From contig JADHVO010000005.1 in NCBI GenBank assembly GCA_016783965.1, positions 124,001 to 188,000 on the forward strand: 64,000 nt of DNA. The letters are read 5' to 3'. This document shows, in pieces, positions 1-64,000 of this stretch. A model generated the notes under the pieces. That model did no database searches. It worked only from the letters and a program-made list of their open reading frames with translations, and was not told the DNA's origin. The translations under genes were made by a program, and so were the position numbers. Positions within the stretch are counted from its first letter, which is position 1. Every line of letters starts with the position of its first letter. The DNA comes from Alphaproteobacteria bacterium (GTDB lineage: Bacteria; Pseudomonadota; Alphaproteobacteria; Micropepsales; Micropepsaceae).

Positions 1-1760
1 GGCCGATCGGCGGCTTCGGCCTCAACTTCGATGAAGATCCGACCTGTACGCCGTACAAGACCGCCGGCGGCGTAATGTACACCACGCCGGTAGCCGGCAG
101 CGCCGACTTCGGCGGCACTTCGCCGGGCGGTACGACCGGCAATTGCACGGGCTTCTATCGCCTGCGCATTAACCCGTCGGACACCGGCAACATCCGCGCG
201 AGTTCGCTCTTCCACATCAATGATGTCCTGTCGCTCACGGTCGACCCGTGGTTCCAGTACGTCCTGGCGAACGGCGGCGGCGTGACGGTCATCAACGAAA
301 CCGACCCGCGCCTGAAGGGACAGTCGGCTGCCGCAGGCGTCGACCTGAACGGCGATGGCGACACGCTCGACCAGGTTCAGGTCTACAGCCCGAACAACAC
401 CAACACCCGCCGCTACGGTGTCACGCTCGGCCTGATCTACGCGCCGGACGACAACAACGTCGTGCAGCTCGGTTACTCGCTCGACTGGGGTCTGCACCGC
501 CAGACGGGTGAGATGTCTCGCTTCGACAGCGTCACCGGCCCGGCTGACGTGTTTGGCGGTCTGCGCAAGAACCACGTGAACGCCATCCGGACGGCGGACG
601 GCCTTTCCGATCTTCGTCAACGTGATCGCAAGTCCTACGCGATCCTGAACCAGTTCTCACTCGCTTATAATGGCAAGTACTGGGACGACCTGGTTCGCAT
701 GGATATCGGCCTGCGCCTGCCGTATCTCCAGCGCGACCTTAACCAGTACTGCTACCTCCAGGCGAAAGGCGGCTTCTCGCAGATAACGCCGGGTGTCGGC
801 TTCCAGTACTGCACGACGGAAACGCCGAGCGCTGTTGCGCCCGATGGCACCGTCACCTTCGCGGGCCTTCCGGCTACCGCGGGCTTCACGCCGCCGGCCC
901 ACAAGGTCGTCCGGTACAACCGCCTGCTGCCGAATGTCGGCGTCACCTACCGCCTGAACCACCAGGACACGCACCAGTTCTTCTTCGCTTACGCGACCGA
1001 ACTGTCCGCGCCGCGTACCGACAACCTGTACAACGGCGGCGTCACCGGCTTCGGTACGCCGGCGGTTCACTACTCGCCGTTCGCGGTGGTGGCGCCGGAA
1101 ACGTCGACGTCCTACGACCTCGGCTACCGCTATCACGGCGACAGCGAGCACCTGTCGGTCACGCTGTGGAACTCGCAGTTCCGCAACCGCATCGTGTCGA
1201 CCTTCGACCCGGCGCAGGGCATCAGCATCGACCACAACATCGGTACGGTGAACATGGCCGGCTTCGATGTCGACGGCGGTGTGGACCTCGACGATGCATT
1301 CAGCATCTTCGGCACGTTCTCGTACCTGAAGACCCGCGTGGTCAACAATCTGCCGATCAACGCCACGGTCACTCTGCCGACCGCCGGCAAGCAGCTTGTC
1401 GAGTCGCCGAACTACATGAGCACCCTGCGGGCGCAGTACACCATGTGGGGCTTCCGCTTCGGTCTCGACGGCAAGTTCGTCGGCAGCCGTTACGCGACCG
1501 ACGTCAACGACTACAAGGTGCCGAGCTACTACACGGCCGACGCCGACATCACCTACGACTTCAGCGAACTGGGCTGGGACGGCTCGTACCTCAAGTTCAA
1601 CGTGTCGAACATCTTCGACGAGAAGTACTTCGGTTCGGTCGCGACGTCGCGTACGTGCTTCACGCCGGTCGCTCCGACGACCGCGGGCTGCACCAGCTAC
1701 CCGCTGCTGACTGTCGGCTTCCCGCGCACGTTCCAGGTTACGCTGCGCACGGTGTTCTGA
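1..1760 (+). CDS. TonB-dependent outer-membrane receptor (3' part)
   Basis: This is the C-terminal part of a TonB-dependent receptor; the frame is open from base 3, so the start and plug domain lie upstream of the window. About 586 residues of beta-barrel are visible, with alternating aromatic strands and loops rich in N, D and T. The barrel ends in a strand closing with TLRTVF, and a terminal Phe is the usual signal for outer-membrane assembly. A stretch containing FNVSNIFDEKYFG is typical of the last barrel strands of this family. Such receptors take up siderophores, vitamin B12 or oligosaccharides with TonB/ExbBD energy; the substrate cannot be told from this fragment. A strong terminator follows. 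Confidence 0.93.
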   Translation, partial: PIGGFGLNFDEDPTCTPYKTAGGVMYTTPVAGSADFGGTSPGGTTGNCTGFYRLRINPSDTGNIRASSLFHINDVLSLTVDPWFQYVLANGGGVTVINETDPRLKGQSAAAGVDLNGDGDTLDQVQVYSPNNTNTRRYGVTLGLIYAPDDNNVVQLGYSLDWGLHRQTGEMSRFDSVTGPADVFGGLRKNHVNAIRTADGLSDLRQRDRKSYAILNQFSLAYNGKYWDDLVRMDIGLRLPYLQRDLNQYCYLQAKGGFSQITPGVGFQYCTTETPSAVAPDGTVTFAGLPATAGFTPPAHKVVRYNRLLPNVGVTYRLNHQDTHQFFFAYATELSAPRTDNLYNGGVTGFGTPAVHYSPFAVVAPETSTSYDLGYRYHGDSEHLSVTLWNSQFRNRIVSTFDPAQGISIDHNIGTVNMAGFDVDGGVDLDDAFSIFGTFSYLKTRVVNNLPINATVTLPTAGKQLVESPNYMSTLRAQYTMWGFRFGLDGKFVGSRYATDVNDYKVPSYYTADADITYDFSELGWDGSYLKFNVSNIFDEKYFGSVATSRTCFTPVAPTTAGCTSYPLLTVGFPRTFQVTLRTVF

Positions 1761-1783
1761 GCCGTCGCGGCATACGCAAAACG

Positions 1784-1813
1784 AAAAGGCCGGTCGCGAG
1801 ACCGGCCTTTTTT
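1784..1813 (+). terminator. Rho-independent terminator after the TonB receptor
   Basis: A perfect 10-bp stem (AAGGCCGGTC / GACCGGCCTT, 1786-1795 and 1800-1809) with a GCGA loop is followed by a run of T. It lies 24 bases after the receptor stop codon, so receptor transcription should end here and the next gene needs its own promoter. Confidence 0.92.
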
Positions 1814-1881
1814 CGTTCGTCACTGGACCCACGTGGGGCGCGGACGCTACCAAGCCCGGCAGCAATAGGAGACTTGCCGAC

Positions 1882-2949
1882 ATGAACGCCGGAAACATCG
1901 CGCTGCTGCTGGCAACGGCGTGCCTGATCCCCGTGCAGGCGGTCGGCTGGGGTGCAAGTGGCCATCGCATGATCGGCGAGCTCGCCACCAGGGCACTGCC
2001 TGACGAGATCCCGGCCTTCGTCCGAACCTCGCAGTCGGTCGCCTTCATCGGCGAACTCGCGCGTGAGCCGGACCGCTGGCGCGATGCGGGCCTCGCACAC
2101 GATCGCGAACGCGACCCCGGCCACTTCGTCGATGCGACGGATGACGGTCACGTGTACGACGGTGGTCCATCCCTGAAGGCGCTGCCGCCGACGCGCGAGG
2201 ACTACGACACTGCCGTGCGCGCCACGACAAGCTTCTGGGCGAGGGACCCGAAGGACAAGCACACGCAATACACCGCGGGCTACCTGCCTTACTCGATCAT
2301 CGACGGCTGGCAGCAGCTCGTCCACGATTTCGCTATGTGGCGCGTCGACGTCGCAGGGGAGAAGTTCGCCAGGTCCGCCGAGGACCGCGCCTGGTTCACC
2401 CAGGACCGCATCCTGCGCGAGGGCCTCACCGTGCGCGATCTCGGTGTGTGGGCGCACTACGTAGGCGACGCCAGCCAGCCGCTGCACGTGTCGCTGCACT
2501 ACAACACCTGGGGCGATTTTCCGAACCCGGAAAACTTCACCCAGAGCCCGGGTCTCCACTCGAAGTTCGAGAGCGCCTTCGTCCGCGACAACGTCACCGA
2601 GGCCGACATCGCGCCGCTCATGGCGCCGTATCGTGCCTGCGCCTGCGCTATCGAGGTGCGTACCGGAGACTACCTGATGACGACGCTCGGCTTCGTCGCG
2701 CAGACCTTCCGGCTCGACAAGGTACACGGCTTCGACAAGCCCGCCGCGGGCGGCGCGGCAAATCCCGAGGCCAAGGCCTTTGCCGCCGCGCGGCTTGCCG
2801 CGGGCGCTGCCGAATTGCGAGACATGATCGTCGACGCCTGGCGCGCCAGCGCCACCGCCAGGATCGGCTACAAGGGTGTGATCGACGTCCAGAAGGTCGA
2901 AGCTGGCAACCTCGACGACTCGCTCTCCGAGATGATGGGCAAGGATTGA
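1882..2949 (+). CDS. S1/P1-type nuclease family protein, secreted
   Basis: A 355-residue protein with a signal peptide of about 22 residues. The predicted mature end begins WGASGHRMIG, matching the Trp that ligates zinc in the S1/P1 nuclease and phospholipase C fold. Other zinc-ligand motifs are GHFVD and HYVGDASQPLH. The last ligand motif, usually LHxxxD, reads LHSKFE here, so the Asp is replaced by Glu. The family cleaves single-stranded nucleic acids or removes 3' phosphates with a tri-zinc centre in the periplasm or outside the cell. The start has a good site (AGGAGA, 9 bases upstream). It is separated from the receptor by a terminator and appears to be a single-gene unit, perhaps for scavenging nucleotides or phosphate. 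Confidence 0.87.
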   Translation: MNAGNIALLLATACLIPVQAVGWGASGHRMIGELATRALPDEIPAFVRTSQSVAFIGELAREPDRWRDAGLAHDRERDPGHFVDATDDGHVYDGGPSLKALPPTREDYDTAVRATTSFWARDPKDKHTQYTAGYLPYSIIDGWQQLVHDFAMWRVDVAGEKFARSAEDRAWFTQDRILREGLTVRDLGVWAHYVGDASQPLHVSLHYNTWGDFPNPENFTQSPGLHSKFESAFVRDNVTEADIAPLMAPYRACACAIEVRTGDYLMTTLGFVAQTFRLDKVHGFDKPAAGGAANPEAKAFAAARLAAGAAELRDMIVDAWRASATARIGYKGVIDVQKVEAGNLDDSLSEMMGKD

Positions 2950-3077
2950 GCTGCGAGAAGTCGACGCGGTACTGAGTTGCTGTTGCGGAGCAATCCTTCG
3001 CGATTGTTCCCGGTTTATTGCCTGGAACTCGCACTTTGTGCTGATGTGCCGGGCAGCCCCGCGGTTGGCGAAACCTC

Positions 3078-3695
3078 TTGAACACTGTCCTTCGGCGTGT
3101 GTCCCTCTTGTACGGTGCGGGCGCAGCCCTGGTCTTCATTGCGTACGCGTGGGTCGATGTCCCGGTCGCGAGAAACTTCCGGTTCAATCTCGGCGCATTC
3201 GAGAACGCCGCCCACGGCCTGGGAAGCGCTGTCCTCGTCACCGGCGAATTGATCGTTGTGGTCATGCTGGCAATCGTCCGGCTCTTTAGGGGTCACCTCT
3301 CGGACTTCAACCGCTCAGTGGTTGTTGCTGCATTGACGTCCGTCTGCGCCTACGCGGCCAACGATACGGTCTTCAAGCTGTTCTTTGGGGTGCCGTCACC
3401 GCACCAATTTCTGTTGGAAGGTGCCGGACACGCCTTTCATCTGTTGGAAGGAACGCGCGACTCGAGCTTTCCATCAGGCCACATGACGCTCGCCGTGTCG
3501 TTTTGCGTGGTGATGATGCAATTGCAGCGATCTACCGCCTGGGTGCTTCTACCTCTGCTGACGATCGCCGCTGCGGCCCTGATCGTGGGAGATTGGCACT
3601 TTGTGAGCGACGTCTTGGCCGGTGCATTGTTCGGCTGGCTGGCAGGGTTCCTCGCCGCAGAACTCTACAGGGCACACTATTCTCATCACCCATAG
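3078..3695 (+). CDS. PAP2-superfamily membrane phosphatase, divergent
   Basis: A 205-residue polytopic membrane protein with the PAP2 core motif PSGH (in SSFPSGHM) and a C-terminal HFVSD matching the HxxxD motif. Two positions normally held by phosphate-binding arginines differ: motif 1 reads KLFFGVPSP (Ser instead of Arg before Pro), and the residues before the final His read ALIVGDWH rather than SRxxxxxH. The His-Asp catalytic pair is kept, so it may still hydrolyse lipid phosphates such as undecaprenyl pyrophosphate or phosphatidate, but substrate handling should differ. The assigned start is a TTG without a clear ribosome binding site; a GTG at 3099 is an alternative. Confidence 0.78.
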   Translation: MNTVLRRVSLLYGAGAALVFIAYAWVDVPVARNFRFNLGAFENAAHGLGSAVLVTGELIVVVMLAIVRLFRGHLSDFNRSVVVAALTSVCAYAANDTVFKLFFGVPSPHQFLLEGAGHAFHLLEGTRDSSFPSGHMTLAVSFCVVMMQLQRSTAWVLLPLLTIAAAALIVGDWHFVSDVLAGALFGWLAGFLAAELYRAHYSHHP

Positions 3696-3784
3696 TCGGT
3701 TGAGCGGCATCCGCGGCAAAAATGCCTGCTGACGCTCTTATGGACGCGCCGAGGCGTGCGATAGGAAAATAGCGTGCCGAAAAA

Positions 3785-3859
3785 TGGCTCCCCGGGCGGG
3801 ATTCGAACCTGCGACCATCCGATTAACAGTCGGATGCTCTACCGCTGAGCTACCGAGGA
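3785..3859 (-). tRNA. tRNA-Asn (GTT)
   Basis: A full cloverleaf on the minus strand: acceptor TCCTCGG pairs with CCGGGGA, the D arm reads AGCTCAGCGGTAGAGC, the anticodon loop CTGTTAA carries GTT, the T loop is GGTTCGAATCC, and CCA is encoded. Five T residues follow the CCA on the minus strand. Confidence 0.97.
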
Positions 3860-3963
3860 ACACAATTTTGGAGGGCGGTGTCTAACGCGTCTCTGCCGGG
3901 ATGGGAAGCCCAAAACGATCCCTCTGATCCAACAAGACATTTCGTCCCAAATGGCCCTTAAAT

Positions 3964-3992
3964 GAAAAAGAGGCCGGGTGTTTAGCCCGGCC
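3964..3992 (-). terminator. Terminator downstream of tRNA-Cys
   Basis: On the minus strand a 7-bp GC stem (GGCCGGG / CCCGGCC) with a 7-base loop is followed by TCTTTTT. It lies about 160 bases past the end of tRNA-Cys and would separate it from tRNA-Asn. The rest of 3860-4153 shows no gene or RNA that I recognise. Confidence 0.75.
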
Positions 3993-4153
3993 CCAAGGCG
4001 TTGGGTAATGGTGGGGTGTCTTCAAGGGAAGACGGTGGGAACTATGGGCCGCCAAGGTTAATAAACCCTTAAAGTGATCGTTTTTGGGGCAGGTAGTCAT
4101 ACTGATAGGCGCATCCGGCTCATGGCTGGCGCTGGCTGCGGTTACTGGGATTT

Positions 4154-4227
4154 TGGAGGCCACGCCCGGAATTGAACCGGGGTTCGCGGATTTGCAGTCC
4201 GCTGCGTCACCACTCCGCCACGTGGCC
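4154..4227 (-). tRNA. tRNA-Cys (GCA)
   Basis: Minus-strand cloverleaf with acceptor GGCCACG pairing with CGTGGCC, anticodon loop CTGCAAA (anticodon GCA), T loop GGTTCAATTCC and encoded CCA. Confidence 0.96.
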
Positions 4228-4384
4228 TCGAAGAGCTCGTCCAAGACCCGGCAGGTTTGGATGCGGACGCGGCCTATAACAGATGCATGTACCGCCCGAC
4301 AACCGGGCCCCGAACGGTTCGCGTTGTCAGGCCGGTACCACCCCCCTATAAGCCCTCAGCCCGCCGCCAGAGAATCACGTCCCC

Positions 4385-5038
4385 ATGGCCGACTACGCCA
4401 CCCAGCGCTTCAACATGGTCGAGACCCAGGTCCGCACCAACGACGTCACCGACGTCCGCCTGCACCAGGTGATGAACACCGTCCCGCGCGAGCGCTTCGT
4501 GCCCGCCAACCGGCGCGCCATCGCCTATGCGGACGTTCCGGTGGAAATCGCGCCCGGCCGTTTTCTGCTCGACCCGCGCACCTTTGCCAAGCTTCTCCAG
4601 CTTGCGAATCTGCGCGGCACCGACACCGTGCTCGATGTCGGCTGCGGCACCGGCTACTCCTCGGTCGTCATCGGCCGGATCGTCCGTTCCGTCGTGGCGC
4701 TGGAGCAGGACGCCGATCTCGTCCGCATCGCCTCCGACATGGTCCCGGCCAGTGGCGCGCCGAATGTCGCGGTGGTGCAGGGCGGTCTGACCGAGGGTCA
4801 CAAGGCCAGGGCGCCCTACAGCCTTATCTTCATCAACGGCGCGATCGAAGCCGTGCCGGATTCGCTGTTCGACCAGCTTGCCGAAGGCGGCCGCCTCGTT
4901 GCGGTGATCCAGACCGGCGCGCAGGGCCATGCGCATCTCTTCGTGAAGGACAAAGGCCGCGTGGGGGAACGACCCGACTTCGACGCAACGGTGCCGGTCC
5001 TTGCCGGTTTCAAGAAGGTGGTTGGATTCGTCTTCTGA
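4385..5038 (+). CDS. pcm: Protein-L-isoaspartate O-methyltransferase-like protein
   Basis: 217 residues with the SAM-binding motif VLDVGCGTGYSS at 82-93 and the N-terminal pattern MVETQVRTNDVTD. Pcm enzymes methylate abnormal isoaspartyl residues in the cytoplasm to start protein repair. The substrate-loop motif of classical enzymes (a GQTIS-type sequence) is replaced by GRFLLDPRTFAKLL, so activity on isoaspartate is likely by family but not proved by residues. It lies 42 bases upstream of tolC on the same strand, and they are probably co-transcribed. Confidence 0.85.
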   Translation: MADYATQRFNMVETQVRTNDVTDVRLHQVMNTVPRERFVPANRRAIAYADVPVEIAPGRFLLDPRTFAKLLQLANLRGTDTVLDVGCGTGYSSVVIGRIVRSVVALEQDADLVRIASDMVPASGAPNVAVVQGGLTEGHKARAPYSLIFINGAIEAVPDSLFDQLAEGGRLVAVIQTGAQGHAHLFVKDKGRVGERPDFDATVPVLAGFKKVVGFVF

Positions 5039-5080
5039 TATCCCCATGTAGGGGTCGAGGGCTTGAGGGGCGCAACTATT

Positions 5081-6595
5081 ATGAATTTCAACTACCGCTT
5101 CGCGGTCGTTCCGGCGCTTGCCGTGCTTGTTGTTGCGGTGTCTGCCGCCGCGGCGCCGCATCATCCCGCCAGGCTGGGCAAGGCGCGTCTGGCGCAGGCC
5201 GCCACGCCGGCTGCGACCGCGGCGGACGCCGCCAGCCTGATGCCGCCGGCGCCCAACAAGCCCAGCCTGTCGCTGATGGAAGCGCTCGCGGTCGCCTACG
5301 AGACCAACCCGACTCTCGCTGCACAGCAGGCCAGCCTGCGCGCCACGGACGAGGGGGTCGACATCGCGAACGGCAACTGGCGCCCGACGATCTCGGCTGG
5401 CGGCACCTACGCCTATCAGCAGTACTACTTCTTTCCCCAGACGATCCCGGGCGTCGGCACGTTCTCGACGATCTCGGCCCATCCGCTCCAGGGTGCGCTG
5501 ACCATCACCCAGCCGATCTTCAAGGGTGGCCGCAGCATCGCGCAGATCGGCCGTGCGAAAGCGCTCGTCCGCGTCGGCCGCGCCCAGCTCATTGCCGCCG
5601 AGCAGACGGTGCTGTTGAGCGCCGCGACCGCTTACATGGACGTTGTGCTCAATACCGCGGTCCTCAACCTGCGCAAGCGCAACGTCGAGCTGTTGCAGAA
5701 GCAGGCGGACGCGACCCAGGCACAGTTCAACGCCGGTTCGCTGACCCGCACCGACGTGGCGCAAGCGCAGGCGCGCCTCGCCGGCGCGCAGTCCGATCTC
5801 ACCGCGGCGCAAAGCCAGCTCGCGATCAGCGTCGCGAATTTCCTGCAAGCCATCGGCCGCGAGCCGGAAACGCTGGAGACCGATCCGACGCTGCCGCCGG
5901 CGCTGCCGGCCAGCCTCGACGACTCCACCACGCTCGCGCTGAAGCAGAACCCCAACATCGTAGTGGCGCGCGAGAACGAAGTCGCCGCCAACTACGCCGT
6001 CGACGACGCGTTCGGCGCCATGCTGCCGACCTTCTCGGTGCAGGGCCAGTACGGCTACGGCCAGGGCTCGCTGGTGACGCCCACAGGCGGCTTCAACAAC
6101 ACGCCGCACACCGCACAGCATGCGATCACCGTGACCGGGCAGCTCAACGTCCCGATCTACCAGGCGGGCGTGGAGGAGGCGACGCTGCGCCAGGCCAAGG
6201 AGCTGCACGCGCAGGCCGAGTTGAACATCCACGTATCCGACCGCGCGGTGCGCGATGCGGTGGCCGTCGCCTGGGCACAGTTCGAATCCGCTGAAGCCTC
6301 GATCGCCTCAGGCGAGGCGGCGGTCGCCGCCAACCGGATCGCCTTCGAAGGCGTCTCCAAGGAGCAGTCGGTCGGCGGCCGCACCATCCTGGACGTGCTC
6401 AACGCCCAGCAGGAGCTCCTGAACGCCGCGGTCGCCCTGGTGACAGCCAAGCACAATGCCGTCGTTGCGGCCTTCCAGGTTCTGTCCGCCAGCGGCGCGC
6501 TGACCGCCACGAATCTGGGCCTGAAGGTGAAGCTCTACGACCCCACCGTGCACTATGACAACGACGCCGCAGCCTGGATCGGCTTCGGCGACTAG
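5081..6595 (+). CDS. tolC: TolC-family outer-membrane efflux/secretion channel
   Basis: 504 residues from the ATG at 5081, preferred over an in-frame TTG at 5063 because a GAGGG site sits about 11 bases upstream and the protein then starts with a clean signal peptide. The mature part has the duplicated TolC organisation: long coiled-coil helices rich in A, Q and E (for example TQAQFNAGSLTRTDVAQAQA and its second-half counterpart SKEQSVGGRTILDVLNAQQ). TolC trimers form the outer-membrane exit duct of type I secretion systems and drug pumps. No inner-membrane partner is encoded nearby. Confidence 0.93.
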   Translation: MNFNYRFAVVPALAVLVVAVSAAAAPHHPARLGKARLAQAATPAATAADAASLMPPAPNKPSLSLMEALAVAYETNPTLAAQQASLRATDEGVDIANGNWRPTISAGGTYAYQQYYFFPQTIPGVGTFSTISAHPLQGALTITQPIFKGGRSIAQIGRAKALVRVGRAQLIAAEQTVLLSAATAYMDVVLNTAVLNLRKRNVELLQKQADATQAQFNAGSLTRTDVAQAQARLAGAQSDLTAAQSQLAISVANFLQAIGREPETLETDPTLPPALPASLDDSTTLALKQNPNIVVARENEVAANYAVDDAFGAMLPTFSVQGQYGYGQGSLVTPTGGFNNTPHTAQHAITVTGQLNVPIYQAGVEEATLRQAKELHAQAELNIHVSDRAVRDAVAVAWAQFESAEASIASGEAAVAANRIAFEGVSKEQSVGGRTILDVLNAQQELLNAAVALVTAKHNAVVAAFQVLSASGALTATNLGLKVKLYDPTVHYDNDAAAWIGFGD

Positions 6596-6635
6596 CACCG
6601 CAAACTGGTCGTCACATTCGAGTGCAAACTATGGG

Positions 6636-6716
6636 ACCGCCCTCCACCCGCGCGCGCGAAAGCGCACTGGCGGGGGAGGTGCCCGTAGCACTGTCAGGTG
6701 CGAAGGGCGGAACGGG
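6636..6716. repeat. Intergenic repeat, family B, copy 1
   Basis: About 80 bases between tolC and popZ centred on GGCGGGGGAGGTG, flanked by GCGCGAAAGCGC and by a CTGTCAGGTGCGAAGGGCGG tail. A closely matching copy lies at 31860-31935. The left arm (CCTCC-rich) is roughly complementary to the GGGGGAGG core. Similar short repeats are scattered between genes in many alphaproteobacterial genomes. Confidence 0.75.
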
Positions 6717-6815
6717 AATTGATAGACCCGTTAACGAAGTTTTTGCCTTCCAAGGGCCACTGTCCTAGGGTCCAAATAGATTTCCCGTGAAGCCCTGCGC
6801 AACCGGAGTTTTCCA

Positions 6816-7466
6816 ATGGCGTCGAACCCGCAGCATGAACCCACGATGGAGGAGATCCTCGCCTCTATCCGCAAGATCATCTCGGAAGATTCCACCGAGC
6901 AGCCCGCGGCGCCCACCGCTGCTGCCGCTCCAGCGGCCCCGGCTGCTGTGCCGGTCGAGGCCGATGTCCTCGAACTGACCCAGGAAGTGCCGGCCGAAGC
7001 GCCGCCGGCCCCCAAGCCGGAGCCTGTGCGCGCCGCGCCGCCTCCGCCGCCCGCGCCGAAGCCGGCGGACGAAATCGAATTCCGCACGATCGACGAACCC
7101 AAGCCGGCTCCCGCGCCAGTCGCGCATGACGACATCTTCTCGGACAAGACCCGCAAGGCGCTGGACGAGACCTTTGCCAAGATCCCGCAAGCCGTCGAAC
7201 CGCCGGCTCCCACGCCGGCGCCGGTCCATGCGCCGGCCGCGCTCAACCAGCCGCCGGGCGCGTCGGTCGAAGCCGTGTTCGAGCGCGCCGTCGTCGCCGC
7301 CTTCGATCCGGTGCTCAACCAGTGGATGGACCACAACAAGGCCGACCTGCTGAACGCCGTGAAGCCGCTCATCCGCGAATGGATGGACGAGCACTTCCCG
7401 GCGCTCCTCGAAGGCGCCGTGCGCACCGAAGTCGAACGCGTCGTACGCGCGCGCGGCGGCAAATAG
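6816..7466 (+). CDS. popZ: Cell-pole organising protein PopZ family (DUF2497)
   Basis: 216 residues in the three-part PopZ layout: N-terminal conserved helix EPTMEEILASIRKII (about residues 8-22), a long Pro/Ala/Glu-rich spacer (about 30-110), and a conserved C-terminal helical block ending AVRTEVERVVRAR. In Caulobacter PopZ self-assembles into a polar matrix that tethers the ParB-parS centromere and recruits cell-cycle regulators; the C-terminal part drives oligomerisation and the N-terminal helix binds clients. The site GGAG lies 7 bases before the ATG. Its place directly upstream of valS is common in alphaproteobacteria. Confidence 0.9.
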   Translation: MASNPQHEPTMEEILASIRKIISEDSTEQPAAPTAAAAPAAPAAVPVEADVLELTQEVPAEAPPAPKPEPVRAAPPPPPAPKPADEIEFRTIDEPKPAPAPVAHDDIFSDKTRKALDETFAKIPQAVEPPAPTPAPVHAPAALNQPPGASVEAVFERAVVAAFDPVLNQWMDHNKADLLNAVKPLIREWMDEHFPALLEGAVRTEVERVVRARGGK

Positions 7467-7483
7467 CGACCCATTGACCGAAC

Positions 7484-7504
7484 GGTCCGGGGTCGCCCCG
7501 GACC
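7484..7504. repeat. Perfect palindrome between popZ and valS
   Basis: GGTCCGGGG, a TCG loop, then CCCCGGACC: a perfect 9-bp stem 18 bases after the popZ stop. No T-run follows, so it is a weak terminator at best. The word CGGTCCGGG recurs at 7521 in the next hairpin. Confidence 0.7.
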
Positions 7505-7510
7505 AGCTTT

Positions 7511-7550
7511 CCTCTTGAAACGGTCCGGGATAAACCCGGGCCCAAGAGGA
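7511..7550 (+). promoter_or_regulatory. Hairpin enclosing the valS ribosome binding site
   Basis: CCTCTTG (7511-7517) is complementary to CAAGAGG (7543-7549), and between them GGTCCGGG / CCCGGGCC form an inner stem around ATAAA. The 3' arm contains the AGAGGA site used by valS, so the folded RNA would hide it. The arms are seen in the sequence; regulation is inference, and it could equally be a mobile repeat that happens to supply the site. Confidence 0.5.
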
Positions 7551-7554
7551 ATTC

Positions 7555-10224
7555 ATGCTCGAACCCAGATTTGATCCGAAGGCCATCGAAGGCCGCATCT
7601 ACGCGCAATGGGAAGCCTCCGGCGCTTTCAGGGCCGGCCGCCGGCCCGGCGGGGAAACCTTCTGCATCATGATCCCGCCGCCCAACATCACCGGGCGGCT
7701 CCACATCGGCCACGCGCTGAACAACACCCTTCAGGACATCCTCGTCCGGTTCGAGCGCATGCGCGGCAAGGACGTGCTCTGGCAGGTCGGCACCGACCAC
7801 GCCGGCATCGCCACCCAGCTCATCGTCGAACGCCAGCTCGCCGAGCGCCAGCAGTCGCGCGTGCAGATGGGCCGCGAGAAATTCCTCGAAGCCGTGTGGA
7901 AGTGGAAGGACGAATCCGGCGGCGCGATCATCAGCCAGCTTCGCCGCCTGGGCGCCTCCGCCGACTGGACCCGCGAACGCTTCACGATGGACGAGGGCCT
8001 CTCCCGCGCCGTCCTCAGGGTGTTCGTCGAGCTCTACAACCAGGGCCTGATCTACAAGGACAAGCGCCTGGTCAACTGGGACCCGCGCCTGCAGACCGCG
8101 GTGTCCGACCTCGAAGTCGAGAACATCGAGGTGAAGGGCCACCTCTGGTACCTGAAGTATCCGGTCGAGGGCGAGATGGGCCGGTTCATCACGGTTGCCA
8201 CGACGCGCCCGGAGACGATGCTGGGCGACACCGCGATCGCCGTTCATCCCGACGATCCGCGCTACAAGGACCTCATCGGCCGCAACGCGATCGTGCCGCT
8301 CGCCAACCGGCACATCCCGATCATTGCCGACGAGCACTCCGATCCCGAGAAGGGCACCGGCGCGGTCAAGATCACGCCCGGCCACGACTTCAACGACTTC
8401 GAAGTCGGCAGGCGCCACAACCTCCCGCTCATCAACATCCTGAACAAGGACGGCACACTCAACGACAGCGTGCCCCAGGCCTATCGGGGCTTAAGCACCA
8501 CCGAGGCGCGCAGGACGATCCTCGCCGATCTGGAAGCCGTCGATCTCGTCGGCTGGACCGAGCCGGTCAATCTTGTCGAGAAGGTCGATGCCATCACCCA
8601 TGCCGTGCCGCACGACGAGAAGACCAAGACCGTCGTGCTCGAACCACTGATGACCGAGCAGTGGTACTGCAACGTCAAGCCGCTCGCTGACCGCGCCATC
8701 GAGGCGGTGGAGCGGGGCCGCACCAAATTCGTGCCCGAGCAGTGGACCAACACCTATTACAACTGGATGCGCAACATCCACCCGTGGTGCATCTCGCGCC
8801 AGCTCTGGTGGGGCCACCAGATTCCCGCGTGGTACGACGCCGACGGCAAGATCTACGTCGCGATGTCAGAGGAAGAGGCGCAGGCTCGGGCGCCGGGCAA
8901 GAAGCTGACGCGCGATCCCGACGTGCTCGACACCTGGTTCTCGTCCGCGCTGTGGCCCTTCTCGACACTCGGCTGGCCGGATGAGACGCCGGAGCTCAGG
9001 CGCTACTACCCGACCTCGGTTCTTTCGACCGCGTTCGACATCATCTTCTTCTGGGTCGCCCGTATGATGATGATGGGCTTGCACTTTATGGAAGACGTGC
9101 CGTTCCACACGGTCTTCATCCACACCCGCGTGCTCGACGAGAAGGGCACGAAGATGTCGAAGACCAAGGGCAACGTGGTCGATCCCATCGACATCGTCGA
9201 CGAATACGGCGCCGACGCGCTGCGCTTCACGCTCTCGCTCGCCGCGGGCACCGGTCGCGACATGCGCATTGGCCCCAGTCGCGTTGAGCCCAACCGCAAC
9301 TTCGCCACCAAGCTGTGGAACGCCACCCGCTTCTGCGAGATGAACGGTTGCGTCACGCAGCCCGGCTTCGATCCGGCAAAGGTGACGCTCGCCGCCAACC
9401 AGTGGATCGTCGCCGAGACGGCGCAAGCTGCGTCCGACGTCACAGCGCAGATCGCTAACCTCAGGTTCAACGAGGCGTCGGCGACCGTCTATCACTTCGT
9501 CTACGACGTGTTCTGCGACTGGTATCTCGAAATCTGCAAGCCGGTGTTCAACGGCGCGGACGAGGCCGCCAAGGCCGAGACCCGCGCTACCGCCGCCTGG
9601 GCGCGCGACCAACTCCTGAAGCTGCTGCATCCCTTCATGCCCTTCATCACCGAAGAACTCTGGGCCCGCACCGCCGAAGGCACCACCCCGCGCGCAAGCC
9701 TGCTTATCGAAGCCGCTTGGCCCGATTTCTCCACGCTGCCGAAGTTCGAGGATGCCCGCCGCGACCTGCAATGGGTGATCGACCTCGTGAGTGGCGTCCG
9801 CTCCGCCCGCGCCGAAATGAACGTCCCGCCCGCGAGCTACATCCCCCTGATGTTGCCGCATGCCGATCCGGAGATCATGAGTCGGCTCGATCGCCACCGC
9901 GACACGATCCGGACGCTGGCGCGGCTCTCCAGCGCGGAGTACTCGGACGTCATTCTTCGTAACTCGGCGCAATTCGTGCTCGACCGTCAGATCGTCGCAC
10001 TGCCGCTCGCCGGTATCATCGACTTCGCCAAGGAGCGCGCGCGCCTCGAAAAGGAGCTGAAGAAGGCCACCGACGAGATCGCCCGCTTCGACGCCAAGCT
10101 CAACAACGAGCAATTCGTCGCCAAGGCCCCGGAAGACGTGCTCGCCGAACAGCGCGACAAGCGTGCCGAAGCGATCGCGACAGCCGCGCGTTTGAAAGAG
10201 GCGGTTGCCAGGCTCGCGGACTAA
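7555..10224 (+). CDS. valS: Valyl-tRNA synthetase
   Basis: 889 residues, usual for a bacterial ValRS. The class I signatures are both present: PPPNITGRLHIGHALN (HIGH at 50-53) and KMSKTKGNVVDP (KMSK starting at 533). An editing domain lies between them and the last ~70 residues form the basic/acidic coiled coil (ERARLEKELKKATDEIARF) that contacts the tRNA. It charges tRNA-Val with valine in the cytoplasm. The start ATG is close to an AGAGGA site that lies inside a predicted hairpin. Confidence 0.98.
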   Translation: MLEPRFDPKAIEGRIYAQWEASGAFRAGRRPGGETFCIMIPPPNITGRLHIGHALNNTLQDILVRFERMRGKDVLWQVGTDHAGIATQLIVERQLAERQQSRVQMGREKFLEAVWKWKDESGGAIISQLRRLGASADWTRERFTMDEGLSRAVLRVFVELYNQGLIYKDKRLVNWDPRLQTAVSDLEVENIEVKGHLWYLKYPVEGEMGRFITVATTRPETMLGDTAIAVHPDDPRYKDLIGRNAIVPLANRHIPIIADEHSDPEKGTGAVKITPGHDFNDFEVGRRHNLPLINILNKDGTLNDSVPQAYRGLSTTEARRTILADLEAVDLVGWTEPVNLVEKVDAITHAVPHDEKTKTVVLEPLMTEQWYCNVKPLADRAIEAVERGRTKFVPEQWTNTYYNWMRNIHPWCISRQLWWGHQIPAWYDADGKIYVAMSEEEAQARAPGKKLTRDPDVLDTWFSSALWPFSTLGWPDETPELRRYYPTSVLSTAFDIIFFWVARMMMMGLHFMEDVPFHTVFIHTRVLDEKGTKMSKTKGNVVDPIDIVDEYGADALRFTLSLAAGTGRDMRIGPSRVEPNRNFATKLWNATRFCEMNGCVTQPGFDPAKVTLAANQWIVAETAQAASDVTAQIANLRFNEASATVYHFVYDVFCDWYLEICKPVFNGADEAAKAETRATAAWARDQLLKLLHPFMPFITEELWARTAEGTTPRASLLIEAAWPDFSTLPKFEDARRDLQWVIDLVSGVRSARAEMNVPPASYIPLMLPHADPEIMSRLDRHRDTIRTLARLSSAEYSDVILRNSAQFVLDRQIVALPLAGIIDFAKERARLEKELKKATDEIARFDAKLNNEQFVAKAPEDVLAEQRDKRAEAIATAARLKEAVARLAD

Positions 10225-10228
10225 CGCG

Positions 10229-10609
10229 CTACTGCTGCAAAAGCGGCGTCAGGTTGCAGTACAGGACCTCGCTTGCCGCGAAGCCGGTTGGCGTCAGCGA
10301 GCCGCCGCCGCCCACGATGTAGAACCGGTGCAGATAACCGGTGTCGTCGTTCTTGAACTCGGCAGTGACGGCCTTCTCGTCCTTGCCGATCTTGTCTCCC
10401 AGGGCAATGGCCTGGCTCCGCAACGCTTTGGCGTGGTCCAGAAGCCTGCGCGTGCTCTCCTGCTCGCCGGTCACCAGGAACATCTGCGAGTACATGCTCG
10501 ACGCATTGTAGCAGCGCACGGCATCGGCATAGGCGGCGGCATCCTCCTGCGACGGACCGCACGCGGCCACGGCCAGCGGCAACACGATCGCGGCCCACAA
10601 ACGGCGCAT
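10229..10609 (-). CDS. Small lipoprotein of unknown function
   Basis: 126 residues. A lipoprotein signal MRRLWAAIVLPLAVAAC places the lipidated Cys at 17. The mature part has two further Cys (33 and 118) and a helical stretch ESTRRLLDHAKALRSQA. No family recognised. The start has a good AAGG site about 9 bases upstream. It is divergent from the peptidase E-like gene and ends 4 bases from the valS stop, so it is convergent with valS with no room for a separate terminator. Confidence 0.75.
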   Translation of the reverse strand: MRRLWAAIVLPLAVAACGPSQEDAAAYADAVRCYNASSMYSQMFLVTGEQESTRRLLDHAKALRSQAIALGDKIGKDEKAVTAEFKNDDTGYLHRFYIVGGGGSLTPTGFAASEVLYCNLTPLLQQ

Positions 10610-10684
10610 GGGGCAGACCCTTCCTGAAAAGCGGTGCAAATGTGCCCGATGGCCAAATGGCCCGCAATCGGCCAAAAGCATTGC

Positions 10685-11338
10685 ATGCGCCTGTTCCTTT
10701 CCTCCGACAAGTTCGGCAACCGCGTCGACCTCCTCGTGCAGCTCGCAGGGCAGGGGGCCAGGGTCGGCGTCGTCTCGAACGCCCTCGACCTGATCCCGCA
10801 ACCCAACCGCGAGACCTACGCCCGCACCGTCCACGATCCCGTCGCCGAGCTGAACGCCGCCGGCCTTCGCGCCACCGCGCTCGACCTGCGCGACTACTTC
10901 GGCGCGCCCGAAAAGCTCGAGCCGGTGTTGAGTGTGCTCGACATGGTGTGGGTCACCGGCGGCAACGCGTTCCTCCTGCGCCGCGCCATGCGCCAGTCTG
11001 GCTTCGACCGAATCGCGCCGCCGCTGATCCGGGCGGACAGGCTCGCCTATGGCGGCTGGAGCGCCGGTGCAATCGTCGCCTGCCCGAACCTCAGGGGCAT
11101 CGAGTTCATGGACGACCCCAGCCAGGTCGCGCCCGGCTACGATCCCGAACCGATCTTCGACGGCCTCGACCTGATCCCGTTCCATCTCGTGCCGCACTAC
11201 GACTGCGGCCATGCTGAAGGTCCCGCAGCCGAGCGCGTCACGATGTATCTGCTCGACCAGGCAATGCCGTACCGCACCATGCGCGACGGCGACGTGATCG
11301 TCCGCGACGCCAGGGGCATCAAGGCGTACGAGGTTTAG
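10685..11338 (+). CDS. Peptidase E-like (S51) protein
   Basis: 217 residues from the ATG at 10685, which gives the expected beta-strand start MRLFLSSDKFG. VWVTGGNAFLLRRAM and YGGWSAGAIVA match peptidase family S51, where the Ser in GxSAG is the nucleophile; PFHLVPHYD supplies the His region. Members cleave Asp-X dipeptides (peptidase E) or cyanophycin products in the cytoplasm. An in-frame extension to 10634 exists but adds a non-family N-terminus. Confidence 0.82.
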   Translation: MRLFLSSDKFGNRVDLLVQLAGQGARVGVVSNALDLIPQPNRETYARTVHDPVAELNAAGLRATALDLRDYFGAPEKLEPVLSVLDMVWVTGGNAFLLRRAMRQSGFDRIAPPLIRADRLAYGGWSAGAIVACPNLRGIEFMDDPSQVAPGYDPEPIFDGLDLIPFHLVPHYDCGHAEGPAAERVTMYLLDQAMPYRTMRDGDVIVRDARGIKAYEV

Positions 11339-11452
11339 GCCAGCGCGAACGCTGTGAAATCCGCTGAGGTATCCATACCGGCGTCGCGGTTGGCGGCCCG
11401 CGAACCGCTCCCTACATTCACCGGACCGCTATCTCGCCAAAGGACAATCCCC

Positions 11453-12523
11453 ATGCCGTCACTGTTCGATCCCATCAGGGTAGGCCCGCTCACGCTGCCC
11501 AATCGCATCTGGATGGCGCCGCTCACGCGCACCCGCGCGGTGGAGGGCAGCCGGGTACCCGCGCCGCTCGCCATCGAGTACTACACACAGCGTGCCGGTG
11601 CCGGCCTGATCATGACGGAAGCCACGTCCGTCGATCCGATGGGCGTCGGTTATCCCAACACGCCCGGCATCTGGTCCGACGAGCAGACCGAGGGCTGGAA
11701 GCCGGTCGTCGACGCAGTGCACAGGAAGGGCGGTCACATCTTCCTCCAGCTCTGGCATGTCGGCCGCATCAGCGACCCAGTCTTCCTGAACGGCCGTCAG
11801 CCCGTCTCCGCCAGTGCCATAGCCGCCGGCGGCCACGTCTCGTTGCTCCGTCCACAGAAGAATTACGAGGCGCCGCGTGCCCTCGATACGGCCGAAATTC
11901 CCGCCGTTATCGCCGCCTACAGGAAGGGTGCAGAGAACGCGAAGAAGGCCGGCTTCGACGGGGTCGAGATCCACGGCGCCAACGGCTATCTCCTCGACCA
12001 GTTCCTGCAGGACAGCGTGAACCGGCGCACGGACGCTTATGGCGGCAGCCGCGAGAAGCGCGCGCGCCTGATGCTCGAGGTCGCCGATGCTTGCTGCGAA
12101 GTCTGGGGCGCCGATCGTGTTGCGATGCATCTCGCCCCGCGCGGTGATGCGCACACCATGGGCGACAGCGACCTCAAGGCGACCTTCACCTATGTCGCGA
12201 AGGAACTCGGCAAGCGCAAGCTCGCCTTCCTCTGCGCCCGCGAGCACCAGGCCGCCAGCAGCATTGGCCCGCAGCTCAAGGAAGCCTTCAGCGGCGTCTA
12301 TGTCGTGAACGAGAACTTCACCAGGGAGACCGGCCAGGCCGCGTTGGACGCCGGCACCGCCGACGCGGTCGCCTACGGCAAGCTCTACATCGCCAACCCC
12401 GACCTCGAAACGCGCTTCAGGCAGAACGCCCCGCTCAACGCGTGGGACGTAAAGACGTTCTACGCGCCCGGTCCCGGTGGCTACACCGATTACCCGTCGC
12501 TCGAAGACGCAGCGGTTGGTTGA
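11453..12523 (+). CDS. NADH:flavin oxidoreductase / Old Yellow Enzyme family alkene reductase
   Basis: 356 residues from the ATG at 11453 (AAGGA 9 bases upstream). Starts LFDPIRVGPLTLPNRIWMAPLTR, the FMN-binding opening of Old Yellow Enzymes. Later motifs are LWHVGR, GFDGVEIHGANGYLLDQFLQ and YGGSREKRARL. These FMN enzymes use NAD(P)H to reduce activated C=C bonds of enones, maleimides or nitro compounds, often in electrophile detoxification. An upstream in-frame ATG at 11354 is unlikely to be used. Ends just before a strong terminator. Confidence 0.92.
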   Translation: MPSLFDPIRVGPLTLPNRIWMAPLTRTRAVEGSRVPAPLAIEYYTQRAGAGLIMTEATSVDPMGVGYPNTPGIWSDEQTEGWKPVVDAVHRKGGHIFLQLWHVGRISDPVFLNGRQPVSASAIAAGGHVSLLRPQKNYEAPRALDTAEIPAVIAAYRKGAENAKKAGFDGVEIHGANGYLLDQFLQDSVNRRTDAYGGSREKRARLMLEVADACCEVWGADRVAMHLAPRGDAHTMGDSDLKATFTYVAKELGKRKLAFLCAREHQAASSIGPQLKEAFSGVYVVNENFTRETGQAALDAGTADAVAYGKLYIANPDLETRFRQNAPLNAWDVKTFYAPGPGGYTDYPSLEDAAVG

Positions 12524-12525
12524 AC

Positions 12526-12563
12526 AGAAGGGCCGGGCGCTTTCGAGCCCGGCCCTTCTTTTT
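12526..12563 (+). terminator. Terminator between OYE gene and katG
   Basis: A perfect 13-bp stem (AGAAGGGCCGGGC with GCCCGGCCCTTCT) around an 8-base loop, followed by TTTT. It directly follows the reductase stop. katG converges on it from the other side and may use the same hairpin, although the T-run on that strand is poor. Confidence 0.93.
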
Positions 12564-12579
12564 CGGAATGTCGGAACGG

Positions 12580-14826
<2,247 letters not shown>

Positions 14827-14833
14827 TCATCAC

Positions 14834-14850
14834 ATTAGACAGGTTCTAAA
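14834..14850. promoter_or_regulatory. Iron-control-type box 2 at the katG -10
   Basis: ATTAGAC AGG TTCTAAA. The right half is a perfect TTCTAAA half-site and the left half matches 5 of 7 to TTTAGAA. Spacing of three matches the iron control element bound by Irr (TTTAGAA-N3-TTCTAAA). It overlaps the predicted katG -10, so binding would block transcription. Known consensus plus visible match; the regulator is inferred. Confidence 0.55.
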
Positions 14851-14871
14851 CTTGACCGGGGAGTCCGTCAA
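14843..14871 (-). promoter_or_regulatory. katG: katG promoter
   Basis: On the minus strand TTGACG (14866-14871) and TAGAAC (14843-14848) are 17 bases apart, a good sigma-70-type promoter. Transcription would start near 14836, giving a leader of about 95 bases before katG. Confidence 0.6.
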
Positions 14872-14876
14872 GTTAC

Positions 14877-14893
14877 TTGAGAACGATTCTAAA
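14877..14893. promoter_or_regulatory. Iron-control-type box 1 upstream of the katG -35
   Basis: TTGAGAA CGA TTCTAAA matches TTTAGAA-N3-TTCTAAA at 13 of 14 positions. It lies six bases upstream of the -35, and its centre is 43 bases (about four helical turns) from box 2, so two bound dimers would lie on the same face of the DNA. Confidence 0.65.
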
Positions 14894-15095
14894 CTAAGGG
14901 CTGCGGTCCGACTGGCTGGACCAAGGTTCAATCCCGGGGACGCCCAGTGTTCGCTACCGCTGCGATGGGAGTGCGAACCGATTACCGTCGTGGTTTGGCG
15001 CGCCGCACTCTCAGCATGACGGTTCAGCCAAGAGGCATCCTGATATGGCCGCCCGGCCGCCCTCGAAGAATGGCAGCACCACCAGACGAAAAGAA

Positions 15096-15125
15096 CCCAG
15101 GCGGCGCTTGGGCTTGCCGCCTGGG
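15096..15125 (+). promoter_or_regulatory. Stem-loop in the ilvD leader
   Basis: CCCAGGCGGC and GCCGCCTGGG form a perfect 10-bp stem around a 10-base loop about 200 bases upstream of ilvD. No T-run follows, so it is not a simple terminator. A role in ilvD control is only a guess. Confidence 0.35.
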
Positions 15126-15324
15126 TCCAGGCAGGCCCGGCTGGGTCTGGAGGGGGGAGGGACTTTCGCCGGGCTTTTGGTTGGAATGAATCTAAGGTCG
15201 CAGGGCCCGATTTCAAGTACCTTCGAATACTTCCAAAGTAGGCGGCGGAAATGTGGCCTTAAGCCCCCTCCCGCACCGCCCAAAAACAACTACGTTGCCG
15301 CTCCCGCACGTCGCAGAGAATTAA

Positions 15325-17040
15325 ATGAGCAAGATCGACAAATCCCGCCTGCCGTCCCGCCACGTCACCGAAGGTGCAGAGCGCGCGCCGCACCGCTCGT
15401 ACTATTACGCGATGGGTCTCACCGAGACGGAGATCCACCAGCCCTTTGTCGGCGTGGCGTCCTGCTGGAACGAGGCCGCGCCCTGCAATATCGCGCTGAT
15501 GCGTCAGGCCCAATCGGCGAAGAAGGGCGTCAAGGACTCCGGCGGCACGCCGCGCGAGTTCTGCACCATCACCGTGACCGACGGCATCGCCATGGGCCAC
15601 GAGGGCATGAAATCCTCGCTCGTCAGCCGCGAGGTTATCGCCGACAGCGTGGAGCTCACCATGCGCGGCCATTGCTACGATGCGCTGATCGGCATCGCCG
15701 GCTGCGACAAGTCCCTTCCCGGCATGATGATGTCGATGCTGCGCCTCAACGTGCCCAGCGTGTTCCTCTATGGCGGCTCGATCATGCCCGGTCACTTTCG
15801 CGGCAAGGACGTGACCGTGGTCGACCTGTTCGAAGGCGTCGGCATGCACAGCGCCGGCAAGATGAGCGATGGCGACCTGCACGAGCTCGAATGCGTCGCA
15901 TGCCCCGGCGCCGGCGCTTGCGGCGGCCAGTTTACCGCCAACACCATGGCCTGCGTCGCCGAAGCGATCGGCCTGGCGCTGCCATACTCCTCCGGGCCTC
16001 CGGCCGTGATCCTGGAACGCGACAACTTCGCGCTCAACGCAGGCAAGGCCGTGATGGACCTGCTCGCCAAGAACATCCGCCCGCGCGACATCGCCACGAA
16101 GAAGGCGTTCGAGAACGCCGCCCGCGTCGTCGCCGCCACGGGCGGCTCAACCAACGCCGCGCTCCATCTGCCCGCGATGGCGAACGAGGCCGGCATCAAG
16201 TTCGACCTGTTCGACGTGGCGGAGGTCTTCCGTTCGACCCCCTATCTCGCCTCGCTCAAGCCCGGCGGCAAGTACGTCGCCAAGGACATGTGGGAAGCGG
16301 GCGGCGTGCCGATGCTGATGCGCATTATGCTCGACGCCGGACTTCTGCACGGCGACTGCATGACCGTCACCGGCAAGACGGTCGCGGAGAACCTGAAGGA
16401 CGTGAAGTTCAACCCCGACCAGAAGGTGATGGTGGAGGTGAAGAACGCGCTCGCCCCCACGGGCGGCGTGGTCGGCCTGAAAGGCAACCTCGCGCCCGAA
16501 GGTGCCATCGTGAAGGTCGCGGGCCTCAAGCACACCAAACATCGCGGCCCCGCACGCGTGTTCGACCGCGAGGAAGACGCCTTCGCTGCCGTCGACCGGC
16601 ACGACTACAGGGAAGGCGACGTCATCGTCATCCGGTACGAGGGCCCCAAGGGTGGCCCGGGCATGCGCGAGATGCTGTCGACCACAGCTGCGATCTACGG
16701 GCAGGGCACAGAGAACATCGCCCTGATCACCGACGGCCGTTTCTCCGGCGCCACCCGTGGCCTGTGCGTCGGCCATGTCGGCCCCGAAGCCGCCGACGGG
16801 GGCCCGATCGGCCTCTTGAAAGACGGCGACATCATCGTGATCGACGCCGACGCCGGCACGATGAACGTCGAACTCTCCGACGCCGAACTGGGGGCGCGCG
16901 CCAAGGCCTGGAAGCCCAGGCCGCCGGCCTTCAAGACCGGCGTGCTCGCCCGCTACGCCAGGAACGTCGGCCCCGCGCGCTTCGGCGCCCTCACCACGCC
17001 GGGCGCGGACGAGGAAGTCCGTTGCTACGCCGACATCTGA
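15325..17040 (+). CDS. ilvD: Dihydroxy-acid dehydratase
   Basis: 571 residues. Iron-sulfur cysteines are in SCWNEAAPCN, AGCDKSLPGMMM and CVACPGAGACGGQF, as in the IlvD/Edd family; length and the GCDKSLPG form favour IlvD over 6-phosphogluconate dehydratase. It dehydrates 2,3-dihydroxy-3-methyl acids to 2-oxo acids in isoleucine and valine synthesis, in the cytoplasm. The cluster makes it sensitive to oxidants, which is interesting beside katG. A long leader precedes it and a repeat element follows it. Confidence 0.95.
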   Translation: MSKIDKSRLPSRHVTEGAERAPHRSYYYAMGLTETEIHQPFVGVASCWNEAAPCNIALMRQAQSAKKGVKDSGGTPREFCTITVTDGIAMGHEGMKSSLVSREVIADSVELTMRGHCYDALIGIAGCDKSLPGMMMSMLRLNVPSVFLYGGSIMPGHFRGKDVTVVDLFEGVGMHSAGKMSDGDLHELECVACPGAGACGGQFTANTMACVAEAIGLALPYSSGPPAVILERDNFALNAGKAVMDLLAKNIRPRDIATKKAFENAARVVAATGGSTNAALHLPAMANEAGIKFDLFDVAEVFRSTPYLASLKPGGKYVAKDMWEAGGVPMLMRIMLDAGLLHGDCMTVTGKTVAENLKDVKFNPDQKVMVEVKNALAPTGGVVGLKGNLAPEGAIVKVAGLKHTKHRGPARVFDREEDAFAAVDRHDYREGDVIVIRYEGPKGGPGMREMLSTTAAIYGQGTENIALITDGRFSGATRGLCVGHVGPEAADGGPIGLLKDGDIIVIDADAGTMNVELSDAELGARAKAWKPRPPAFKTGVLARYARNVGPARFGALTTPGADEEVRCYADI

Positions 17041-17120
17041 CGCCCAGATTCCGACACCATGCGCGCACATCTTGCGCGTGTGGTGCCGGGGCAGGCAGAT
17101 GTTCTTTTCAAAAACCGGCC

Positions 17121-17190
17121 GTCATCACCCGGTGCGCAAAGCGCATCCGGGTGACCCATTTTTGTTGGCGCACCAAAATTGGGTCGCCGG
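17121..17190. repeat. Intergenic repeat, family A, copy 1 (truncated)
   Basis: A left palindrome (GTCATCACCCGG ... CCGGGTGAC) leads into a 32-base core at 17153-17184 that differs from the core at 38871-38902 by one base. The core itself is a near-palindrome (ACCCATTTTTG ... CAAAATTGGGT). The right terminal arm seen in copy 2 is degenerate here. Confidence 0.8.
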
Positions 17191-17203
17191 CATAAAGCGG
17201 GCG

Positions 17204-18013
17204 ATGATGATTGTGGGTTTGTTCGCCGCCGCAGCAACCACACCCGCTTTCGCCGAAGCTCCGGACGACAGCGTGCCCGGTCACCCCGGCGTCACCTACG
17301 CGATGCTGCTCAAGCAGATCGCGCCCAGTCTCACCAGGGACCAGGACGTCTGGACCCTCTCCCGCATCAAGAATTTCCGAGGCATGGCGCCGTCGAAAGA
17401 TCCGCTGTCGGAATCAATCTCGTTCAGCGCGCTCACAGTCCAGCATGTGCGCGAAGACGGCCACAAGCGCATCCTGCTCTTCAGCGGCGACTCCGCCGGC
17501 GACGAAGGATTCGATACGCTGCTCGCGGCATATGACGACGAGGCGAAGACGCCGAAGCTTCTCGACTACATGAACGTCGGCGGCGACCGTTTCAACGACC
17601 TGCGCGAGGTGAAGCCCATCGCGCCGGCCACGGACATGTTCATCGTCGCCTCCACCCACAGCAATTCGAACCAGAGCTACGAGCTCGACACGCCGATGTT
17701 CCTGCGCGGCGGCAAGCTTCAGACGATCGACACCTTCTTCATCTTCGGCAATTCGTTCTGCACCTACAGCGAGATGCAGTCGCCCACCTACACCACCCAA
17801 CCCGGCAAGCCCTATTACGATCTGAAGATCAGCGTCGCCGTCGACATGACCCGCAACACCGACGAATGCGACAACGACAGCCCCAAACCGCCGAAGCTGG
17901 GCTCGCGGACCGTCTCGGACACCTATCGCTGGAACGGAAAGACGTTCGCGCCCACGACAAAAGCCGTCGCACGCCTCAGCGAGGCTGACTGGAAGTGGAA
18001 CGAAACACCCTAG
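17204..18013 (+). CDS. Secreted protein of unknown function
   Basis: 269 residues from the ATG at 17204, chosen because it gives a signal peptide (MMIVGLFAAAATTPAFA) directly after the repeat; the open frame runs back to 17072 only through the repeat. The mature protein is polar, has Cys in NSFCTYSEMQ and NTDECDNDSP, and ends DWKWNETP. No family recognised. Probably periplasmic. Its TAG overlaps the stop codon of the convergent EthD gene within one CTAG. Confidence 0.7.
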   Translation: MMIVGLFAAAATTPAFAEAPDDSVPGHPGVTYAMLLKQIAPSLTRDQDVWTLSRIKNFRGMAPSKDPLSESISFSALTVQHVREDGHKRILLFSGDSAGDEGFDTLLAAYDDEAKTPKLLDYMNVGGDRFNDLREVKPIAPATDMFIVASTHSNSNQSYELDTPMFLRGGKLQTIDTFFIFGNSFCTYSEMQSPTYTTQPGKPYYDLKISVAVDMTRNTDECDNDSPKPPKLGSRTVSDTYRWNGKTFAPTTKAVARLSEADWKWNETP

Positions 18014-18375
18014 CCGATGATCACTTTCTCCTCGCCGAAGAACAGCGGCGAGCGGGGCAGGTCGATGAACTTCCGCTCGTCCTCGAGCAGCGCCAGTCCC
18101 GCAGCGGGCGCATCGGGGTGCGTGTTGCCCGTGATGTCCTCGAACGAATCCCACCACAGCTCGGCAACGCCATCGAACATCTCGGGCGCCTGCCGGCTCG
18201 CGCCGATCCCGGCATTCACGGCGTCGGAGCCTGAGTGCATCTGCACATAGCGGCGGATGCGCAGCACCTGGCTGTGCTTTTTCACCAGCGGCGCGTGATT
18301 GTCGAACCAGTATTTCTGGAACTCATCGCGTGTCAGGTGCGGCAGCCGTTTCAAACAGAAGCTGAGCTTGATCAT
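18010..18375 (-). CDS. EthD-domain protein
   Basis: 121 residues beginning MIKLSFCLKRLPHLTRDEFQKYWFDNHAPLV, the typical EthD opening (dimeric alpha-beta barrel fold). Members assist degradation of ethers or aromatic compounds or act as small cyclase/dehydratase-like enzymes in the cytoplasm; the exact reaction is unknown. It is convergent with the secreted protein, sharing the CTAG stop, and divergent from the alpha/beta hydrolase gene. Confidence 0.82.
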   Translation of the reverse strand: MIKLSFCLKRLPHLTRDEFQKYWFDNHAPLVKKHSQVLRIRRYVQMHSGSDAVNAGIGASRQAPEMFDGVAELWWDSFEDITGNTHPDAPAAGLALLEDERKFIDLPRSPLFFGEEKVIIG

Positions 18376-18403
18376 GGCGCGGTCGCTCCTCACACTCCCG
18401 CCG

Positions 18404-18462
18404 GAGCGGTTTCAGGAAAAGTGTGCAGCGGTTTTCCGTCCGAAACCGCGACCAACAAAAAC
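18404..18462. repeat. Palindromic intergenic repeat (GCGGTTTCAGGAAAA type)
   Basis: GCGGTTTC and GGAAAA are matched in reverse by TTTTCC and GAAACCGC (18406-18449), followed by an A-rich tail CAACAAAAAC. Elements of this look are frequent between genes in Rhizobiales-like alphaproteobacteria. It lies between the EthD and hydrolase starts and so overlaps their promoter region. Confidence 0.65.
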
Positions 18463-18466
18463 TAGG

Positions 18467-18499
18467 GCATTTTTGCGTTTCAGCGAAACGGGAAAATGC
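18467..18499 (+). promoter_or_regulatory. Hairpin in the leader of the alpha/beta hydrolase gene
   Basis: GCATTTTTGCGTTTC and GAAACGGGAAAATGC form a 15-bp stem with two mismatches around AGC. It ends just before the GGGGAG ribosome binding site. It may belong to the adjacent repeat or affect translation. Confidence 0.45.
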
Positions 18500-18512
18500 C
18501 GGGGAGAAAACG

Positions 18513-19817
18513 ATGAACCTGGTTTCGAAGACCTACTGGCTGGGCACGCCGTTCAACATGCGCCGGCCGCCGTCGGTCGATTATGCCGTGGAAAGTCTGC
18601 TGCTCAAGGCGCCCGACGGACGGGAGCACCGCGGCGTGTTGTGGACGTCACGGAAGGTACCGAAACCCAAAACCGGTGCGGTCTTCATGCACCCGCGTGC
18701 CGACTTCCAGCATCACTACGTCGTGCCGCGCCTGGTCGAGGCAGGCATCGCTGCGCTCGGCGCCACTACCCGCAACCCGAACAACGACACCACGACCGTC
18801 CACGAGGAGATCATCCTCGACGTCGCCTCCTGCATCGCGGAGCTCAAGAAGCGTGGTGTGCAGAACATCGTCCTGATCGGCAATTCCGGCGGTGGTGCGC
18901 TCAACGGCTTCTACCAGGCACAGGCGCTGAGGGAGAAGGGCAGCCGCATCGCCACCACGCCCGGCGGCCGTCCCACGCGTCTCAACCAGGTCGAAATGAT
19001 CCCGGCCGACGCGATGATCTATCTCGCCGCCCACAAGGGCGAGGGCATGATCATGAACGAGGTGATCGACCCGTCCGTGGTCGACGAGCACCAGCCGTTC
19101 CTCACCGATCCGTCGCTCGACATGTACGATGAAGCCAACGGCTTCATCACGCCCTCACAGCTCGACGCGTCCGATGCCCAATGGTGCCGCTATGATGACG
19201 CCTTCATCCAGCGCTTCCGCGCCGCTCAGCTCGCGCGCGTCGGCCGCATCGACGCCATCGCCCGCGGCCTGATCGCCGAGAACGAGCGCGCCGAACGGCT
19301 CCACGCCGATCCGGATTTCGCGAAGCTCGCACCGACGAAGCAGCGCGAGATTCTGCGCCGCGAGGCCTTCGAGCCGATCATGACCATCTACCGCACGATG
19401 GCGAACCCGCACTACGTCGACAACCACATCGACCCCAGCCCGCGCGACTACGGCTCGATCCTGTCGCCGCGGACCGACCTGATGAACTGGAAGCTGCTCG
19501 GCTTCGGCCGCTACGCGACCCCGCACGCCTGGCTCTCGACCTGGAGCGGCCTTTCCAGCCACGCCAACCAGATGACCGACCTGCCGCAAATCCCCCAGCC
19601 GACGATCTTCATCAACGCAGGGAAGGACCAGGAGATCTTCCCCGTCAGCGACGCGAAGGCGATGTTCGACGTCATTGCCGCGAAGGACAAGACCTTCGTG
19701 AACTTCGAGGGTGCCCAGCACTACTTCAACCCGCCGTTCGGTCAGCGCGACGCGCCGGATGTCGAGAAGGTGATGGACACGGTCGTGCCGTGGATTTTGG
19801 AACGTTTCGGGGCCTGA
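18513..19817 (+). CDS. Alpha/beta-hydrolase fold protein
   Basis: 434 residues from the ATG at 18513, with GGGGAG 8 bases upstream. Nucleophile elbow is GNSGGGAL; the acid probably lies in FINAGKDQEIFP and the His in FEGAQHYFNPP, giving a full Ser-Asp-His triad. An insertion of about 150 residues between elbow and acid, helical and charged, forms a large lid. It is cytoplasmic, with no signal peptide. Substrate unknown; the divergent EthD neighbour hints at catabolism of an ester or aromatic compound. Confidence 0.82.
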   Translation: MNLVSKTYWLGTPFNMRRPPSVDYAVESLLLKAPDGREHRGVLWTSRKVPKPKTGAVFMHPRADFQHHYVVPRLVEAGIAALGATTRNPNNDTTTVHEEIILDVASCIAELKKRGVQNIVLIGNSGGGALNGFYQAQALREKGSRIATTPGGRPTRLNQVEMIPADAMIYLAAHKGEGMIMNEVIDPSVVDEHQPFLTDPSLDMYDEANGFITPSQLDASDAQWCRYDDAFIQRFRAAQLARVGRIDAIARGLIAENERAERLHADPDFAKLAPTKQREILRREAFEPIMTIYRTMANPHYVDNHIDPSPRDYGSILSPRTDLMNWKLLGFGRYATPHAWLSTWSGLSSHANQMTDLPQIPQPTIFINAGKDQEIFPVSDAKAMFDVIAAKDKTFVNFEGAQHYFNPPFGQRDAPDVEKVMDTVVPWILERFGA

Positions 19818-19902
19818 ACGCGGTCACATTAACTCTCCCGCCGCTTCGTCTCGACTTGGTCACACAGCCCAAGCAATGTCCTGCTGGGCAGGGCTTAAGC
19901 TG

Positions 19903-21771
19903 ATGCGTCGGGTTTACGGCTGGGATCACCGCGAGGAGTACGGCTGGTTCATGTCCGCCGCGCTCGTCCCGCTGTCGCTCGCGCTGACAGCGCTGATCAT
20001 CGTCCACCTGCTGGTCGCCCGCTACGAGGCAAAGCTCGCTGCCGGCGAGCTCGGCACCGCGACGCCTTCCGCGACCTTCGCGGTTATCGGAGCGAACATC
20101 GGCGACGTGCCGGATGACGCGAGTCTCGCAGCATTGCGCGGCGAGCTTGGGCCCCATCTTCCGTGGAGCCGCGTCCTCGTCCGCACCGCCAAGGGCACGC
20201 TCCCGATCCAGAGCCTGTTCTTCCCGTTCAACTCTGTCGCCGAAGCGATGGGCTTCTGCAAGCGCATCGCCGCGACCGCACCGGACTGCACCACCGTCAT
20301 CGCCGCTAACGGCGATCTTTCCACCTCGGACCACAAGCCTGCGACCCACGCCGTCCTCGCCGGCCTGAACATCGCGCCCTACACAGGCGGCGGCGCGCCG
20401 CTCGAGCCGCGCATCGTGATCGTCCCGAAGACCGTCATCGTCCAGGCGCCCGCGCCGCCGGCAAGGACCATCGTCGTGCAGGCGCCTGCGCCGCCGCCCA
20501 GGACGATCATCGTCCACGAACCCGCCGCGCCGCCAAGGATTGTCTACGTTCCCGGTCCGACGAAGACCGTCACCCTTCCGGCACCGCCGCCGAAAATCGT
20601 CTACGTCCCCACGCCCGCAAAGCCGCAACCTGCCGCGGCAGCACCGGCCGCGCCGCCGGTGGCGCCCACGCTCAACGTCCAGCTTCCGCTCAAGCTGCAG
20701 CCCGGCGTCGGCCTCGGCGAGGTCCGCTATCCCGAACAGCCCGTGTGGTTCTCGAAGCAGTATCAGCTGGGCGACCAGCGCCTCACCGATATCGTCGGCG
20801 CCGGCGACGTGATGATGGGCTCCATCACCCAGGGTCTGAATCCGGCCCTCAAGCCCGGCGTCGATGTCGCAACGCTGGTCGGCGCCGACCTCGCCGGCAT
20901 CTTCCGCCACGCCGACGTCGCCTTCGTCAATCTTGAGGGCCCGCTCTACGAAGGCGGACAGGGCACCGGCAAGAACTGCGCCCAGTGCTTCGCCTTTCAC
21001 GGCCCGACCTTCTACGCCGGCATCCTCAAGAGCTTCGGCATCGACGTCGTCAGCCTCGCCAACAACCACAGCGGCGACTATGGCGAGGCGGGCCGCGACT
21101 CCACCATGGCGGCGCTGCGCGCCAACGGCATCGCCTATGGGGGCCTTGATCGCGACGATGCCCGCACTGGCGAGATGATCCTGCCCAACGGCAGGAAGGT
21201 CGGCTTCATCGCTTTTGCGCCCAACAGCGGCACACTCAACATCAACGACCTCTCCCGCGCCGCCCAGCTCGTGCGCGACCTCAAGAAGACGAACGACCTC
21301 GTCATGGTCTCCTTCCATGGCGGCGGCGAGGGCTGGACCTATGTGCACGTCAAGCCCGGCAGCGAGTTGTTCGTCGGCGAGAACCGCGGCGACGTCACCG
21401 CCTTCGCCCACACGGTGATCGACGCCGGCGCCGACATCGTGATCGGGCAGGGGCCGCACGTGCCGCGTGCGCTCGAGGTCTACAAGGGCCACCTCATCGC
21501 CTACAGCCTCGGCAATTTCTGGACCTATAACGGCGTGCAGACTTACGCCGTCTCCGGTCTCGGCCCGGTGCTCGAAGCCTGGGTCGCGCCAGACGGTGCA
21601 ATCGCCGGCTTTGTCATCCATTCGACACGTCAGGCTGGTCTCGGCGTCCCGCATCTCGACCCGCTCGATGAGGCCGCCCGCTATATGCTGTATCTCACGC
21701 GCAGCGATTTCCCCGCCACCGCCGCCCTGATCGCCGGCCACAAGCAGGTCGCCTCCAACGGCACCATGTGA
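19903..21771 (+). CDS. CapA-family (poly-gamma-glutamate capsule type) protein
   Basis: 622 residues from ATG 19903 (AGGG 9 bases upstream; ATG 19876 is an alternative without a site). One N-terminal membrane helix (SLALTALIIVHLLVA), then a small domain, a Pro/Ala/Val repeat region (units such as PPARTIVVQAP), then a CapA domain: GAGDVMMG, VAFVNLEGPLYEGG, SLANNHSGDYG, VSFHGGGE, IGQGPHVPRALE, YSLGNFWTY. The fold is calcineurin-like and the residues suggest metal-dependent hydrolysis, acting in the periplasm. CapA proteins are linked to poly-glutamate capsule, but no capB/capC partner is present here. Confidence 0.85.
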   Translation: MRRVYGWDHREEYGWFMSAALVPLSLALTALIIVHLLVARYEAKLAAGELGTATPSATFAVIGANIGDVPDDASLAALRGELGPHLPWSRVLVRTAKGTLPIQSLFFPFNSVAEAMGFCKRIAATAPDCTTVIAANGDLSTSDHKPATHAVLAGLNIAPYTGGGAPLEPRIVIVPKTVIVQAPAPPARTIVVQAPAPPPRTIIVHEPAAPPRIVYVPGPTKTVTLPAPPPKIVYVPTPAKPQPAAAAPAAPPVAPTLNVQLPLKLQPGVGLGEVRYPEQPVWFSKQYQLGDQRLTDIVGAGDVMMGSITQGLNPALKPGVDVATLVGADLAGIFRHADVAFVNLEGPLYEGGQGTGKNCAQCFAFHGPTFYAGILKSFGIDVVSLANNHSGDYGEAGRDSTMAALRANGIAYGGLDRDDARTGEMILPNGRKVGFIAFAPNSGTLNINDLSRAAQLVRDLKKTNDLVMVSFHGGGEGWTYVHVKPGSELFVGENRGDVTAFAHTVIDAGADIVIGQGPHVPRALEVYKGHLIAYSLGNFWTYNGVQTYAVSGLGPVLEAWVAPDGAIAGFVIHSTRQAGLGVPHLDPLDEAARYMLYLTRSDFPATAALIAGHKQVASNGTM

Positions 21772-21804
21772 CGTGCTATGAGTCTCCCCGGCAGGGAGGC
21801 CCGC

Positions 21805-22257
21805 ATGACAGTTCAGCTAAAAATCAACGGCCAGACGCACACCCTCGATGTCGAGGACGATGCGCCGCTGCTCTGGGTCATCCGCGACGAGGTTGGCCTC
21901 ACCGGCACGAAGTTCGGCTGCGGCATCGCGCAATGCGGCGCCTGCACCGTGCATGTCGACGGCAACGCGCAACGCTCCTGTGTCACACCCGTCTCCTCGG
22001 TCGTTGGCAAGGAGATCACGACGATCGAAGGCATCTCCGCCAACGGCAACACGGCCGTGCAGCAGGCGTGGATCGACCACCAGGTCCCGCAATGCGGCTA
22101 CTGCCAGTCCGGCATGATCATGGCCGTGACGGCGCTGCTCAAGGAGAACCCGCACCCGAGCGACCAGGATCTCGCCAACGCGATCACCAACATCTGCCGC
22201 TGCGGGACCTATCCGCGTATCCGCGCCGCGGTGCGCGAACTCGCGCAGAAGGCGTAA
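21805..22257 (+). CDS. (2Fe-2S) small subunit of a molybdenum hydroxylase
   Basis: 150 residues from ATG 21805 (GGGAGG close upstream). The N-terminal plant-type cluster reads CGIAQCGACTVHVDG with its fourth Cys in RSC; the C-terminal helical domain has CGYCQSGM and CRCGTY for the second cluster. This is the electron-transfer subunit of two-subunit enzymes of the isoquinoline 1-oxidoreductase / aldehyde oxidase type. It pairs with the large subunit 5 bases downstream. Confidence 0.93.
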   Translation: MTVQLKINGQTHTLDVEDDAPLLWVIRDEVGLTGTKFGCGIAQCGACTVHVDGNAQRSCVTPVSSVVGKEITTIEGISANGNTAVQQAWIDHQVPQCGYCQSGMIMAVTALLKENPHPSDQDLANAITNICRCGTYPRIRAAVRELAQKA

Positions 22258-22262
22258 CGACC

Positions 22263-24494
22263 ATGGCCTCCACCCGCAGAATGATCCTCCTGGGCGGCCT
22301 CGGCGCCGCCGGCGCGCTGGTTGTCGGCGCCGTCGCCTATGTCGGCTGGCCCCGCAACAACATCGTGGAAGCCGACGCGCTCGCCGCCGGGCCCAATGAG
22401 CGCTTCATCAACAACTGGATCAAGATCGCGCAGGACGACACCGTCACCGTCGTCATTCCCCATTGCGACATGGGTACCGGCATCTACACCGCGCTGCCGC
22501 AGATGGCGGCCGAAGAGCTCGACGCCGACTGGAGCAAGGTGAAGGTCGAAGCCGCACCGGCCGACGCCATCTTCGCCAATGGTCCGCTGGGCGAGGGCTT
22601 CATCCTGTCCACCCAGGGCATGACAGACAAGGACATCCCCGCCTTCGCGCGCGGGCTGGTGTCGAACACGTTCCGCACGATCGCCAGTTTCATGGATCTC
22701 CAGGTCACCGGCGGCTCGTCCGCCGTGCGCGCCACCGGCGTCTACGGCATGCGCATCGCCGGCGCCGCCGCGCGCGAGATGCTGGTCAAGGCCGCCGCCG
22801 CGCGCTGGAACGTCGACCCGTCCGCGTGCGTCACCAGGGCGAACCGCGTCATCCACACCGCGAGCAACAGAAGCTTCGGCTACGGCCAGCTCGTCGCCGA
22901 CGCCGCAACCTACTCGCCGTCGTCCACGCCGCAGCTCAAGCCCAGATCGCAATATACGCTGGTGGGCAAGCCGATCGCGCGCGTCGATATCCCGAAGAAA
23001 GTCAACGGCACGACCAATTACGGCCTCGACGTCAAGCAGCCGGACATGCTCTACGCCGCGATCCGCATTTCGCCCGTGTTCGGCGGCAAGCTGAAATCCG
23101 TCGACAGCAGTGCCATCGACCACAAGCGCGGCATCGTCAAGACCGTGCGTCTCGACGATGCCGTCGTGGTGATCGCCGACCGCTTCTGGCGCGCCCGCGA
23201 CGCCGTCGCAGCACTCGATCCGCAGTGGGACACGAACGGCAATGGCGCCGTGACCTCCGCCCAGATTGACGCCCGCCACAATGCCGCGCTCAAGAGCGAC
23301 GACCTCAAGAAGGACATCAGCAAGGGCGACGGCCCCGATGCGCTCAATCGCGGCCGCCTGATCGAAGCCACCTACAACGTGCCGTATCTCAGCCACGCGC
23401 CGATGGAGCCGATGAACGCCACTGCGCTCTGGCGCAGTGACGGCACGCTCGAAGTGTGGTCCGGCACGCAGGACGGACTCGGCAGCCGCGCCTTCTGCGC
23501 CAAGGTCGCGAACCTGCCGATGGACAAGGTCACGTTCCACCTGCTGCCGATGGGCGGCGGCTTCGGGCGCCGCCTGCCGGGCTATTTCAACTTCCTCGAA
23601 CACGCCGTGCGCACCGCCCAGGCCCTGCCGGGCAAGCCCATCAAGCTGATCTGGACCCGCGACCAGGACATGCAGCACGACTACTACCGCCCGAACGTCA
23701 CCAGCCATTTCCGCGCGGCGCTCCGACCCAACGGTATGCCGGTCGCATGGCTTAACGACTACACGACCGACTCCGGCGCCAACAGCGAGGCGCATATCGT
23801 TTATGACATCGACAACCAGGCGCTTCGGACCGCGAAGGTCGAGACCCACATCCCGACCGGTCCCTGGCGCAGCGTCGAGGCGTCCTGGCACGGTTTCTTC
23901 ATCGAGACCTTCGTCGACGAGTTGGCGCACGCGGCGAACATCGACCCCGTCGCCTACCGCCGCCGTCTGCTCCAGCACGAACCGCGCCATCTCGCCGTGC
24001 TGAACACAGTGGCCGAGAAGGCCGAATGGGGCACGCCGCTGGGACCCAACCGCGCCCGCGGCGTCGCGATCTTCGAATGCTTCCAGACCATCGTCGCTCA
24101 CGTGGCCGAGATCACGCTGTCCGGCGGCACGCTGAAGGTCGATCGCGTCGTCACCGCGGTCGATGCCGGCATGGCGGTGAACCCTGACGGCATGAAGGCG
24201 CAGATCGAGGGCGGTATCATCTACGGCCTCTCTGCCGCGCTGAACGGCGAGATCACCATCGACAAGGGTGCCGTCGTCCAGGCGAACTTCCCGGACTACG
24301 AGGTCGTGCGACTCGCCGATTGTCCCCAGATCGAAGTGCATCTTCTGACAAGCGATGCGCCGCTGGGGGGCGCCGGCGAGCCAGGTGTGCCGCCGCTTGC
24401 GCCCGCGGTTGCTAACGCTGTTTTCGCCGCGACCGGGCAGCGAATCCGCTCGCTGCCGCTCAAGAACCACAATCTCACCGTGGCCCAGCGCTAG
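22263..24494 (+). CDS. Molybdopterin-binding large subunit, isoquinoline 1-oxidoreductase type
   Basis: 743 residues from ATG 22263. The N-terminus ([26 protein letters not shown]) is a twin-arginine-like membrane anchor or signal, so the enzyme probably works on the periplasmic face. MoCo contacts include MGGGFGRR and the catalytic-Glu loop [14 protein letters not shown]. The family hydroxylates N-heterocycles or oxidises aldehydes using water; electrons pass through the small subunit to a cytochrome or quinone. No separate FAD subunit is present, as is normal for this type. The substrate is unknown. Confidence 0.92.
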
Positions 24495-24579
24495 CCGCAC
24501 CGTCCCTTGTTGGGACATCGCGAACGCCTTAAAGTGGGCTGCTACCGCTTCAGGTAAGTCCGCTAAGGGGCTGCGCGAT

Positions 24580-25470
24580 ATGCGTTTTTCAAGGCTCGTC
24601 GCAGCTGCGGCGTTCAGCGCCGCGGCGATGTTTGCGTCCGCTGCGCACGCGGGCGACGATGGTCGCATTGCGCTCTTCCAGCCCAGGACGATCTTCCACT
24701 CGGGCCTGCGCGACGCGCATGTCGTGGCGCTCACCTTCGACGACGGCCCCAACGCCAACACGCCGGCTGTCCTCGATGCGCTGAAGGCGCTGAACATCAG
24801 GGCGACGTTCTTCATCGTCGGCAACGAGGCGAAGCGCTATCCTGACATCCTCGCGCGCATCGCCGCGGAAGGACATCTGCTCGCCAACCATTCCGCCACG
24901 CACCCGTTGCTCGGCCGCAGGTACGACAACAATCCCGAATTGCTGTTAAACCAGCTCCGCGTAGTCAACGACCAGATCGCACCGCTGATGCGCCCGGGCG
25001 AGCGCCTCTACTTCCGCGCCCCCTACGGTTCGTGGCGCGCCGATCACGCTGCCATTCTCAATGCCGACCCGGTGCTGCGCAACTACGTTGGCCCGATCTA
25101 CTGGGATGAGGGTGGTGAGATCAGCATGACCCGCGACGGCTACGTCATGAGCGCCGCCGACTGGAGCTGCTGGAAGCACGGCTGGGCCGCCGCGACCTGC
25201 GCCAAGGGCTACCTGCGTGAGATCCGCCGGCACGACGGCGGCGTGGTTCTCATGCATTGCGTACACCGGCATTCCGGCGACCTCGTCGAAGCCGTTGTGC
25301 CGGCGCTGGTGGAGGAGGGCTACCGCTTCGTCCGCCTCGACCAGGTCCCCGAATACCGCCGCTACGACACGCCCACCGGCACCGGTGCGGCGGTGGCCTC
25401 TAACATCGCCCCCAAACCCGGCGCCGCCATCCGCTACGCCGAGTTCGTGCCCCCGGCGAAGGTGAAATAG
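24580..25470 (+). CDS. Secreted polysaccharide deacetylase (NodB domain)
   Basis: 296 residues from ATG 24580 (AAGGGG 9 bases upstream) with signal peptide ending ASAAHA. NodB motifs: TFDDGPN (52-58, catalytic Asp and metal Asp), HSATHP (metal His), FRAPYGSW, and a final MHCVHRHSGD. These enzymes remove N- or O-acetyl groups from peptidoglycan, chitin-like or exopolysaccharide chains. It is likely periplasmic. It lies 85 bases behind the molybdenum hydroxylase, so co-transcription is possible but a functional link is not obvious. Confidence 0.9.
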   Translation: MRFSRLVAAAAFSAAAMFASAAHAGDDGRIALFQPRTIFHSGLRDAHVVALTFDDGPNANTPAVLDALKALNIRATFFIVGNEAKRYPDILARIAAEGHLLANHSATHPLLGRRYDNNPELLLNQLRVVNDQIAPLMRPGERLYFRAPYGSWRADHAAILNADPVLRNYVGPIYWDEGGEISMTRDGYVMSAADWSCWKHGWAAATCAKGYLREIRRHDGGVVLMHCVHRHSGDLVEAVVPALVEEGYRFVRLDQVPEYRRYDTPTGTGAAVASNIAPKPGAAIRYAEFVPPAKVK

Positions 25471-25494
25471 CACCAACGTCGCCACTTCCCTTAA

Positions 25495-25650
25495 ATCACC
25501 ATGGCCGGCCTCCGAGCCGGCCACCCAGCGTGCCGCGCAGCGGCGCACACAAAGGCCGCGCGAAGCGCCATCTAAAGAGCAGCACGACGAGTCTTAGGGC
25601 GCGCAGACGCGCGCCCACTGGGGGGCCGGGTCAAGCCCGGCCATGGTGAT
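25495..25650. repeat. MITE-like element with 14-bp perfect terminal inverted repeats
   Basis: ATCACCATGGCCGG at 25495-25508 is exactly inverted at 25637-25650. The 156-bp element contains smaller GC hairpins and no gene. Its right end touches the stop codon of the CoA-transferase. End sequences resemble those at 36793-36917, suggesting one dispersed family. Confidence 0.75.
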
Positions 25651-27077
25651 TAGGAAGAAGCCCACGCCGCCGCATCCGTCCCCAGCGGTACGACGCCGCG
25701 TCTCCACCGCGCCGGCGTGGCGCTCATCGTCACCGGCGGTCGCAGATGCGTCATCCCGCCGAAACCGGTTTCCGATCGGATCGACCACCCCGCGATCTCC
25801 TCCGCGCTCAGCGCGCGCCCGTTCGTCAATCGCGTCTCATCCGCCAAGCCGAGACCGCGGATCCAGACCGCCGTCTGCGCCAGCGACACCCGCACGAGGT
25901 ACGACCCGCCATACAGCGCCCGCCGCTGCAACGCGACCATCGTCCCGAACGCCGCGAGGAATCCCGTCGAGTAGTCCGTCACCGCGCCGGGCTGAAGCTC
26001 CGGTCTCCCATCTCCACCAGACCTGTCGCCGCCGTGCACCACAGCCATGCCGGTCACCGTCTGCCCGAGCTGCTCCCATCCCGGCCGCCCGCGCCACGGC
26101 CCCTCGTGACCGTAGCAGTTGATCGCCGTCACGATGATCCCCGGCCTCATCTCCGCCAGCTCCAGGGGGCCAAAGCCGAGACGCTCCAGCGCGCCCTGCC
26201 GATAGCTCTGGCTGAACACATCGCTGGCGCGCGCGAGATCGCGCAGCACCGCGCGTCCGTGATCCGTGGACAGATCGACGAACGCCGCGCGCTTGCCGTG
26301 TCCCGTGTCCGTCACGAAGTAGGGCACCGACGGTAAATTGGGCGATGAGATCACCATCGCGTCCGCGCCATACTGCGCCAGCGTCCGCGCGCAGGTCGGC
26401 CCCGCCAGCACGCGCGTCAGATCGAGCACCCGCACGCCCGACAACGGCGCATCGCCTCCTGCAGCGAACGGCTCCGGCGCGCTCTCGCCGATCTTCACGA
26501 CCTCGACCACCGGCCGCGCCGCCAGGATGCGGCCTTGCTCCGACGAATCCCATTCCTCCGGCGTCCGCGCCATCCCCGCGCAGGCGCCCGCCGCCGCGAC
26601 CGCGTTCTCGAAATCGAGCGCGTCCCATTTCAGCATTGTCGCAGCGACATCGTCCGGCGTGTCGGGACAATTCAGCACCTTGAGCAGCCGCTTCGTGCTC
26701 TCCGGAAAGCTCGGATGCAGGAACACGTACCGCCCGTCGCGAGTCTTGTGGAAGCCGTTCGCCGCCGTGCGCGACGCCGCCAGTTGCCCGAGCGGATCGG
26801 GCGCCCTCGACGCATCCTCGAACGTCTGGTGCAGGAACGACACCAGCCCCGCCGCCGCCTCGCGCGAATTGACCGTGACGGTCTGCTTCTCGCCAGACCG
26901 CAGCGTCCAGATATCCGCCGCAACAGTCGCACCCGCCGCGATCGCCGCCGCTGCCGCCTCGTCGGCATGGAACCGCGTCTTCAGCGCCGGCACATCGCTC
27001 TCGATCCGCACGAAGTCCGGCGCCGCGCGTCCCGCGATCGCCATCAACTGGCCGAACGCCGTGTCGGCGACGGTCAT
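25650..27077 (-). CDS. Class III (CaiB/BaiF family) CoA-transferase
   Basis: 475 residues. VRVLDLTRVLAGPTCARTLAQYGADAM and ERLGFGPLEL match the CaiB/BaiF fold; the catalytic Asp expected in the mid-domain is probably the Asp of VTDYSTG. These intertwined dimers move CoA between carboxylic acids, for example formyl, carnitine or bile acids. The usual RPG motif is changed to RQG. The N-terminal ~200 residues are a divergent first domain. Its ATG overlaps the TGA of the dipeptidase gene (ATGA), so the two are translationally coupled. Confidence 0.87.
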   Translation of the reverse strand: MTVADTAFGQLMAIAGRAAPDFVRIESDVPALKTRFHADEAAAAAIAAGATVAADIWTLRSGEKQTVTVNSREAAAGLVSFLHQTFEDASRAPDPLGQLAASRTAANGFHKTRDGRYVFLHPSFPESTKRLLKVLNCPDTPDDVAATMLKWDALDFENAVAAAGACAGMARTPEEWDSSEQGRILAARPVVEVVKIGESAPEPFAAGGDAPLSGVRVLDLTRVLAGPTCARTLAQYGADAMVISSPNLPSVPYFVTDTGHGKRAAFVDLSTDHGRAVLRDLARASDVFSQSYRQGALERLGFGPLELAEMRPGIIVTAINCYGHEGPWRGRPGWEQLGQTVTGMAVVHGGDRSGGDGRPELQPGAVTDYSTGFLAAFGTMVALQRRALYGGSYLVRVSLAQTAVWIRGLGLADETRLTNGRALSAEEIAGWSIRSETGFGGMTHLRPPVTMSATPARWRRGVVPLGTDAAAWASS

Positions 27078-28342
27078 TCACCGCCTCCGCCGAAGCCGGA
27101 CGGAGCAGGGGGCTTCACCCGTGCGTCCTCCGCCGCCTTCAGCACGCGCAGCGCATTGCCGCTCCAGATCTTCTGAAGGTCGTCCTCGCGATAGCCTTCC
27201 TTCAAAAGCCGCGCCGTGATCTTCCAGTTCGACGCGCAGTCTTCCATCCCGATCACGCCGCCGCCGCCGTCCCAGTCCGCACCCACGCCGACATGATCCG
27301 GTCCCAGCAGCTTCAGCGCGTGCAGCATGTGCGCCATGTAATCCTCGAACGTCGCGTGCGGCTCCGGATACTGCACGTCCAGCGCCTTCATTGCCCGCGA
27401 GGCTTCCGCAATCGCCGCCGTCGCCGCTGCCGGCGTCATGCCGCTCAGCCCGCGCAGCTTCGCGTAGATCGCCCCGGCCGCCTTCTCGCGATCGGGATTG
27501 TCCGGTGTCGCGACCAGATAGGCGCTCAGCGAGTTGATCTGGATCACGCCACCGAGGTCCGCGAGCTTCTTCAGCCGCGCGTCGTCCAGGTTGCGCGGAT
27601 GGTCGTGCACCGCGCGGCAACCGGAATGCGACAGCAGGATCGGTGTCTTCGATAGTGAAGCCAACTGGTCGAACACGTCGTCCGACGAGTGCGAATGATC
27701 CGGCACGATACCGAGCTCGTTCATCAAGGCCAGCAGCTCGCGCCCGGCGTCCGACAGGCCCTTCCACTTCGGCGCATCCGTCGCGCTGTCCGCGAACTGG
27801 TTCACCTTGAAATGCGCAAAGCCGCACAGCCGCACGCCCAGCGCATGGAACGACCGGAGCAGCGTCACGTCGTTCGCCAGCGGATAGGCATTCTCAATCG
27901 ACTGATAGACGATCTTCTTGCCGCTCGCGTTGATCTTCGCCGCATCGGCCGAGGCGAACGCCAGCGCGAAATGATCGCCGTGCTTCGCCACCATTTCGCG
28001 GATCGCCGCGGCGCGGAGCAGGGCGGCATCGCGCGCCGCCATCATCCCTTCCGGCGTCAGCGGCCCCTGCGCCGTGTAGATCGCCCAGAACCCGCCATCC
28101 AGTCCACCCTCGACCATGCGCGGATAGTCGACCTGCGAGAGCGGCGCCTCATGCCGCTGCATGATGTCCCAGCCGGGCCACGGAAACCGCGCCGGTGTAT
28201 CCAGGTGCGTGTCCAGGCAGAGCAGCCTGTTGTGCAGCGCCCGTACCGCCGCATCGCTCGTGGCCTTCTTTGCGATCGCCGGCGCTGCCGCAACGAACCC
28301 CGCCCCGGCCGCACCTGCCAGCATGCCCCGTCGCGACAGCAT
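27074..28342 (-). CDS. Membrane dipeptidase (peptidase M19 family), Tat-exported
   Basis: 422 residues from ATG 28342. The N-terminus SRRGMLAGAAGAGFVAAAPA is a twin-arginine signal, so the folded enzyme goes to the periplasm. Zinc-site motifs of the amidohydrolase fold are CLDTHLDT, then the bridging acid region, PILLSHSGCRAVHDHPRN, and VGVGADWDGGG. M19 enzymes are di-zinc dipeptidases, some active on D-amino-acid dipeptides. Its start overlaps the preceding small gene (TGATG) and its stop overlaps the CoA-transferase start, giving a three-gene coupled unit. Confidence 0.9.
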   Translation of the reverse strand: MLSRRGMLAGAAGAGFVAAAPAIAKKATSDAAVRALHNRLLCLDTHLDTPARFPWPGWDIMQRHEAPLSQVDYPRMVEGGLDGGFWAIYTAQGPLTPEGMMAARDAALLRAAAIREMVAKHGDHFALAFASADAAKINASGKKIVYQSIENAYPLANDVTLLRSFHALGVRLCGFAHFKVNQFADSATDAPKWKGLSDAGRELLALMNELGIVPDHSHSSDDVFDQLASLSKTPILLSHSGCRAVHDHPRNLDDARLKKLADLGGVIQINSLSAYLVATPDNPDREKAAGAIYAKLRGLSGMTPAAATAAIAEASRAMKALDVQYPEPHATFEDYMAHMLHALKLLGPDHVGVGADWDGGGGVIGMEDCASNWKITARLLKEGYREDDLQKIWSGNALRVLKAAEDARVKPPAPSGFGGGGE

Positions 28343-28632
28343 CACTTGAACCAGTTGTTGGAGTGGATGTTCTGCCCAGCCGTCATCAGGACGAATTTCG
28401 GGTTGCAGCCGTGATGCGAACAGCGCGGGAAGATGCGCCCGAACAGCACCGTCACGTCGTGGTCTGGCGTGTGTTGCGGCTCGTGCACCGCGCGATACAC
28501 GCCCGACTGCCGGCACTCGTCCCGTGAGTGATATTCCTCCGCCACGAATCCCCGCACCGCTCGCTCCAAACGCAAGTGTGCCGGAACCCTGATGTCCCCG
28601 AAAGCCCCGCGCGACGACCGCGCGATCGGCAT
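28342..28632 (-). CDS. Small protein coupled to the M19 dipeptidase
   Basis: 96 residues from the ATG at 28632 (an in-frame TTG lies two codons upstream). It ends in a TGATG overlap with the dipeptidase start, good evidence that it is a real gene. The C-terminal half carries SGVYRAVH, HTPDHDV and FPRCSHHGCNP, a His/Cys-rich pattern like small zinc-binding proteins, then NIHSNNWFK. The N-terminal 30 residues are basic. I cannot name a family with confidence. No signal peptide. Confidence 0.55.
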   Translation of the reverse strand: MPIARSSRGAFGDIRVPAHLRLERAVRGFVAEEYHSRDECRQSGVYRAVHEPQHTPDHDVTVLFGRIFPRCSHHGCNPKFVLMTAGQNIHSNNWFK

Positions 28633-28758
28633 CTTCAAGGCGGCCGGTCTGAACGCCTGCTGACGGCGCCGCGGGCAGACCCGAAGAAATCGCTATCCTG
28701 TCTGAGCATCCCGGGATAATTGATCGGTGCAGGATCAGGTCGCGGCACGCTAGACACT

Positions 28759-29769
28759 ATGAAACCGTTCAGCCAACCCGCGGGCCTGGCATCGTTCCTG
28801 GGCGCGCTCCCGCAACCCGACCCGTCTGCACGGGAGGCCGCCGCGCTTCGGCAGCAGCAACTCACCAAGCCGCCCGGCTCGCTTGGCATGCTGGAACAGA
28901 TCGCGATCTTCCTCGCCGGCTGGCAGGGGCCTGCGATCCACGCGGACAGAATCCAGGTTACGCTTTTCGCGGGCAACCATGGTGTGACGAAGCAGGGCGT
29001 GTCGCCTTATCCGCCCGAGGTGACGGGTCAGATGGTGGCCAACTTCAACGCAGGCGGCGCCGCGATCAATGCGCTCGCCGGCGCTCTCGGTCTGAATTTG
29101 TCGGTCCACGCGTTGGACCTGGACCGTCCCACCGGCGACATCAGCGTCACCGATGCCATGACCGTGGAGGAAGCGCTGGACGCTCTCAACGCCGGCATTG
29201 CTGCAGTCGATCCCGCAAGTGACGTCCTGGTGATCGGCGAGATGGGGATCGGCAACACCACGATCGCGGCCGCGCTGTGCGCGGTGTCGCTCGGCGGCGC
29301 GGGCGCCGACTGGGCGGGTGCGGGCACCGGACTGGACACCGCGGGTGTCGTCAACAAGGCACGCGTGATCGATCGCGCCCTGGCGCGCAGCGGCTCGGCG
29401 CGGGACGCCTTCGCCACGCTGAAGAGCCTCGGCGGACGCGAGCTTGCCGCCATGGCCGGCGCGGTCTGCGCCGCGCGGCATCACCGCGTTCCCGTCCTGC
29501 TGGACGGCTTTGTCGCGTGCGCGGCGCTCGCGCCGCTGGTCGCGGAGTCGCCGGGCATCCTGGATCACTGCCTCGCCGGCCACCGCTCGGCGGAGCGCGG
29601 CCATGCCCGTCTGCTCGAGCATTTCAACCTGCGCCCGCTGCTCGATCTGAACATGCGGCTGGGCGAGGGCAGTGGGGCCGCCCTGGCGACGGCGGTCATC
29701 CGCGCGGCCGTGGCAACGCACACAGGAATGGCGACGTTCGACAGCGCCGGCGTGTCGGACAGGGGCTGA
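28759..29769 (+). CDS. cobT: Nicotinate-nucleotide--dimethylbenzimidazole phosphoribosyltransferase
   Basis: 336 residues from ATG 28759. Family motifs are PPGSLGMLE, FAGNHGVTKQGVSPYP, GEMGIGNTTIAAAL and the late glycine-rich GEGSGAALA containing the catalytic Glu region. The enzyme makes alpha-ribazole phosphate for the lower ligand of cobalamin, in the cytoplasm. It overlaps cobS by TGATG, so the two final assembly enzymes are coupled. I saw no cobalamin riboswitch in the 120-base gap upstream. Confidence 0.95.
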   Translation: MKPFSQPAGLASFLGALPQPDPSAREAAALRQQQLTKPPGSLGMLEQIAIFLAGWQGPAIHADRIQVTLFAGNHGVTKQGVSPYPPEVTGQMVANFNAGGAAINALAGALGLNLSVHALDLDRPTGDISVTDAMTVEEALDALNAGIAAVDPASDVLVIGEMGIGNTTIAAALCAVSLGGAGADWAGAGTGLDTAGVVNKARVIDRALARSGSARDAFATLKSLGGRELAAMAGAVCAARHHRVPVLLDGFVACAALAPLVAESPGILDHCLAGHRSAERGHARLLEHFNLRPLLDLNMRLGEGSGAALATAVIRAAVATHTGMATFDSAGVSDRG

Positions 29770-30521
29770 TGGGCCGCGCAGTTAGGGATCGCTGGGACGA
29801 TTTCAGGCTCGCGATGATGCTGCTGACCCGTATCCCGACGGGAGGTGCCGGTGTCGGCAGCGCAACCTTCGCCCGCGCGCTGTGGGCCTATCCGCTCGCC
29901 GGTGCGCTGGTGGGTTCGCTCGGCGGGCTCACCTATTGGGGGGTGCTCGCGGCACATCTTTCGCCGTTGGTCGCGGCGGGACTGGCGGTCGGTGTGACGA
30001 TGCTGGCCTCGGGTGCCTTGCATGAGGACGGACTGGCAGATCTGTTCGACGGGATCGGCGGCGCGCGGGATCGCGCGCGGCGGCTGGAGATCATGCGCGA
30101 CAGCCGCATCGGGACCTACGGTGCCGCGGCACTGGCGCTGTCGTTGTTGCTGCGCTGGTCCGCTCTCGTGGCCCTTGCGGCGCCGGCACGCGTGCTGCCT
30201 GTGTGGATCGCGGCCGGAGCGCTCTCACGCGCGGCCGTCGCGCTGCCGCTGATGCTGCTCCCGCCGGCGCGCAGCGACGGATTGGGCGCACAGGCTGCAT
30301 CGCCGCCGCTGTGGTCGGCGGCCACTGCGATCGTCATCGCCCTGGCCATCGCCGCCGCCTTGCTCAGGCTCGACGCAGCCGTACCGGCCACAGGCGCATT
30401 CGCTGTGGCCGCCATCGTGACGTTCATCGCGTGGCGTGCGCTGGGCGGCCAGACCGGCGACGTCCTCGGCGCCTGCGCGCTGGTGGCCGAAATCGCGGCG
30501 CTGATTGCCGGCGGCGGCTAG
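29769..30521 (+). CDS. cobS: Adenosylcobinamide-GDP ribazoletransferase (cobalamin synthase)
   Basis: 250 residues, polytopic inner-membrane protein. FARALWAYPLAGALVG, LHEDGLADLFDGIGG and RDSRIGTYGAAAL are the conserved CobS motifs with the acidic metal-binding cluster. It joins adenosylcobinamide-GDP to alpha-ribazole, the step after CobT. The start overlaps the cobT stop. Later helices are Ala/Leu/Val-rich. Confidence 0.95.
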   Translation: MGRAVRDRWDDFRLAMMLLTRIPTGGAGVGSATFARALWAYPLAGALVGSLGGLTYWGVLAAHLSPLVAAGLAVGVTMLASGALHEDGLADLFDGIGGARDRARRLEIMRDSRIGTYGAAALALSLLLRWSALVALAAPARVLPVWIAAGALSRAAVALPLMLLPPARSDGLGAQAASPPLWSAATAIVIALAIAAALLRLDAAVPATGAFAVAAIVTFIAWRALGGQTGDVLGACALVAEIAALIAGGG

Positions 30522-30617
30522 CGGTCCAGATCGGCAGAGCGGATCGTGTTGGCGTGCGGTGCCAGTCTTGCTGCGGTTGCGCTTTTGGGGCGCGAAAAGT
30601 ATTAGGACGCTCGACTT

Positions 30618-30707
30618 GGATGGGTGGCCGAGCGGTTTAAGGCACCGGTCTTGAAAACCGGCGTGGCGGCGACGTCACCGTGAGTTCGAATCTCACCCCA
30701 TCCGCCA
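30618..30707 (+). tRNA. tRNA-Ser (TGA)
   Basis: 90 bases with acceptor GGATGGG pairing CCCATCC, D arm GGCCGAGCGGTTTAAGGC, anticodon loop CTTGAAA (TGA), a long variable arm (GGCGGCGACGTCACC) and T loop GAGTTCGAATCTC; CCA is encoded. The long variable arm confirms a class II serine tRNA. Confidence 0.97.
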
Positions 30708-30710
30708 CGG

Positions 30711-31475
30711 TCAGCGTTGCGCCTTCGCCGCCGCGACGATCACCTGGTCCGCATCGCGCAGCAGCACGTCGGCGACCGCGAAGCCCGCGGGCTCGATCAG
30801 CTTGAGCCATCCGGTGACGGACAGCTCGTCAATGCGCTCGCCGTCGCGCGAGCCGAGCAGCGCGATGTGGTCGTAGCCGAGGATCTCGTTGGCCCGGAAC
30901 CAGAACCGCTCCCAGGCCGCTCGCGAGTAACGCGGCTGCCGCCGCTCCTTCCACGCCTCGAAGCCGGCCGCGAAGGGCGGTTCGGCAGAGCAGGGCTCGG
31001 CGAAAAGAAACACGCCACCCGGACGCAGCAGGTCGTGCACCTCGCGGATCAGCCGTTCCGCGCGCGCCGCATCGAACCAGTGAAGCGCATTGACTGTGGC
31101 GACGGCATCGTAAGGCCCGGAAAGCCCATCGGCCCAGCCATCATCCTGCAAGTCCCGTACGATCGTCATTCCGGGCACGCGCTCGCGCCGATTGGCCGCA
31201 CGGCAGATCGCCGTCAGGAACGGGTCGCGGTCGATGCCATCGATGTCCGCCTTCGGGAAGGCCGTCCGGATCGCGCGCCCCACGTCGCCGGGCCCGCAGC
31301 AAAGATCGAGCACCCGCACGGCCTCGTCGCGCGCAAACGGAATCGCGGACGCGATCAGCTCGAGGTCTTTGGGCTTGGAGGCGCCTTGCTCCGCCCACCA
31401 CAGCGCCAGCAACTCGTCGAGATGTCCGGCGATCCGCGCGTCGATTTCGTCCTGGTTGATCGGGGGTGACCGCAT
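30711..31475 (-). CDS. SAM-dependent methyltransferase
   Basis: 254 residues from ATG 31475, with GGAG 8 bases upstream. Motif I is VLDLCCGPGDVGRAI, then DIDGIDRD, and a later LLRPGGVFLFAEP. Class I Rossmann methyltransferase, cytoplasmic; the substrate is not predictable. The open frame extends another 73 residues upstream but these are low-complexity Pro/Arg and out of family. It ends 3 bases from tRNA-Ser, tail to tail. Confidence 0.85.
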   Translation of the reverse strand: MRSPPINQDEIDARIAGHLDELLALWWAEQGASKPKDLELIASAIPFARDEAVRVLDLCCGPGDVGRAIRTAFPKADIDGIDRDPFLTAICRAANRRERVPGMTIVRDLQDDGWADGLSGPYDAVATVNALHWFDAARAERLIREVHDLLRPGGVFLFAEPCSAEPPFAAGFEAWKERRQPRYSRAAWERFWFRANEILGYDHIALLGSRDGERIDELSVTGWLKLIEPAGFAVADVLLRDADQVIVAAAKAQR

Positions 31476-31566
31476 GGGCTTCGCTCCGGAATGCCCGCCG
31501 TCGTACCGCGAAGGCGCCCGCAGCGTATTGGAAAAATTTGGCCAACGCCGCGCTGGCGAGGCCGCG

Positions 31567-31806
31567 CTATTCGTGATGCTCCGCGGGATGCGCGGGTGCG
31601 GCGTGCGAGGTCTCGGGCCGCTCGCCGGGCGCGGAGTCATGTCCGGCGCAGGCCTCCCCTTCGCAGGCCGCTGCCTTGGGCGGCGAGAAGTCAAGCGGAT
31701 GGATCGCGACGAGCGTGGTCATGCCCGCCAGCACCAGCGCGACGCCGCCGACCACCAGCCAGAGCGGCGCCAGCTTCACCGCACCATTTCCATTCCCGTT
31801 CGCCAT
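31567..31806 (-). CDS. Small single-helix membrane protein
   Basis: 79 residues from ATG 31806 (AAGGGG about 6 bases upstream). Short Gly/Asn N-terminus, one membrane helix (LAPLWLVVGGVALVLAGMTTLVA), then a His/Ala/Glu/Pro-rich tail with a CEGEAC pair and three or four His near the end. The tail might bind metal. No family recognised. It is 91 bases upstream of the methyltransferase on the same strand. Confidence 0.6.
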   Translation of the reverse strand: MANGNGNGAVKLAPLWLVVGGVALVLAGMTTLVAIHPLDFSPPKAAACEGEACAGHDSAPGERPETSHAAPAHPAEHHE

Positions 31807-31859
31807 GAATTTCCCCTTGCTCACATGATCCTAGCGTGATTCCGACAAACTACTAGACC

Positions 31860-31935
31860 GGTCTCCCCCGCATGCGCGAAGCGCATTGGCGGGGGAGGTG
31901 CCGTAGCGCTGTCAGGCGCGAAGGCGGAGGGGGAA
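31860..31935. repeat. Intergenic repeat, family B, copy 2
   Basis: CTCCCCCGCATGCGCGAAGCGC, a GGCGGGGGAGGTG core and a CTGTCAGGCGCGAAGGCGG tail match copy 1 at 6636-6716 with a few single-base indels. The left CCCCC and GGGGGAG arms pair around GCGCGAAGCGC. The element ends at the DUF885 stop codon. Confidence 0.78.
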
Positions 31936-33726
31936 CTAAGTGATGGCCTCATTGAACATCAGGGCGCGGACATAGCGTACGGGCGGCGACCCGTAGCTCA
32001 GTACCTGGTCGTGATACGCCTTCAGCACGAAGCCCTGCCGCTTCTCCGCATCCGCTCGCAGCGCGTCGTGCTCCGAAACACCCACGAAGTAAGTAGATAG
32101 CTGCGTAGAACTCAACTGCGCCCGAACCCATTTGCCCGCCGCCTCGCGCTCCTGCTGGAACGCGGTCTTGGTCATCAGCGTCATCGCGTCGGCCTGCGAG
32201 ATACCGTCAACGTGTACCGCCTGGTCGAGGATCGCGTTGGTGATGGTGCGCAGCCTGACCTTCAGCATGCACAGCTCGTTCAGCGGCTCGTCCTTCCGGA
32301 AGCCCTCATCGACCATCATCTTCTCGGAATAGACCGCCCAGCCTTCGATGAACGAACCCGAGCCCAGCACCGCGCGCAGCACCGACGGATAGCGGTTCGC
32401 GTGCCAGAGCTGGAGGTAATGCCCCGGCATCGCCTCATGCACCGCGACGTCCTGGATGCCGTAATTGTTGTACTCGCGCAGGAACGAATCCGCCTGCTCC
32501 TTCGTCCAACCCTTGGGAATCGGCGACACGTCGACATAGGTCTTCAAGCCCCTGTCGAGCGGCCCCGGCGAGTTGCAATACGCCACCGCGACGCCCTGTG
32601 CGAACACCGGCATGGTCTCGATCGCCACCGGCGCATCGGGCAGGGTGACGAGGTCCCTCGCCCGCACGAACTCCGTCGCGCGGTTCAGCGCCGCGGTGCA
32701 GGTCTCCACCACCTTGTCCGGCGCAGGCTTCTGCGCGTAGGCGAGGTCCAGCGCGGCTTCGATCACCGCCTGCTGTTGTTCGGGCGTCGGCGCATCCGGC
32801 ATCGCGGGGGCACCCGCATGCCCCGCCAGCGCGCGCCGCGCCACCGCATACATTGCCGCGCGTGTCGCCTTCACCGCGGCATCCGCCCTGGTGCGGATTT
32901 CCTTCCGCGTCATCGGCGAGTTCAGCGTGAACGCCAGCTTCTCGTCGAACATCTTCGCGCCGATGCGGAAGTCGCCCTTCGCGCCCGGCACCAGCGTGCC
33001 GTCCATCCACGCCTGATGATCCGCGATCGCCTTCTTCAGTCCGTCATACGCCGCCTTCAGCCGCGCCTGGCCCGCCGCATCCAGCGCGCTCGCATTCGGC
33101 ATCACCATCTCGTCCACGACGCCCAGCGCGCCCGGCAACTGCTTCGCCGCGGTCTTCGCGGCGATCTCCGGCACCCGTGCCAGCACAAGGCTCGCGCGCA
33201 TATCGGCGAACACCTTCGACATCTTCTCCATGCGCGCGATTGCCGATGCCATGCGTGCGGGCAGGGGCGCGAACTCGCGCGACATCAGCCCATAGACGGC
33301 GTTGCTGTAGATCTCGGAGTAGGTGCGCGGCTCCCACGCCCAGTTCTGGAGGACCTCGTCCTCCCAGACCGCGCGCTTCGTGTCGTTCAAGAGCAGCGCC
33401 GCGTCCACCTGGTTCGCGCGCGAGAGCCTGGAGCGGTCCAGCACCGTCAGCGCCTCGACCGTGTCCTTCGCCACCTTCAGCCGCGCCGCACGGCCCGCCG
33501 CGCTCAGATCGTCCAGCTCGGCGTCGAAGCGATGATCGCCCGTCTGTGTCGCACCCACCGGCGACAGCCGAAGCGAATCCTCCAGCCACTTGGCCGAGAT
33601 CTTCTCGAACGCCTTGTCCGCGTCGCTGGCGGTTGCATCGGCAACCGCACGACCCACCGTCGTCACGGACAGCGCCGTCGCGCCCAGGAAAGCCACGGCC
33701 GCGCGCCGGCTCAGATGAATGGTCAC
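31936..33726 (-). CDS. DUF885-family Tat-exported metallopeptidase-like protein
   Basis: 596 residues from a GTG at 33726 with AGGGG close upstream. Twin-arginine signal LSRRAAVAFLGATALS. The family zinc-site motif is VAVHEAMPGHYLQLWHA (HExxxGH), followed by GWAVYSEKMM, which supplies a downstream Glu. Members resemble M32-type carboxypeptidases and are thought to be periplasmic peptidases, but the substrate is rarely known. It is divergent from rlpA with about 127 bases between starts. Confidence 0.87.
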   Translation of the reverse strand: MTIHLSRRAAVAFLGATALSVTTVGRAVADATASDADKAFEKISAKWLEDSLRLSPVGATQTGDHRFDAELDDLSAAGRAARLKVAKDTVEALTVLDRSRLSRANQVDAALLLNDTKRAVWEDEVLQNWAWEPRTYSEIYSNAVYGLMSREFAPLPARMASAIARMEKMSKVFADMRASLVLARVPEIAAKTAAKQLPGALGVVDEMVMPNASALDAAGQARLKAAYDGLKKAIADHQAWMDGTLVPGAKGDFRIGAKMFDEKLAFTLNSPMTRKEIRTRADAAVKATRAAMYAVARRALAGHAGAPAMPDAPTPEQQQAVIEAALDLAYAQKPAPDKVVETCTAALNRATEFVRARDLVTLPDAPVAIETMPVFAQGVAVAYCNSPGPLDRGLKTYVDVSPIPKGWTKEQADSFLREYNNYGIQDVAVHEAMPGHYLQLWHANRYPSVLRAVLGSGSFIEGWAVYSEKMMVDEGFRKDEPLNELCMLKVRLRTITNAILDQAVHVDGISQADAMTLMTKTAFQQEREAAGKWVRAQLSSTQLSTYFVGVSEHDALRADAEKRQGFVLKAYHDQVLSYGSPPVRYVRALMFNEAIT

Positions 33727-33853
33727 GTCATACCCCTGCAATGAAAGCGCCGCGAGCCTGTTACGGGGAATCCCGGAGCGCAAGGCCGCTCACGCGGCGT
33801 TGAGCGGTGAGGCCTCATCGCCTATTTTGCCGTTGCTGTCAGAGGCTGATTCG

Positions 33854-34783
33854 TTGCGCCGCAGACTCCGTTCCTTCGCGATTATGTCGCTCGCGCTGCT
33901 CGCGGCGGCCTGCGCCAGCGAGCCTGTCAGCCTGCCGACCGCGCCGCCGCCCAACCACGGCACCTACAAGGTCGGCGTGCCGTATCAGATCGACGGCACC
34001 TGGTATTACCCGAGGGAAGATCCCAACTACGACGAGACCGGCGTTGCCTCGTGGTACGGCCCGAACTTCTACGACAAGGCGACCGCCAACGGCGAGATCT
34101 ACCACGCCGGCGACCTGACCGCGGCGCATCGCACGCTGCCCATGCCGGTGAATGTGCGCGTCACCAATCTCGACAACGGCCGGTCGATCATCGTGCGCGT
34201 CAATGATCGCGGGCCCTTCGCCAAGGGCCGCATCATCGACCTCTCGGAGCACGCCGCCGAGCTTCTCGGCTACAAGACCGCCGGTACGGCCCGCGTGCGG
34301 GTGCAGTTCGTGTCCCGCGCGGATCTCGACGGCGGCCGCCCGCCGCCCGACCTGACGCCGCCGGAAGTCGCCAGCGCCGTCCCCGCCGCACCGACCAGCC
34401 GTGTCGCCGCTACGGCCCTCGATGCGGTTCCGGGAACCGCGGTTGCGCCGCCCGTGACCGCACGCCCGCTGCCGTCGCCCCTACCACCCGTCACCAGCGC
34501 CGACGTGGCCGTCGCCACCCAACCCACCGGCGTCGTGACGCAGACCGCGCCGGTCGCCACGCGCCTCTATGTCCAGGCCGGTGCCTTCACGACCTACCAG
34601 AACGCCGCGCGTCTGGTTCAGCGTCTTGGCAACGGCCTGCAAATATCGTCCATCACCCACAACGGGCAGACGGTCTATCGCGTTCGCTCCGGTCCCTACG
34701 ACGACATCGGTGACGCCGATTCCGCGTTGGCCCGGGTCACCGCGGCTGGTAGTAACGACGCCAGGATCGTCGTCGACAACTAG
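33854..34783 (+). CDS. rlpA: RlpA-type septal lytic transglycosylase, lipoprotein
   Basis: 309 residues from a TTG at 33854 (AGAGG 8 bases upstream); this start gives a proper lipoprotein signal with Cys20 (LLAAAC). A DPBB domain (GVASWYGPNFYDKATANGE ... VNDRGPF ... RIIDLSEHAAELLG) is followed by a Pro/Ala/Thr linker and a SPOR domain (RLYVQAGAFTTYQNAARL) that binds denuded glycan at the septum. RlpA cleaves stripped peptidoglycan during daughter-cell separation. It lies upstream of dac, fitting a cell-wall cluster. Confidence 0.93.
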   Translation: MRRRLRSFAIMSLALLAAACASEPVSLPTAPPPNHGTYKVGVPYQIDGTWYYPREDPNYDETGVASWYGPNFYDKATANGEIYHAGDLTAAHRTLPMPVNVRVTNLDNGRSIIVRVNDRGPFAKGRIIDLSEHAAELLGYKTAGTARVRVQFVSRADLDGGRPPPDLTPPEVASAVPAAPTSRVAATALDAVPGTAVAPPVTARPLPSPLPPVTSADVAVATQPTGVVTQTAPVATRLYVQAGAFTTYQNAARLVQRLGNGLQISSITHNGQTVYRVRSGPYDDIGDADSALARVTAAGSNDARIVVDN

Positions 34784-34790
34784 TTGGAAT

Positions 34791-34960
34791 TGCCCTCGCC
34801 CCCACGCTGTGGGGGAGAGGGCAGGGTGAGGGGGCGCTGCTGCAAGGTGCGACCTTCGCCAGGCAATCACCGGCATTCATGCAATCTGAGACTATGCCCA
34901 ACCTGCACCGCCCCCTCACCCCGACCCTGTCCCCCGCTTCGCGGGGGAGAGGGAGAGGTT
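34791..34960. repeat. Two inverted copies of a GC-rich repeat between rlpA and dac
   Basis: Copy 1 (34791-34836) and copy 2 (34909-34960) are inverted relative to each other: GGGTGAGGGGGCG at 34824-34836 is matched by CGCCCCCTCACCC at 34909-34921. Each also holds its own small hairpin (CCCCCACGCTGTGGGGG; CCCCCGCTTCGCGGGGG). The pair could fold as one long stem around a ~70-base loop and so act on read-through from rlpA to dac. Confidence 0.75.
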
Positions 34961-34976
34961 TCTTGGAGATGCTTTG

Positions 34977-36152
34977 ATGAACCTCCGTCTCCTGAGCGCG
35001 CTGTTCGTGCTTGCATTCCTCGCCGCTGTCCCCGCGCGGGCCGACATCGCCACCACGGCGGAGCATGGAATCCTCGTGGATTACGACTCCGGCCAGGTGC
35101 TGTGGGCCAAGGATGCGTTCTCGCCCATGCCGCCGGCGTCGATGTCCAAGCTGATGACACTGGAGCTCCTGTTCCAGCGCCTGAAGGACGGCCGGGTCAA
35201 GCTGACCGACACATTCCCGGTGTCCGAGCGCGCCTGGAGCACGCAGGGCTCCAAGATGTTCGTCGAGATCCACGGCAACATCCCGGTCGAGGCACTGATC
35301 CGCGGCATCATCGTCGACTCAGGCAACGACGCCTGCATGGTCGTCGCCGAAGGCATTGGCGGAACCATGGAAGGCTTCGTCGCGATGATGAACAGGCGCG
35401 CGAAGGAGCTGGGGCTCAAGCAGGCGCACTTCGTCAATCCCGACGGCTTGCCCGACCCGCCGGGACAGCTGATGTCCACGCTCGACCTCGCGACGCTCGC
35501 GCGCCACATCATCCAGACCTATCCGCAGTACTATCGCTATTTCAGCGAGCAGGACTTCACCTGGCACAACATTCACCAGCACAACCGCGACACCGTGCTC
35601 CAGAAGATTCCCGGCGCCGACGGCCTCAAGACCGGCCACACCGACGCCGCGGGCTACGGCATCACGACGTCGGCCGTGCAGAATGGCCGCCGCCTGATCC
35701 TGGTGCTCAACGGCCTGCGCTATCCCGATCTCGAAAAGACCGATTCCGCGCACCAGGACTGGGTCGCGGGCCAGCGCCGCGGCGATGAGGCCGCGCGCAT
35801 CCTCGGCCTCGCTTTCCGCGAATTCCGTCGCTACACGCTGTTCAAGCCCGGCGACGTCGTCGGCCAGGCCGAGGTCTTCGCTGGCGGTCAGTCGATGGTG
35901 CCGCTGACGGTGAAGGAGCCGGTCAACATCACGCTCCAGGTCGACTCGCGTCCGAACATGAAGGTCGCGATCCGTTACAACGCGCCGCTGCGTGCGCCGC
36001 TGGAGCAGGGCCAGCCGGTCGCCACGCTCGTCATCTCCGCGCCCGACTTCCCGGGCATGAGCGTGCCGCTGGTCGCGGCCCAGCCGGTGGACGGGATCGG
36101 TTTCTTCGGACGCATCGCGATCGGCATCAAGGCGCTGTTCGGCGGCGCATGA
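34977..36152 (+). CDS. D-alanyl-D-alanine carboxypeptidase (penicillin-binding protein)
   Basis: 391 residues from ATG 34977, with GGAG 8 bases upstream. Signal peptide ends AVPARA. Serine-peptidase motifs of S11 enzymes are all present: SMSK (Ser55, Lys58), SGND, and KTGHT. A C-terminal beta domain and a final amphipathic helix (FGRIAIGIKALFGG) would anchor it to the periplasmic face of the inner membrane. It trims the terminal D-Ala from peptidoglycan pentapeptides. It overlaps tmk by ATGA. Confidence 0.95.
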   Translation: MNLRLLSALFVLAFLAAVPARADIATTAEHGILVDYDSGQVLWAKDAFSPMPPASMSKLMTLELLFQRLKDGRVKLTDTFPVSERAWSTQGSKMFVEIHGNIPVEALIRGIIVDSGNDACMVVAEGIGGTMEGFVAMMNRRAKELGLKQAHFVNPDGLPDPPGQLMSTLDLATLARHIIQTYPQYYRYFSEQDFTWHNIHQHNRDTVLQKIPGADGLKTGHTDAAGYGITTSAVQNGRRLILVLNGLRYPDLEKTDSAHQDWVAGQRRGDEAARILGLAFREFRRYTLFKPGDVVGQAEVFAGGQSMVPLTVKEPVNITLQVDSRPNMKVAIRYNAPLRAPLEQGQPVATLVISAPDFPGMSVPLVAAQPVDGIGFFGRIAIGIKALFGGA

Positions 36153-36778
36153 GCAAGGCGCCGCGGTTCATCACGCTGGAAGGCGGCGACGGCTCCGGCA
36201 AGTCGACGCAGATCAGGCGCCTCGCTGCCGAACTCAAAAAGCGCAAAATCGATGCCATCGTGACGCGCGAGCCCGGCGGCTCGCCGGGCGCGGAGGACAT
36301 CCGCAACCTCGTCCTCAATGGCGATCCCGAGCGCTGGGACTCGCTGACCGAGGCGCTCCTGATGTTCGCTGCCCGCGCCAACCACGTCTCGCACACGATC
36401 AAGCCCGCCCTGATGAAGCGCCAATGGGTGATCTGCGACCGCTTCACCGACTCCACCTACGCCTATCAGGGCGCCGGTCACGGCCTCGCCCGCGAAACCA
36501 TCCGCCGCATGGAAGCGCTGGTGCTGGGCGATTTCCGTCCCGACCTCACCTTGATCCTCGACATCCCGGTAGAGCAGGGCCTCGCCCGCACATCGGGCCG
36601 CACGAAAGACATGCGCTTCGAAGCCTTCGACCACGATTTCCACGAGCGCATGCGCCAGTGCTACCTGACCATCGCCCGCAAAGACCCGATGCGCTGCGAA
36701 GTCATCGACGCCAGCCAGGACGAAGACGCGGTGGCGAAAGCGATCTGGGCTGCGGTGAAGAAGCGGTACAAGCTTTAG
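36149..36778 (+). CDS. tmk: Thymidylate kinase
   Basis: 209 residues. P-loop EGGDGSGKST at 11-20, the TREPGGSPGAEDIR dTMP-binding segment and DRFTDSTYAYQGAG. It phosphorylates dTMP to dTDP in the cytoplasm. The start codon lies inside the dac stop (ATGA), so translation is coupled. Confidence 0.97.
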   Translation: MSKAPRFITLEGGDGSGKSTQIRRLAAELKKRKIDAIVTREPGGSPGAEDIRNLVLNGDPERWDSLTEALLMFAARANHVSHTIKPALMKRQWVICDRFTDSTYAYQGAGHGLARETIRRMEALVLGDFRPDLTLILDIPVEQGLARTSGRTKDMRFEAFDHDFHERMRQCYLTIARKDPMRCEVIDASQDEDAVAKAIWAAVKKRYKL

Positions 36779-36792
36779 GCTTATGAAACGGT

Positions 36793-36917
36793 CGTCATCG
36801 CCGGCCTCGTGCCGGCGACCCATGAACACCAAGTTGCAAGCATAAGTACGGCACATGCCGAGCAAAGTTCTGCACCGCTTGCGTTCATGGGTGGCCGGGA
36901 CAAGCCCGGCCATGACG
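36793..36917. repeat. MITE-like element with 35-bp imperfect terminal inverted repeats
   Basis: The left arm (36793-36827, starting CGTCATCGCCGGCCTCGT) is the imperfect reverse complement of the right arm (36883-36917, ending CCCGGCCATGACG). Each arm also contains its own CCGGC hairpin. The ~55-base interior is not GC-rich and has no gene. It sits between tmk and holB. Confidence 0.78.
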
Positions 36918-36931
36918 TTGTAGAAGACGGC

Positions 36932-37996
36932 ATGCCCCCGCGCCGTTCCGCAAAAACCGAAGATGTGCCCGAGACCGACCGTCTCGAAGGCTTCCCGCAT
37001 CCGCGCGAGACCTTCACGCTCGCGGGCCAGCACGCTGCGCTCACTCGCGCCGCGCGCGCCATCCGCACCGGCCATCCGCCGCAGGCGTGGCTGATCACCG
37101 GCCCGCCTGGCGTCGGAAAGGCGACGCTCGCCTACCGCATCGCGCGCTACATGCTCGCCTATGGCGCGACAGCCAAAGGCCCCGAAGACCTGTCAGTCCC
37201 GGAAAGAGAACCCAACGCCATCCAGCTCACCGCCGCATCGCATCCCGGCGTGCTCGTCTTGAAGCGCGGCATCTCGCAAAGCACCGGCAAGCTGATGGGC
37301 GAACTCGGTGTCGACGTGGTGCGCAAGCTCTCAGGCTTTTTTGGCATGACGTCCGGCGCCGGCGGCTGGCGCATCGCCATCGTCGACACCGCCGACGACA
37401 TGAACGATGCGGCCGCCAACGCGCTGCTCAAGATGCTGGAGGAGCCGCCGCGCAATGCCATGCTTCTCCTCCTCAGCAACGTCCCCGGCCGCCTGCTGCC
37501 GACCATTCGCTCGCGCTGCCAGCGCCTCGACCTGCGCCCGCTCGAACCCGCCGTCATCGAACACGAACTCGCGCGCCTGCTTCCCGACACCGCCGCGAGC
37601 GAACGTGCCGCGCTCGCGCGCCTCAGCGGCGGCTCCATCGGCATGGCCCTCCAGCTCGCCGACGGCGACAGCGTGATGCTCGCGAAAGAAGCCGACCGCC
37701 TGCTCGACAACGCCAGCGTCCCCGACATCGCCGCGATCCTGTCACTCGCCGACAGGATCAACCGCATCACCGACGGCCTCGACACCTTCGGCAACTTCCT
37801 CCAGCAGGCGCTAGCCAACCGCATCCGTGCCAAAGCCATCGCCGGTGCCCCGCACCTCGACCGCTGGGTCGAAGCCCTCAACAAGCTCACCGAAAGTTTC
37901 GCCCGCAGCGATCTCCTGAACCTCGACCCGCGCCAGACGCTGCTCAGCAACGCCGCCGCGTTGGGGAACACCGCGCGCAGGGCAGGGGCGGTGTAA
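36932..37996 (+). CDS. holB: DNA polymerase III delta' subunit
   Basis: 354 residues from ATG 36932; the open frame back to 36809 runs through the repeat and is not used. Walker A is GPPGVGKATL (57-66); the sensor region reads NALLKMLEEPPRNAMLLLLSN and RLLPTIRSRCQRL is the SRC motif of clamp-loader subunits. It is part of the clamp loader that places the beta ring on DNA. The N-terminal extension before the AAA module is usual for alphaproteobacteria. Confidence 0.95.
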   Translation: MPPRRSAKTEDVPETDRLEGFPHPRETFTLAGQHAALTRAARAIRTGHPPQAWLITGPPGVGKATLAYRIARYMLAYGATAKGPEDLSVPEREPNAIQLTAASHPGVLVLKRGISQSTGKLMGELGVDVVRKLSGFFGMTSGAGGWRIAIVDTADDMNDAAANALLKMLEEPPRNAMLLLLSNVPGRLLPTIRSRCQRLDLRPLEPAVIEHELARLLPDTAASERAALARLSGGSIGMALQLADGDSVMLAKEADRLLDNASVPDIAAILSLADRINRITDGLDTFGNFLQQALANRIRAKAIAGAPHLDRWVEALNKLTESFARSDLLNLDPRQTLLSNAAALGNTARRAGAV

Positions 37997-38042
37997 CGGT
38001 TCCGCGCTTGCGAGGGCGCACCGGGCGCGCTACCTCCACGCC

Positions 38043-38825
38043 ATGCTCGTCGACAGCCATTGCCATCTCGATTTCCCGGAGTTCGCGTCCGAGCTGGACG
38101 CCGTGGTCCAGCGCGCCCGCGATGCCGGCGTGACGACCTGCGTCTCGATCGGCACCACGCTCGCGAAATTTCCCGGCGTCCGCGCCATCGCGGAGCGCTT
38201 CGACGATGTGTGGTGCAGCGTCGGCGTCCACCCGCACGAAGCCCAGCACGAACTGCTCGACAATCCCGCGCCGCTGATCGAAGCCGCCCGCCACGCCAAG
38301 GTCGTCGGCATCGGCGAAACCGGCCTCGACTATTTCTACGAACACTCGCCGCGGCCGCAGCAGATCGCCAACTTCCGCGCCCACGTCGAGGCTGCGCGTG
38401 CCACGAAGCTGCCCGTCATCGTTCACACCCGCGACGCCGACGACGACACCATCCGCGTTCTCGAAGAAGAGATGACGGCGAAGCCCTTCACCGGCCTGAT
38501 CCATTGCTTCACCGGGACGCAACGCCTCGCCGATGCCGCGCTGGCGCTCGGCATGAGCATCTCCGTCAGTGGTATCGCCACCTTCAAGAAGTCCGAAGAG
38601 CTGCGCGCCGTCATCAAGACCGTCCCGCTCGACAAGCTCCTGGTCGAGACCGACGCCCCATTCCTCGCGCCGCAACCGCTCAGAGGCAAACGCAACGAAC
38701 CCAGCTTCGTCACCCACACCGCCGCCATGCTCGCGACGCTGAAGGGCATCAGCAACGACGAGTTCGCTCAAATCACGACCGACAACTTCTTCCGCCTGTT
38801 CTCGAAGGTGGAGAGGCCGAAGTGA
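38043..38825 (+). CDS. TatD-family metal-dependent DNase/hydrolase
   Basis: 260 residues with the complete TatD metal site: DSHCHLDFPEF, GETGLDYFY, VIHTRDADDD, LIHCFTGT and ETDAPFLAP. Members are cytoplasmic 3'-5' exonucleases or deacylases such as D-Tyr-tRNA-type quality control enzymes. It starts 46 bases after holB. In many relatives metG lies between holB and tatD; here it does not. Confidence 0.94.
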   Translation: MLVDSHCHLDFPEFASELDAVVQRARDAGVTTCVSIGTTLAKFPGVRAIAERFDDVWCSVGVHPHEAQHELLDNPAPLIEAARHAKVVGIGETGLDYFYEHSPRPQQIANFRAHVEAARATKLPVIVHTRDADDDTIRVLEEEMTAKPFTGLIHCFTGTQRLADAALALGMSISVSGIATFKKSEELRAVIKTVPLDKLLVETDAPFLAPQPLRGKRNEPSFVTHTAAMLATLKGISNDEFAQITTDNFFRLFSKVERPK

Positions 38826-38845
38826 GATTTCCTCTTATCCCAAGT

Positions 38846-38943
38846 CCGTCATCGCCCGGCTTGTCCGGGCGACCCATTTTTGTCGGCGCACCAAAATTGG
38901 GTTACCCGGATCCTTCGCTTCGCTCCGGACCGGGTAATGACGG
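38846..38943. repeat. Intergenic repeat, family A, copy 2 (complete)
   Basis: 98 bases with imperfect terminal inverted repeats (CCGTCATCGCCCGG at the left, CCGGGTAATGACGG at the right, two mismatches). The internal 32-base core (38871-38902) is shared with 17153-17184 except for one base. It lies between tatD and the MBL-fold gene. Confidence 0.82.
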
Positions 38944-38958
38944 TGTGGGTGTTTTGGG

Positions 38959-39771
38959 ATGAGCTTGGACCTCACCATCCTCGGCTGCGGCTCCTCCGGC
39001 GGCGTCCCGCGCATCGGCGGGCCGGACGGCGCCGGCTATTGGGGCGCCTGCGATCCCACAAACCCAAAGAACCGCCGCCGCCGCTGCTCCATCGTGCTGC
39101 GCCAGCGCTCGGCCGCTGGCGAAACCACCCTCCTCGTCGATACATCGCCCGACATGAAGGACCAGCTCGTCGATGCGCGCGTCAGCCGCGTCGATGCCGT
39201 GCTGCTCACCCACGACCACGCCGACCAGCTCCATGGCCTCGACGACCTGCGCCAGGTCGCGATGAACATGCGCCGCCGCGTCGACGTCCACATCGATGCG
39301 CAGACCATGCCCGGCGTGATGCAGCGTTTCGGCTATTGCTTCGTGCAGCCGGAAGGCAGCGACTACCCGCCCATTCTCAACGCGCACCTCATCGATGAGC
39401 CGTTCAAGCAGTTCGCACTCGGCGGGGCAGGGGGCGACATCCCGGTGCTCGCCTTCGGCCAGCGCCACGGCCGCATCCGCAGCCTCGGCTACCGCTTCGG
39501 CCGCGTCGCCTACTCGCCCGACGTCGACGGCCTCGACGATGCCGCCTTCGTTGCGCTGGAGGGAGTCGACACCTGGATCGTCGACGCTCTGCGCTACACC
39601 CCGCATCCCAGCCACAGCCACCTCGCGCGCACGCTGGAATGGATCGCCCGCGCCAGACCGCGCCGCGCCATTCTCACCAACATGCACGTCGACCTCGACT
39701 ACGAGAAACTGAAGTCCGAACTCCCCCCCGGCGTCGAACCCGCCTACGACGGCATGACGCTTTCCGCCTGA
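38959..39771 (+). CDS. MBL-fold metallohydrolase (PhnP-like)
   Basis: 270 residues. It opens LTILGCGSSGGVPRIGG and has the metal motif LTHDHADQLHGLDDLR (HxHxDxxH-like), a later SPDVDGL and HPSHSHL, then ILTNMHVDLDYE. This matches the phosphodiesterase subgroup related to PhnP and RNase Z. It is cytoplasmic; the natural substrate (cyclic phosphodiesters or similar) is unproved. It commonly follows tatD in alphaproteobacteria. Confidence 0.9.
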   Translation: MSLDLTILGCGSSGGVPRIGGPDGAGYWGACDPTNPKNRRRRCSIVLRQRSAAGETTLLVDTSPDMKDQLVDARVSRVDAVLLTHDHADQLHGLDDLRQVAMNMRRRVDVHIDAQTMPGVMQRFGYCFVQPEGSDYPPILNAHLIDEPFKQFALGGAGGDIPVLAFGQRHGRIRSLGYRFGRVAYSPDVDGLDDAAFVALEGVDTWIVDALRYTPHPSHSHLARTLEWIARARPRRAILTNMHVDLDYEKLKSELPPGVEPAYDGMTLSA

Positions 39772-39846
39772 ATCCCACTGTCATCCCGCGAAGGCGGAGA
39801 CCCAGCGCGCGCATCTGCGGGCGCACAAGAAGCGGCGCGAAGCGCC

Positions 39847-39912
39847 GATTTCACGCGGAGGGCGCAGAGTTTGAGCATGAACCTCCGCGTTCTCAGCGCC
39901 TCCGCGTGAATC
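39847..39912. repeat. Long inverted repeat (TTCACGCGGAGG type)
   Basis: GATTTCACGCGGAGGGCGCAG (from 39847) is reversed as CTCAGCGCCTCCGCGTGAATC (39892-39912) with two single-base indels and a mismatch. It is preceded at 39779-39846 by a GC-rich segment starting TGTCATCCCGCGAAGG. No gene is contained in it. Confidence 0.72.
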
Positions 39913-39964
39913 TTTGGCGCAAAGACGCCGCTAGCTTGGCACAAGGACAATTTAGCCAATTAAA

Positions 39965-40000
39965 TCAAGTGTATAAGAAAAATATCATACTGGTACTTGA
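39965..40000. promoter_or_regulatory. AT-rich inverted repeat upstream of a hypothetical gene
   Basis: TCAAGT GTAT ... ATAC TGGT ACTTGA: two-part arms separated by an AT-rich spacer, with a four-base bulge. The area is unusually AT-rich for this window and lies just before the start at 40014, so it is a candidate operator or promoter. A perfect GTACATGTAC palindrome follows at 40019-40028. Confidence 0.4.
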
Positions 40001-40013
40001 AAACCTAGAACAA

Positions 40014-40586
40014 ATGATGTACATGTACCGTACGATGACCGAACCGACCCTGATCCCACCCACCGACACCGCGCCGGCAACCGCCCTTGGCTCGCTCGAA
40101 CGCGCCCTCGCGAAATGCCAGGAGGAGGCGGCCACCGCCTTTGCCGCCGCCAACGGCCAGCCCTACGCGCGCAGCCAGAGCGGCGACGACACCACCGACA
40201 AGCATTTCACCCGCGGCATCGAGCTGATGAAGATGACCGCGCGGCTTGCCGGCGCGATGGCAAAGCTCAACAGCCACCGCTCGCAAACCCACTTCGTCCA
40301 CCGCACCGAGGTGCGTGCGTTGAAATCGCCGCCCGAACCTTCGTTGGTGACGGCGACACCGGTTGAGGACGACGAGAACCCCGCGCCCAAGGTCGCTTTC
40401 TTCGATGACAAGGGACGGCCCCGCGAGCTCACTCCGGAGGAAGCCGATCGCTTCAACCAATGGGCCTACCGCGAACAGGAACGTTTCGCGCGCAAAAGGG
40501 CCGCCGAAGAAGTAGAGCAGGGCACCCCCTCCCCCAATTCATCTGGTTCGAATAGCGCAAATGGTCCCCGCATCCGCGTCCCCTAA
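40014..40586 (+). CDS. Conserved-looking hypothetical protein
   Basis: 190 residues from the ATG at 40014 (ATGs at 40017, 40023 and 40035 are alternatives; none has a clear ribosome binding site). It has an Ala/Glu-rich N-terminal helix, FTRGIELMKMTARLAGAMAKL, then a Pro/Glu linker, and a C-terminal charged helix ELTPEEADRFNQWAYREQERFARKR. Cytoplasmic, no known domain recognised. Its end overlaps the next small gene by 26 bases. The upstream region is AT-rich with an inverted repeat. Confidence 0.6.
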   Translation: MMYMYRTMTEPTLIPPTDTAPATALGSLERALAKCQEEAATAFAAANGQPYARSQSGDDTTDKHFTRGIELMKMTARLAGAMAKLNSHRSQTHFVHRTEVRALKSPPEPSLVTATPVEDDENPAPKVAFFDDKGRPRELTPEEADRFNQWAYREQERFARKRAAEEVEQGTPSPNSSGSNSANGPRIRVP

Positions 40587-40693
40587 ACGCAAACGGGGCG
40601 CTCAGCCCGGCAACCGCAACCGTCTTCGCCACGGCCGTTACAGCGCCCGCTTCACGCAGGCCCTGCGCGAAGAACTCGCGCGATACCGGTTCG
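40561..40693 (+). pseudogene. Remnant of a GNRN-HGRYS-type small protein
   Basis: The first ~45 codons encode KRKRGAQPGNRNRLRHGRYS followed by a basic helix ALREELARYR, a motif common at the N-terminus of small basic proteins in alphaproteobacteria and in some phage proteins. After about 40693 the frame runs on to 41277 only as the antisense of the AlkD-like gene, with Pro/Arg/Ala composition. I therefore read it as a gene truncated at the alkD end. Function unknown; the coordinates mark the credible part only. Confidence 0.45.
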
Positions 40694-41407
40694 TCATCGT
40701 GCAGGCTTTGGCGTGGCACGCGTGCGAGCAGGCTTCCGCCGGTCCGTCACCCGCGCCCGTACCGTCCGGTTCTCCAGCTCCGTTATCGCATCGCGCCCGA
40801 CCCAGCGCGCTGCCGCGCTCTCGTTCTCGACCAGCTCGGCCGCGACCGCCAGCGCACGCTCCTGGCACCCCGCATCGCGCTTGCCGAGGCTGCGCAGGGC
40901 CCACGACACCGCCTGCTTCACATGCTTGCGCTCGTCGTCTGCGCCTGCCGCGATCAGCGTCAGATACTCCTCGATCACGCCGTCGCCCATCCTTTTGTCA
41001 TGCACCGCCGCTGTCGCGATGGCCGCGAACGCCGCGCGCTTCACATAAAGGTCGCGGCTCGCCGCCCAGCGCTTCACCAGCGCCGGCATGTCGCGGCGCA
41101 TCCACACCAGCTCGCCGCACAGATGATCGCACAGGTCCCACGACGCCACGTCGTCCAGCCAGCGCTCGATCGCGGCCCGCGTCATCGTGCCGGCATCGGC
41201 CACCATCAGCGCCAGCAGCCGCGCCTCATGCACGCCGCTCGCCCACAAAGGCTCCGCCAGCCCATGCTGCCCTTTGAGCGTCTTCGCCAGCGCCCGGATA
41301 TCGCCGACCGACACGCCATAGGCGCGCGCCATCGGAATCCCCACCCGCACCGCTGCCGCCCGCTTCTTCGCGGTGCCCAGCGCCTTCAGCTGTTTCAGGA
41401 CGGACAT
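40694..41407 (-). CDS. AlkD-like DNA alkylation repair protein (HEAT-repeat)
   Basis: 237 residues from ATG 41407, chosen because MSVLKQLKALGT matches the family start; ATG 41419 and GTG 41428 are alternatives. Alpha-helical repeats include GVSVGDIRALAKTL, SWDLCDHLCGELV, YVKRAAFAAIA and HVKQAVSWALRSLGKRD. AlkD glycosylases remove N3- and N7-alkylpurines without flipping the base. The C-terminus is basic (RKPARTRATPKPAR), as is usual for DNA contact. Confidence 0.87.
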   Translation of the reverse strand: MSVLKQLKALGTAKKRAAAVRVGIPMARAYGVSVGDIRALAKTLKGQHGLAEPLWASGVHEARLLALMVADAGTMTRAAIERWLDDVASWDLCDHLCGELVWMRRDMPALVKRWAASRDLYVKRAAFAAIATAAVHDKRMGDGVIEEYLTLIAAGADDERKHVKQAVSWALRSLGKRDAGCQERALAVAAELVENESAAARWVGRDAITELENRTVRARVTDRRKPARTRATPKPAR

Positions 41408-41516
41408 GACGGAGGCCATGCGCGACACAATGGCCGCGATCTTTGCGCCCGATCAACCACGCCGCGCGCCGCCGCGTCCAATGTTCTAGGGTCTGGCAAA
41501 ACAACCGAGGTCCCGC

Positions 41517-41861
41517 ATGCGCGGCATCGCAATCGCCCTGACGCTGATCGCATCCTTCGCCACGGCGCAGGGCGCGGGCAACATCGCGCATGGCCGTGCC
41601 AAGGCGATGCAGTACTGCTCGGCATGCCACAAGGTGACCGCAACCCAGCCGCAGCCGCCGGAGGTGTTCGACCGCGAGGCCGACGACCACATCCAGGCGC
41701 CGCCGTTCACGACCGTTGCCGCGAAATACGCGACCAACGAGGCCGGCCTGCGCGCCTTCGTGCACCTGCCGCAATACCCGATGCCCGCCCAGGAGCTCAG
41801 CCCCACCGACCTGTCCGACCTCTCCGCCTACATTCTCTCGCTCAACAACCCGAAGAAGTAG
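41517..41861 (+). CDS. Small c-type cytochrome
   Basis: 114 residues with signal peptide (about 1-19) and one haem site CSACH in YCSACHKV. The Met ligand is probably in QYPMPAQEL, followed by the C-terminal helix DLSDLSAYILSL typical of class I cytochromes c. Periplasmic electron carrier. It may serve the periplasmic oxidoreductases, but no partner gene lies next to it. Confidence 0.9.
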   Translation: MRGIAIALTLIASFATAQGAGNIAHGRAKAMQYCSACHKVTATQPQPPEVFDREADDHIQAPPFTTVAAKYATNEAGLRAFVHLPQYPMPAQELSPTDLSDLSAYILSLNNPKK

Positions 41862-41946
41862 GCTGCCTGAAGCGGCGCACGCTGCACCATCATGAAGGCG
41901 CCCCGATTTTCGCGCATAGTCCGCCGGACGCACAAAGGAGCGCCCC

Positions 41947-42387
41947 ATGATCCGCGCCGCCTGCCACTGCGGTTCCGTCCGGTTCGAGATCGCCGAGCCG
42001 CCGCAGTGGGTGCTCGACTGCAACTGCACCATCTGCCGGCGCTACGGCGGACTCTGGACCTACTTCCGCGGTCCCGAGGGACAGGCCAAGCTGCTGATGA
42101 CGCCCGATCCCGCCGCCACCGAAGCCTACACCTGGCAGGACGGCGACATCGCCATGCACCGCTGCAAGACCTGCGGCTGCGTCACCCACCTCGTCGCGGC
42201 GAAGGCTGACCCGCCGGTCATCTTCGGTGTCAATTGCCGCATGATGGCCGGTCTCGATCCGGCCAAAGTGGTCATCCGGCGCGTCGACAACAGCCACTCC
42301 GGCTTCTTCTGGACACGCCCCGACGAGCCGGTGAGCGCCAGCCGCCACCCGGTCATGCCACCCCCGACGTTCGACGACTGGCGCTAG
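41947..42387 (+). CDS. GFA (CENP-V/GFA domain) zinc protein
   Basis: 146 residues, zinc-binding cysteines in ACHCGSVRFE, LDCNCTICRRYGG and HRCKTCGCVTH, the complete GFA pattern. Related to glutathione-dependent formaldehyde-activating enzyme, but most single-domain members have no proved reaction. Cytoplasmic. Ribosome binding site AAGGAG lies 7 bases upstream of the ATG. Confidence 0.9.
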   Translation: MIRAACHCGSVRFEIAEPPQWVLDCNCTICRRYGGLWTYFRGPEGQAKLLMTPDPAATEAYTWQDGDIAMHRCKTCGCVTHLVAAKADPPVIFGVNCRMMAGLDPAKVVIRRVDNSHSGFFWTRPDEPVSASRHPVMPPPTFDDWR

Positions 42388-42399
42388 GAAATACGGAAT

Positions 42400-43545
42400 C
42401 TAGAGCTGGCGCGCGAAACCACGGATGCTGCTCACCAGGTCGTCCGGGCGTTCCAGCGCAGCGAAGTGGCCACCATGTTCGAACGCGTCCCAGCGCGCGA
42501 CATTGATGCTGCGCTCAACCTGGCTGCGTGGCGGCCACGGGATCAGGTCCACCGGAAACGCTGCAACGCCCGTCGGCTTCTCCAGTCTCGCGCCCTTCGG
42601 AAGCGGCGCGGAGAACTGCTCCTCGAGCCGGCCGCGGTACAGCCAGGTTGCCGTGTTGAACGTGCGCGTGACCAGATAGATCATCACGTTCGTCAGCAGC
42701 TGGTCCTTGGTGTAGGCCTTCTCGAAGCCCATCCGCGTATCGGACCAGCCGTGGAATTTCTCGACGATCCACGCCGCCACGCCGACCGGTGAATCCATCA
42801 TGCCGTAGGACAGCGTCTGCGGTTTGGTCGTCTGCTCGCGGAAGTATGCGCCTTCCATCTCGAACAGCTGCGCAGCCTTGGCCGCGAAGGCCTTCTCCTC
42901 GTCGGTCTCGGGACCGACGCCGGGCGACACCCAGCCCTGCATGTTGAGATGCGCCGCCTTGCAGCCCTTGCCCTCGTAACTCATGTAGGCCGAAATCGCG
43001 CTGCCCCAGTCGCCACCTTGTGCGATGTAGTTGGGCAGCTTCACGACATCGGTCATCAGCTTGTCGAACAGGCGCGCCGTCGTGCGCGGCCCGATCGGCC
43101 GCTTCGGCTTGCCCGACCAGCCGTAACCCGGCAGCGACGGCGCCACGACCGTGAACGCGTCCTTCACGTCGCCGCCGTGCTTCTCCGGATGCGCCAGCTT
43201 GTCGATGATGTGGATGAACTCGAACACCGATCCCGGCCAGCCATGGCTGAGGATGATCGGCTTGGGCGACGGCCCGGAGCCCTTCTCGAAGTAGAAGTGC
43301 AGGTCGATGTCTTCGACGGCCGCGGTGTATTGCGGGAAGGCGTTCAGCGCCGCCTCTGCCCTGCGCCAGTCGTAGCCATCGACCCAGTAGGCGCAGAGCG
43401 TGCGCATGAAGTCGATATTGGCGCCGTAGGCCCAGCTGTCGTCGAGTCCCTCGCCGCGCGGCATCTCGTGCCACTCATACGCCTTCACACGCGCACGAAT
43501 GCTGTCCAGCGTCGCTTGCGGTACGTCAATCCTGAACGGCTTCAT
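42400..43545 (-). CDS. Epoxide hydrolase (EHN-type)
   Basis: 381 residues. The N-terminal EHN domain (FRIDVPQATLDSIRARVKAYEW) is followed by an alpha/beta hydrolase: oxyanion HGWPGS, nucleophile Asp in AQGGDWGS, and His in FEHGGHFAALERPDDL. It opens epoxides to diols, in the manner of microsomal-type or juvenile-hormone epoxide hydrolases. Cytoplasmic, no signal. It ends 12 bases from the convergent GFA gene. Confidence 0.92.
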   Translation of the reverse strand: MKPFRIDVPQATLDSIRARVKAYEWHEMPRGEGLDDSWAYGANIDFMRTLCAYWVDGYDWRRAEAALNAFPQYTAAVEDIDLHFYFEKGSGPSPKPIILSHGWPGSVFEFIHIIDKLAHPEKHGGDVKDAFTVVAPSLPGYGWSGKPKRPIGPRTTARLFDKLMTDVVKLPNYIAQGGDWGSAISAYMSYEGKGCKAAHLNMQGWVSPGVGPETDEEKAFAAKAAQLFEMEGAYFREQTTKPQTLSYGMMDSPVGVAAWIVEKFHGWSDTRMGFEKAYTKDQLLTNVMIYLVTRTFNTATWLYRGRLEEQFSAPLPKGARLEKPTGVAAFPVDLIPWPPRSQVERSINVARWDAFEHGGHFAALERPDDLVSSIRGFARQL

Positions 43546-43616
43546 GGCATCACCCCGTTATCGCTGGAGCGAGCCTACCATCATCCGCGCCATTTGCAGG
43601 GGGGCCGCACCGGTCG

Positions 43617-46379
<2,763 letters not shown>

Positions 46380-46435
46380 GAAATCCTCTTGAACCGGCCG
46401 AAAAGGGGGTTGCCCGGCATATACCCGGCGCGGGA

Positions 46436-46464
46436 GAGATAAGAACGCCCCACCCCCTTGTCAA
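46436..46464 (-). promoter_or_regulatory. secA: Probable secA promoter
   Basis: On the minus strand a perfect TTGACA (46459-46464) is followed after 17 bases by TATCTC (46436-46441). It would give a leader of about 50 bases before secA. The -10 is a weak match (3 of 6). Confidence 0.45.
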
Positions 46465-46522
46465 ATCAGGCGATTCCAGTCACATGCGCGCCCAAATTGC
46501 GCAGGGGAAGGGCAGCAGAAAC

Positions 46523-47797
46523 ATGGCTAAGCCAAAGTCGGCGGCAAAGCCCGCCACGAAGTCGGCCCACGCCGTGTCGCCCCTGGCGCCCAGGACCTTT
46601 CCGAACCTGCCGCCGCTGGCCGGCGTCCGCCTGTCCACCGGTGAAGCGGGGGTGCGCTACAAGGACCGGACCGACGTCCTGCTGGCGGTCTTTTCGCCGG
46701 GAACACAGGTCGCAGGCGTCTTCACGCGGTCCAAGACCGCTTCCGCGCCTGTCGACTGGTGCAAGCAGAATGTGGCGGCGGGTTCCGCCCGCGCGTTGGT
46801 GGTCAACAGCGGCAATGCCAATGCCTTCACCGGCAGGGCCGGCTACGACGGCGCGAGGCAGATCGCCGAATCGACCGCTGCCATTGTGGGCTGCCGCCCG
46901 TCGGAGGTGTTCATGGCCTCCACCGGCGTGATCGGCGAGCCGCTGCCAGCTGCCAAGATTACCAAAATTTTGGGAACGCTGGTCGAGGAGGGTGCGGCCG
47001 GCGGGTTCCGTGCCGCCGCCGAGGCGATCATGACGACCGATACCTATCCCAAGCTGGCGACCGCGCAGGCGACCATCGATGGCAAGCGCGTGACCGTGAA
47101 CGGTATCGCCAAGGGCTCGGGTATGATCGCGCCCGACATGGCGACGATGCTCAGCTTCGTCTTCACGGACGCGAACCTGCCGGGCGTCGTGCTTCAGGAG
47201 TGCCTGTCGGCCGCCGTGAAGCCTTCGTTCAATTCCATCACGGTCGACAGCGATACTTCGACTTCCGACACGCTGCTGCTGTTCGCGACCGGGAAGGGCG
47301 CCTCGCATCCATCCATCACGAAAGCCAGTGACAGGCGGCTCAACGAATTCCGCCAGGCGCTGGACAAGGTGCTGCTCAACCTCGCGCTTCAGGTCGTGCG
47401 CGACGGCGAGGGTGCGCAGAAGATGATCCGCATCGACGTGACCGGCGCTGAGTCCGACGACGCGGCGCGCCGCATCGCGCTGTCGATTGCCAACTCGCCG
47501 CTGGTGAAGACGGCCGTGGCGGGCGAAGACGCCAACTGGGGCCGTGTCGTGATGGCGGTCGGGAAGTCGGGCGAGGCGGCGGACCGCGACAAGCTCAAGA
47601 TCAGTTTCGGTGACCAGGTAGTGGCCGAGAACGGCGCCCGCGCCGCCAGGTACAACGAAGCTGCCGCCACCAGGGCGGTCAAAGGCCGCGAGGTCGAGAT
47701 CGCCGTCGATCTGGGCGTGGGCAAGGGCAAGGCGCGGGTCTGGACCTGCGATCTGACCCATGGCTACATCGACATCAATGGCAGCTATCGCAGCTAG
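46523..47797 (+). CDS. argJ: Bifunctional ornithine acetyltransferase / N-acetylglutamate synthase
   Basis: 424 residues from ATG 46523. The autocleavage site is in [16 protein letters not shown], where Thr becomes the N-terminal nucleophile of the beta chain; [12 protein letters not shown] and [12 protein letters not shown] are also typical. It moves acetyl from N-acetylornithine to glutamate, recycling it in arginine synthesis. The first ~15 residues are a Lys/Ala-rich extension. It is followed after one base by the beta-lactamase gene. Confidence 0.96.
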
Positions 47798-47798
47798 C

Positions 47799-48650
47799 AT
47801 GCTCACGCGCCGCGCCGTTCTCGCTTCTGCCGCGGCTGTTCCGGTCGCTGCCTATGCGGCGGACGCGCCGGACGCCTTCCAAACGCAAGTCGCGGCACTC
47901 GAGAAGAAGAGCGGCGGCCGCATCGGCGTGGCCGCCTACGACACCGGCGCCAGGAAGCGTATCGCCTGGCGGGCCGACGAGCGTTTCCTGATGTGCAGCA
48001 CCTTCAAGCTGCTGCTCGTCACCGCCACGCTGAAACGGATCGACCAGGGCAAGGAAGATCCGCGTCGGCACGTCGCTTACACGCAGGCGGACTTTGTCGG
48101 CTGGGCGCCGGTCACCCGGCAGCATGTCGCCGAGGGGATGAACGTCATCGACCTCTGCGCTGCGGCCATCAGCTACAGCGACAACACCGCCGCCAATCTC
48201 CTTTACGCGCCGCTCGGCGGCCCCGCTGCGCTTCAGCATTTCGCCCGCACGGATCTGAGCGATTGGATCAGCAGCCTCGACCGCATCGAGCCCGCGCTGA
48301 ACGTACCCGACGGTGACAAGGACACGACCATGCCCAGTGCCATGCTCGGCAACCTGCGCGGTATCCTGCTGGAAGACGTACTCAAGCCGGAGTCGCGCAA
48401 GCTGATCCTCGGCTGGATGATCGGGAACAGGACCGGCGACACCTTCCTGCGCGCAGGCCTGCCGAAGGGCTGGCAGGCCGGTGACAAGACCGGCACCGGC
48501 TCTGGCGCGCACAACGACCTTGCGATCGCCACCCCGCCGGGCCGCGCGCCGATCCTCATTTCCGCCTACACCATGGGCTGCGGCACGCCGGACAATGACA
48601 AGGGCACGCTCGCCGATCTCGGCCGCATCGTCGCCGGAGCGTTCGCCTGA
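47799..48650 (+). CDS. Class A serine beta-lactamase
   Basis: 283 residues from ATG 47799 (ATG 47778 is a longer alternative). Signal peptide with twin arginine (LTRRAVLASAAAVPVAAYA) suggests Tat export. All class A motifs are intact: STFK (Ser67-Lys70), SDN (127-129), the omega-loop Glu164 in RIEPALN, and KTGTG. It should hydrolyse penicillins or cephalosporins in the periplasm. A Cys precedes the active Ser, but the partner position after KTGT is Gly, so the carbapenemase disulfide is absent. It starts one base after argJ and ends in a CTGA overlap with the GNAT gene. Confidence 0.93.
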   Translation: MLTRRAVLASAAAVPVAAYAADAPDAFQTQVAALEKKSGGRIGVAAYDTGARKRIAWRADERFLMCSTFKLLLVTATLKRIDQGKEDPRRHVAYTQADFVGWAPVTRQHVAEGMNVIDLCAAAISYSDNTAANLLYAPLGGPAALQHFARTDLSDWISSLDRIEPALNVPDGDKDTTMPSAMLGNLRGILLEDVLKPESRKLILGWMIGNRTGDTFLRAGLPKGWQAGDKTGTGSGAHNDLAIATPPGRAPILISAYTMGCGTPDNDKGTLADLGRIVAGAFA

Positions 48651-48682
48651 ACATCGCGACGAGCCTGATCCCCATCGAGGAC

Positions 48683-49132
48683 GTGCACTTCGCCTGGATG
48701 CTCGGAGAGGCGGTCGGACCGATTGGCATGGTTCTGGCGCCGGGCGGGATCGACACGCCGGAAATCCTCAGGCTTCTGCGGCGCATGACCGGGCGTGTGC
48801 ACGCGGCCGGCTCTCGCGGAAGCTGGATGATCGTCAGCGGCAATGAGGTTGTTGGCTTGTGCAGTTATAAGCAGGCACCGAAGAACGGCCAGGTCGAGAT
48901 CGGCTACGGCGTGGCTGCCAGTCGTCGCCGGCGCGGCCATGCGACGCGCGCGGTCGCTGCGATGCTGGACCACGCCGCCGCGGACCCGCACGTGCAGGGC
49001 GTGATCGCGACCATCGCTGCGGACAACCGGGCGTCTTTACGCGCCGTCGAAACCAATGGCTTTGTCCAAAACGGCACGGTTCTCGACCCGGACGATGGTG
49101 AACTTCTGTTATGGCGCAGGGATTTAGCGTAG
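48683..49132 (+). CDS. GNAT-family N-acetyltransferase
   Basis: 149 residues from the first canonical start, GTG 48683. Acetyl-CoA site is IGYGVAASRRRRGHATRAVAAML and the late motif is AADNRASLRAVETNGF. Substrate unknown; cytoplasmic. The reading frame upstream of the GTG continues to look coding (NIATSLIPIEDV) back to a CTG at 48647 that overlaps the beta-lactamase TGA as CTGA; the true start may be that CTG, which would restore the first strand of the fold. No ATG, GTG or TTG occurs further upstream in frame before a stop. Confidence 0.85.
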   Translation: MHFAWMLGEAVGPIGMVLAPGGIDTPEILRLLRRMTGRVHAAGSRGSWMIVSGNEVVGLCSYKQAPKNGQVEIGYGVAASRRRRGHATRAVAAMLDHAAADPHVQGVIATIAADNRASLRAVETNGFVQNGTVLDPDDGELLLWRRDLA

Positions 49133-49178
49133 TTTTGCGGTTATCGTTTAATCCCACCTTAAGCGCAGGTCCCCCATC

Positions 49179-49592
49179 GTGAGCACGTCAGGGTTCAGGC
49201 TTGTGCTGGTTGCGGCCTGCGCACTGATCGATCCGGACGGACGGGTGCTGATCGCACAGAGACCGCCTGGGAAAGCGATGGCGGGGCTATGGGAATTTCC
49301 TGGCGGCAAGGTCGAAGCCGGCGAGCGGCCGGAGGAGACGCTCATCCGCGAACTCGACGAGGAACTCGGGATCACGGTCGCCGAGCCATGTCTGGCACCG
49401 TTCACCTTCGCGTCGCACACCTATCCGGACTTCCAGCTTCTGATGCCGCTCTACCTCTGCCGGCGATGGGAGGGAACGGTTGTCGCGAGGGAGCACAGCG
49501 CGCTCAAATGGGTAAGGCCGCGAGAGCTTTCGCAGTATCCCATGCCGCCGGCCGACTTGCCGCTTATTCCGATGCTGCGCGATCTGCTCTGA
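49179..49592 (+). CDS. mutT: MutT-type Nudix hydrolase (8-oxo-dGTP diphosphatase)
   Basis: 137 residues from GTG 49179. Complete Nudix box GGKVEAGERPEETLIRELDE followed by ELGI; the RPPGKAMAGLWEFPGG opening is typical of MutT. It removes oxidised dGTP from the nucleotide pool in the cytoplasm. Its TGA overlaps a CTG that may start the pilin gene. Confidence 0.92.
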   Translation: MSTSGFRLVLVAACALIDPDGRVLIAQRPPGKAMAGLWEFPGGKVEAGERPEETLIRELDEELGITVAEPCLAPFTFASHTYPDFQLLMPLYLCRRWEGTVVAREHSALKWVRPRELSQYPMPPADLPLIPMLRDLL

Positions 49593-49732
49593 AGCGCTTC
49601 GCCGCCGACCGGTCGGGCGCGACGGCGATCGAATACGCCCTGATCGCGGCCTTCATCTCGATCATGATCGTCGCCGGCGTGACGACCGTCGGCACCACGC
49701 TGAAGAGCTTCTTCAACTCGATTTCGTTTTAG
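49508..49732 (+). CDS. Flp/Fap-type pilin subunit
   Basis: The last 48 codons read KRFAADRSGATAIEYALIAA then ISIMIVAGVTTVGTTLKS, a complete Flp pilin with the GATAIEYALIA processing and assembly motif and one membrane helix. The nearest canonical start is ATG 49508, far inside mutT in another frame and giving 27 extra residues unlike the family; CTG 49589, overlapping the mutT TGA as CTGA, would give the usual ~48-residue length. Flp pilins build tight-adherence pili; no tad assembly genes are in the window. Its TAG overlaps the stop of the convergent methyltransferase. Confidence 0.75.
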   Translation: MGKAARAFAVSHAAGRLAAYSDAARSALKRFAADRSGATAIEYALIAAFISIMIVAGVTTVGTTLKSFFNSISF

Positions 49733-50583
49733 CCACCCGGCTTTTCGCCACTGCCCTGTTCGCGCGTGCCGAGCGCATCGGCCAGCCGCGTCTGCGCGGT
49801 GCCGGGCCGGAGCGGTTGTTGCTGGCTCTCATGCGGCGCCCAGCCGGTCAGGTAAACGATGTCGAACGTCGCGCGCAGCTTGCCGTCGCCGTCGGCGAAA
49901 TTCTCCGCGTAATGCGTCAGTGCCGCCGCCAGCATGTCGCGCCGCATCGGCTGGCGGCTGCGCTCGGACAACGCATTCGTTTCGCCCATGACGCGCAGAT
50001 CGCGCACCAGCGAGAGCATGTCGCCATAGCGCACCACTGTCCGCTCGACATCGGCGACTGGCAACGCGAATCCCGCGCGCTGCAACAGGCCTCCCAGTTC
50101 GCGCACGTCGGCGAACGGCGACACGTGCGGGCTGATGCCGCCCTTGATCGCGAGCTCCGCCGCCGCCAGCGACTGGCGCAGCTCCGTTAGAGTGTCCCCG
50201 CCAAACATTGCTGCGAGGAATAATCCGTCCGGTTTGAGTAGATGTGTAATCTGGCGCAGGACGCCTGGCAGATCGTTGACGGATTGCAGGGAGAGCGCGC
50301 TAACGATGAGATCGTAGGGCGCGTCGACAACAGGAAGCGCTTCTCGGTCTCCAACGGTCGCGTACGTCCAGTATCGTGACCAATCTTCCAGCAGGACCAT
50401 CGCCGGATCGAGCGTGTCCAGAACGTAGCCGTTTTCGAATGTGCGGTTCACGGGGGCGAGCCGTCCAATGATTCCACGTGCTGCCTCTGCCAGCAGGAAA
50501 GCATCGCCGGCGATCCTGACCGCGCGTTCGTGGTGCAGATCGATTGCTTTTCGGTCGAATATCCGGGGCGGGCCGTCGCTCAT
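49729..50583 (-). CDS. SAM-dependent methyltransferase (BioC/NDUFAF5-like)
   Basis: 284 residues from ATG 50583. It begins PPRIFDRKAIDLHHERAV, typical of the alphaproteobacterial relatives of mitochondrial NDUFAF5. SAM region is NGYVLDTLDPAM, followed by YDLIVSALSLQSVNDLPG and LLKPDGLFLAAMFGG. The glycine-rich motif I is weak. NDUFAF5 hydroxylates a complex I subunit; the bacterial role is unsettled. Divergent from comF with only 17 bases between starts, and tail-to-tail with the pilin gene. Confidence 0.84.
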   Translation of the reverse strand: MSDGPPRIFDRKAIDLHHERAVRIAGDAFLLAEAARGIIGRLAPVNRTFENGYVLDTLDPAMVLLEDWSRYWTYATVGDREALPVVDAPYDLIVSALSLQSVNDLPGVLRQITHLLKPDGLFLAAMFGGDTLTELRQSLAAAELAIKGGISPHVSPFADVRELGGLLQRAGFALPVADVERTVVRYGDMLSLVRDLRVMGETNALSERSRQPMRRDMLAAALTHYAENFADGDGKLRATFDIVYLTGWAPHESQQQPLRPGTAQTRLADALGTREQGSGEKPGG

Positions 50584-50600
50584 TGGGCTAGAGTAGGGCC

Positions 50601-51368
50601 ATGGGTGGGGTGATCGAAGCAAGCCTGAAACGCGCCGGCCGTGCGGCGCTCGATCTCGTCTTCCCGCCGATGTGCATCGCCTGCCGCACGCAGGTCGCCG
50701 AGCCCGGCGCGCTCTGCGCCAACTGCTGGCAGAATATCCAGTTCCTCGACGGGCCGATGTGCGACTGCTGTGGTCTCCCGTTCGAGGTCGATCCGGGCGG
50801 CGAGACGCTCTGCGGCGCCTGCCATGCGCGCCGTCCGTCCTTCGACAAGGCGCGCGCCGTGATGCGTTACGACGAGCACTCCCGCGGCCCCATCCTGGCG
50901 CTCAAGCACGGTGACCGCCTCGACCTCGCGCCCCCTTTCTCGCGCTGGCTGGGCCGCGGCGGGCGAGCACTACTCGATGAAACCGATGTCATCCTGCCCG
51001 TTCCGTTGCATGCGAGCCGGCTCTGGAGGCGCCGCTACAACCAGGCGGCCGAGTTGGCACGGGCCCTCAGCCGGCTCTCAGGGAGATCCCTCAACGTGCT
51101 TGCGCTCACCCGGAGCCGCGCCACCGCGAGCCAGGGCGCGATGCGCTCCGCCAAGGCGCGGCGCCGCAACATGCTGGGCGCGTTCAGGGTTTTGCCGCGC
51201 CACAAATCCGCCATTGCCGGACGCAACATTCTTCTCATCGACGACGTGTTAACCACCGGAGCCACCGTCGAGGCCTGTGCGCGGGCGCTAAAGCGCGCGG
51301 GCGCTGAAAAAGTGTTCGTATTGGCGCTCGCCCGCGTTGTGAGACCGCTTCCAGGCGATATTATTTGA
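50601..51368 (+). CDS. ComF-family phosphoribosyltransferase-like protein
   Basis: 255 residues. An N-terminal zinc ribbon with four CxxC pairs (CIACRT, CANCW, CDCCG, CGACH) is followed by a PRTase domain with ILPVPLHASRLWRRRYNQAAELA and the PRPP motif ILLIDDVLTTGATVEACA. ComF proteins are linked to DNA uptake and to recombination, though in non-competent bacteria the role is unclear. Cytoplasmic. It precedes grxC by 34 bases. Confidence 0.93.
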   Translation: MGGVIEASLKRAGRAALDLVFPPMCIACRTQVAEPGALCANCWQNIQFLDGPMCDCCGLPFEVDPGGETLCGACHARRPSFDKARAVMRYDEHSRGPILALKHGDRLDLAPPFSRWLGRGGRALLDETDVILPVPLHASRLWRRRYNQAAELARALSRLSGRSLNVLALTRSRATASQGAMRSAKARRRNMLGAFRVLPRHKSAIAGRNILLIDDVLTTGATVEACARALKRAGAEKVFVLALARVVRPLPGDII

Positions 51369-51402
51369 ACTGTCACGGAAAGGTGCCGCTGAGTCGCCCG
51401 CC

Positions 51403-51663
51403 ATGTCGAAAATCCAGATCTACACCACGCCCATCTGCCCCTACTGCGTGCGCGCCAAGGCACTCCTCAAGAAGAAGGGCGCGGAGTTCGAGGAGATCGA
51501 CGTGTTCATGGACAGCGACAAGCGTGACGAGATGCAGGCCCGCGCGCATGGCGGCCGCACCGTGCCGCAGATCTTCATCGGCGAGACCCATGTCGGCGGC
51601 TGCGACGACCTCTACGCGCTCGAAAGCCGCGGCCAGCTCGACCCGCTTCTGGCCAAGGCCTAA
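51403..51663 (+). CDS. grxC: Glutaredoxin 3
   Basis: 86 residues with the dithiol active site CPYC (Cys12, Cys15), TVPQIFIGETHVGG cis-Pro and glutathione-binding segment, and GCDDL. It reduces disulfides and mixed glutathione disulfides in the cytoplasm. Same strand as comF and the nitrilase-family gene; the three likely form an operon. Confidence 0.96.
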   Translation: MSKIQIYTTPICPYCVRAKALLKKKGAEFEEIDVFMDSDKRDEMQARAHGGRTVPQIFIGETHVGGCDDLYALESRGQLDPLLAKA

Positions 51664-51681
51664 CCGCGCTACTCTGGCAGC

Positions 51682-52503
51682 ATGACGACGTTCAAGGCCG
51701 CCTGTGTCCAGCTCCGCTCCACCGACGACGTGCAGGAGAACATCCGCACCACGTCCGAACTCATCCGTGAGGCGCACGGCAAGGGCGCCGTCTTTATCGG
51801 CACGCCGGAGAACACCACGCTCATGGCACCTGACGGCGGCGCCAAGCTCGCGAGCAGCTACACCGAAGACCACGACCCCGCACTGCCCGCCTTCCGCGCG
51901 CTGGCGGAGGAACTTGGGATATGGCTGCTCATCGGCTCGCTCGCGATCAAGGTCAGCGACACCAAGACCGCCAACCGCGAATTTCTGATCGACCCGAAGG
52001 GCCGCATCGTTGCGCGCTACAGCAAGATCCATCTGTTCGACGTCGACCTGCCGTCGGGCGAGAAGTACCGCGAGTCCAACACCGTCGCCGGCGGCGACGA
52101 GGCCGTGCTGGCCGACACGCCCTGGGGCAAGGTCGGGCTCTCGATCTGCTACGACATGCGCTTCCCGCAGCTCTATCGCGCACTGGCGCAGAAGGGCGCG
52201 TTCATGCTGACCGCGCCGTCCGCCTTCACCGAGACCACCGGCAAGGCGCACTGGCATGTCCTGCTGCGTGCCCGCGCGATCGAGAACGGCGCCTATATCT
52301 TCGCGCCGGCACAGGGCGGCACCCACGCCAATGGCCGCAAGACTTATGGCCACTCGATCATCATCGCGCCGTGGGGCGAGGTGCTGGCGGAAGCGGGCAC
52401 CGATCCCGGCGTGATAGTGGCGGACATCGACCCCGCTGCTGTCACGGATGCGCGCGGACGCGTGCCAAACTTGCAGCATGACCGGCCGTTCAAAGGTCCC
52501 TGA
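51682..52503 (+). CDS. Nitrilase-superfamily carbon-nitrogen hydrolase (Nit-type)
   Basis: 273 residues with catalytic triad Glu43 (GTPENTTL), Lys115 (RYSKIHLFDVDLP) and Cys156 (LSICYDMRFP). The Nit1/Nit2-like form is usually omega-amidase or deaminated-glutathione amidase, which fits its place 18 bases after grxC and suggests glutathione repair. Cytoplasmic. Its end overlaps the next gene by 26 bases. Confidence 0.92.
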   Translation: MTTFKAACVQLRSTDDVQENIRTTSELIREAHGKGAVFIGTPENTTLMAPDGGAKLASSYTEDHDPALPAFRALAEELGIWLLIGSLAIKVSDTKTANREFLIDPKGRIVARYSKIHLFDVDLPSGEKYRESNTVAGGDEAVLADTPWGKVGLSICYDMRFPQLYRALAQKGAFMLTAPSAFTETTGKAHWHVLLRARAIENGAYIFAPAQGGTHANGRKTYGHSIIIAPWGEVLAEAGTDPGVIVADIDPAAVTDARGRVPNLQHDRPFKGP

Positions 52504-53095
52504 CGCCGCGCTCGGCGTGCGCAGCCATTCCGGCTGGGCGGCCTATGTTCTTCTGTTCGGCAATCCAAGACAGCCGGACATCCTCGCCCGCGGCCGCATG
52601 CAACTCTGCGATCCGGCGATCACGGGCTCAAAACAACCCTTCCACGAAGCCGAGCCTATGACCTTTGCGCTTGCCGAAAAGTTCATCGCGCGCTGCACGG
52701 CCTCGACCGCGAAACAGGCCGACAAGGCGCTCGCCGAAATCGTACGGCAGGCCCGCGTCACGGCTTGCTGCGTGCTGACGGCATCGGGGCGCCCGTTGCC
52801 CGACCTGAAAGGCATCCTCGCGTCGCACTCCACCATTCACGCGGCCGAGGGAGAGTTCTATCGCAACGCTGTCGCCCACGCCTGCGAGCGTGCCAAAATC
52901 CCCGTCCGCCGGGTGCGCGAGCGCGACATGGAAGCCGAAACCCACAACCTCCCCGTGCCGCCCGGCGAGGCCAAGGCGCGGCTCGCCGAATTCGGTAAAC
53001 AGGTCGGCGCGCCGTGGACGGCGGACGAGAAGCTGTCCGCGCTCGGCGCGTGGCTGATGCTGGCCTCCTTGCCTTCGACACGCTCCTGGCGCTAA
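52478..53095 (+). CDS. Conserved hypothetical protein
   Basis: 205 residues from ATG 52478, inside the end of the nitrilase-family gene (26-base overlap, different frame). SHSGWAAYVLLFG, ILARGRMQLCDP and an Ala-rich helix ASTAKQADKALAEIV are followed by ILASHSTIHAAEGEFYRNAVAHACE. The alternating strands and helix with conserved Ser/His/Glu give the look of a small alpha-beta enzyme or RNase H-like fold, but I cannot assign one. No signal peptide. Confidence 0.72.
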   Translation: MTGRSKVPDAALGVRSHSGWAAYVLLFGNPRQPDILARGRMQLCDPAITGSKQPFHEAEPMTFALAEKFIARCTASTAKQADKALAEIVRQARVTACCVLTASGRPLPDLKGILASHSTIHAAEGEFYRNAVAHACERAKIPVRRVRERDMEAETHNLPVPPGEAKARLAEFGKQVGAPWTADEKLSALGAWLMLASLPSTRSWR

Positions 53096-53166
53096 ACGGC
53101 CATTGAGGATTGTCATTCGGCTTCGGGGCGAGGGGCCGTATAGTTGCTGTCGGAAGGTCGCCAGAC

Positions 53167-53580
53167 GTGATCGTTTACAACCTGCGTTGCCGCAACGCCC
53201 ACGAGTTCGAGGGCTGGTTTCAGGATTCCGCCGCGTTCGACACGCAGGCGAAGTCCGGCAAGGTCGTGTGCCCGGTGTGCAACTCGAAGAAGGTCGAGAA
53301 GGCCATCATGGCCCCCGCCGTCTCGGGCGCGCGGAAATCGAACCTGACCGACGCTGAAACGAAGCAGATGCGACAGTTCATGACGGGCCTGCGCAAATAC
53401 GTACAGGACAATGCCGACTATGTCGGCCCGAACTTCGCGGAAGAGGCCCGCAAGATCCACTACGGCGAGGTCGAGCACCGGCACATCTATGGCGAAGCTT
53501 CGCTCGAAGAAGCCAGGGAGCTGGTGGAGGAGGGTGTCGACGTCGCGCCGCTACCTCCCGACCTCGACGGCGCAAACTGA
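53167..53580 (+). CDS. DUF1178-family protein
   Basis: 137 residues from GTG 53167 (GGAAGG 7 bases upstream), which gives the family start VIVYNLRCRNAHEFEGWF. A zinc-knuckle-like CRNAH plus CPVCNSKKVEKAIMAPAV pattern follows. The family is widespread in alpha- and betaproteobacteria, function unknown. It precedes a strong terminator and so ends this transcription unit. Confidence 0.9.
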   Translation: MIVYNLRCRNAHEFEGWFQDSAAFDTQAKSGKVVCPVCNSKKVEKAIMAPAVSGARKSNLTDAETKQMRQFMTGLRKYVQDNADYVGPNFAEEARKIHYGEVEHRHIYGEASLEEARELVEEGVDVAPLPPDLDGAN

Positions 53581-53583
53581 ATC

Positions 53584-53615
53584 AAAAAGGGCGCCCGCAG
53601 GCGCCCTTTGCTTTT
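53584..53615 (+). terminator. Terminator after the DUF1178 gene
   Basis: AAAGGGCGCC and GGCGCCCTTT form a perfect 10-bp stem with a CGCA loop, followed by GCTTTT and preceded by an A-run, so it can end transcripts from both sides (the SYLF gene converges on it). Confidence 0.93.
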
Positions 53616-53630
53616 GCGTGACCGTTTGGT

Positions 53631-54332
53631 CTACTTCAGCGCAGCCCGAAGCGGATCGGCGTCGCGGTTGCAGGCGCGGCCCATGTACAGGTCGTCGAAC
53701 GGGATCTCGTGCCCGTAGTATTCGGCGTTCATCTCCGGCTTCTGCTCCAGCGTGGAGTCGTTGATCGTCAGGCCGACATAGAGCCCGCCGGCCCTCGCCC
53801 AGCCGATGATGTCGCCGTGGAACGAGGCATCCCCGTCATTGCCGCCCGCCATGCCGACAGCGAGGCCCGCTTCGGTACCAAGGCGGAAGCGTTCCTGCCG
53901 CACCGCCGCCACCGCGCGATCCGTCATCAGCAGCATCACGACCTCCGCGCTGGACACGCCGGCCTGGAGGCCCAGCGACGGTGAACCGAAGGAGTAGAAC
54001 GCCGGATAGGTCCAGACCGACCCGTTGCGCCGGAGCAGGATCGCGTCGCCGCCCTGGCCGCCGATGATGAAGCCGACCTTCACGAGGTTCGGCACGATGA
54101 TGATGCCTTTGGCGCTGCGCAGAAGGCTCTGCGGGATGTTCGGGCCGATGTCGTAGAACGCCGTGGTTGCACTCCGCACGATCTCGCCCGGCTTGCCGGG
54201 CGACATGGCGACCGGACAGACCGTCACCTTGGGCGGCTTGGCGTGATGCGGCCTCTTCTTGGCGTCGGCAGGCGCAACGGCAAAGGCCACGGCCGCGAGC
54301 GCGGCCAGGCTGAAAACGGCAATCTTTTTCAT
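53631..54332 (-). CDS. SYLF/Ysc84-domain secreted lipid-binding protein
   Basis: 233 residues. Signal peptide ends VAPADA, followed by a basic KKRPHHAKPPK segment. The SYLF/Ysc84 domain covers the rest: AKGIIIVPNLVKVGFIIGGQGGDAILL, PSLGLQAGVSSAEVVMLLMTD, and WARAGGLYVGLTINDSTLE. The domain binds phosphoinositides or acidic lipids in eukaryotes; in bacteria it is periplasmic and poorly understood. Confidence 0.9.
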   Translation of the reverse strand: MKKIAVFSLAALAAVAFAVAPADAKKRPHHAKPPKVTVCPVAMSPGKPGEIVRSATTAFYDIGPNIPQSLLRSAKGIIIVPNLVKVGFIIGGQGGDAILLRRNGSVWTYPAFYSFGSPSLGLQAGVSSAEVVMLLMTDRAVAAVRQERFRLGTEAGLAVGMAGGNDGDASFHGDIIGWARAGGLYVGLTINDSTLEQKPEMNAEYYGHEIPFDDLYMGRACNRDADPLRAALK

Positions 54333-54380
54333 GGAACCCCCAAAACAGACTCGAAAGTGCGTGAGGGAACCCTACGCGGC

Positions 54381-55106
54381 TCAGCGGCTGGCGACTATCA
54401 TGTAATTCACAGCAACATCGTCCGACAAATGCCAGTCCCAGCCTAATGGATCGAACGCAACACCCTGAATTTTCATGGGGTTGAGGCCGGATTCTTCAAG
54501 CATCCGTCGAAGATCGTCCGGATCGACGAACCGGTTCCAGTCATGCGTCCCTGCCGGCAGCCAACGCAGAACGTACTCAGCGGCGACCTTCGCTAAAGCG
54601 AACGACTTGAGCGTGCGGTTCAGGGTCGCCACGAACATCAGCCCCCCTGGTTTCACGAGCCGGGCACAGGCCCGGAGGTAAGCGCGCAGGTCCGCGACAT
54701 GCTCGACGACCTCCATGTTGAGGATCACGTCGAAGGCGGCGCCATCCGCCTCCAGCACCTCCGCCGACGCGACCCGGTAGGTGATTGCCGCACCCGATGC
54801 ATCGGCATGGGCACGGGCAGTCCCGATGTTCTTCTCTGAGGGATCGACCCCGGTCACCGCGAACCCCAGCCGCGCCATCGGTTCGCTGAGCAGCCCGCCG
54901 CCGCACCCGATGTCGAGCAGGCTCAATCCCGCGAACGGCTTCAGACCCGTTCGTCCGAAATGCCGGGCCGCGGTGTCGCGGACGAACTGAAGGCGCACCG
55001 GATTGAACTTGTGCAGCGGTGCGAACTTGCCGTGGGGGTCCCACCATTCCGCTGCCATCGCCGAGAATTTCGCGACCTCTGCCGCGTCAATCGTGGTGTC
55101 CGTCAT
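54381..55106 (-). CDS. ubiG: Ubiquinone O-methyltransferase
   Basis: 241 residues with motif [20 protein letters not shown], the UbiG opening [21 protein letters not shown], and later [14 protein letters not shown]. It methylates the ring hydroxyls of ubiquinone precursors. Divergent from lysC, with 79 bases between the two starts. Close to the usual alphaproteobacterial arrangement. Confidence 0.95.
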
Positions 55107-55185
55107 GAGCCGAATTCGCGTTGAGCCTGAACCGCCTACCGTCTATGTAGGCCGCAGCACCGCGAGCGGCAAACGGAACGGGTTA

Positions 55186-56433
55186 ATGGCGAAGATTGCG
55201 ATGAAATTCGGCGGCACCTCGGTGGCCGATCTGGACCGCATCCGCCACGTCGCGCAGCTGGTGAAGAAGGAACGCGACAGGGGCAATCAGGTTGCCGTGG
55301 TGGTTTCCGCCATGGCCGGCGAAACCAACAAGCTGGTTGCCTGGTGTAGTGAGATCGCGCGTCCGCCCGGCTCCAACGCATCCGCATTGCCGGACCAGCG
55401 CGAGTATGACGTGATCGTCGCATCCGGCGAACAGGTCACCGCCGGCCTTCTGGCCGTGGCGCTGGGTGCCATCGGCGTGCCCGCGCGTTCGTGGATGGGC
55501 TGGCAAGTGCCGATCCGCACCAGTGCCACGCACGGATCGGCCCGCATCGAGGGGGTGGACGGCGACCTGATGAACGAGAGCCTCGCGCGCGGTGAAGTCG
55601 CGGTCGTGGCCGGCTTCCAGGGCGTCGCGCCGCATGATCGCATCTCGACGCTCGGCCGCGGAGGCTCCGACACGTCGGCCGTCGCCATCGCGGCGGGCCT
55701 CAAGGCCGACCGTTGCGACATCTACACCGACGTCGACGGCGTCTACACCACCGACCCGCGCATTGTGGCCAAGGCGCGGCGGCTGGAGAGAGTCTCTTAC
55801 GAAGAAATGCTCGAGCTGGCCTCGCTCGGCGCCAAGGTAGTACAGACCCGCGCCGCCGAGCTGGCCATGCTTCACCGCGTCTCCACTCGCGTCCTGTCGA
55901 CCTTCGACCCGGACAAGGGCGGCACGCTTATCTGCGACGAGGACGATATCGTGGAAAAGAAACCCGTAACTGGAATCGCCTATTCGCGCGACGAGGCGAA
56001 GATCACGTTGCTCAAGATCCCGGACCGCCCGGGCATCGCGGCTGCCATCTTCGGCCCGCTGGCGGACGCCGGCGTGAACGTCGACATGATCGTGCAGAAC
56101 GTGTCGGAAGACGGCAAGCGCACCGACCTCACCTTCACCGTGACGCGCGGCGAGCTTGCCCGCGCGCTCGCGGCGATCGAGCACAACGCCGACCACATCG
56201 GCTATCGCGAGCTGCTCCAGGACGCCACCGTAGCGAAGGTCTCGATCATCGGCATCGGCATGCGCGCTCATCCAGGCGTGGCGCAGACCATGTTCCGCAC
56301 CCTCTCGGAGAAGGGGATTAACATCCAGGTCATCTCGACATCGGAGATCAAGGTCTCCGTCCTGATCGCCGAGGAGTATGTCGAACTCGCGGTGCGCGCG
56401 CTGCATTCGGCCTACGAACTGGACGTCGCGTAG
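55186..56433 (+). CDS. lysC: Aspartate kinase
   Basis: 415 residues from ATG 55186. MKFGGTSVADL is the ATP/Asp-binding start, LGRGGSDTSAVAIA the kinase motif, and two ACT domains (about 265-410, including NISTSEIKVSVL-type IQVISTSEIKVSVLI) provide feedback inhibition by lysine and/or threonine. First step of the aspartate family of amino acids. It lies 26 bases upstream of ptsP. Confidence 0.97.
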   Translation: MAKIAMKFGGTSVADLDRIRHVAQLVKKERDRGNQVAVVVSAMAGETNKLVAWCSEIARPPGSNASALPDQREYDVIVASGEQVTAGLLAVALGAIGVPARSWMGWQVPIRTSATHGSARIEGVDGDLMNESLARGEVAVVAGFQGVAPHDRISTLGRGGSDTSAVAIAAGLKADRCDIYTDVDGVYTTDPRIVAKARRLERVSYEEMLELASLGAKVVQTRAAELAMLHRVSTRVLSTFDPDKGGTLICDEDDIVEKKPVTGIAYSRDEAKITLLKIPDRPGIAAAIFGPLADAGVNVDMIVQNVSEDGKRTDLTFTVTRGELARALAAIEHNADHIGYRELLQDATVAKVSIIGIGMRAHPGVAQTMFRTLSEKGINIQVISTSEIKVSVLIAEEYVELAVRALHSAYELDVA

Positions 56434-56459
56434 ATGGCTGCGCGCAAGGGAGAATCCTG

Positions 56460-58718
56460 ATGCCGGTCGGCGCGGGCGGACCACGTCTGCTTCTGCGCCG
56501 TCTGCGCGAGATCATGGCCGAGCAGACGAGCGCCCAGATGCGCCTCGACAAGCTCGTGACCGTCATTGCGACCAACATGGTCGCGGAGGTCTGCTCCATC
56601 TATTTGCGCCGCGCGGGCAAAGCGCTGGAACTGTTCGCGACCGAAGGCCTGAACCGCACCGCCGTGCACACCACGCGCATGAAGGAAGGTGAGGGCCTCG
56701 TCGGTTTGGTGGCGGAGACTGCAGAGCCCGTGAACCTGTCGGATGCGCCGGCCGATCCACACTTCTCGTACCGGCCCGAGACGGGCGAAGACCCCTACAA
56801 GTCCTTCCTCGGCGTGCCCATCGTGCGCGGTGGGCAGGTGTTCGGCGTGCTGACCGTGCAGAACCGCGCCGCGGTGCTCTACGCCGAAGAGGAGGTAGAA
56901 GCGCTCCAGACCGTCGCCATGGTGCTCGCCGAGGTCGTGGCGCAGGGCGCCTTCTTCAAGGTCGCCGAGCTCGACGAGCCGGAACTGCGCGTGGATCGCC
57001 CTCGCACATTCACAGGCGAAGGTCTCTCCGAGGGCGTCGGCGTGGGGCGCGTGGTGCTGCACGAACCGCGCGTGAAGGTCGAGCGCATGATCGCCGACAA
57101 TCCGCAGGAGGAACTCGCGCGCCTCGAAGAGGCGATCGGCCATCTGCGTGTTTCCGTGGACAAGATGCTGGACTCGAGCGAGCTGGACCTGACCGGCGAG
57201 GGCAGGGAGGTCATCGAGGCCTACCGCCTGTTCGCGCACGACCAGGGCTGGCGCGCGCGCATGCGCGATGCCATCCGCACCGGTCTTACCGCCGAGGCCG
57301 CGGTCGAGCGTGTTCAGGACGAGATGCGCGTCCGCGTGCAGCGCCTGGACGACCCGGTGCTGCGGGAACGCCTGCACGACCTCGATGATTTGGCCCGCCG
57401 GCTGCTGCGTCACCTCACGGGCGAGAGCGGCATACAGGAATTGCCGCTCAATGCCATCGTCTTGGCGCGCGCCATAGGCCCGGCCGAGCTGCTCGACTAC
57501 GGCCGCGAGCGGCTGGCTGGGCTTGTGCTCGAGGACGCCGCTAGCACCTCGCATGTTGCCATCGTCGCGCGTTCCATGGGTCTGCCGCTGGTGGGATCCG
57601 TGGAGGGCATCAGCGACTCTGCGCGCGCCGGCGACCAGATCGTGCTCGACGGCGAGATGGGCGAGGTGCACTTGCGCCCGCAGATGGAGATCGTTCAGGC
57701 GTTCGAGGCCAAGCGCACCCTGCGCGAGCAGACCCAGGCCCGTTTCGCGGCACTGCGCGATCTCCCGGCGGTGACCAGGGACGGCGTGCACATCCAGCTG
57801 ATGATGAACGCGGGCCTCGCACTCGACATGCCGCATCTGGCGGAGAGCGGTGCCGACGGGATCGGCCTTTTCCGCACCGAGCTCCAGTTCATGATCGGCG
57901 AGACCATGCCGCGGCTCCAGGATCAGGTGCAGTTCTATCGCGGCATCCTGGATGCGGCGGGCGACAAGCCGGTCGTATTCCGCACGCTCGATCTCGGCGG
58001 CGACAAGGTATTGCCCTATGCGCGCTGGGAGCGTGAGGAGAACCCGGCACTCGGCTGGCGTGCCATCCGCATCGCGCTCGACCGTCCGGCGCTGCTGCGC
58101 TACCAGGTGCGCGCCCTGCTAATGGCGGCTGCGGGGCGCACGCTGCGCATCCTGTTGCCGATGGTATCCAACGTCGACGAGTTCAACCGCGCCCGTGCCC
58201 TGATCGACCGGGAGACCGAGCGATTCCGCCTCCTGAACCAGGAACGCCCGCGCCAGATTCTGGTCGGCGCGATGCTGGAAGTTCCCTCGCTCGCGTTCAT
58301 GTTGCCGCAGCTCATGCGCTCGGCGGATTTCGTTTCCATCGGGTCCAACGACCTGCACGCATTCGTCTTTGCCGTGGACCGCACCAATCCAAGGGTGTCC
58401 CGCCGCTATGACACGCTAAACCCGGCATTCCTGACCCTGATGCGGCTCGTGGTGAACAGTTCGGCCGAGGCCCATGGCGAGCTGTCGCTCTGCGGCGAGA
58501 TGGCCGGCCGCCCTCTGGATGCCATGGCCCTGTTGGGTATAGGGCTTAGGACGCTGTCGATGCACCCCGCCAACATCGGGCCGATCAAGCTGATGATCCG
58601 CAGCATGGATCTCAGTGAAGTCTCGCCCTTCGTGCACAAGCTCTGCGGCCGCACCGACCACAGCCTCCGTACCCGTCTCACCGCTTTTGCTGCGGAGCGC
58701 GGCATCGCTTTGAAATAA
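56460..58718 (+). CDS. ptsP: PTS-Ntr enzyme I (phosphoenolpyruvate-protein phosphotransferase)
   Basis: 752 residues. An N-terminal GAF domain (about 25-160) precedes the enzyme I module: the phospho-His365 lies in ASTSHVAIVARSMGLP, and the PEP-binding barrel has GIGLFRTELQFM, FRTLDLGGDKVLPY, GAMLEVPSLAF and SIGSNDL. It starts the nitrogen-related phosphorelay to NPr and EIIA-Ntr, which tunes potassium, stringent-response and carbon/nitrogen control. GAF binds glutamine or 2-oxoglutarate in relatives. AAGGGAG lies 7 bases before the ATG. Confidence 0.97.
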   Translation: MPVGAGGPRLLLRRLREIMAEQTSAQMRLDKLVTVIATNMVAEVCSIYLRRAGKALELFATEGLNRTAVHTTRMKEGEGLVGLVAETAEPVNLSDAPADPHFSYRPETGEDPYKSFLGVPIVRGGQVFGVLTVQNRAAVLYAEEEVEALQTVAMVLAEVVAQGAFFKVAELDEPELRVDRPRTFTGEGLSEGVGVGRVVLHEPRVKVERMIADNPQEELARLEEAIGHLRVSVDKMLDSSELDLTGEGREVIEAYRLFAHDQGWRARMRDAIRTGLTAEAAVERVQDEMRVRVQRLDDPVLRERLHDLDDLARRLLRHLTGESGIQELPLNAIVLARAIGPAELLDYGRERLAGLVLEDAASTSHVAIVARSMGLPLVGSVEGISDSARAGDQIVLDGEMGEVHLRPQMEIVQAFEAKRTLREQTQARFAALRDLPAVTRDGVHIQLMMNAGLALDMPHLAESGADGIGLFRTELQFMIGETMPRLQDQVQFYRGILDAAGDKPVVFRTLDLGGDKVLPYARWEREENPALGWRAIRIALDRPALLRYQVRALLMAAAGRTLRILLPMVSNVDEFNRARALIDRETERFRLLNQERPRQILVGAMLEVPSLAFMLPQLMRSADFVSIGSNDLHAFVFAVDRTNPRVSRRYDTLNPAFLTLMRLVVNSSAEAHGELSLCGEMAGRPLDAMALLGIGLRTLSMHPANIGPIKLMIRSMDLSEVSPFVHKLCGRTDHSLRTRLTAFAAERGIALK

Positions 58719-58825
58719 AGCGCCAGTTCTCGACTTCGTGAACGGCGCGGGTCGTCGGTCGCGGCTTGATTTATTCTTACTTGGATGTCACCAATTCACG
58801 GGTTGTTGAAGATAAGGGTTTGGAC

Positions 58826-59137
58826 ATGCGCCTTGGCGCTCTCACTGCGATTTTTGCTTCGGTTTTGCTGCTTTCCGGCGCCGCGCTTGCCGATGAAACT
58901 GCTGCTCCGGCCCCCGCGCCGACCGCGGCGCCCACGACTGCCGCCGCACCCGCCACAACGCCTGCGACCAACGTGGACGACACCGTCACCTGCCGTTACG
59001 AGGCGGAGACAGGCTCGAATTTCAAGAAGCGGATCTGTCACACCCAGCGGGAGTGGAAGCAGATGACAACGGATGCGCACGACTTGATGGATCGTCTGGA
59101 CACGCATGGTGGACTTGGCGGCCCGGGCGGCAACTAG
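58826..59137 (+). CDS. Small secreted protein, paralogue 1
   Basis: 103 residues from ATG 58826. Signal peptide ends GAALA, followed by a Pro/Ala/Thr-rich linker and a short conserved block VTCRYEAETGSNFKKRICHTQREWKQM with two Cys and a Trp. This C...TG...C-x-T-x-x-EW pattern recurs in small periplasmic proteins of alphaproteobacteria, function unknown. A related gene follows 30 bases later. Confidence 0.75.
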   Translation: MRLGALTAIFASVLLLSGAALADETAAPAPAPTAAPTTAAAPATTPATNVDDTVTCRYEAETGSNFKKRICHTQREWKQMTTDAHDLMDRLDTHGGLGGPGGN

Positions 59138-59167
59138 CTCTGGTATTTCCTTCTGGTGGAGGTTTCG

Positions 59168-59476
59168 ATGATGCGCGCTCTTGTCGGTTCGGCGGTCTTG
59201 GCGTCGGCAATCTTGATACCTACTGCGCTGTTCGCGGCGGATACTCCGGGTCGGCCGAATGAGATCGTGTACACGAACGTCGCCGGCCCAGCCGAAGTGC
59301 CGAACGCTCCGAACGGCGACGACACCATCGTCTGCAACTACGAGCGCGAAACGGGCACGCTGTTTGAGGAACGGGTTTGTCGCACCCTGCGTGCCTGGAA
59401 GATGATGCAGGCCGATTCGCGGGAATTCATGGAGTTCCAGCACCTCGGCTCGCACCAGGCCGGCGAGGGCGGCTGA
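59168..59476 (+). CDS. Small secreted protein, paralogue 2
   Basis: 102 residues from ATG 59168 (GGAGG 5-8 bases upstream; ATG 59171 is the alternative). Signal peptide ends ALFAADTP. The conserved block reads DDTIVCNYERETGTLFEERV then CRTLRAWKMM, parallel to paralogue 1 (DDTVTCRYEAETG...CHTQREWKQM) with both Cys kept. Probably periplasmic with a single disulfide. The pair looks like a tandem duplication that has diverged. Confidence 0.75.
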   Translation: MMRALVGSAVLASAILIPTALFAADTPGRPNEIVYTNVAGPAEVPNAPNGDDTIVCNYERETGTLFEERVCRTLRAWKMMQADSREFMEFQHLGSHQAGEGG

Positions 59477-59765
59477 GCGAATACTCTATTTTTGAATAGG
59501 TGAATACGGGCGGATCGTTCGGGTTAGGGGCGTCGCCGACGCAGGCGGTCGCGTGCGAAGTCCCCAAATCCCCGCCCGCAGGCTGAACGGCGCCCGATCT
59601 GCATTCCGCGCGCGACCCAGAGAAATGCCGTAGGTCACTGCCGCCCGGAAATGTTATGGTTGAACTTGGCGTTGCGCCTCGACTAGACGTGGGAAATGGC
59701 TGCTTTCCTGCGCGTTTCCAAGTTTTGGCTGGCAGGTGCGCAACGCAGCAGATATTGGTTTCCGC

Positions 59766-60770
59766 ATGACAAAGGTTACCCGCCTCACGCTCGACGACGA
59801 CGGCAACATGAAGAGCCGCCGCATCCACCTGCGCGAGATTTCAGGCGACAGCGATGCCCCGCTCGAGACCGTGGGCCAGGACTTGCGCGCTGCGCGGCTT
59901 CGCCGGGGCGATGACCTCGCGACCGTTTCGAAAGCCTTGAAGATCCGCAAGGACCATCTGGAGTCGATCGAGGAAGATCGCATCGAATCGCTCCCGGGCC
60001 GCACCTATGCGGTCGGTTTTGTCCGCTCCTATGCCGACTACCTCGGTCTTGACGCCGGTCAGTGCGTGGAGCGGTTCAAGGCGGAGATCGCGGGCCGCGA
60101 GCATGCCGACGCCCAGCAGCAGGTACAGGTCATCGACGAGGACGAGCATCGCCGGCTGCCGCAAGGCTGGAAGATCATTGTCGCCGTCGTCGTGCTCGCG
60201 ATGCTGTACGGCGCGTACTATCTCATCACCTCGACCAGTTCCAACCAACCGCTGACGCCGCCACCGCCGGCGCTCGACCAGCGATCCGCATCGACCGCGC
60301 CGGCTCCAGCAGCTCCGGCCCCGCCGCCGTCAGCGCCTGCATCTTCGACCGCACCGGCAACCACAGGCACGACGCCTCCGGCGGCGACGCCAGCCGCAAC
60401 ATCGCCCGGCATAACAACGCCGGCAATCGCGCCGGCCACCGGACCTGCGATTCCCGACAATCTCCCGCCCGGACAGGTCTACGGCAAGCAGAACGCCAAT
60501 GCGCGCGTCATCCTCCGCGTGCACCAGTCCACGCGCATCATGGTCCAGGGCCAGGACGGCATGGTCTACATCAATCGCCAGCTCAATCCCGGCGACACCT
60601 ATCAGGTGCCCAACCTGGTCGGCCTGACGCTCACAACGGCGAACGCCAACGCGGTTGAGATCGATCTCGACGGTTCGTCGATGGGCTATGCGGGGAAGGA
60701 AGCCGGCGAGACGGTCGGGGTGTCGCTCGATCCGCAACAAATCGCCGATCGCCAGAGAGGAGGCGGCTGA
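59766..60770 (+). CDS. rodZ: RodZ-like HTH and DUF4115 membrane protein
   Basis: 334 residues from ATG 59766. HTH domain at 36-96 ([25 protein letters not shown], with [18 protein letters not shown]), one membrane helix at 135-154 ([20 protein letters not shown]), a Pro/Ala/Thr periplasmic linker (about 160-235), and a DUF4115 beta domain ([16 protein letters not shown] ... GDTYQVPN). This is the RodZ layout that links MreB to the elongation machinery. It overlaps ispG by TGATG, a linkage seen in many proteobacteria. Confidence 0.9.
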
Positions 60771-61906
60771 TGAGCATCCGCGCCTATCGCGACATCCATC
60801 GCCGCAAGTCGCGCCAGATCATGGTCGGCAAGGTCCCGGTCGGCGGCGACGCGCCCATCAGCGTGCAGACGATGACAAACACCGTCACCGGCGATGCGCG
60901 CGCGACCATCGACCAGATCCGCGCCATCGAGGAGGCCGGCGCCGACATCGTGCGCGTGAGCTGTCCCGACGAGGACGCCACCAGGGCGATGAAGGCGATC
61001 TGCAAGGCCGCCGCCATCCCCGTCGTCGCCGACATCCACTTCCACTACAAGCGCGCGATCGAAGCGGCCGTGAACGGCGCGGCTTGCCTGCGCATCAATC
61101 CGGGCAACATCGGCTCCGCGCAGCGCGTGAAGGAGGTCGTGAAGGCGGCCCGCGATCACGGCTGCTCCATGCGCATCGGCGTGAATGCCGGTTCGCTGGA
61201 AAAGGAGCTGCTCGAGAAGTACGGCGAGCCATGCCCCGAAGCGATGGTAGAGAGCGCGCTCAACCACGCCCGGATTCTCGATGACCTCGATTTCCGCGAG
61301 TACAAGATCAGCGTGAAGGCCTCCGACGCTTTCCTGGCCGTCGCGGCCTACCAGCAGCTTGCCGACGCCGTCGATTGCCCGATCCATCTCGGCATCACCG
61401 AGGCCGGCGGCATGATCTCCGGCACCGTGAAGTCGTCCATCGGCATGGGCATGCTCTTGTGGAGCGGCATCGGCGACACGATCCGCGTCTCCCTCTCCGC
61501 CGATCCGGTGGAAGAGGTGCGCGTCGGCTTCGACATCCTCAAGTCGCTCAATCTGCGCCACCGCGGCGTGAACATCGTCTCTTGCCCGTCCTGTGCACGG
61601 CAGGGCTTCAACGTGATCGAGACCGTGAAGGTGCTGGAGGACCGCCTCAAACACATTTCCACGCCAATGTCGCTGTCGATCATTGGCTGCGTCGTGAACG
61701 GGCCGGGTGAGGCGCGTGAGACCGACCTCGGCTTCACGGGTGGCGGCGCCGGCAAGGGCCACGGCCAGATCTATCTCAACGGCAAGCCCGAATACCGGCT
61801 CGACAACAAGGACCTCGTCGAGCACATCGTGGAGCTCTGCGAGAAGAAAGCCGCCGAGATCGAAGCCGCCCGCGGCAATACCCCGGCGCTGGAGCCCGCG
61901 CAGTAA
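60770..61906 (+). CDS. ispG: 4-hydroxy-3-methylbut-2-en-1-yl diphosphate synthase
   Basis: 378 residues. The 4Fe-4S cysteines are in [10 protein letters not shown] and the later [10 protein letters not shown]; the N-terminal barrel has [11 protein letters not shown] and HFHYKRAI. It reduces MEcPP to HMBPP, the penultimate step of the MEP isoprenoid route, in the cytoplasm. Translationally coupled to rodZ. Confidence 0.97.
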
Positions 61907-61909
61907 TCA

Positions 61910-62542
61910 GTGCGCCCGGATATCGTTCGTCCTCACGTCGAAACCGCCGGTTGCGGTTGGCTCGGCGACGTAGTCGACATTGGCGGTGACGGTCCTGCCA
62001 CACATCTGCGCGGTCCAGGTTTCGGCCCAGCCCTGTTTCGACGGCTTGGTCTTGAGTCGGGTGTCCAGCAGCATGAAGCTCTTCCAGTCCTTGCAGTTCG
62101 TCACAAGCAGCATGCTCATGCTGACAAAGCCGCGGGCGCTCTCCTCCAGTTTGAAGCCGCCGGCATATTCGCCAGGGATCAGGCCGCGTGTGCGCAGTGT
62201 GTTGCTGCGGGTTGTCTCGACCAGCACGCGCCGGATCACGTCCGACCCGCAGCGGTTGACCGTCGCCGTGGCTACCCAGGCGCCTGCCTCCGTTGTCCAG
62301 CCTGCACCCGAGCGTACGAACACCGGCGCCTCGACGATCTCCGGCTTGGCGAAGGACATGACCGTCAGGGCAGGGCACTTCGCCTTCAGCACCGCCGGCT
62401 CGCTGTCATTGTAGGCCTTCTGGAGGATCGCCCGATACGACGGCGACCCGATGTAACCTTCGAATAGCGCCTGCTGATCCTCGGCGGCATGAACAGGTTG
62501 AACGGCCAGCAGCATGAGCGCTGCCAGGAACAGAATGCGCAT
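61910..62542 (-). CDS. Secreted four-cysteine protein, paralogue B
   Basis: 210 residues from ATG 62542, which overlaps the upstream stop (TGATG). Signal peptide ends QPVHAAED. Cys in KAKCPA, NRCGSD, NCKDWKS and QMCGRT align with the paralogue, as do the GLIPGEYAGG and LLDTRLKTKPSKQGW stretches and the C-terminal DY-VAEPTATGGFDVRTNDI block. Function unknown; periplasmic, probably two disulfides. Confidence 0.8.
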
Positions 62543-63207
62543 CAATGGACCTTGATGTTCTTCGCCGTGATGCCCATGCCCGTGGCATCGGCCAGGTAAA
62601 CCACGTCCGCCGTCACCATGTGACCGCAGGCCGAGATCGTCCACGCTTCCGACCAGCCCTGCGGCTTTGCCGGCGTCGTCAGCTTGGTGTCCAGCACCCA
62701 CAGCTTCTTCCAGTCCGCGCACTTAGCGATCGCCATCACGCCCGGCAGCACGATGCGCGGCGCGTCATGCTCCAGCGCGGCATTGCCGGGGAAATCGCCC
62801 GGCAGCAGCGCCTGCGAATGCAGCGTCCCGTCGCGCGGATCGGCCATGATGAAAAGCCGCCGGCTCACCTTTTGGCCGCACTGGTTCAGCGTTGCCCGCT
62901 GCACCCAGGCACCAGTGCTGATCGGATAACTGTTGCCGATCTGGGCGAAGGTCGGCGCCGTCTGCACCATCGGCGCATCGGTCGAGACCAGGTCCATTTT
63001 CGAGCATTTCGCGGTCAGCGGCGGCGGCTCGGTCGCGTTGAAGCCGTCCAGCAGGTACTTCTTGTAGGGCCCTGATTTCAGGTAGTCGGCGAAGATTTGC
63101 GCGTCGGTCTTGGGCGCCGCCTGTGCCGCGACAGCCAAGCCGGCCGCCAGTGCCAGCCCCTTGAGAAACGTGAACCCCGCGTGATAGCCGGATGCTCGAA
63201 ACGTCAT
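62542..63207 (-). CDS. Secreted four-cysteine protein, paralogue A
   Basis: 221 residues, signal peptide ending AAQAAPK. Cys in [20 protein letters not shown] and SACGHM match the next gene one for one, with [24 protein letters not shown] and [18 protein letters not shown] as further shared blocks. The two genes are a coupled tandem duplicate. No domain name recognised. Divergent from prfA. Confidence 0.8.
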
Positions 63208-63260
63208 CTGCCGCTCCCGAAACGACCGGCCCTAGCCATAGCACAGTCCAAGGAACATCC

Positions 63261-64000
63261 GTGATCCCCACCGCCAAGCTTGACCGCCTTCTCGACCGCT
63301 TCCACGCGGTGGAGGCCGAGCTTGCCTCCGGCGCGGGCGGGGCGGGCTTCGTGAAGCTCTCCAAGGAGCACGCCGAGCTGTCACCGGTGGTCGAGGTCGT
63401 GCGCGAATACCGCAAGGTCCAGGACGATCTCGCCGGCGCCGAAGCGCTGATCGCCGACCCGAAGACCGATTCCGAGATGCGCGGGCTCGCCGAAGAGGAG
63501 CGTGCCGAGCTCAAGCAGCGGTTCGAGAAGGTGGAGCACGATCTGCGCATCAAGCTCCTGCCCAAGGATGCGGCGGACTCGTCCAACGCCATCATCGAAA
63601 TCCGCGCCGGCACTGGTGGCGACGAGGCGGCGCTGTTCGCCGCCGACCTGCTTGAGATGTACACCCGCTATTGTTCGCTCCAGGGCTGGCGCACCGAGCT
63701 GATGTCGCGCACCGACAGCGACCTCGGCGGCATTAAGGAGGCCGTGCTCGACGTGACGGGGCAGGGCGCCTTCGCCAGGCTGAAATTCGAGTCCGGTGTG
63801 CACCGGGTGCAGCGTGTGCCCGTCACCGAAGCTCAGGGCCGCATCCACACCAGCGCAGCCACGGTCGCCGTGCTGCCGGAAGCCGAGGACGTCGACATCC
63901 ATATCGACGAGAAGGACCTGCGCATCGACGTGTTCCGAGCCCAGGGCGCCGGCGGACAGCACGTCAACAAGACGGAATCCGCCGTGCGCGTCACGCATCT
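63261..64000 (+). CDS. prfA: Peptide chain release factor 1 (5' part)
   Basis: 247 codons visible from a GTG at 63261 (AAGGA about 7 bases upstream); the 3' end is beyond the window. The coiled N-terminal domain, [37 protein letters not shown], and the catalytic GGQ in [15 protein letters not shown] are present. It recognises UAA and UAG and triggers peptide release. The GGQ Gln is the usual target of PrmC, often encoded just downstream. Confidence 0.96.

Follow-up and report, generated by a model that had tools for sequence, protein, structure and literature searches.

In a soil-type bacterium, the main H2O2-destroying enzyme, the catalase-peroxidase KatG, appears to be switched by an iron- or haem-linked regulator that acts at two sites in the katG promoter. 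The sites are two palindromic boxes of the Irr type, identified in a stretch of 64,000 nucleotides, which we term the window, and followed through the rest of the 4.29 Mb genome and through related genomes. From sequence comparison we put at roughly three in four the probability that the two boxes form a conserved Irr operator pair that represses katG and is released when Irr is inactivated. The Irr-type box pair itself is real and conserved, and it would most likely act by letting Irr repress katG.

Coordinates of the boxes, promoter elements and genes are given in Table 1. When compared with the palindrome TTTAGAA-N3-TTCTAAA, box A reads TTGAGAACGATTCTAAA and box B reads ATTAGACAGGTTCTAAA. 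The initial annotation of this DNA had matched the first at 13 of 14 half-site bases and the second at 12 of 14, with a perfect right half in the latter, and our counts of one and two mismatches agree. A third site within 3 mismatches of the palindrome lies in the window at 15221 (3 mismatches). On the katG strand, box A is followed after 5 nt by TTGACG and, 17 nt further on, by TAGAAC, which falls within box B; the spacing of 43 bp between box centres, the overlap of box B with the -10 and the abutment of box A to the -35, all proposed earlier, are thus confirmed. This promoter is absent from the listing of our promoter scan (14700-15330) because the scan's rule calls for a T at the end of the -10, where katG has a C. 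katG and the divergently transcribed ilvD have a short intergenic region in common in several relatives. Within ilvD, ARAGORN called a tRNA-Ser (16893-16967, minus strand) that falls below the Rfam cut-off and is likely spurious.

Table 1. Features of the katG-ilvD region, in window coordinates.
Feature	Position	Strand	Remarks
Irr-type box A, katG promoter	14877..14893	-	5 nt upstream of -35; 1/14 mismatches; 22.8 bits; conserved geometry
Irr-type box B, katG promoter	14834..14850	-	overlaps -10; 2/14 mismatches; 21.2 bits; conserved geometry
Proposed katG -35, TTGACG	14866..14871	-	read off the sequence; TTGA 4-5 nt past box A in 7/8 tandem loci
Proposed katG -10, TAGAAC	14843..14848	-	inside box B; 17 nt after -35; read off the sequence
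katG, catalase-peroxidase, 720 aa	12580..14742	-	NCBIfam TIGR00198, 1168 bits (cut-off 770)
ilvD, dihydroxy-acid dehydratase	15325..17040	+	divergent neighbour; NCBIfam TIGR00110, 677 bits (cut-off 618)
Box A' of second pair (weak)	15221..15237	-	3 mismatches; 13.9 bits, rank 4 in window
Box B' of second pair (weak)	15180..15196	-	over -10 of candidate small RNA; 4 mismatches; 16.2 bits, rank 3 in window
Promoter-like TTGAAA-16-TAGATT between A' and B'	15189..15216	-	sole promoter-like site listed in 14700-15330; shuffles mean 0.2
Candidate small RNA, 97 nt	15088..15184	-	hairpin with C-rich loop, second hairpin, U-rich end

Sites this close to the palindrome are rare in shuffled DNA. Within 3 mismatches, the real window has 3 sites where shuffled windows average 0.14, and none of 100 shuffles reached 3. 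We also scored the 64 kb with an independent matrix trained on 54 boxes (27 + 27) from the irr/rubrerythrin loci of relatives, a set that contains no katG site and nothing from this genome; the katG boxes ranked first and second. The best site in a shuffled window had a median score of 5-6 bits and reached at least 13.5 bits in 30 of 900 windows (4 of 20 in a first small trial), and no pair of sites of at least 6 bits lying 38-48 bp apart was found in either 400 or 900 shuffled windows. Across the whole genome, four places come within 2 mismatches, namely both katG boxes and the sites C13:23183 and C13:23728. The idea that the katG boxes are chance matches draws on a reversed control pattern, which finds 2 places within 2 mismatches and, within 3 mismatches, 24 places against 15 for the box pattern. 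Because the control finds similar numbers, the genome count alone is weak, and it is the locations of the matches, not their number, that are telling. The window shuffles, the independent matrix and the pair shuffles all stand against chance, and conservation of the boxes on katG in relatives refutes it; we regard its probability as negligible.

That conservation was one of two points on which the initial annotation had made its proposal depend, the other being an irr gene in the genome, and both are found. We searched 69 genus genomes, with this genome among them, and detected katG in 28. The search returned 30 loci, of which two fragments lacking the 5' end and one locus with only 87 bp upstream were set aside, leaving 27. 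The best box upstream of katG is within 2 mismatches in 19 of the 27 loci, within 1 in 13 and exact in 5, and shuffled upstream regions gave 0.0 at 2 mismatches and 0.175 at 3. No box within 2 mismatches was seen in the remaining 8. Among these, G022 has a 3-mismatch box, G081 has 3-mismatch boxes only, 273-331 bp upstream, and the katG loci of G060, G071, G073, G019 and G011 have none within 4 mismatches. Locus L071 begins inside a broken katG, and its 400 bp are not true upstream sequence; a scan of the whole locus found no box within 4 mismatches.

The geometry of the promoter is conserved along with the boxes. Eight katG loci, counting this one, show a box pair at a spacing of 42, 43 or 45 bp, in which the poorer match departs from the palindrome at up to 4 bases. 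A TTGA starts 4-5 nt past box A in all of these save G006, where one TTGA follows the box immediately and another stands 5 nt after it; the TTGA precedes box B by 21 nt in four tandem loci and by 23 nt in the other four. Of 12 loci with a single box, six have TTGA 3-5 nt after it, which places the box at position A. Three others are at or near position B, with TTGA 21 nt before the box in one and 26-27 nt before it in two, and the last three (L051, L062, L075) fit neither position. In a tree of 52 KatG proteins (25 genus rows and 27 of 80 named loci), in which 14 of 49 inner branches are open, enzymes of the genus fall into several clades and boxed promoters occur in several of those clades, suggesting that the arrangement was probably recruited or kept on katG more than once. 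Among named loci, taken as the best 80 of at least 589 relatives by match to this KatG, a scan of 400 bp gives a box within 2 mismatches in 7. These belong to three Reyranella, an Enhydrobacter-labelled MAG, two unnamed proteobacterial MAGs and one Rhizobium; a fourth Reyranella and the Bradyrhizobium-labelled loci have no box within 3 mismatches.

The two remaining close matches in the genome flank a Fur-family gene of 149 aa on C13, one just upstream and one just downstream. This gene is divergent to fabA and is followed by a rubrerythrin gene, with the second box between them. Its product is IrrA by profile (NF045678, 203.4 bits, cut-off 150; NF045677, 192.1 bits, cut-off 170), while the best PerR model gives it 64.5 bits, far below the cut-off of 250. 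Two Fur-family genes were found in the genome, of which this one is irr; the other (L001) is nearest to Fur models but below their cut-offs. irr is not linked to katG here. In two relatives there is linkage: irr immediately precedes katG in G056, and a paralogue of irr immediately follows katG in G060, where katG also has a divergent OxyR-like gene. An Irr-like match at E<=1e-24 is present in 65 of the 69 genus genomes, this one included; G003, G011 and G018 have a weak Fur-family match alone (E about 1e-8) and G062 has none. We examined 30 irr loci, including that of this genome, and could parse 28. In every parsed locus irr is preceded by a box, at 2 mismatches in 26 loci and at 3 in the other 2, and followed by one within 2 mismatches; regular expressions found a rubrerythrin-like motif next to irr in all 28 and a divergent FabA-like motif in 27. 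The His-Gln-His of the HxH haem site is present in all 27 Irr proteins parsed from the 30 loci, this genome's included, and the N-terminal Cys-Pro haem regulatory motif, which characterises Bradyrhizobium-type Irr but not every Irr, is absent from all 27.

A genome-wide motif scan had been suggested in the initial annotation as a way to see whether other boxes precede haem and iron genes. It placed the other two close matches before irr and between irr and rubrerythrin; no match within 2 mismatches precedes a haem or iron-transport gene, a threshold at which more divergent sites would be missed. The genome has eleven 3-mismatch sites. One of these (L010:1501-1517; G000 C3:51222) lies just upstream of hemA, the 5-aminolevulinate synthase gene, and was considered as a classical Irr target and rejected: it scores 7.1 bits, and in the other 27 parsed hemA loci no site comes within 3 mismatches (30 loci examined, 28 parsed including this genome). 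Of the other ten, 8 fall inside heuristic ORF picks, among them the site at 15221, and the 2 outside (L009, L013) each lie past the 3' end of the neighbouring readable gene.

Boxes at other genes of relatives were surveyed as a sample, comprising 18 of many listed box places and two katG-irr loci. AhpC-AhpD-like gene pairs are preceded by boxes within 2 mismatches in G002, G007, G016, G042 and G043 (loci L198, L199, L204, L205, L206), and G007 has two boxes 50 bp apart. The pair of G002 was identified by profile, AhpD at 229 bits being above its cut-off of 192 and AhpC at 137 bits below its cut-off of 272; the other four were identified by eye. For the AhpC protein of G002, whose gene has a box, this genome gives one match, a distant peroxiredoxin (37%) in whose locus the strongest box-like site reaches 5.0 bits. 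Central-metabolism genes of relatives can likewise stand behind a box within 2 mismatches: lpd (dihydrolipoyl dehydrogenase) does so in two relatives (L202, L211), and leuD (L214), a pyruvate dehydrogenase gene (L200) and sucC (L201) in one relative each; these could be real targets or chance matches. Taken as a set, the predicted targets (katG, rubrerythrin and irr, with ahpCD-like genes in relatives) look like peroxide defence no less than haem or iron control, which makes a peroxide role likely.

The boxes and OxyR-like genes tend to avoid one another at katG. Among 107 katG loci (27 from the genus and 80 named), an OxyR-like gene lies in the flanking stretch covered for 1 of 26 boxed loci (25 without) and for 42 of 81 unboxed loci (39 without). 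Fisher tests give p = 5e-6 for the pooled loci, 0.054 for the named loci alone and 0.080 for the genus alone, and the relation is an association, not proof, as flank lengths differ and the loci are related. In G060 an OxyR-like LysR gene (236 bits against the NCBI OxyR model, cut-off 329) is divergent to an unboxed katG. A search of 23 genomes with its product at E<=1e-45 found a match in G060 only; this genome has no match at that threshold, nor any at E<=1e-20 in its katG locus. G003, which lies outside those 23, has a partial OxyR-like gene (118 bits) in an unboxed katG locus. Absence of the box is not always explained by OxyR, since among the five katG loci boxless to 4 mismatches the G060 stretch alone has an OxyR-like gene. 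Our best reading of these patterns is that Irr holds at katG in this lineage the place that OxyR holds in rhizobia.

From the promoter layout we infer the following scheme. The regulator would be this genome's Irr (G000:C13), the gene identified above as one of its two Fur-family genes. Irr bound at box B would cover the -10 and block katG transcription, and a second dimer would strengthen the repression from box A, which lies some four turns of the helix away and ends 5 nt short of the -35. Inactivation of Irr, whether through loading with haem or iron, through oxidation driven by peroxide or through both together, would then release katG, rubrerythrin and irr. Irr is described as binding its box without haem (PMC7762939, in excerpt).

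With the same operators and the same Irr, the protein might act as a PerR-type peroxide sensor through metal-catalysed oxidation and not mainly as a sensor of haem or iron, a possibility that we place a little short of even odds. The peroxide-related targets, AhpC-AhpD-like genes of relatives among them, and the lack of an OxyR-like match at E<=1e-45 in this genome are consistent with it. So is an alignment to Bacillus subtilis PerR, in which this Irr keeps the positions of two Asp and three His that we take to be the PerR metal ligands, together with the Asn of the DNA-reading helix. Yet such residues are common to ordinary Irr proteins and do not discriminate, the Asp and Asn in question being conserved in Irr proteins in general (PMC8638967, in excerpt), and the His-Gln-His seen in all 27 parsed proteins is the form found in the haem-binding Irr of Brucella (PMC3413700, in excerpt). 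The PerR models, moreover, score this protein far below their cut-offs.

Two other explanations alter the action of the boxes or the identity of the protein. Irr might serve as a two-state switch, activating from box A (at about -50) and repressing from box B (at about -7), with occupancy setting the output; both positions derive from the proposed promoter and not from a mapped start site. Box A does keep a near-fixed distance from the -35 even where box B is missing, as in the six single-box loci that retain 3-5 nt to TTGA, and plain repression would not require this. Irr is also described as an activator or a repressor depending on box position (PMC7762939, in excerpt). Common descent of the promoters could equally fix the distance of box A, and we consider such a switch unlikely. 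Much less probable still is that the boxes belong to the other, Fur-like protein (L001). Both Fur-family proteins are present in the genome, and Fur of Magnetospirillum gryphiswaldense binds its own katG promoter by ChIP (PMC3251581, in excerpt). Against this, the box accompanies irr in all 28 parsed loci of the genus and matches the Irr consensus as given in the initial annotation, and G003 and G018, which have no Irr-level match, have no box within 2 mismatches anywhere. In G011 no irr was found, yet a good box (25 bits) is present; that genome is 75% complete. Repression by Irr at both boxes stays our preferred reading of the katG promoter.

A second, weaker pair of boxes (A' and B', Table 1), which the initial annotation does not mention, lies in the same intergenic region, 41 bp apart and in the same layout as at katG, with a promoter-like sequence between them that leads into a candidate small RNA. 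No pair of sites of at least 13.5 bits at 38-48 bp was found in 400 and 900 shuffled windows, nor in 5000 shuffles of the intergenic region, 13 of which had one such site. The fold of the candidate RNA has a z score of -4.6, with none of 200 shuffles as good. It matches no Rfam family above cut-off, and a terminator scan of 14700-15330 listed no terminator-like site (shuffles mean 0.9). A box pair with a similar RNA is found upstream of ilvD in G022, G071, G072 and G073, with fold z scores of -6.4, -7.8, -6.9 and -3.6, respectively. In none of these is katG adjacent, and G072 has no katG match. The outer boxes of the counterparts are weak (5.9-11.4 bits), and in G022, whose counterpart was found by position and not by the RNA model, the boxes are 50 bp apart. 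The 17 bases of box B' are identical upstream of ilvD in G071 and G073. More widely, the region upstream of ilvD has a site above 5 bits in 12 of 30 loci, katG being a close divergent neighbour in six of those.

In G071, G072 and G073 the -35/-10 pair reads away from ilvD into two hairpins and a U-rich end, and the upstream neighbour is a flavin-oxidoreductase-like gene (identified by eye), which in the window lies beyond katG. The order in the window is the flavin-oxidoreductase-like gene (11354-12523, plus strand), then katG (12580-14742, minus strand), then the block of small RNA and ilvD. It is as if katG had been inserted between the flavin-oxidoreductase-like gene and the RNA. An alignment of four RNA sequences shows no covariation (0 double changes), and 93% of its cells are paired against 28-48% when the sequences are slid. 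Strong matches to the RNA model among the 69 genus genomes are its four training members, the others scoring 20-26 bits with no box upstream; among 289 genomes of the class the match is strong in this genome alone, with four others at 28-30 bits. One weak match, L282 (G010 C67:129811-129905), shows two C-rich hairpins by eye; it has no box directly upstream, and a listed box place lies about 0.6 kb away.

The second pair might instead simply duplicate the katG promoter, control ilvD, or be a relic of a katG promoter since lost. These explanations fit less well than a pair that drives the candidate small RNA, because the pair in G071, G072 and G073 lacks an adjacent katG and its promoter reads away from ilvD. 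The candidate RNA may be previously undescribed. More tentatively, and with rather more doubt than confidence, we propose that Irr, through like tandem operators, controls both katG and a small RNA whose C-rich loops could pair with Shine-Dalgarno sequences, and acts as a master peroxide and iron switch.

In the open-access literature, with subscription journals mostly outside it, we recognised no report of direct Irr control of katG and saw no Irr-controlled small RNA; the candidate described here may be the first. In a genome that gave no OxyR match, Irr and its box appear to govern katG from a rigid two-operator promoter present in several KatG lineages. If true, this would offer a natural test of how an iron or haem sensor turns into a peroxide regulator.

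Irr is known chiefly from rhizobia, where it serves as an iron regulator that reads haem. The Irr/ICE regulons of Rhizobiales and Rhodobacter resemble the present system in having an Irr-family protein, the same palindrome, boxes at or near the core promoter and a rubrerythrin-like target. Irr binds blr7895 and bfr in Bradyrhizobium japonicum, and mbfA and ccpA are likewise targets in Rhodobacter sphaeroides (PMC3413700, in excerpt). According to the same excerpt, R. sphaeroides Irr does not bind the catalase gene katE, and it still binds haem while having no haem regulatory motif. The present system differs from these regulons in that katG carries two boxes at near-fixed positions and that the good boxes are not at haem or iron-transport genes.

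PerR of the Bacillus type is a Fur-family repressor of catalase, peroxidases and itself. The likeness lies in a Fur-family repressor set over peroxide enzymes and its own gene, whereas here the profile models assign the protein to IrrA and the box has the form of the Irr palindrome. FurA controls katG in actinobacteria. Fur likewise controls katG in Magnetospirillum gryphiswaldense (PMC3251581, in excerpt), as two further Magnetospirillum papers repeat (PMC12912731 and PMC5459824, in excerpt). Both cases are like ours in Fur-family control of katG, and irr is linked to katG in two relatives; in contrast, a different Fur subfamily would act here, and irr is unlinked to katG in this genome. RyhB and its analogues are Fur-controlled, iron-sparing small RNAs. 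The candidate RNA is like them in standing behind Fur-family boxes and differs in its C-rich loops, in having no Rfam match and in its predicted regulator, Irr. If the proposal of joint control by Irr is true, the RNA would be an Irr-governed counterpart of the RyhB-type RNAs in an alphaproteobacterium that gave no OxyR match.
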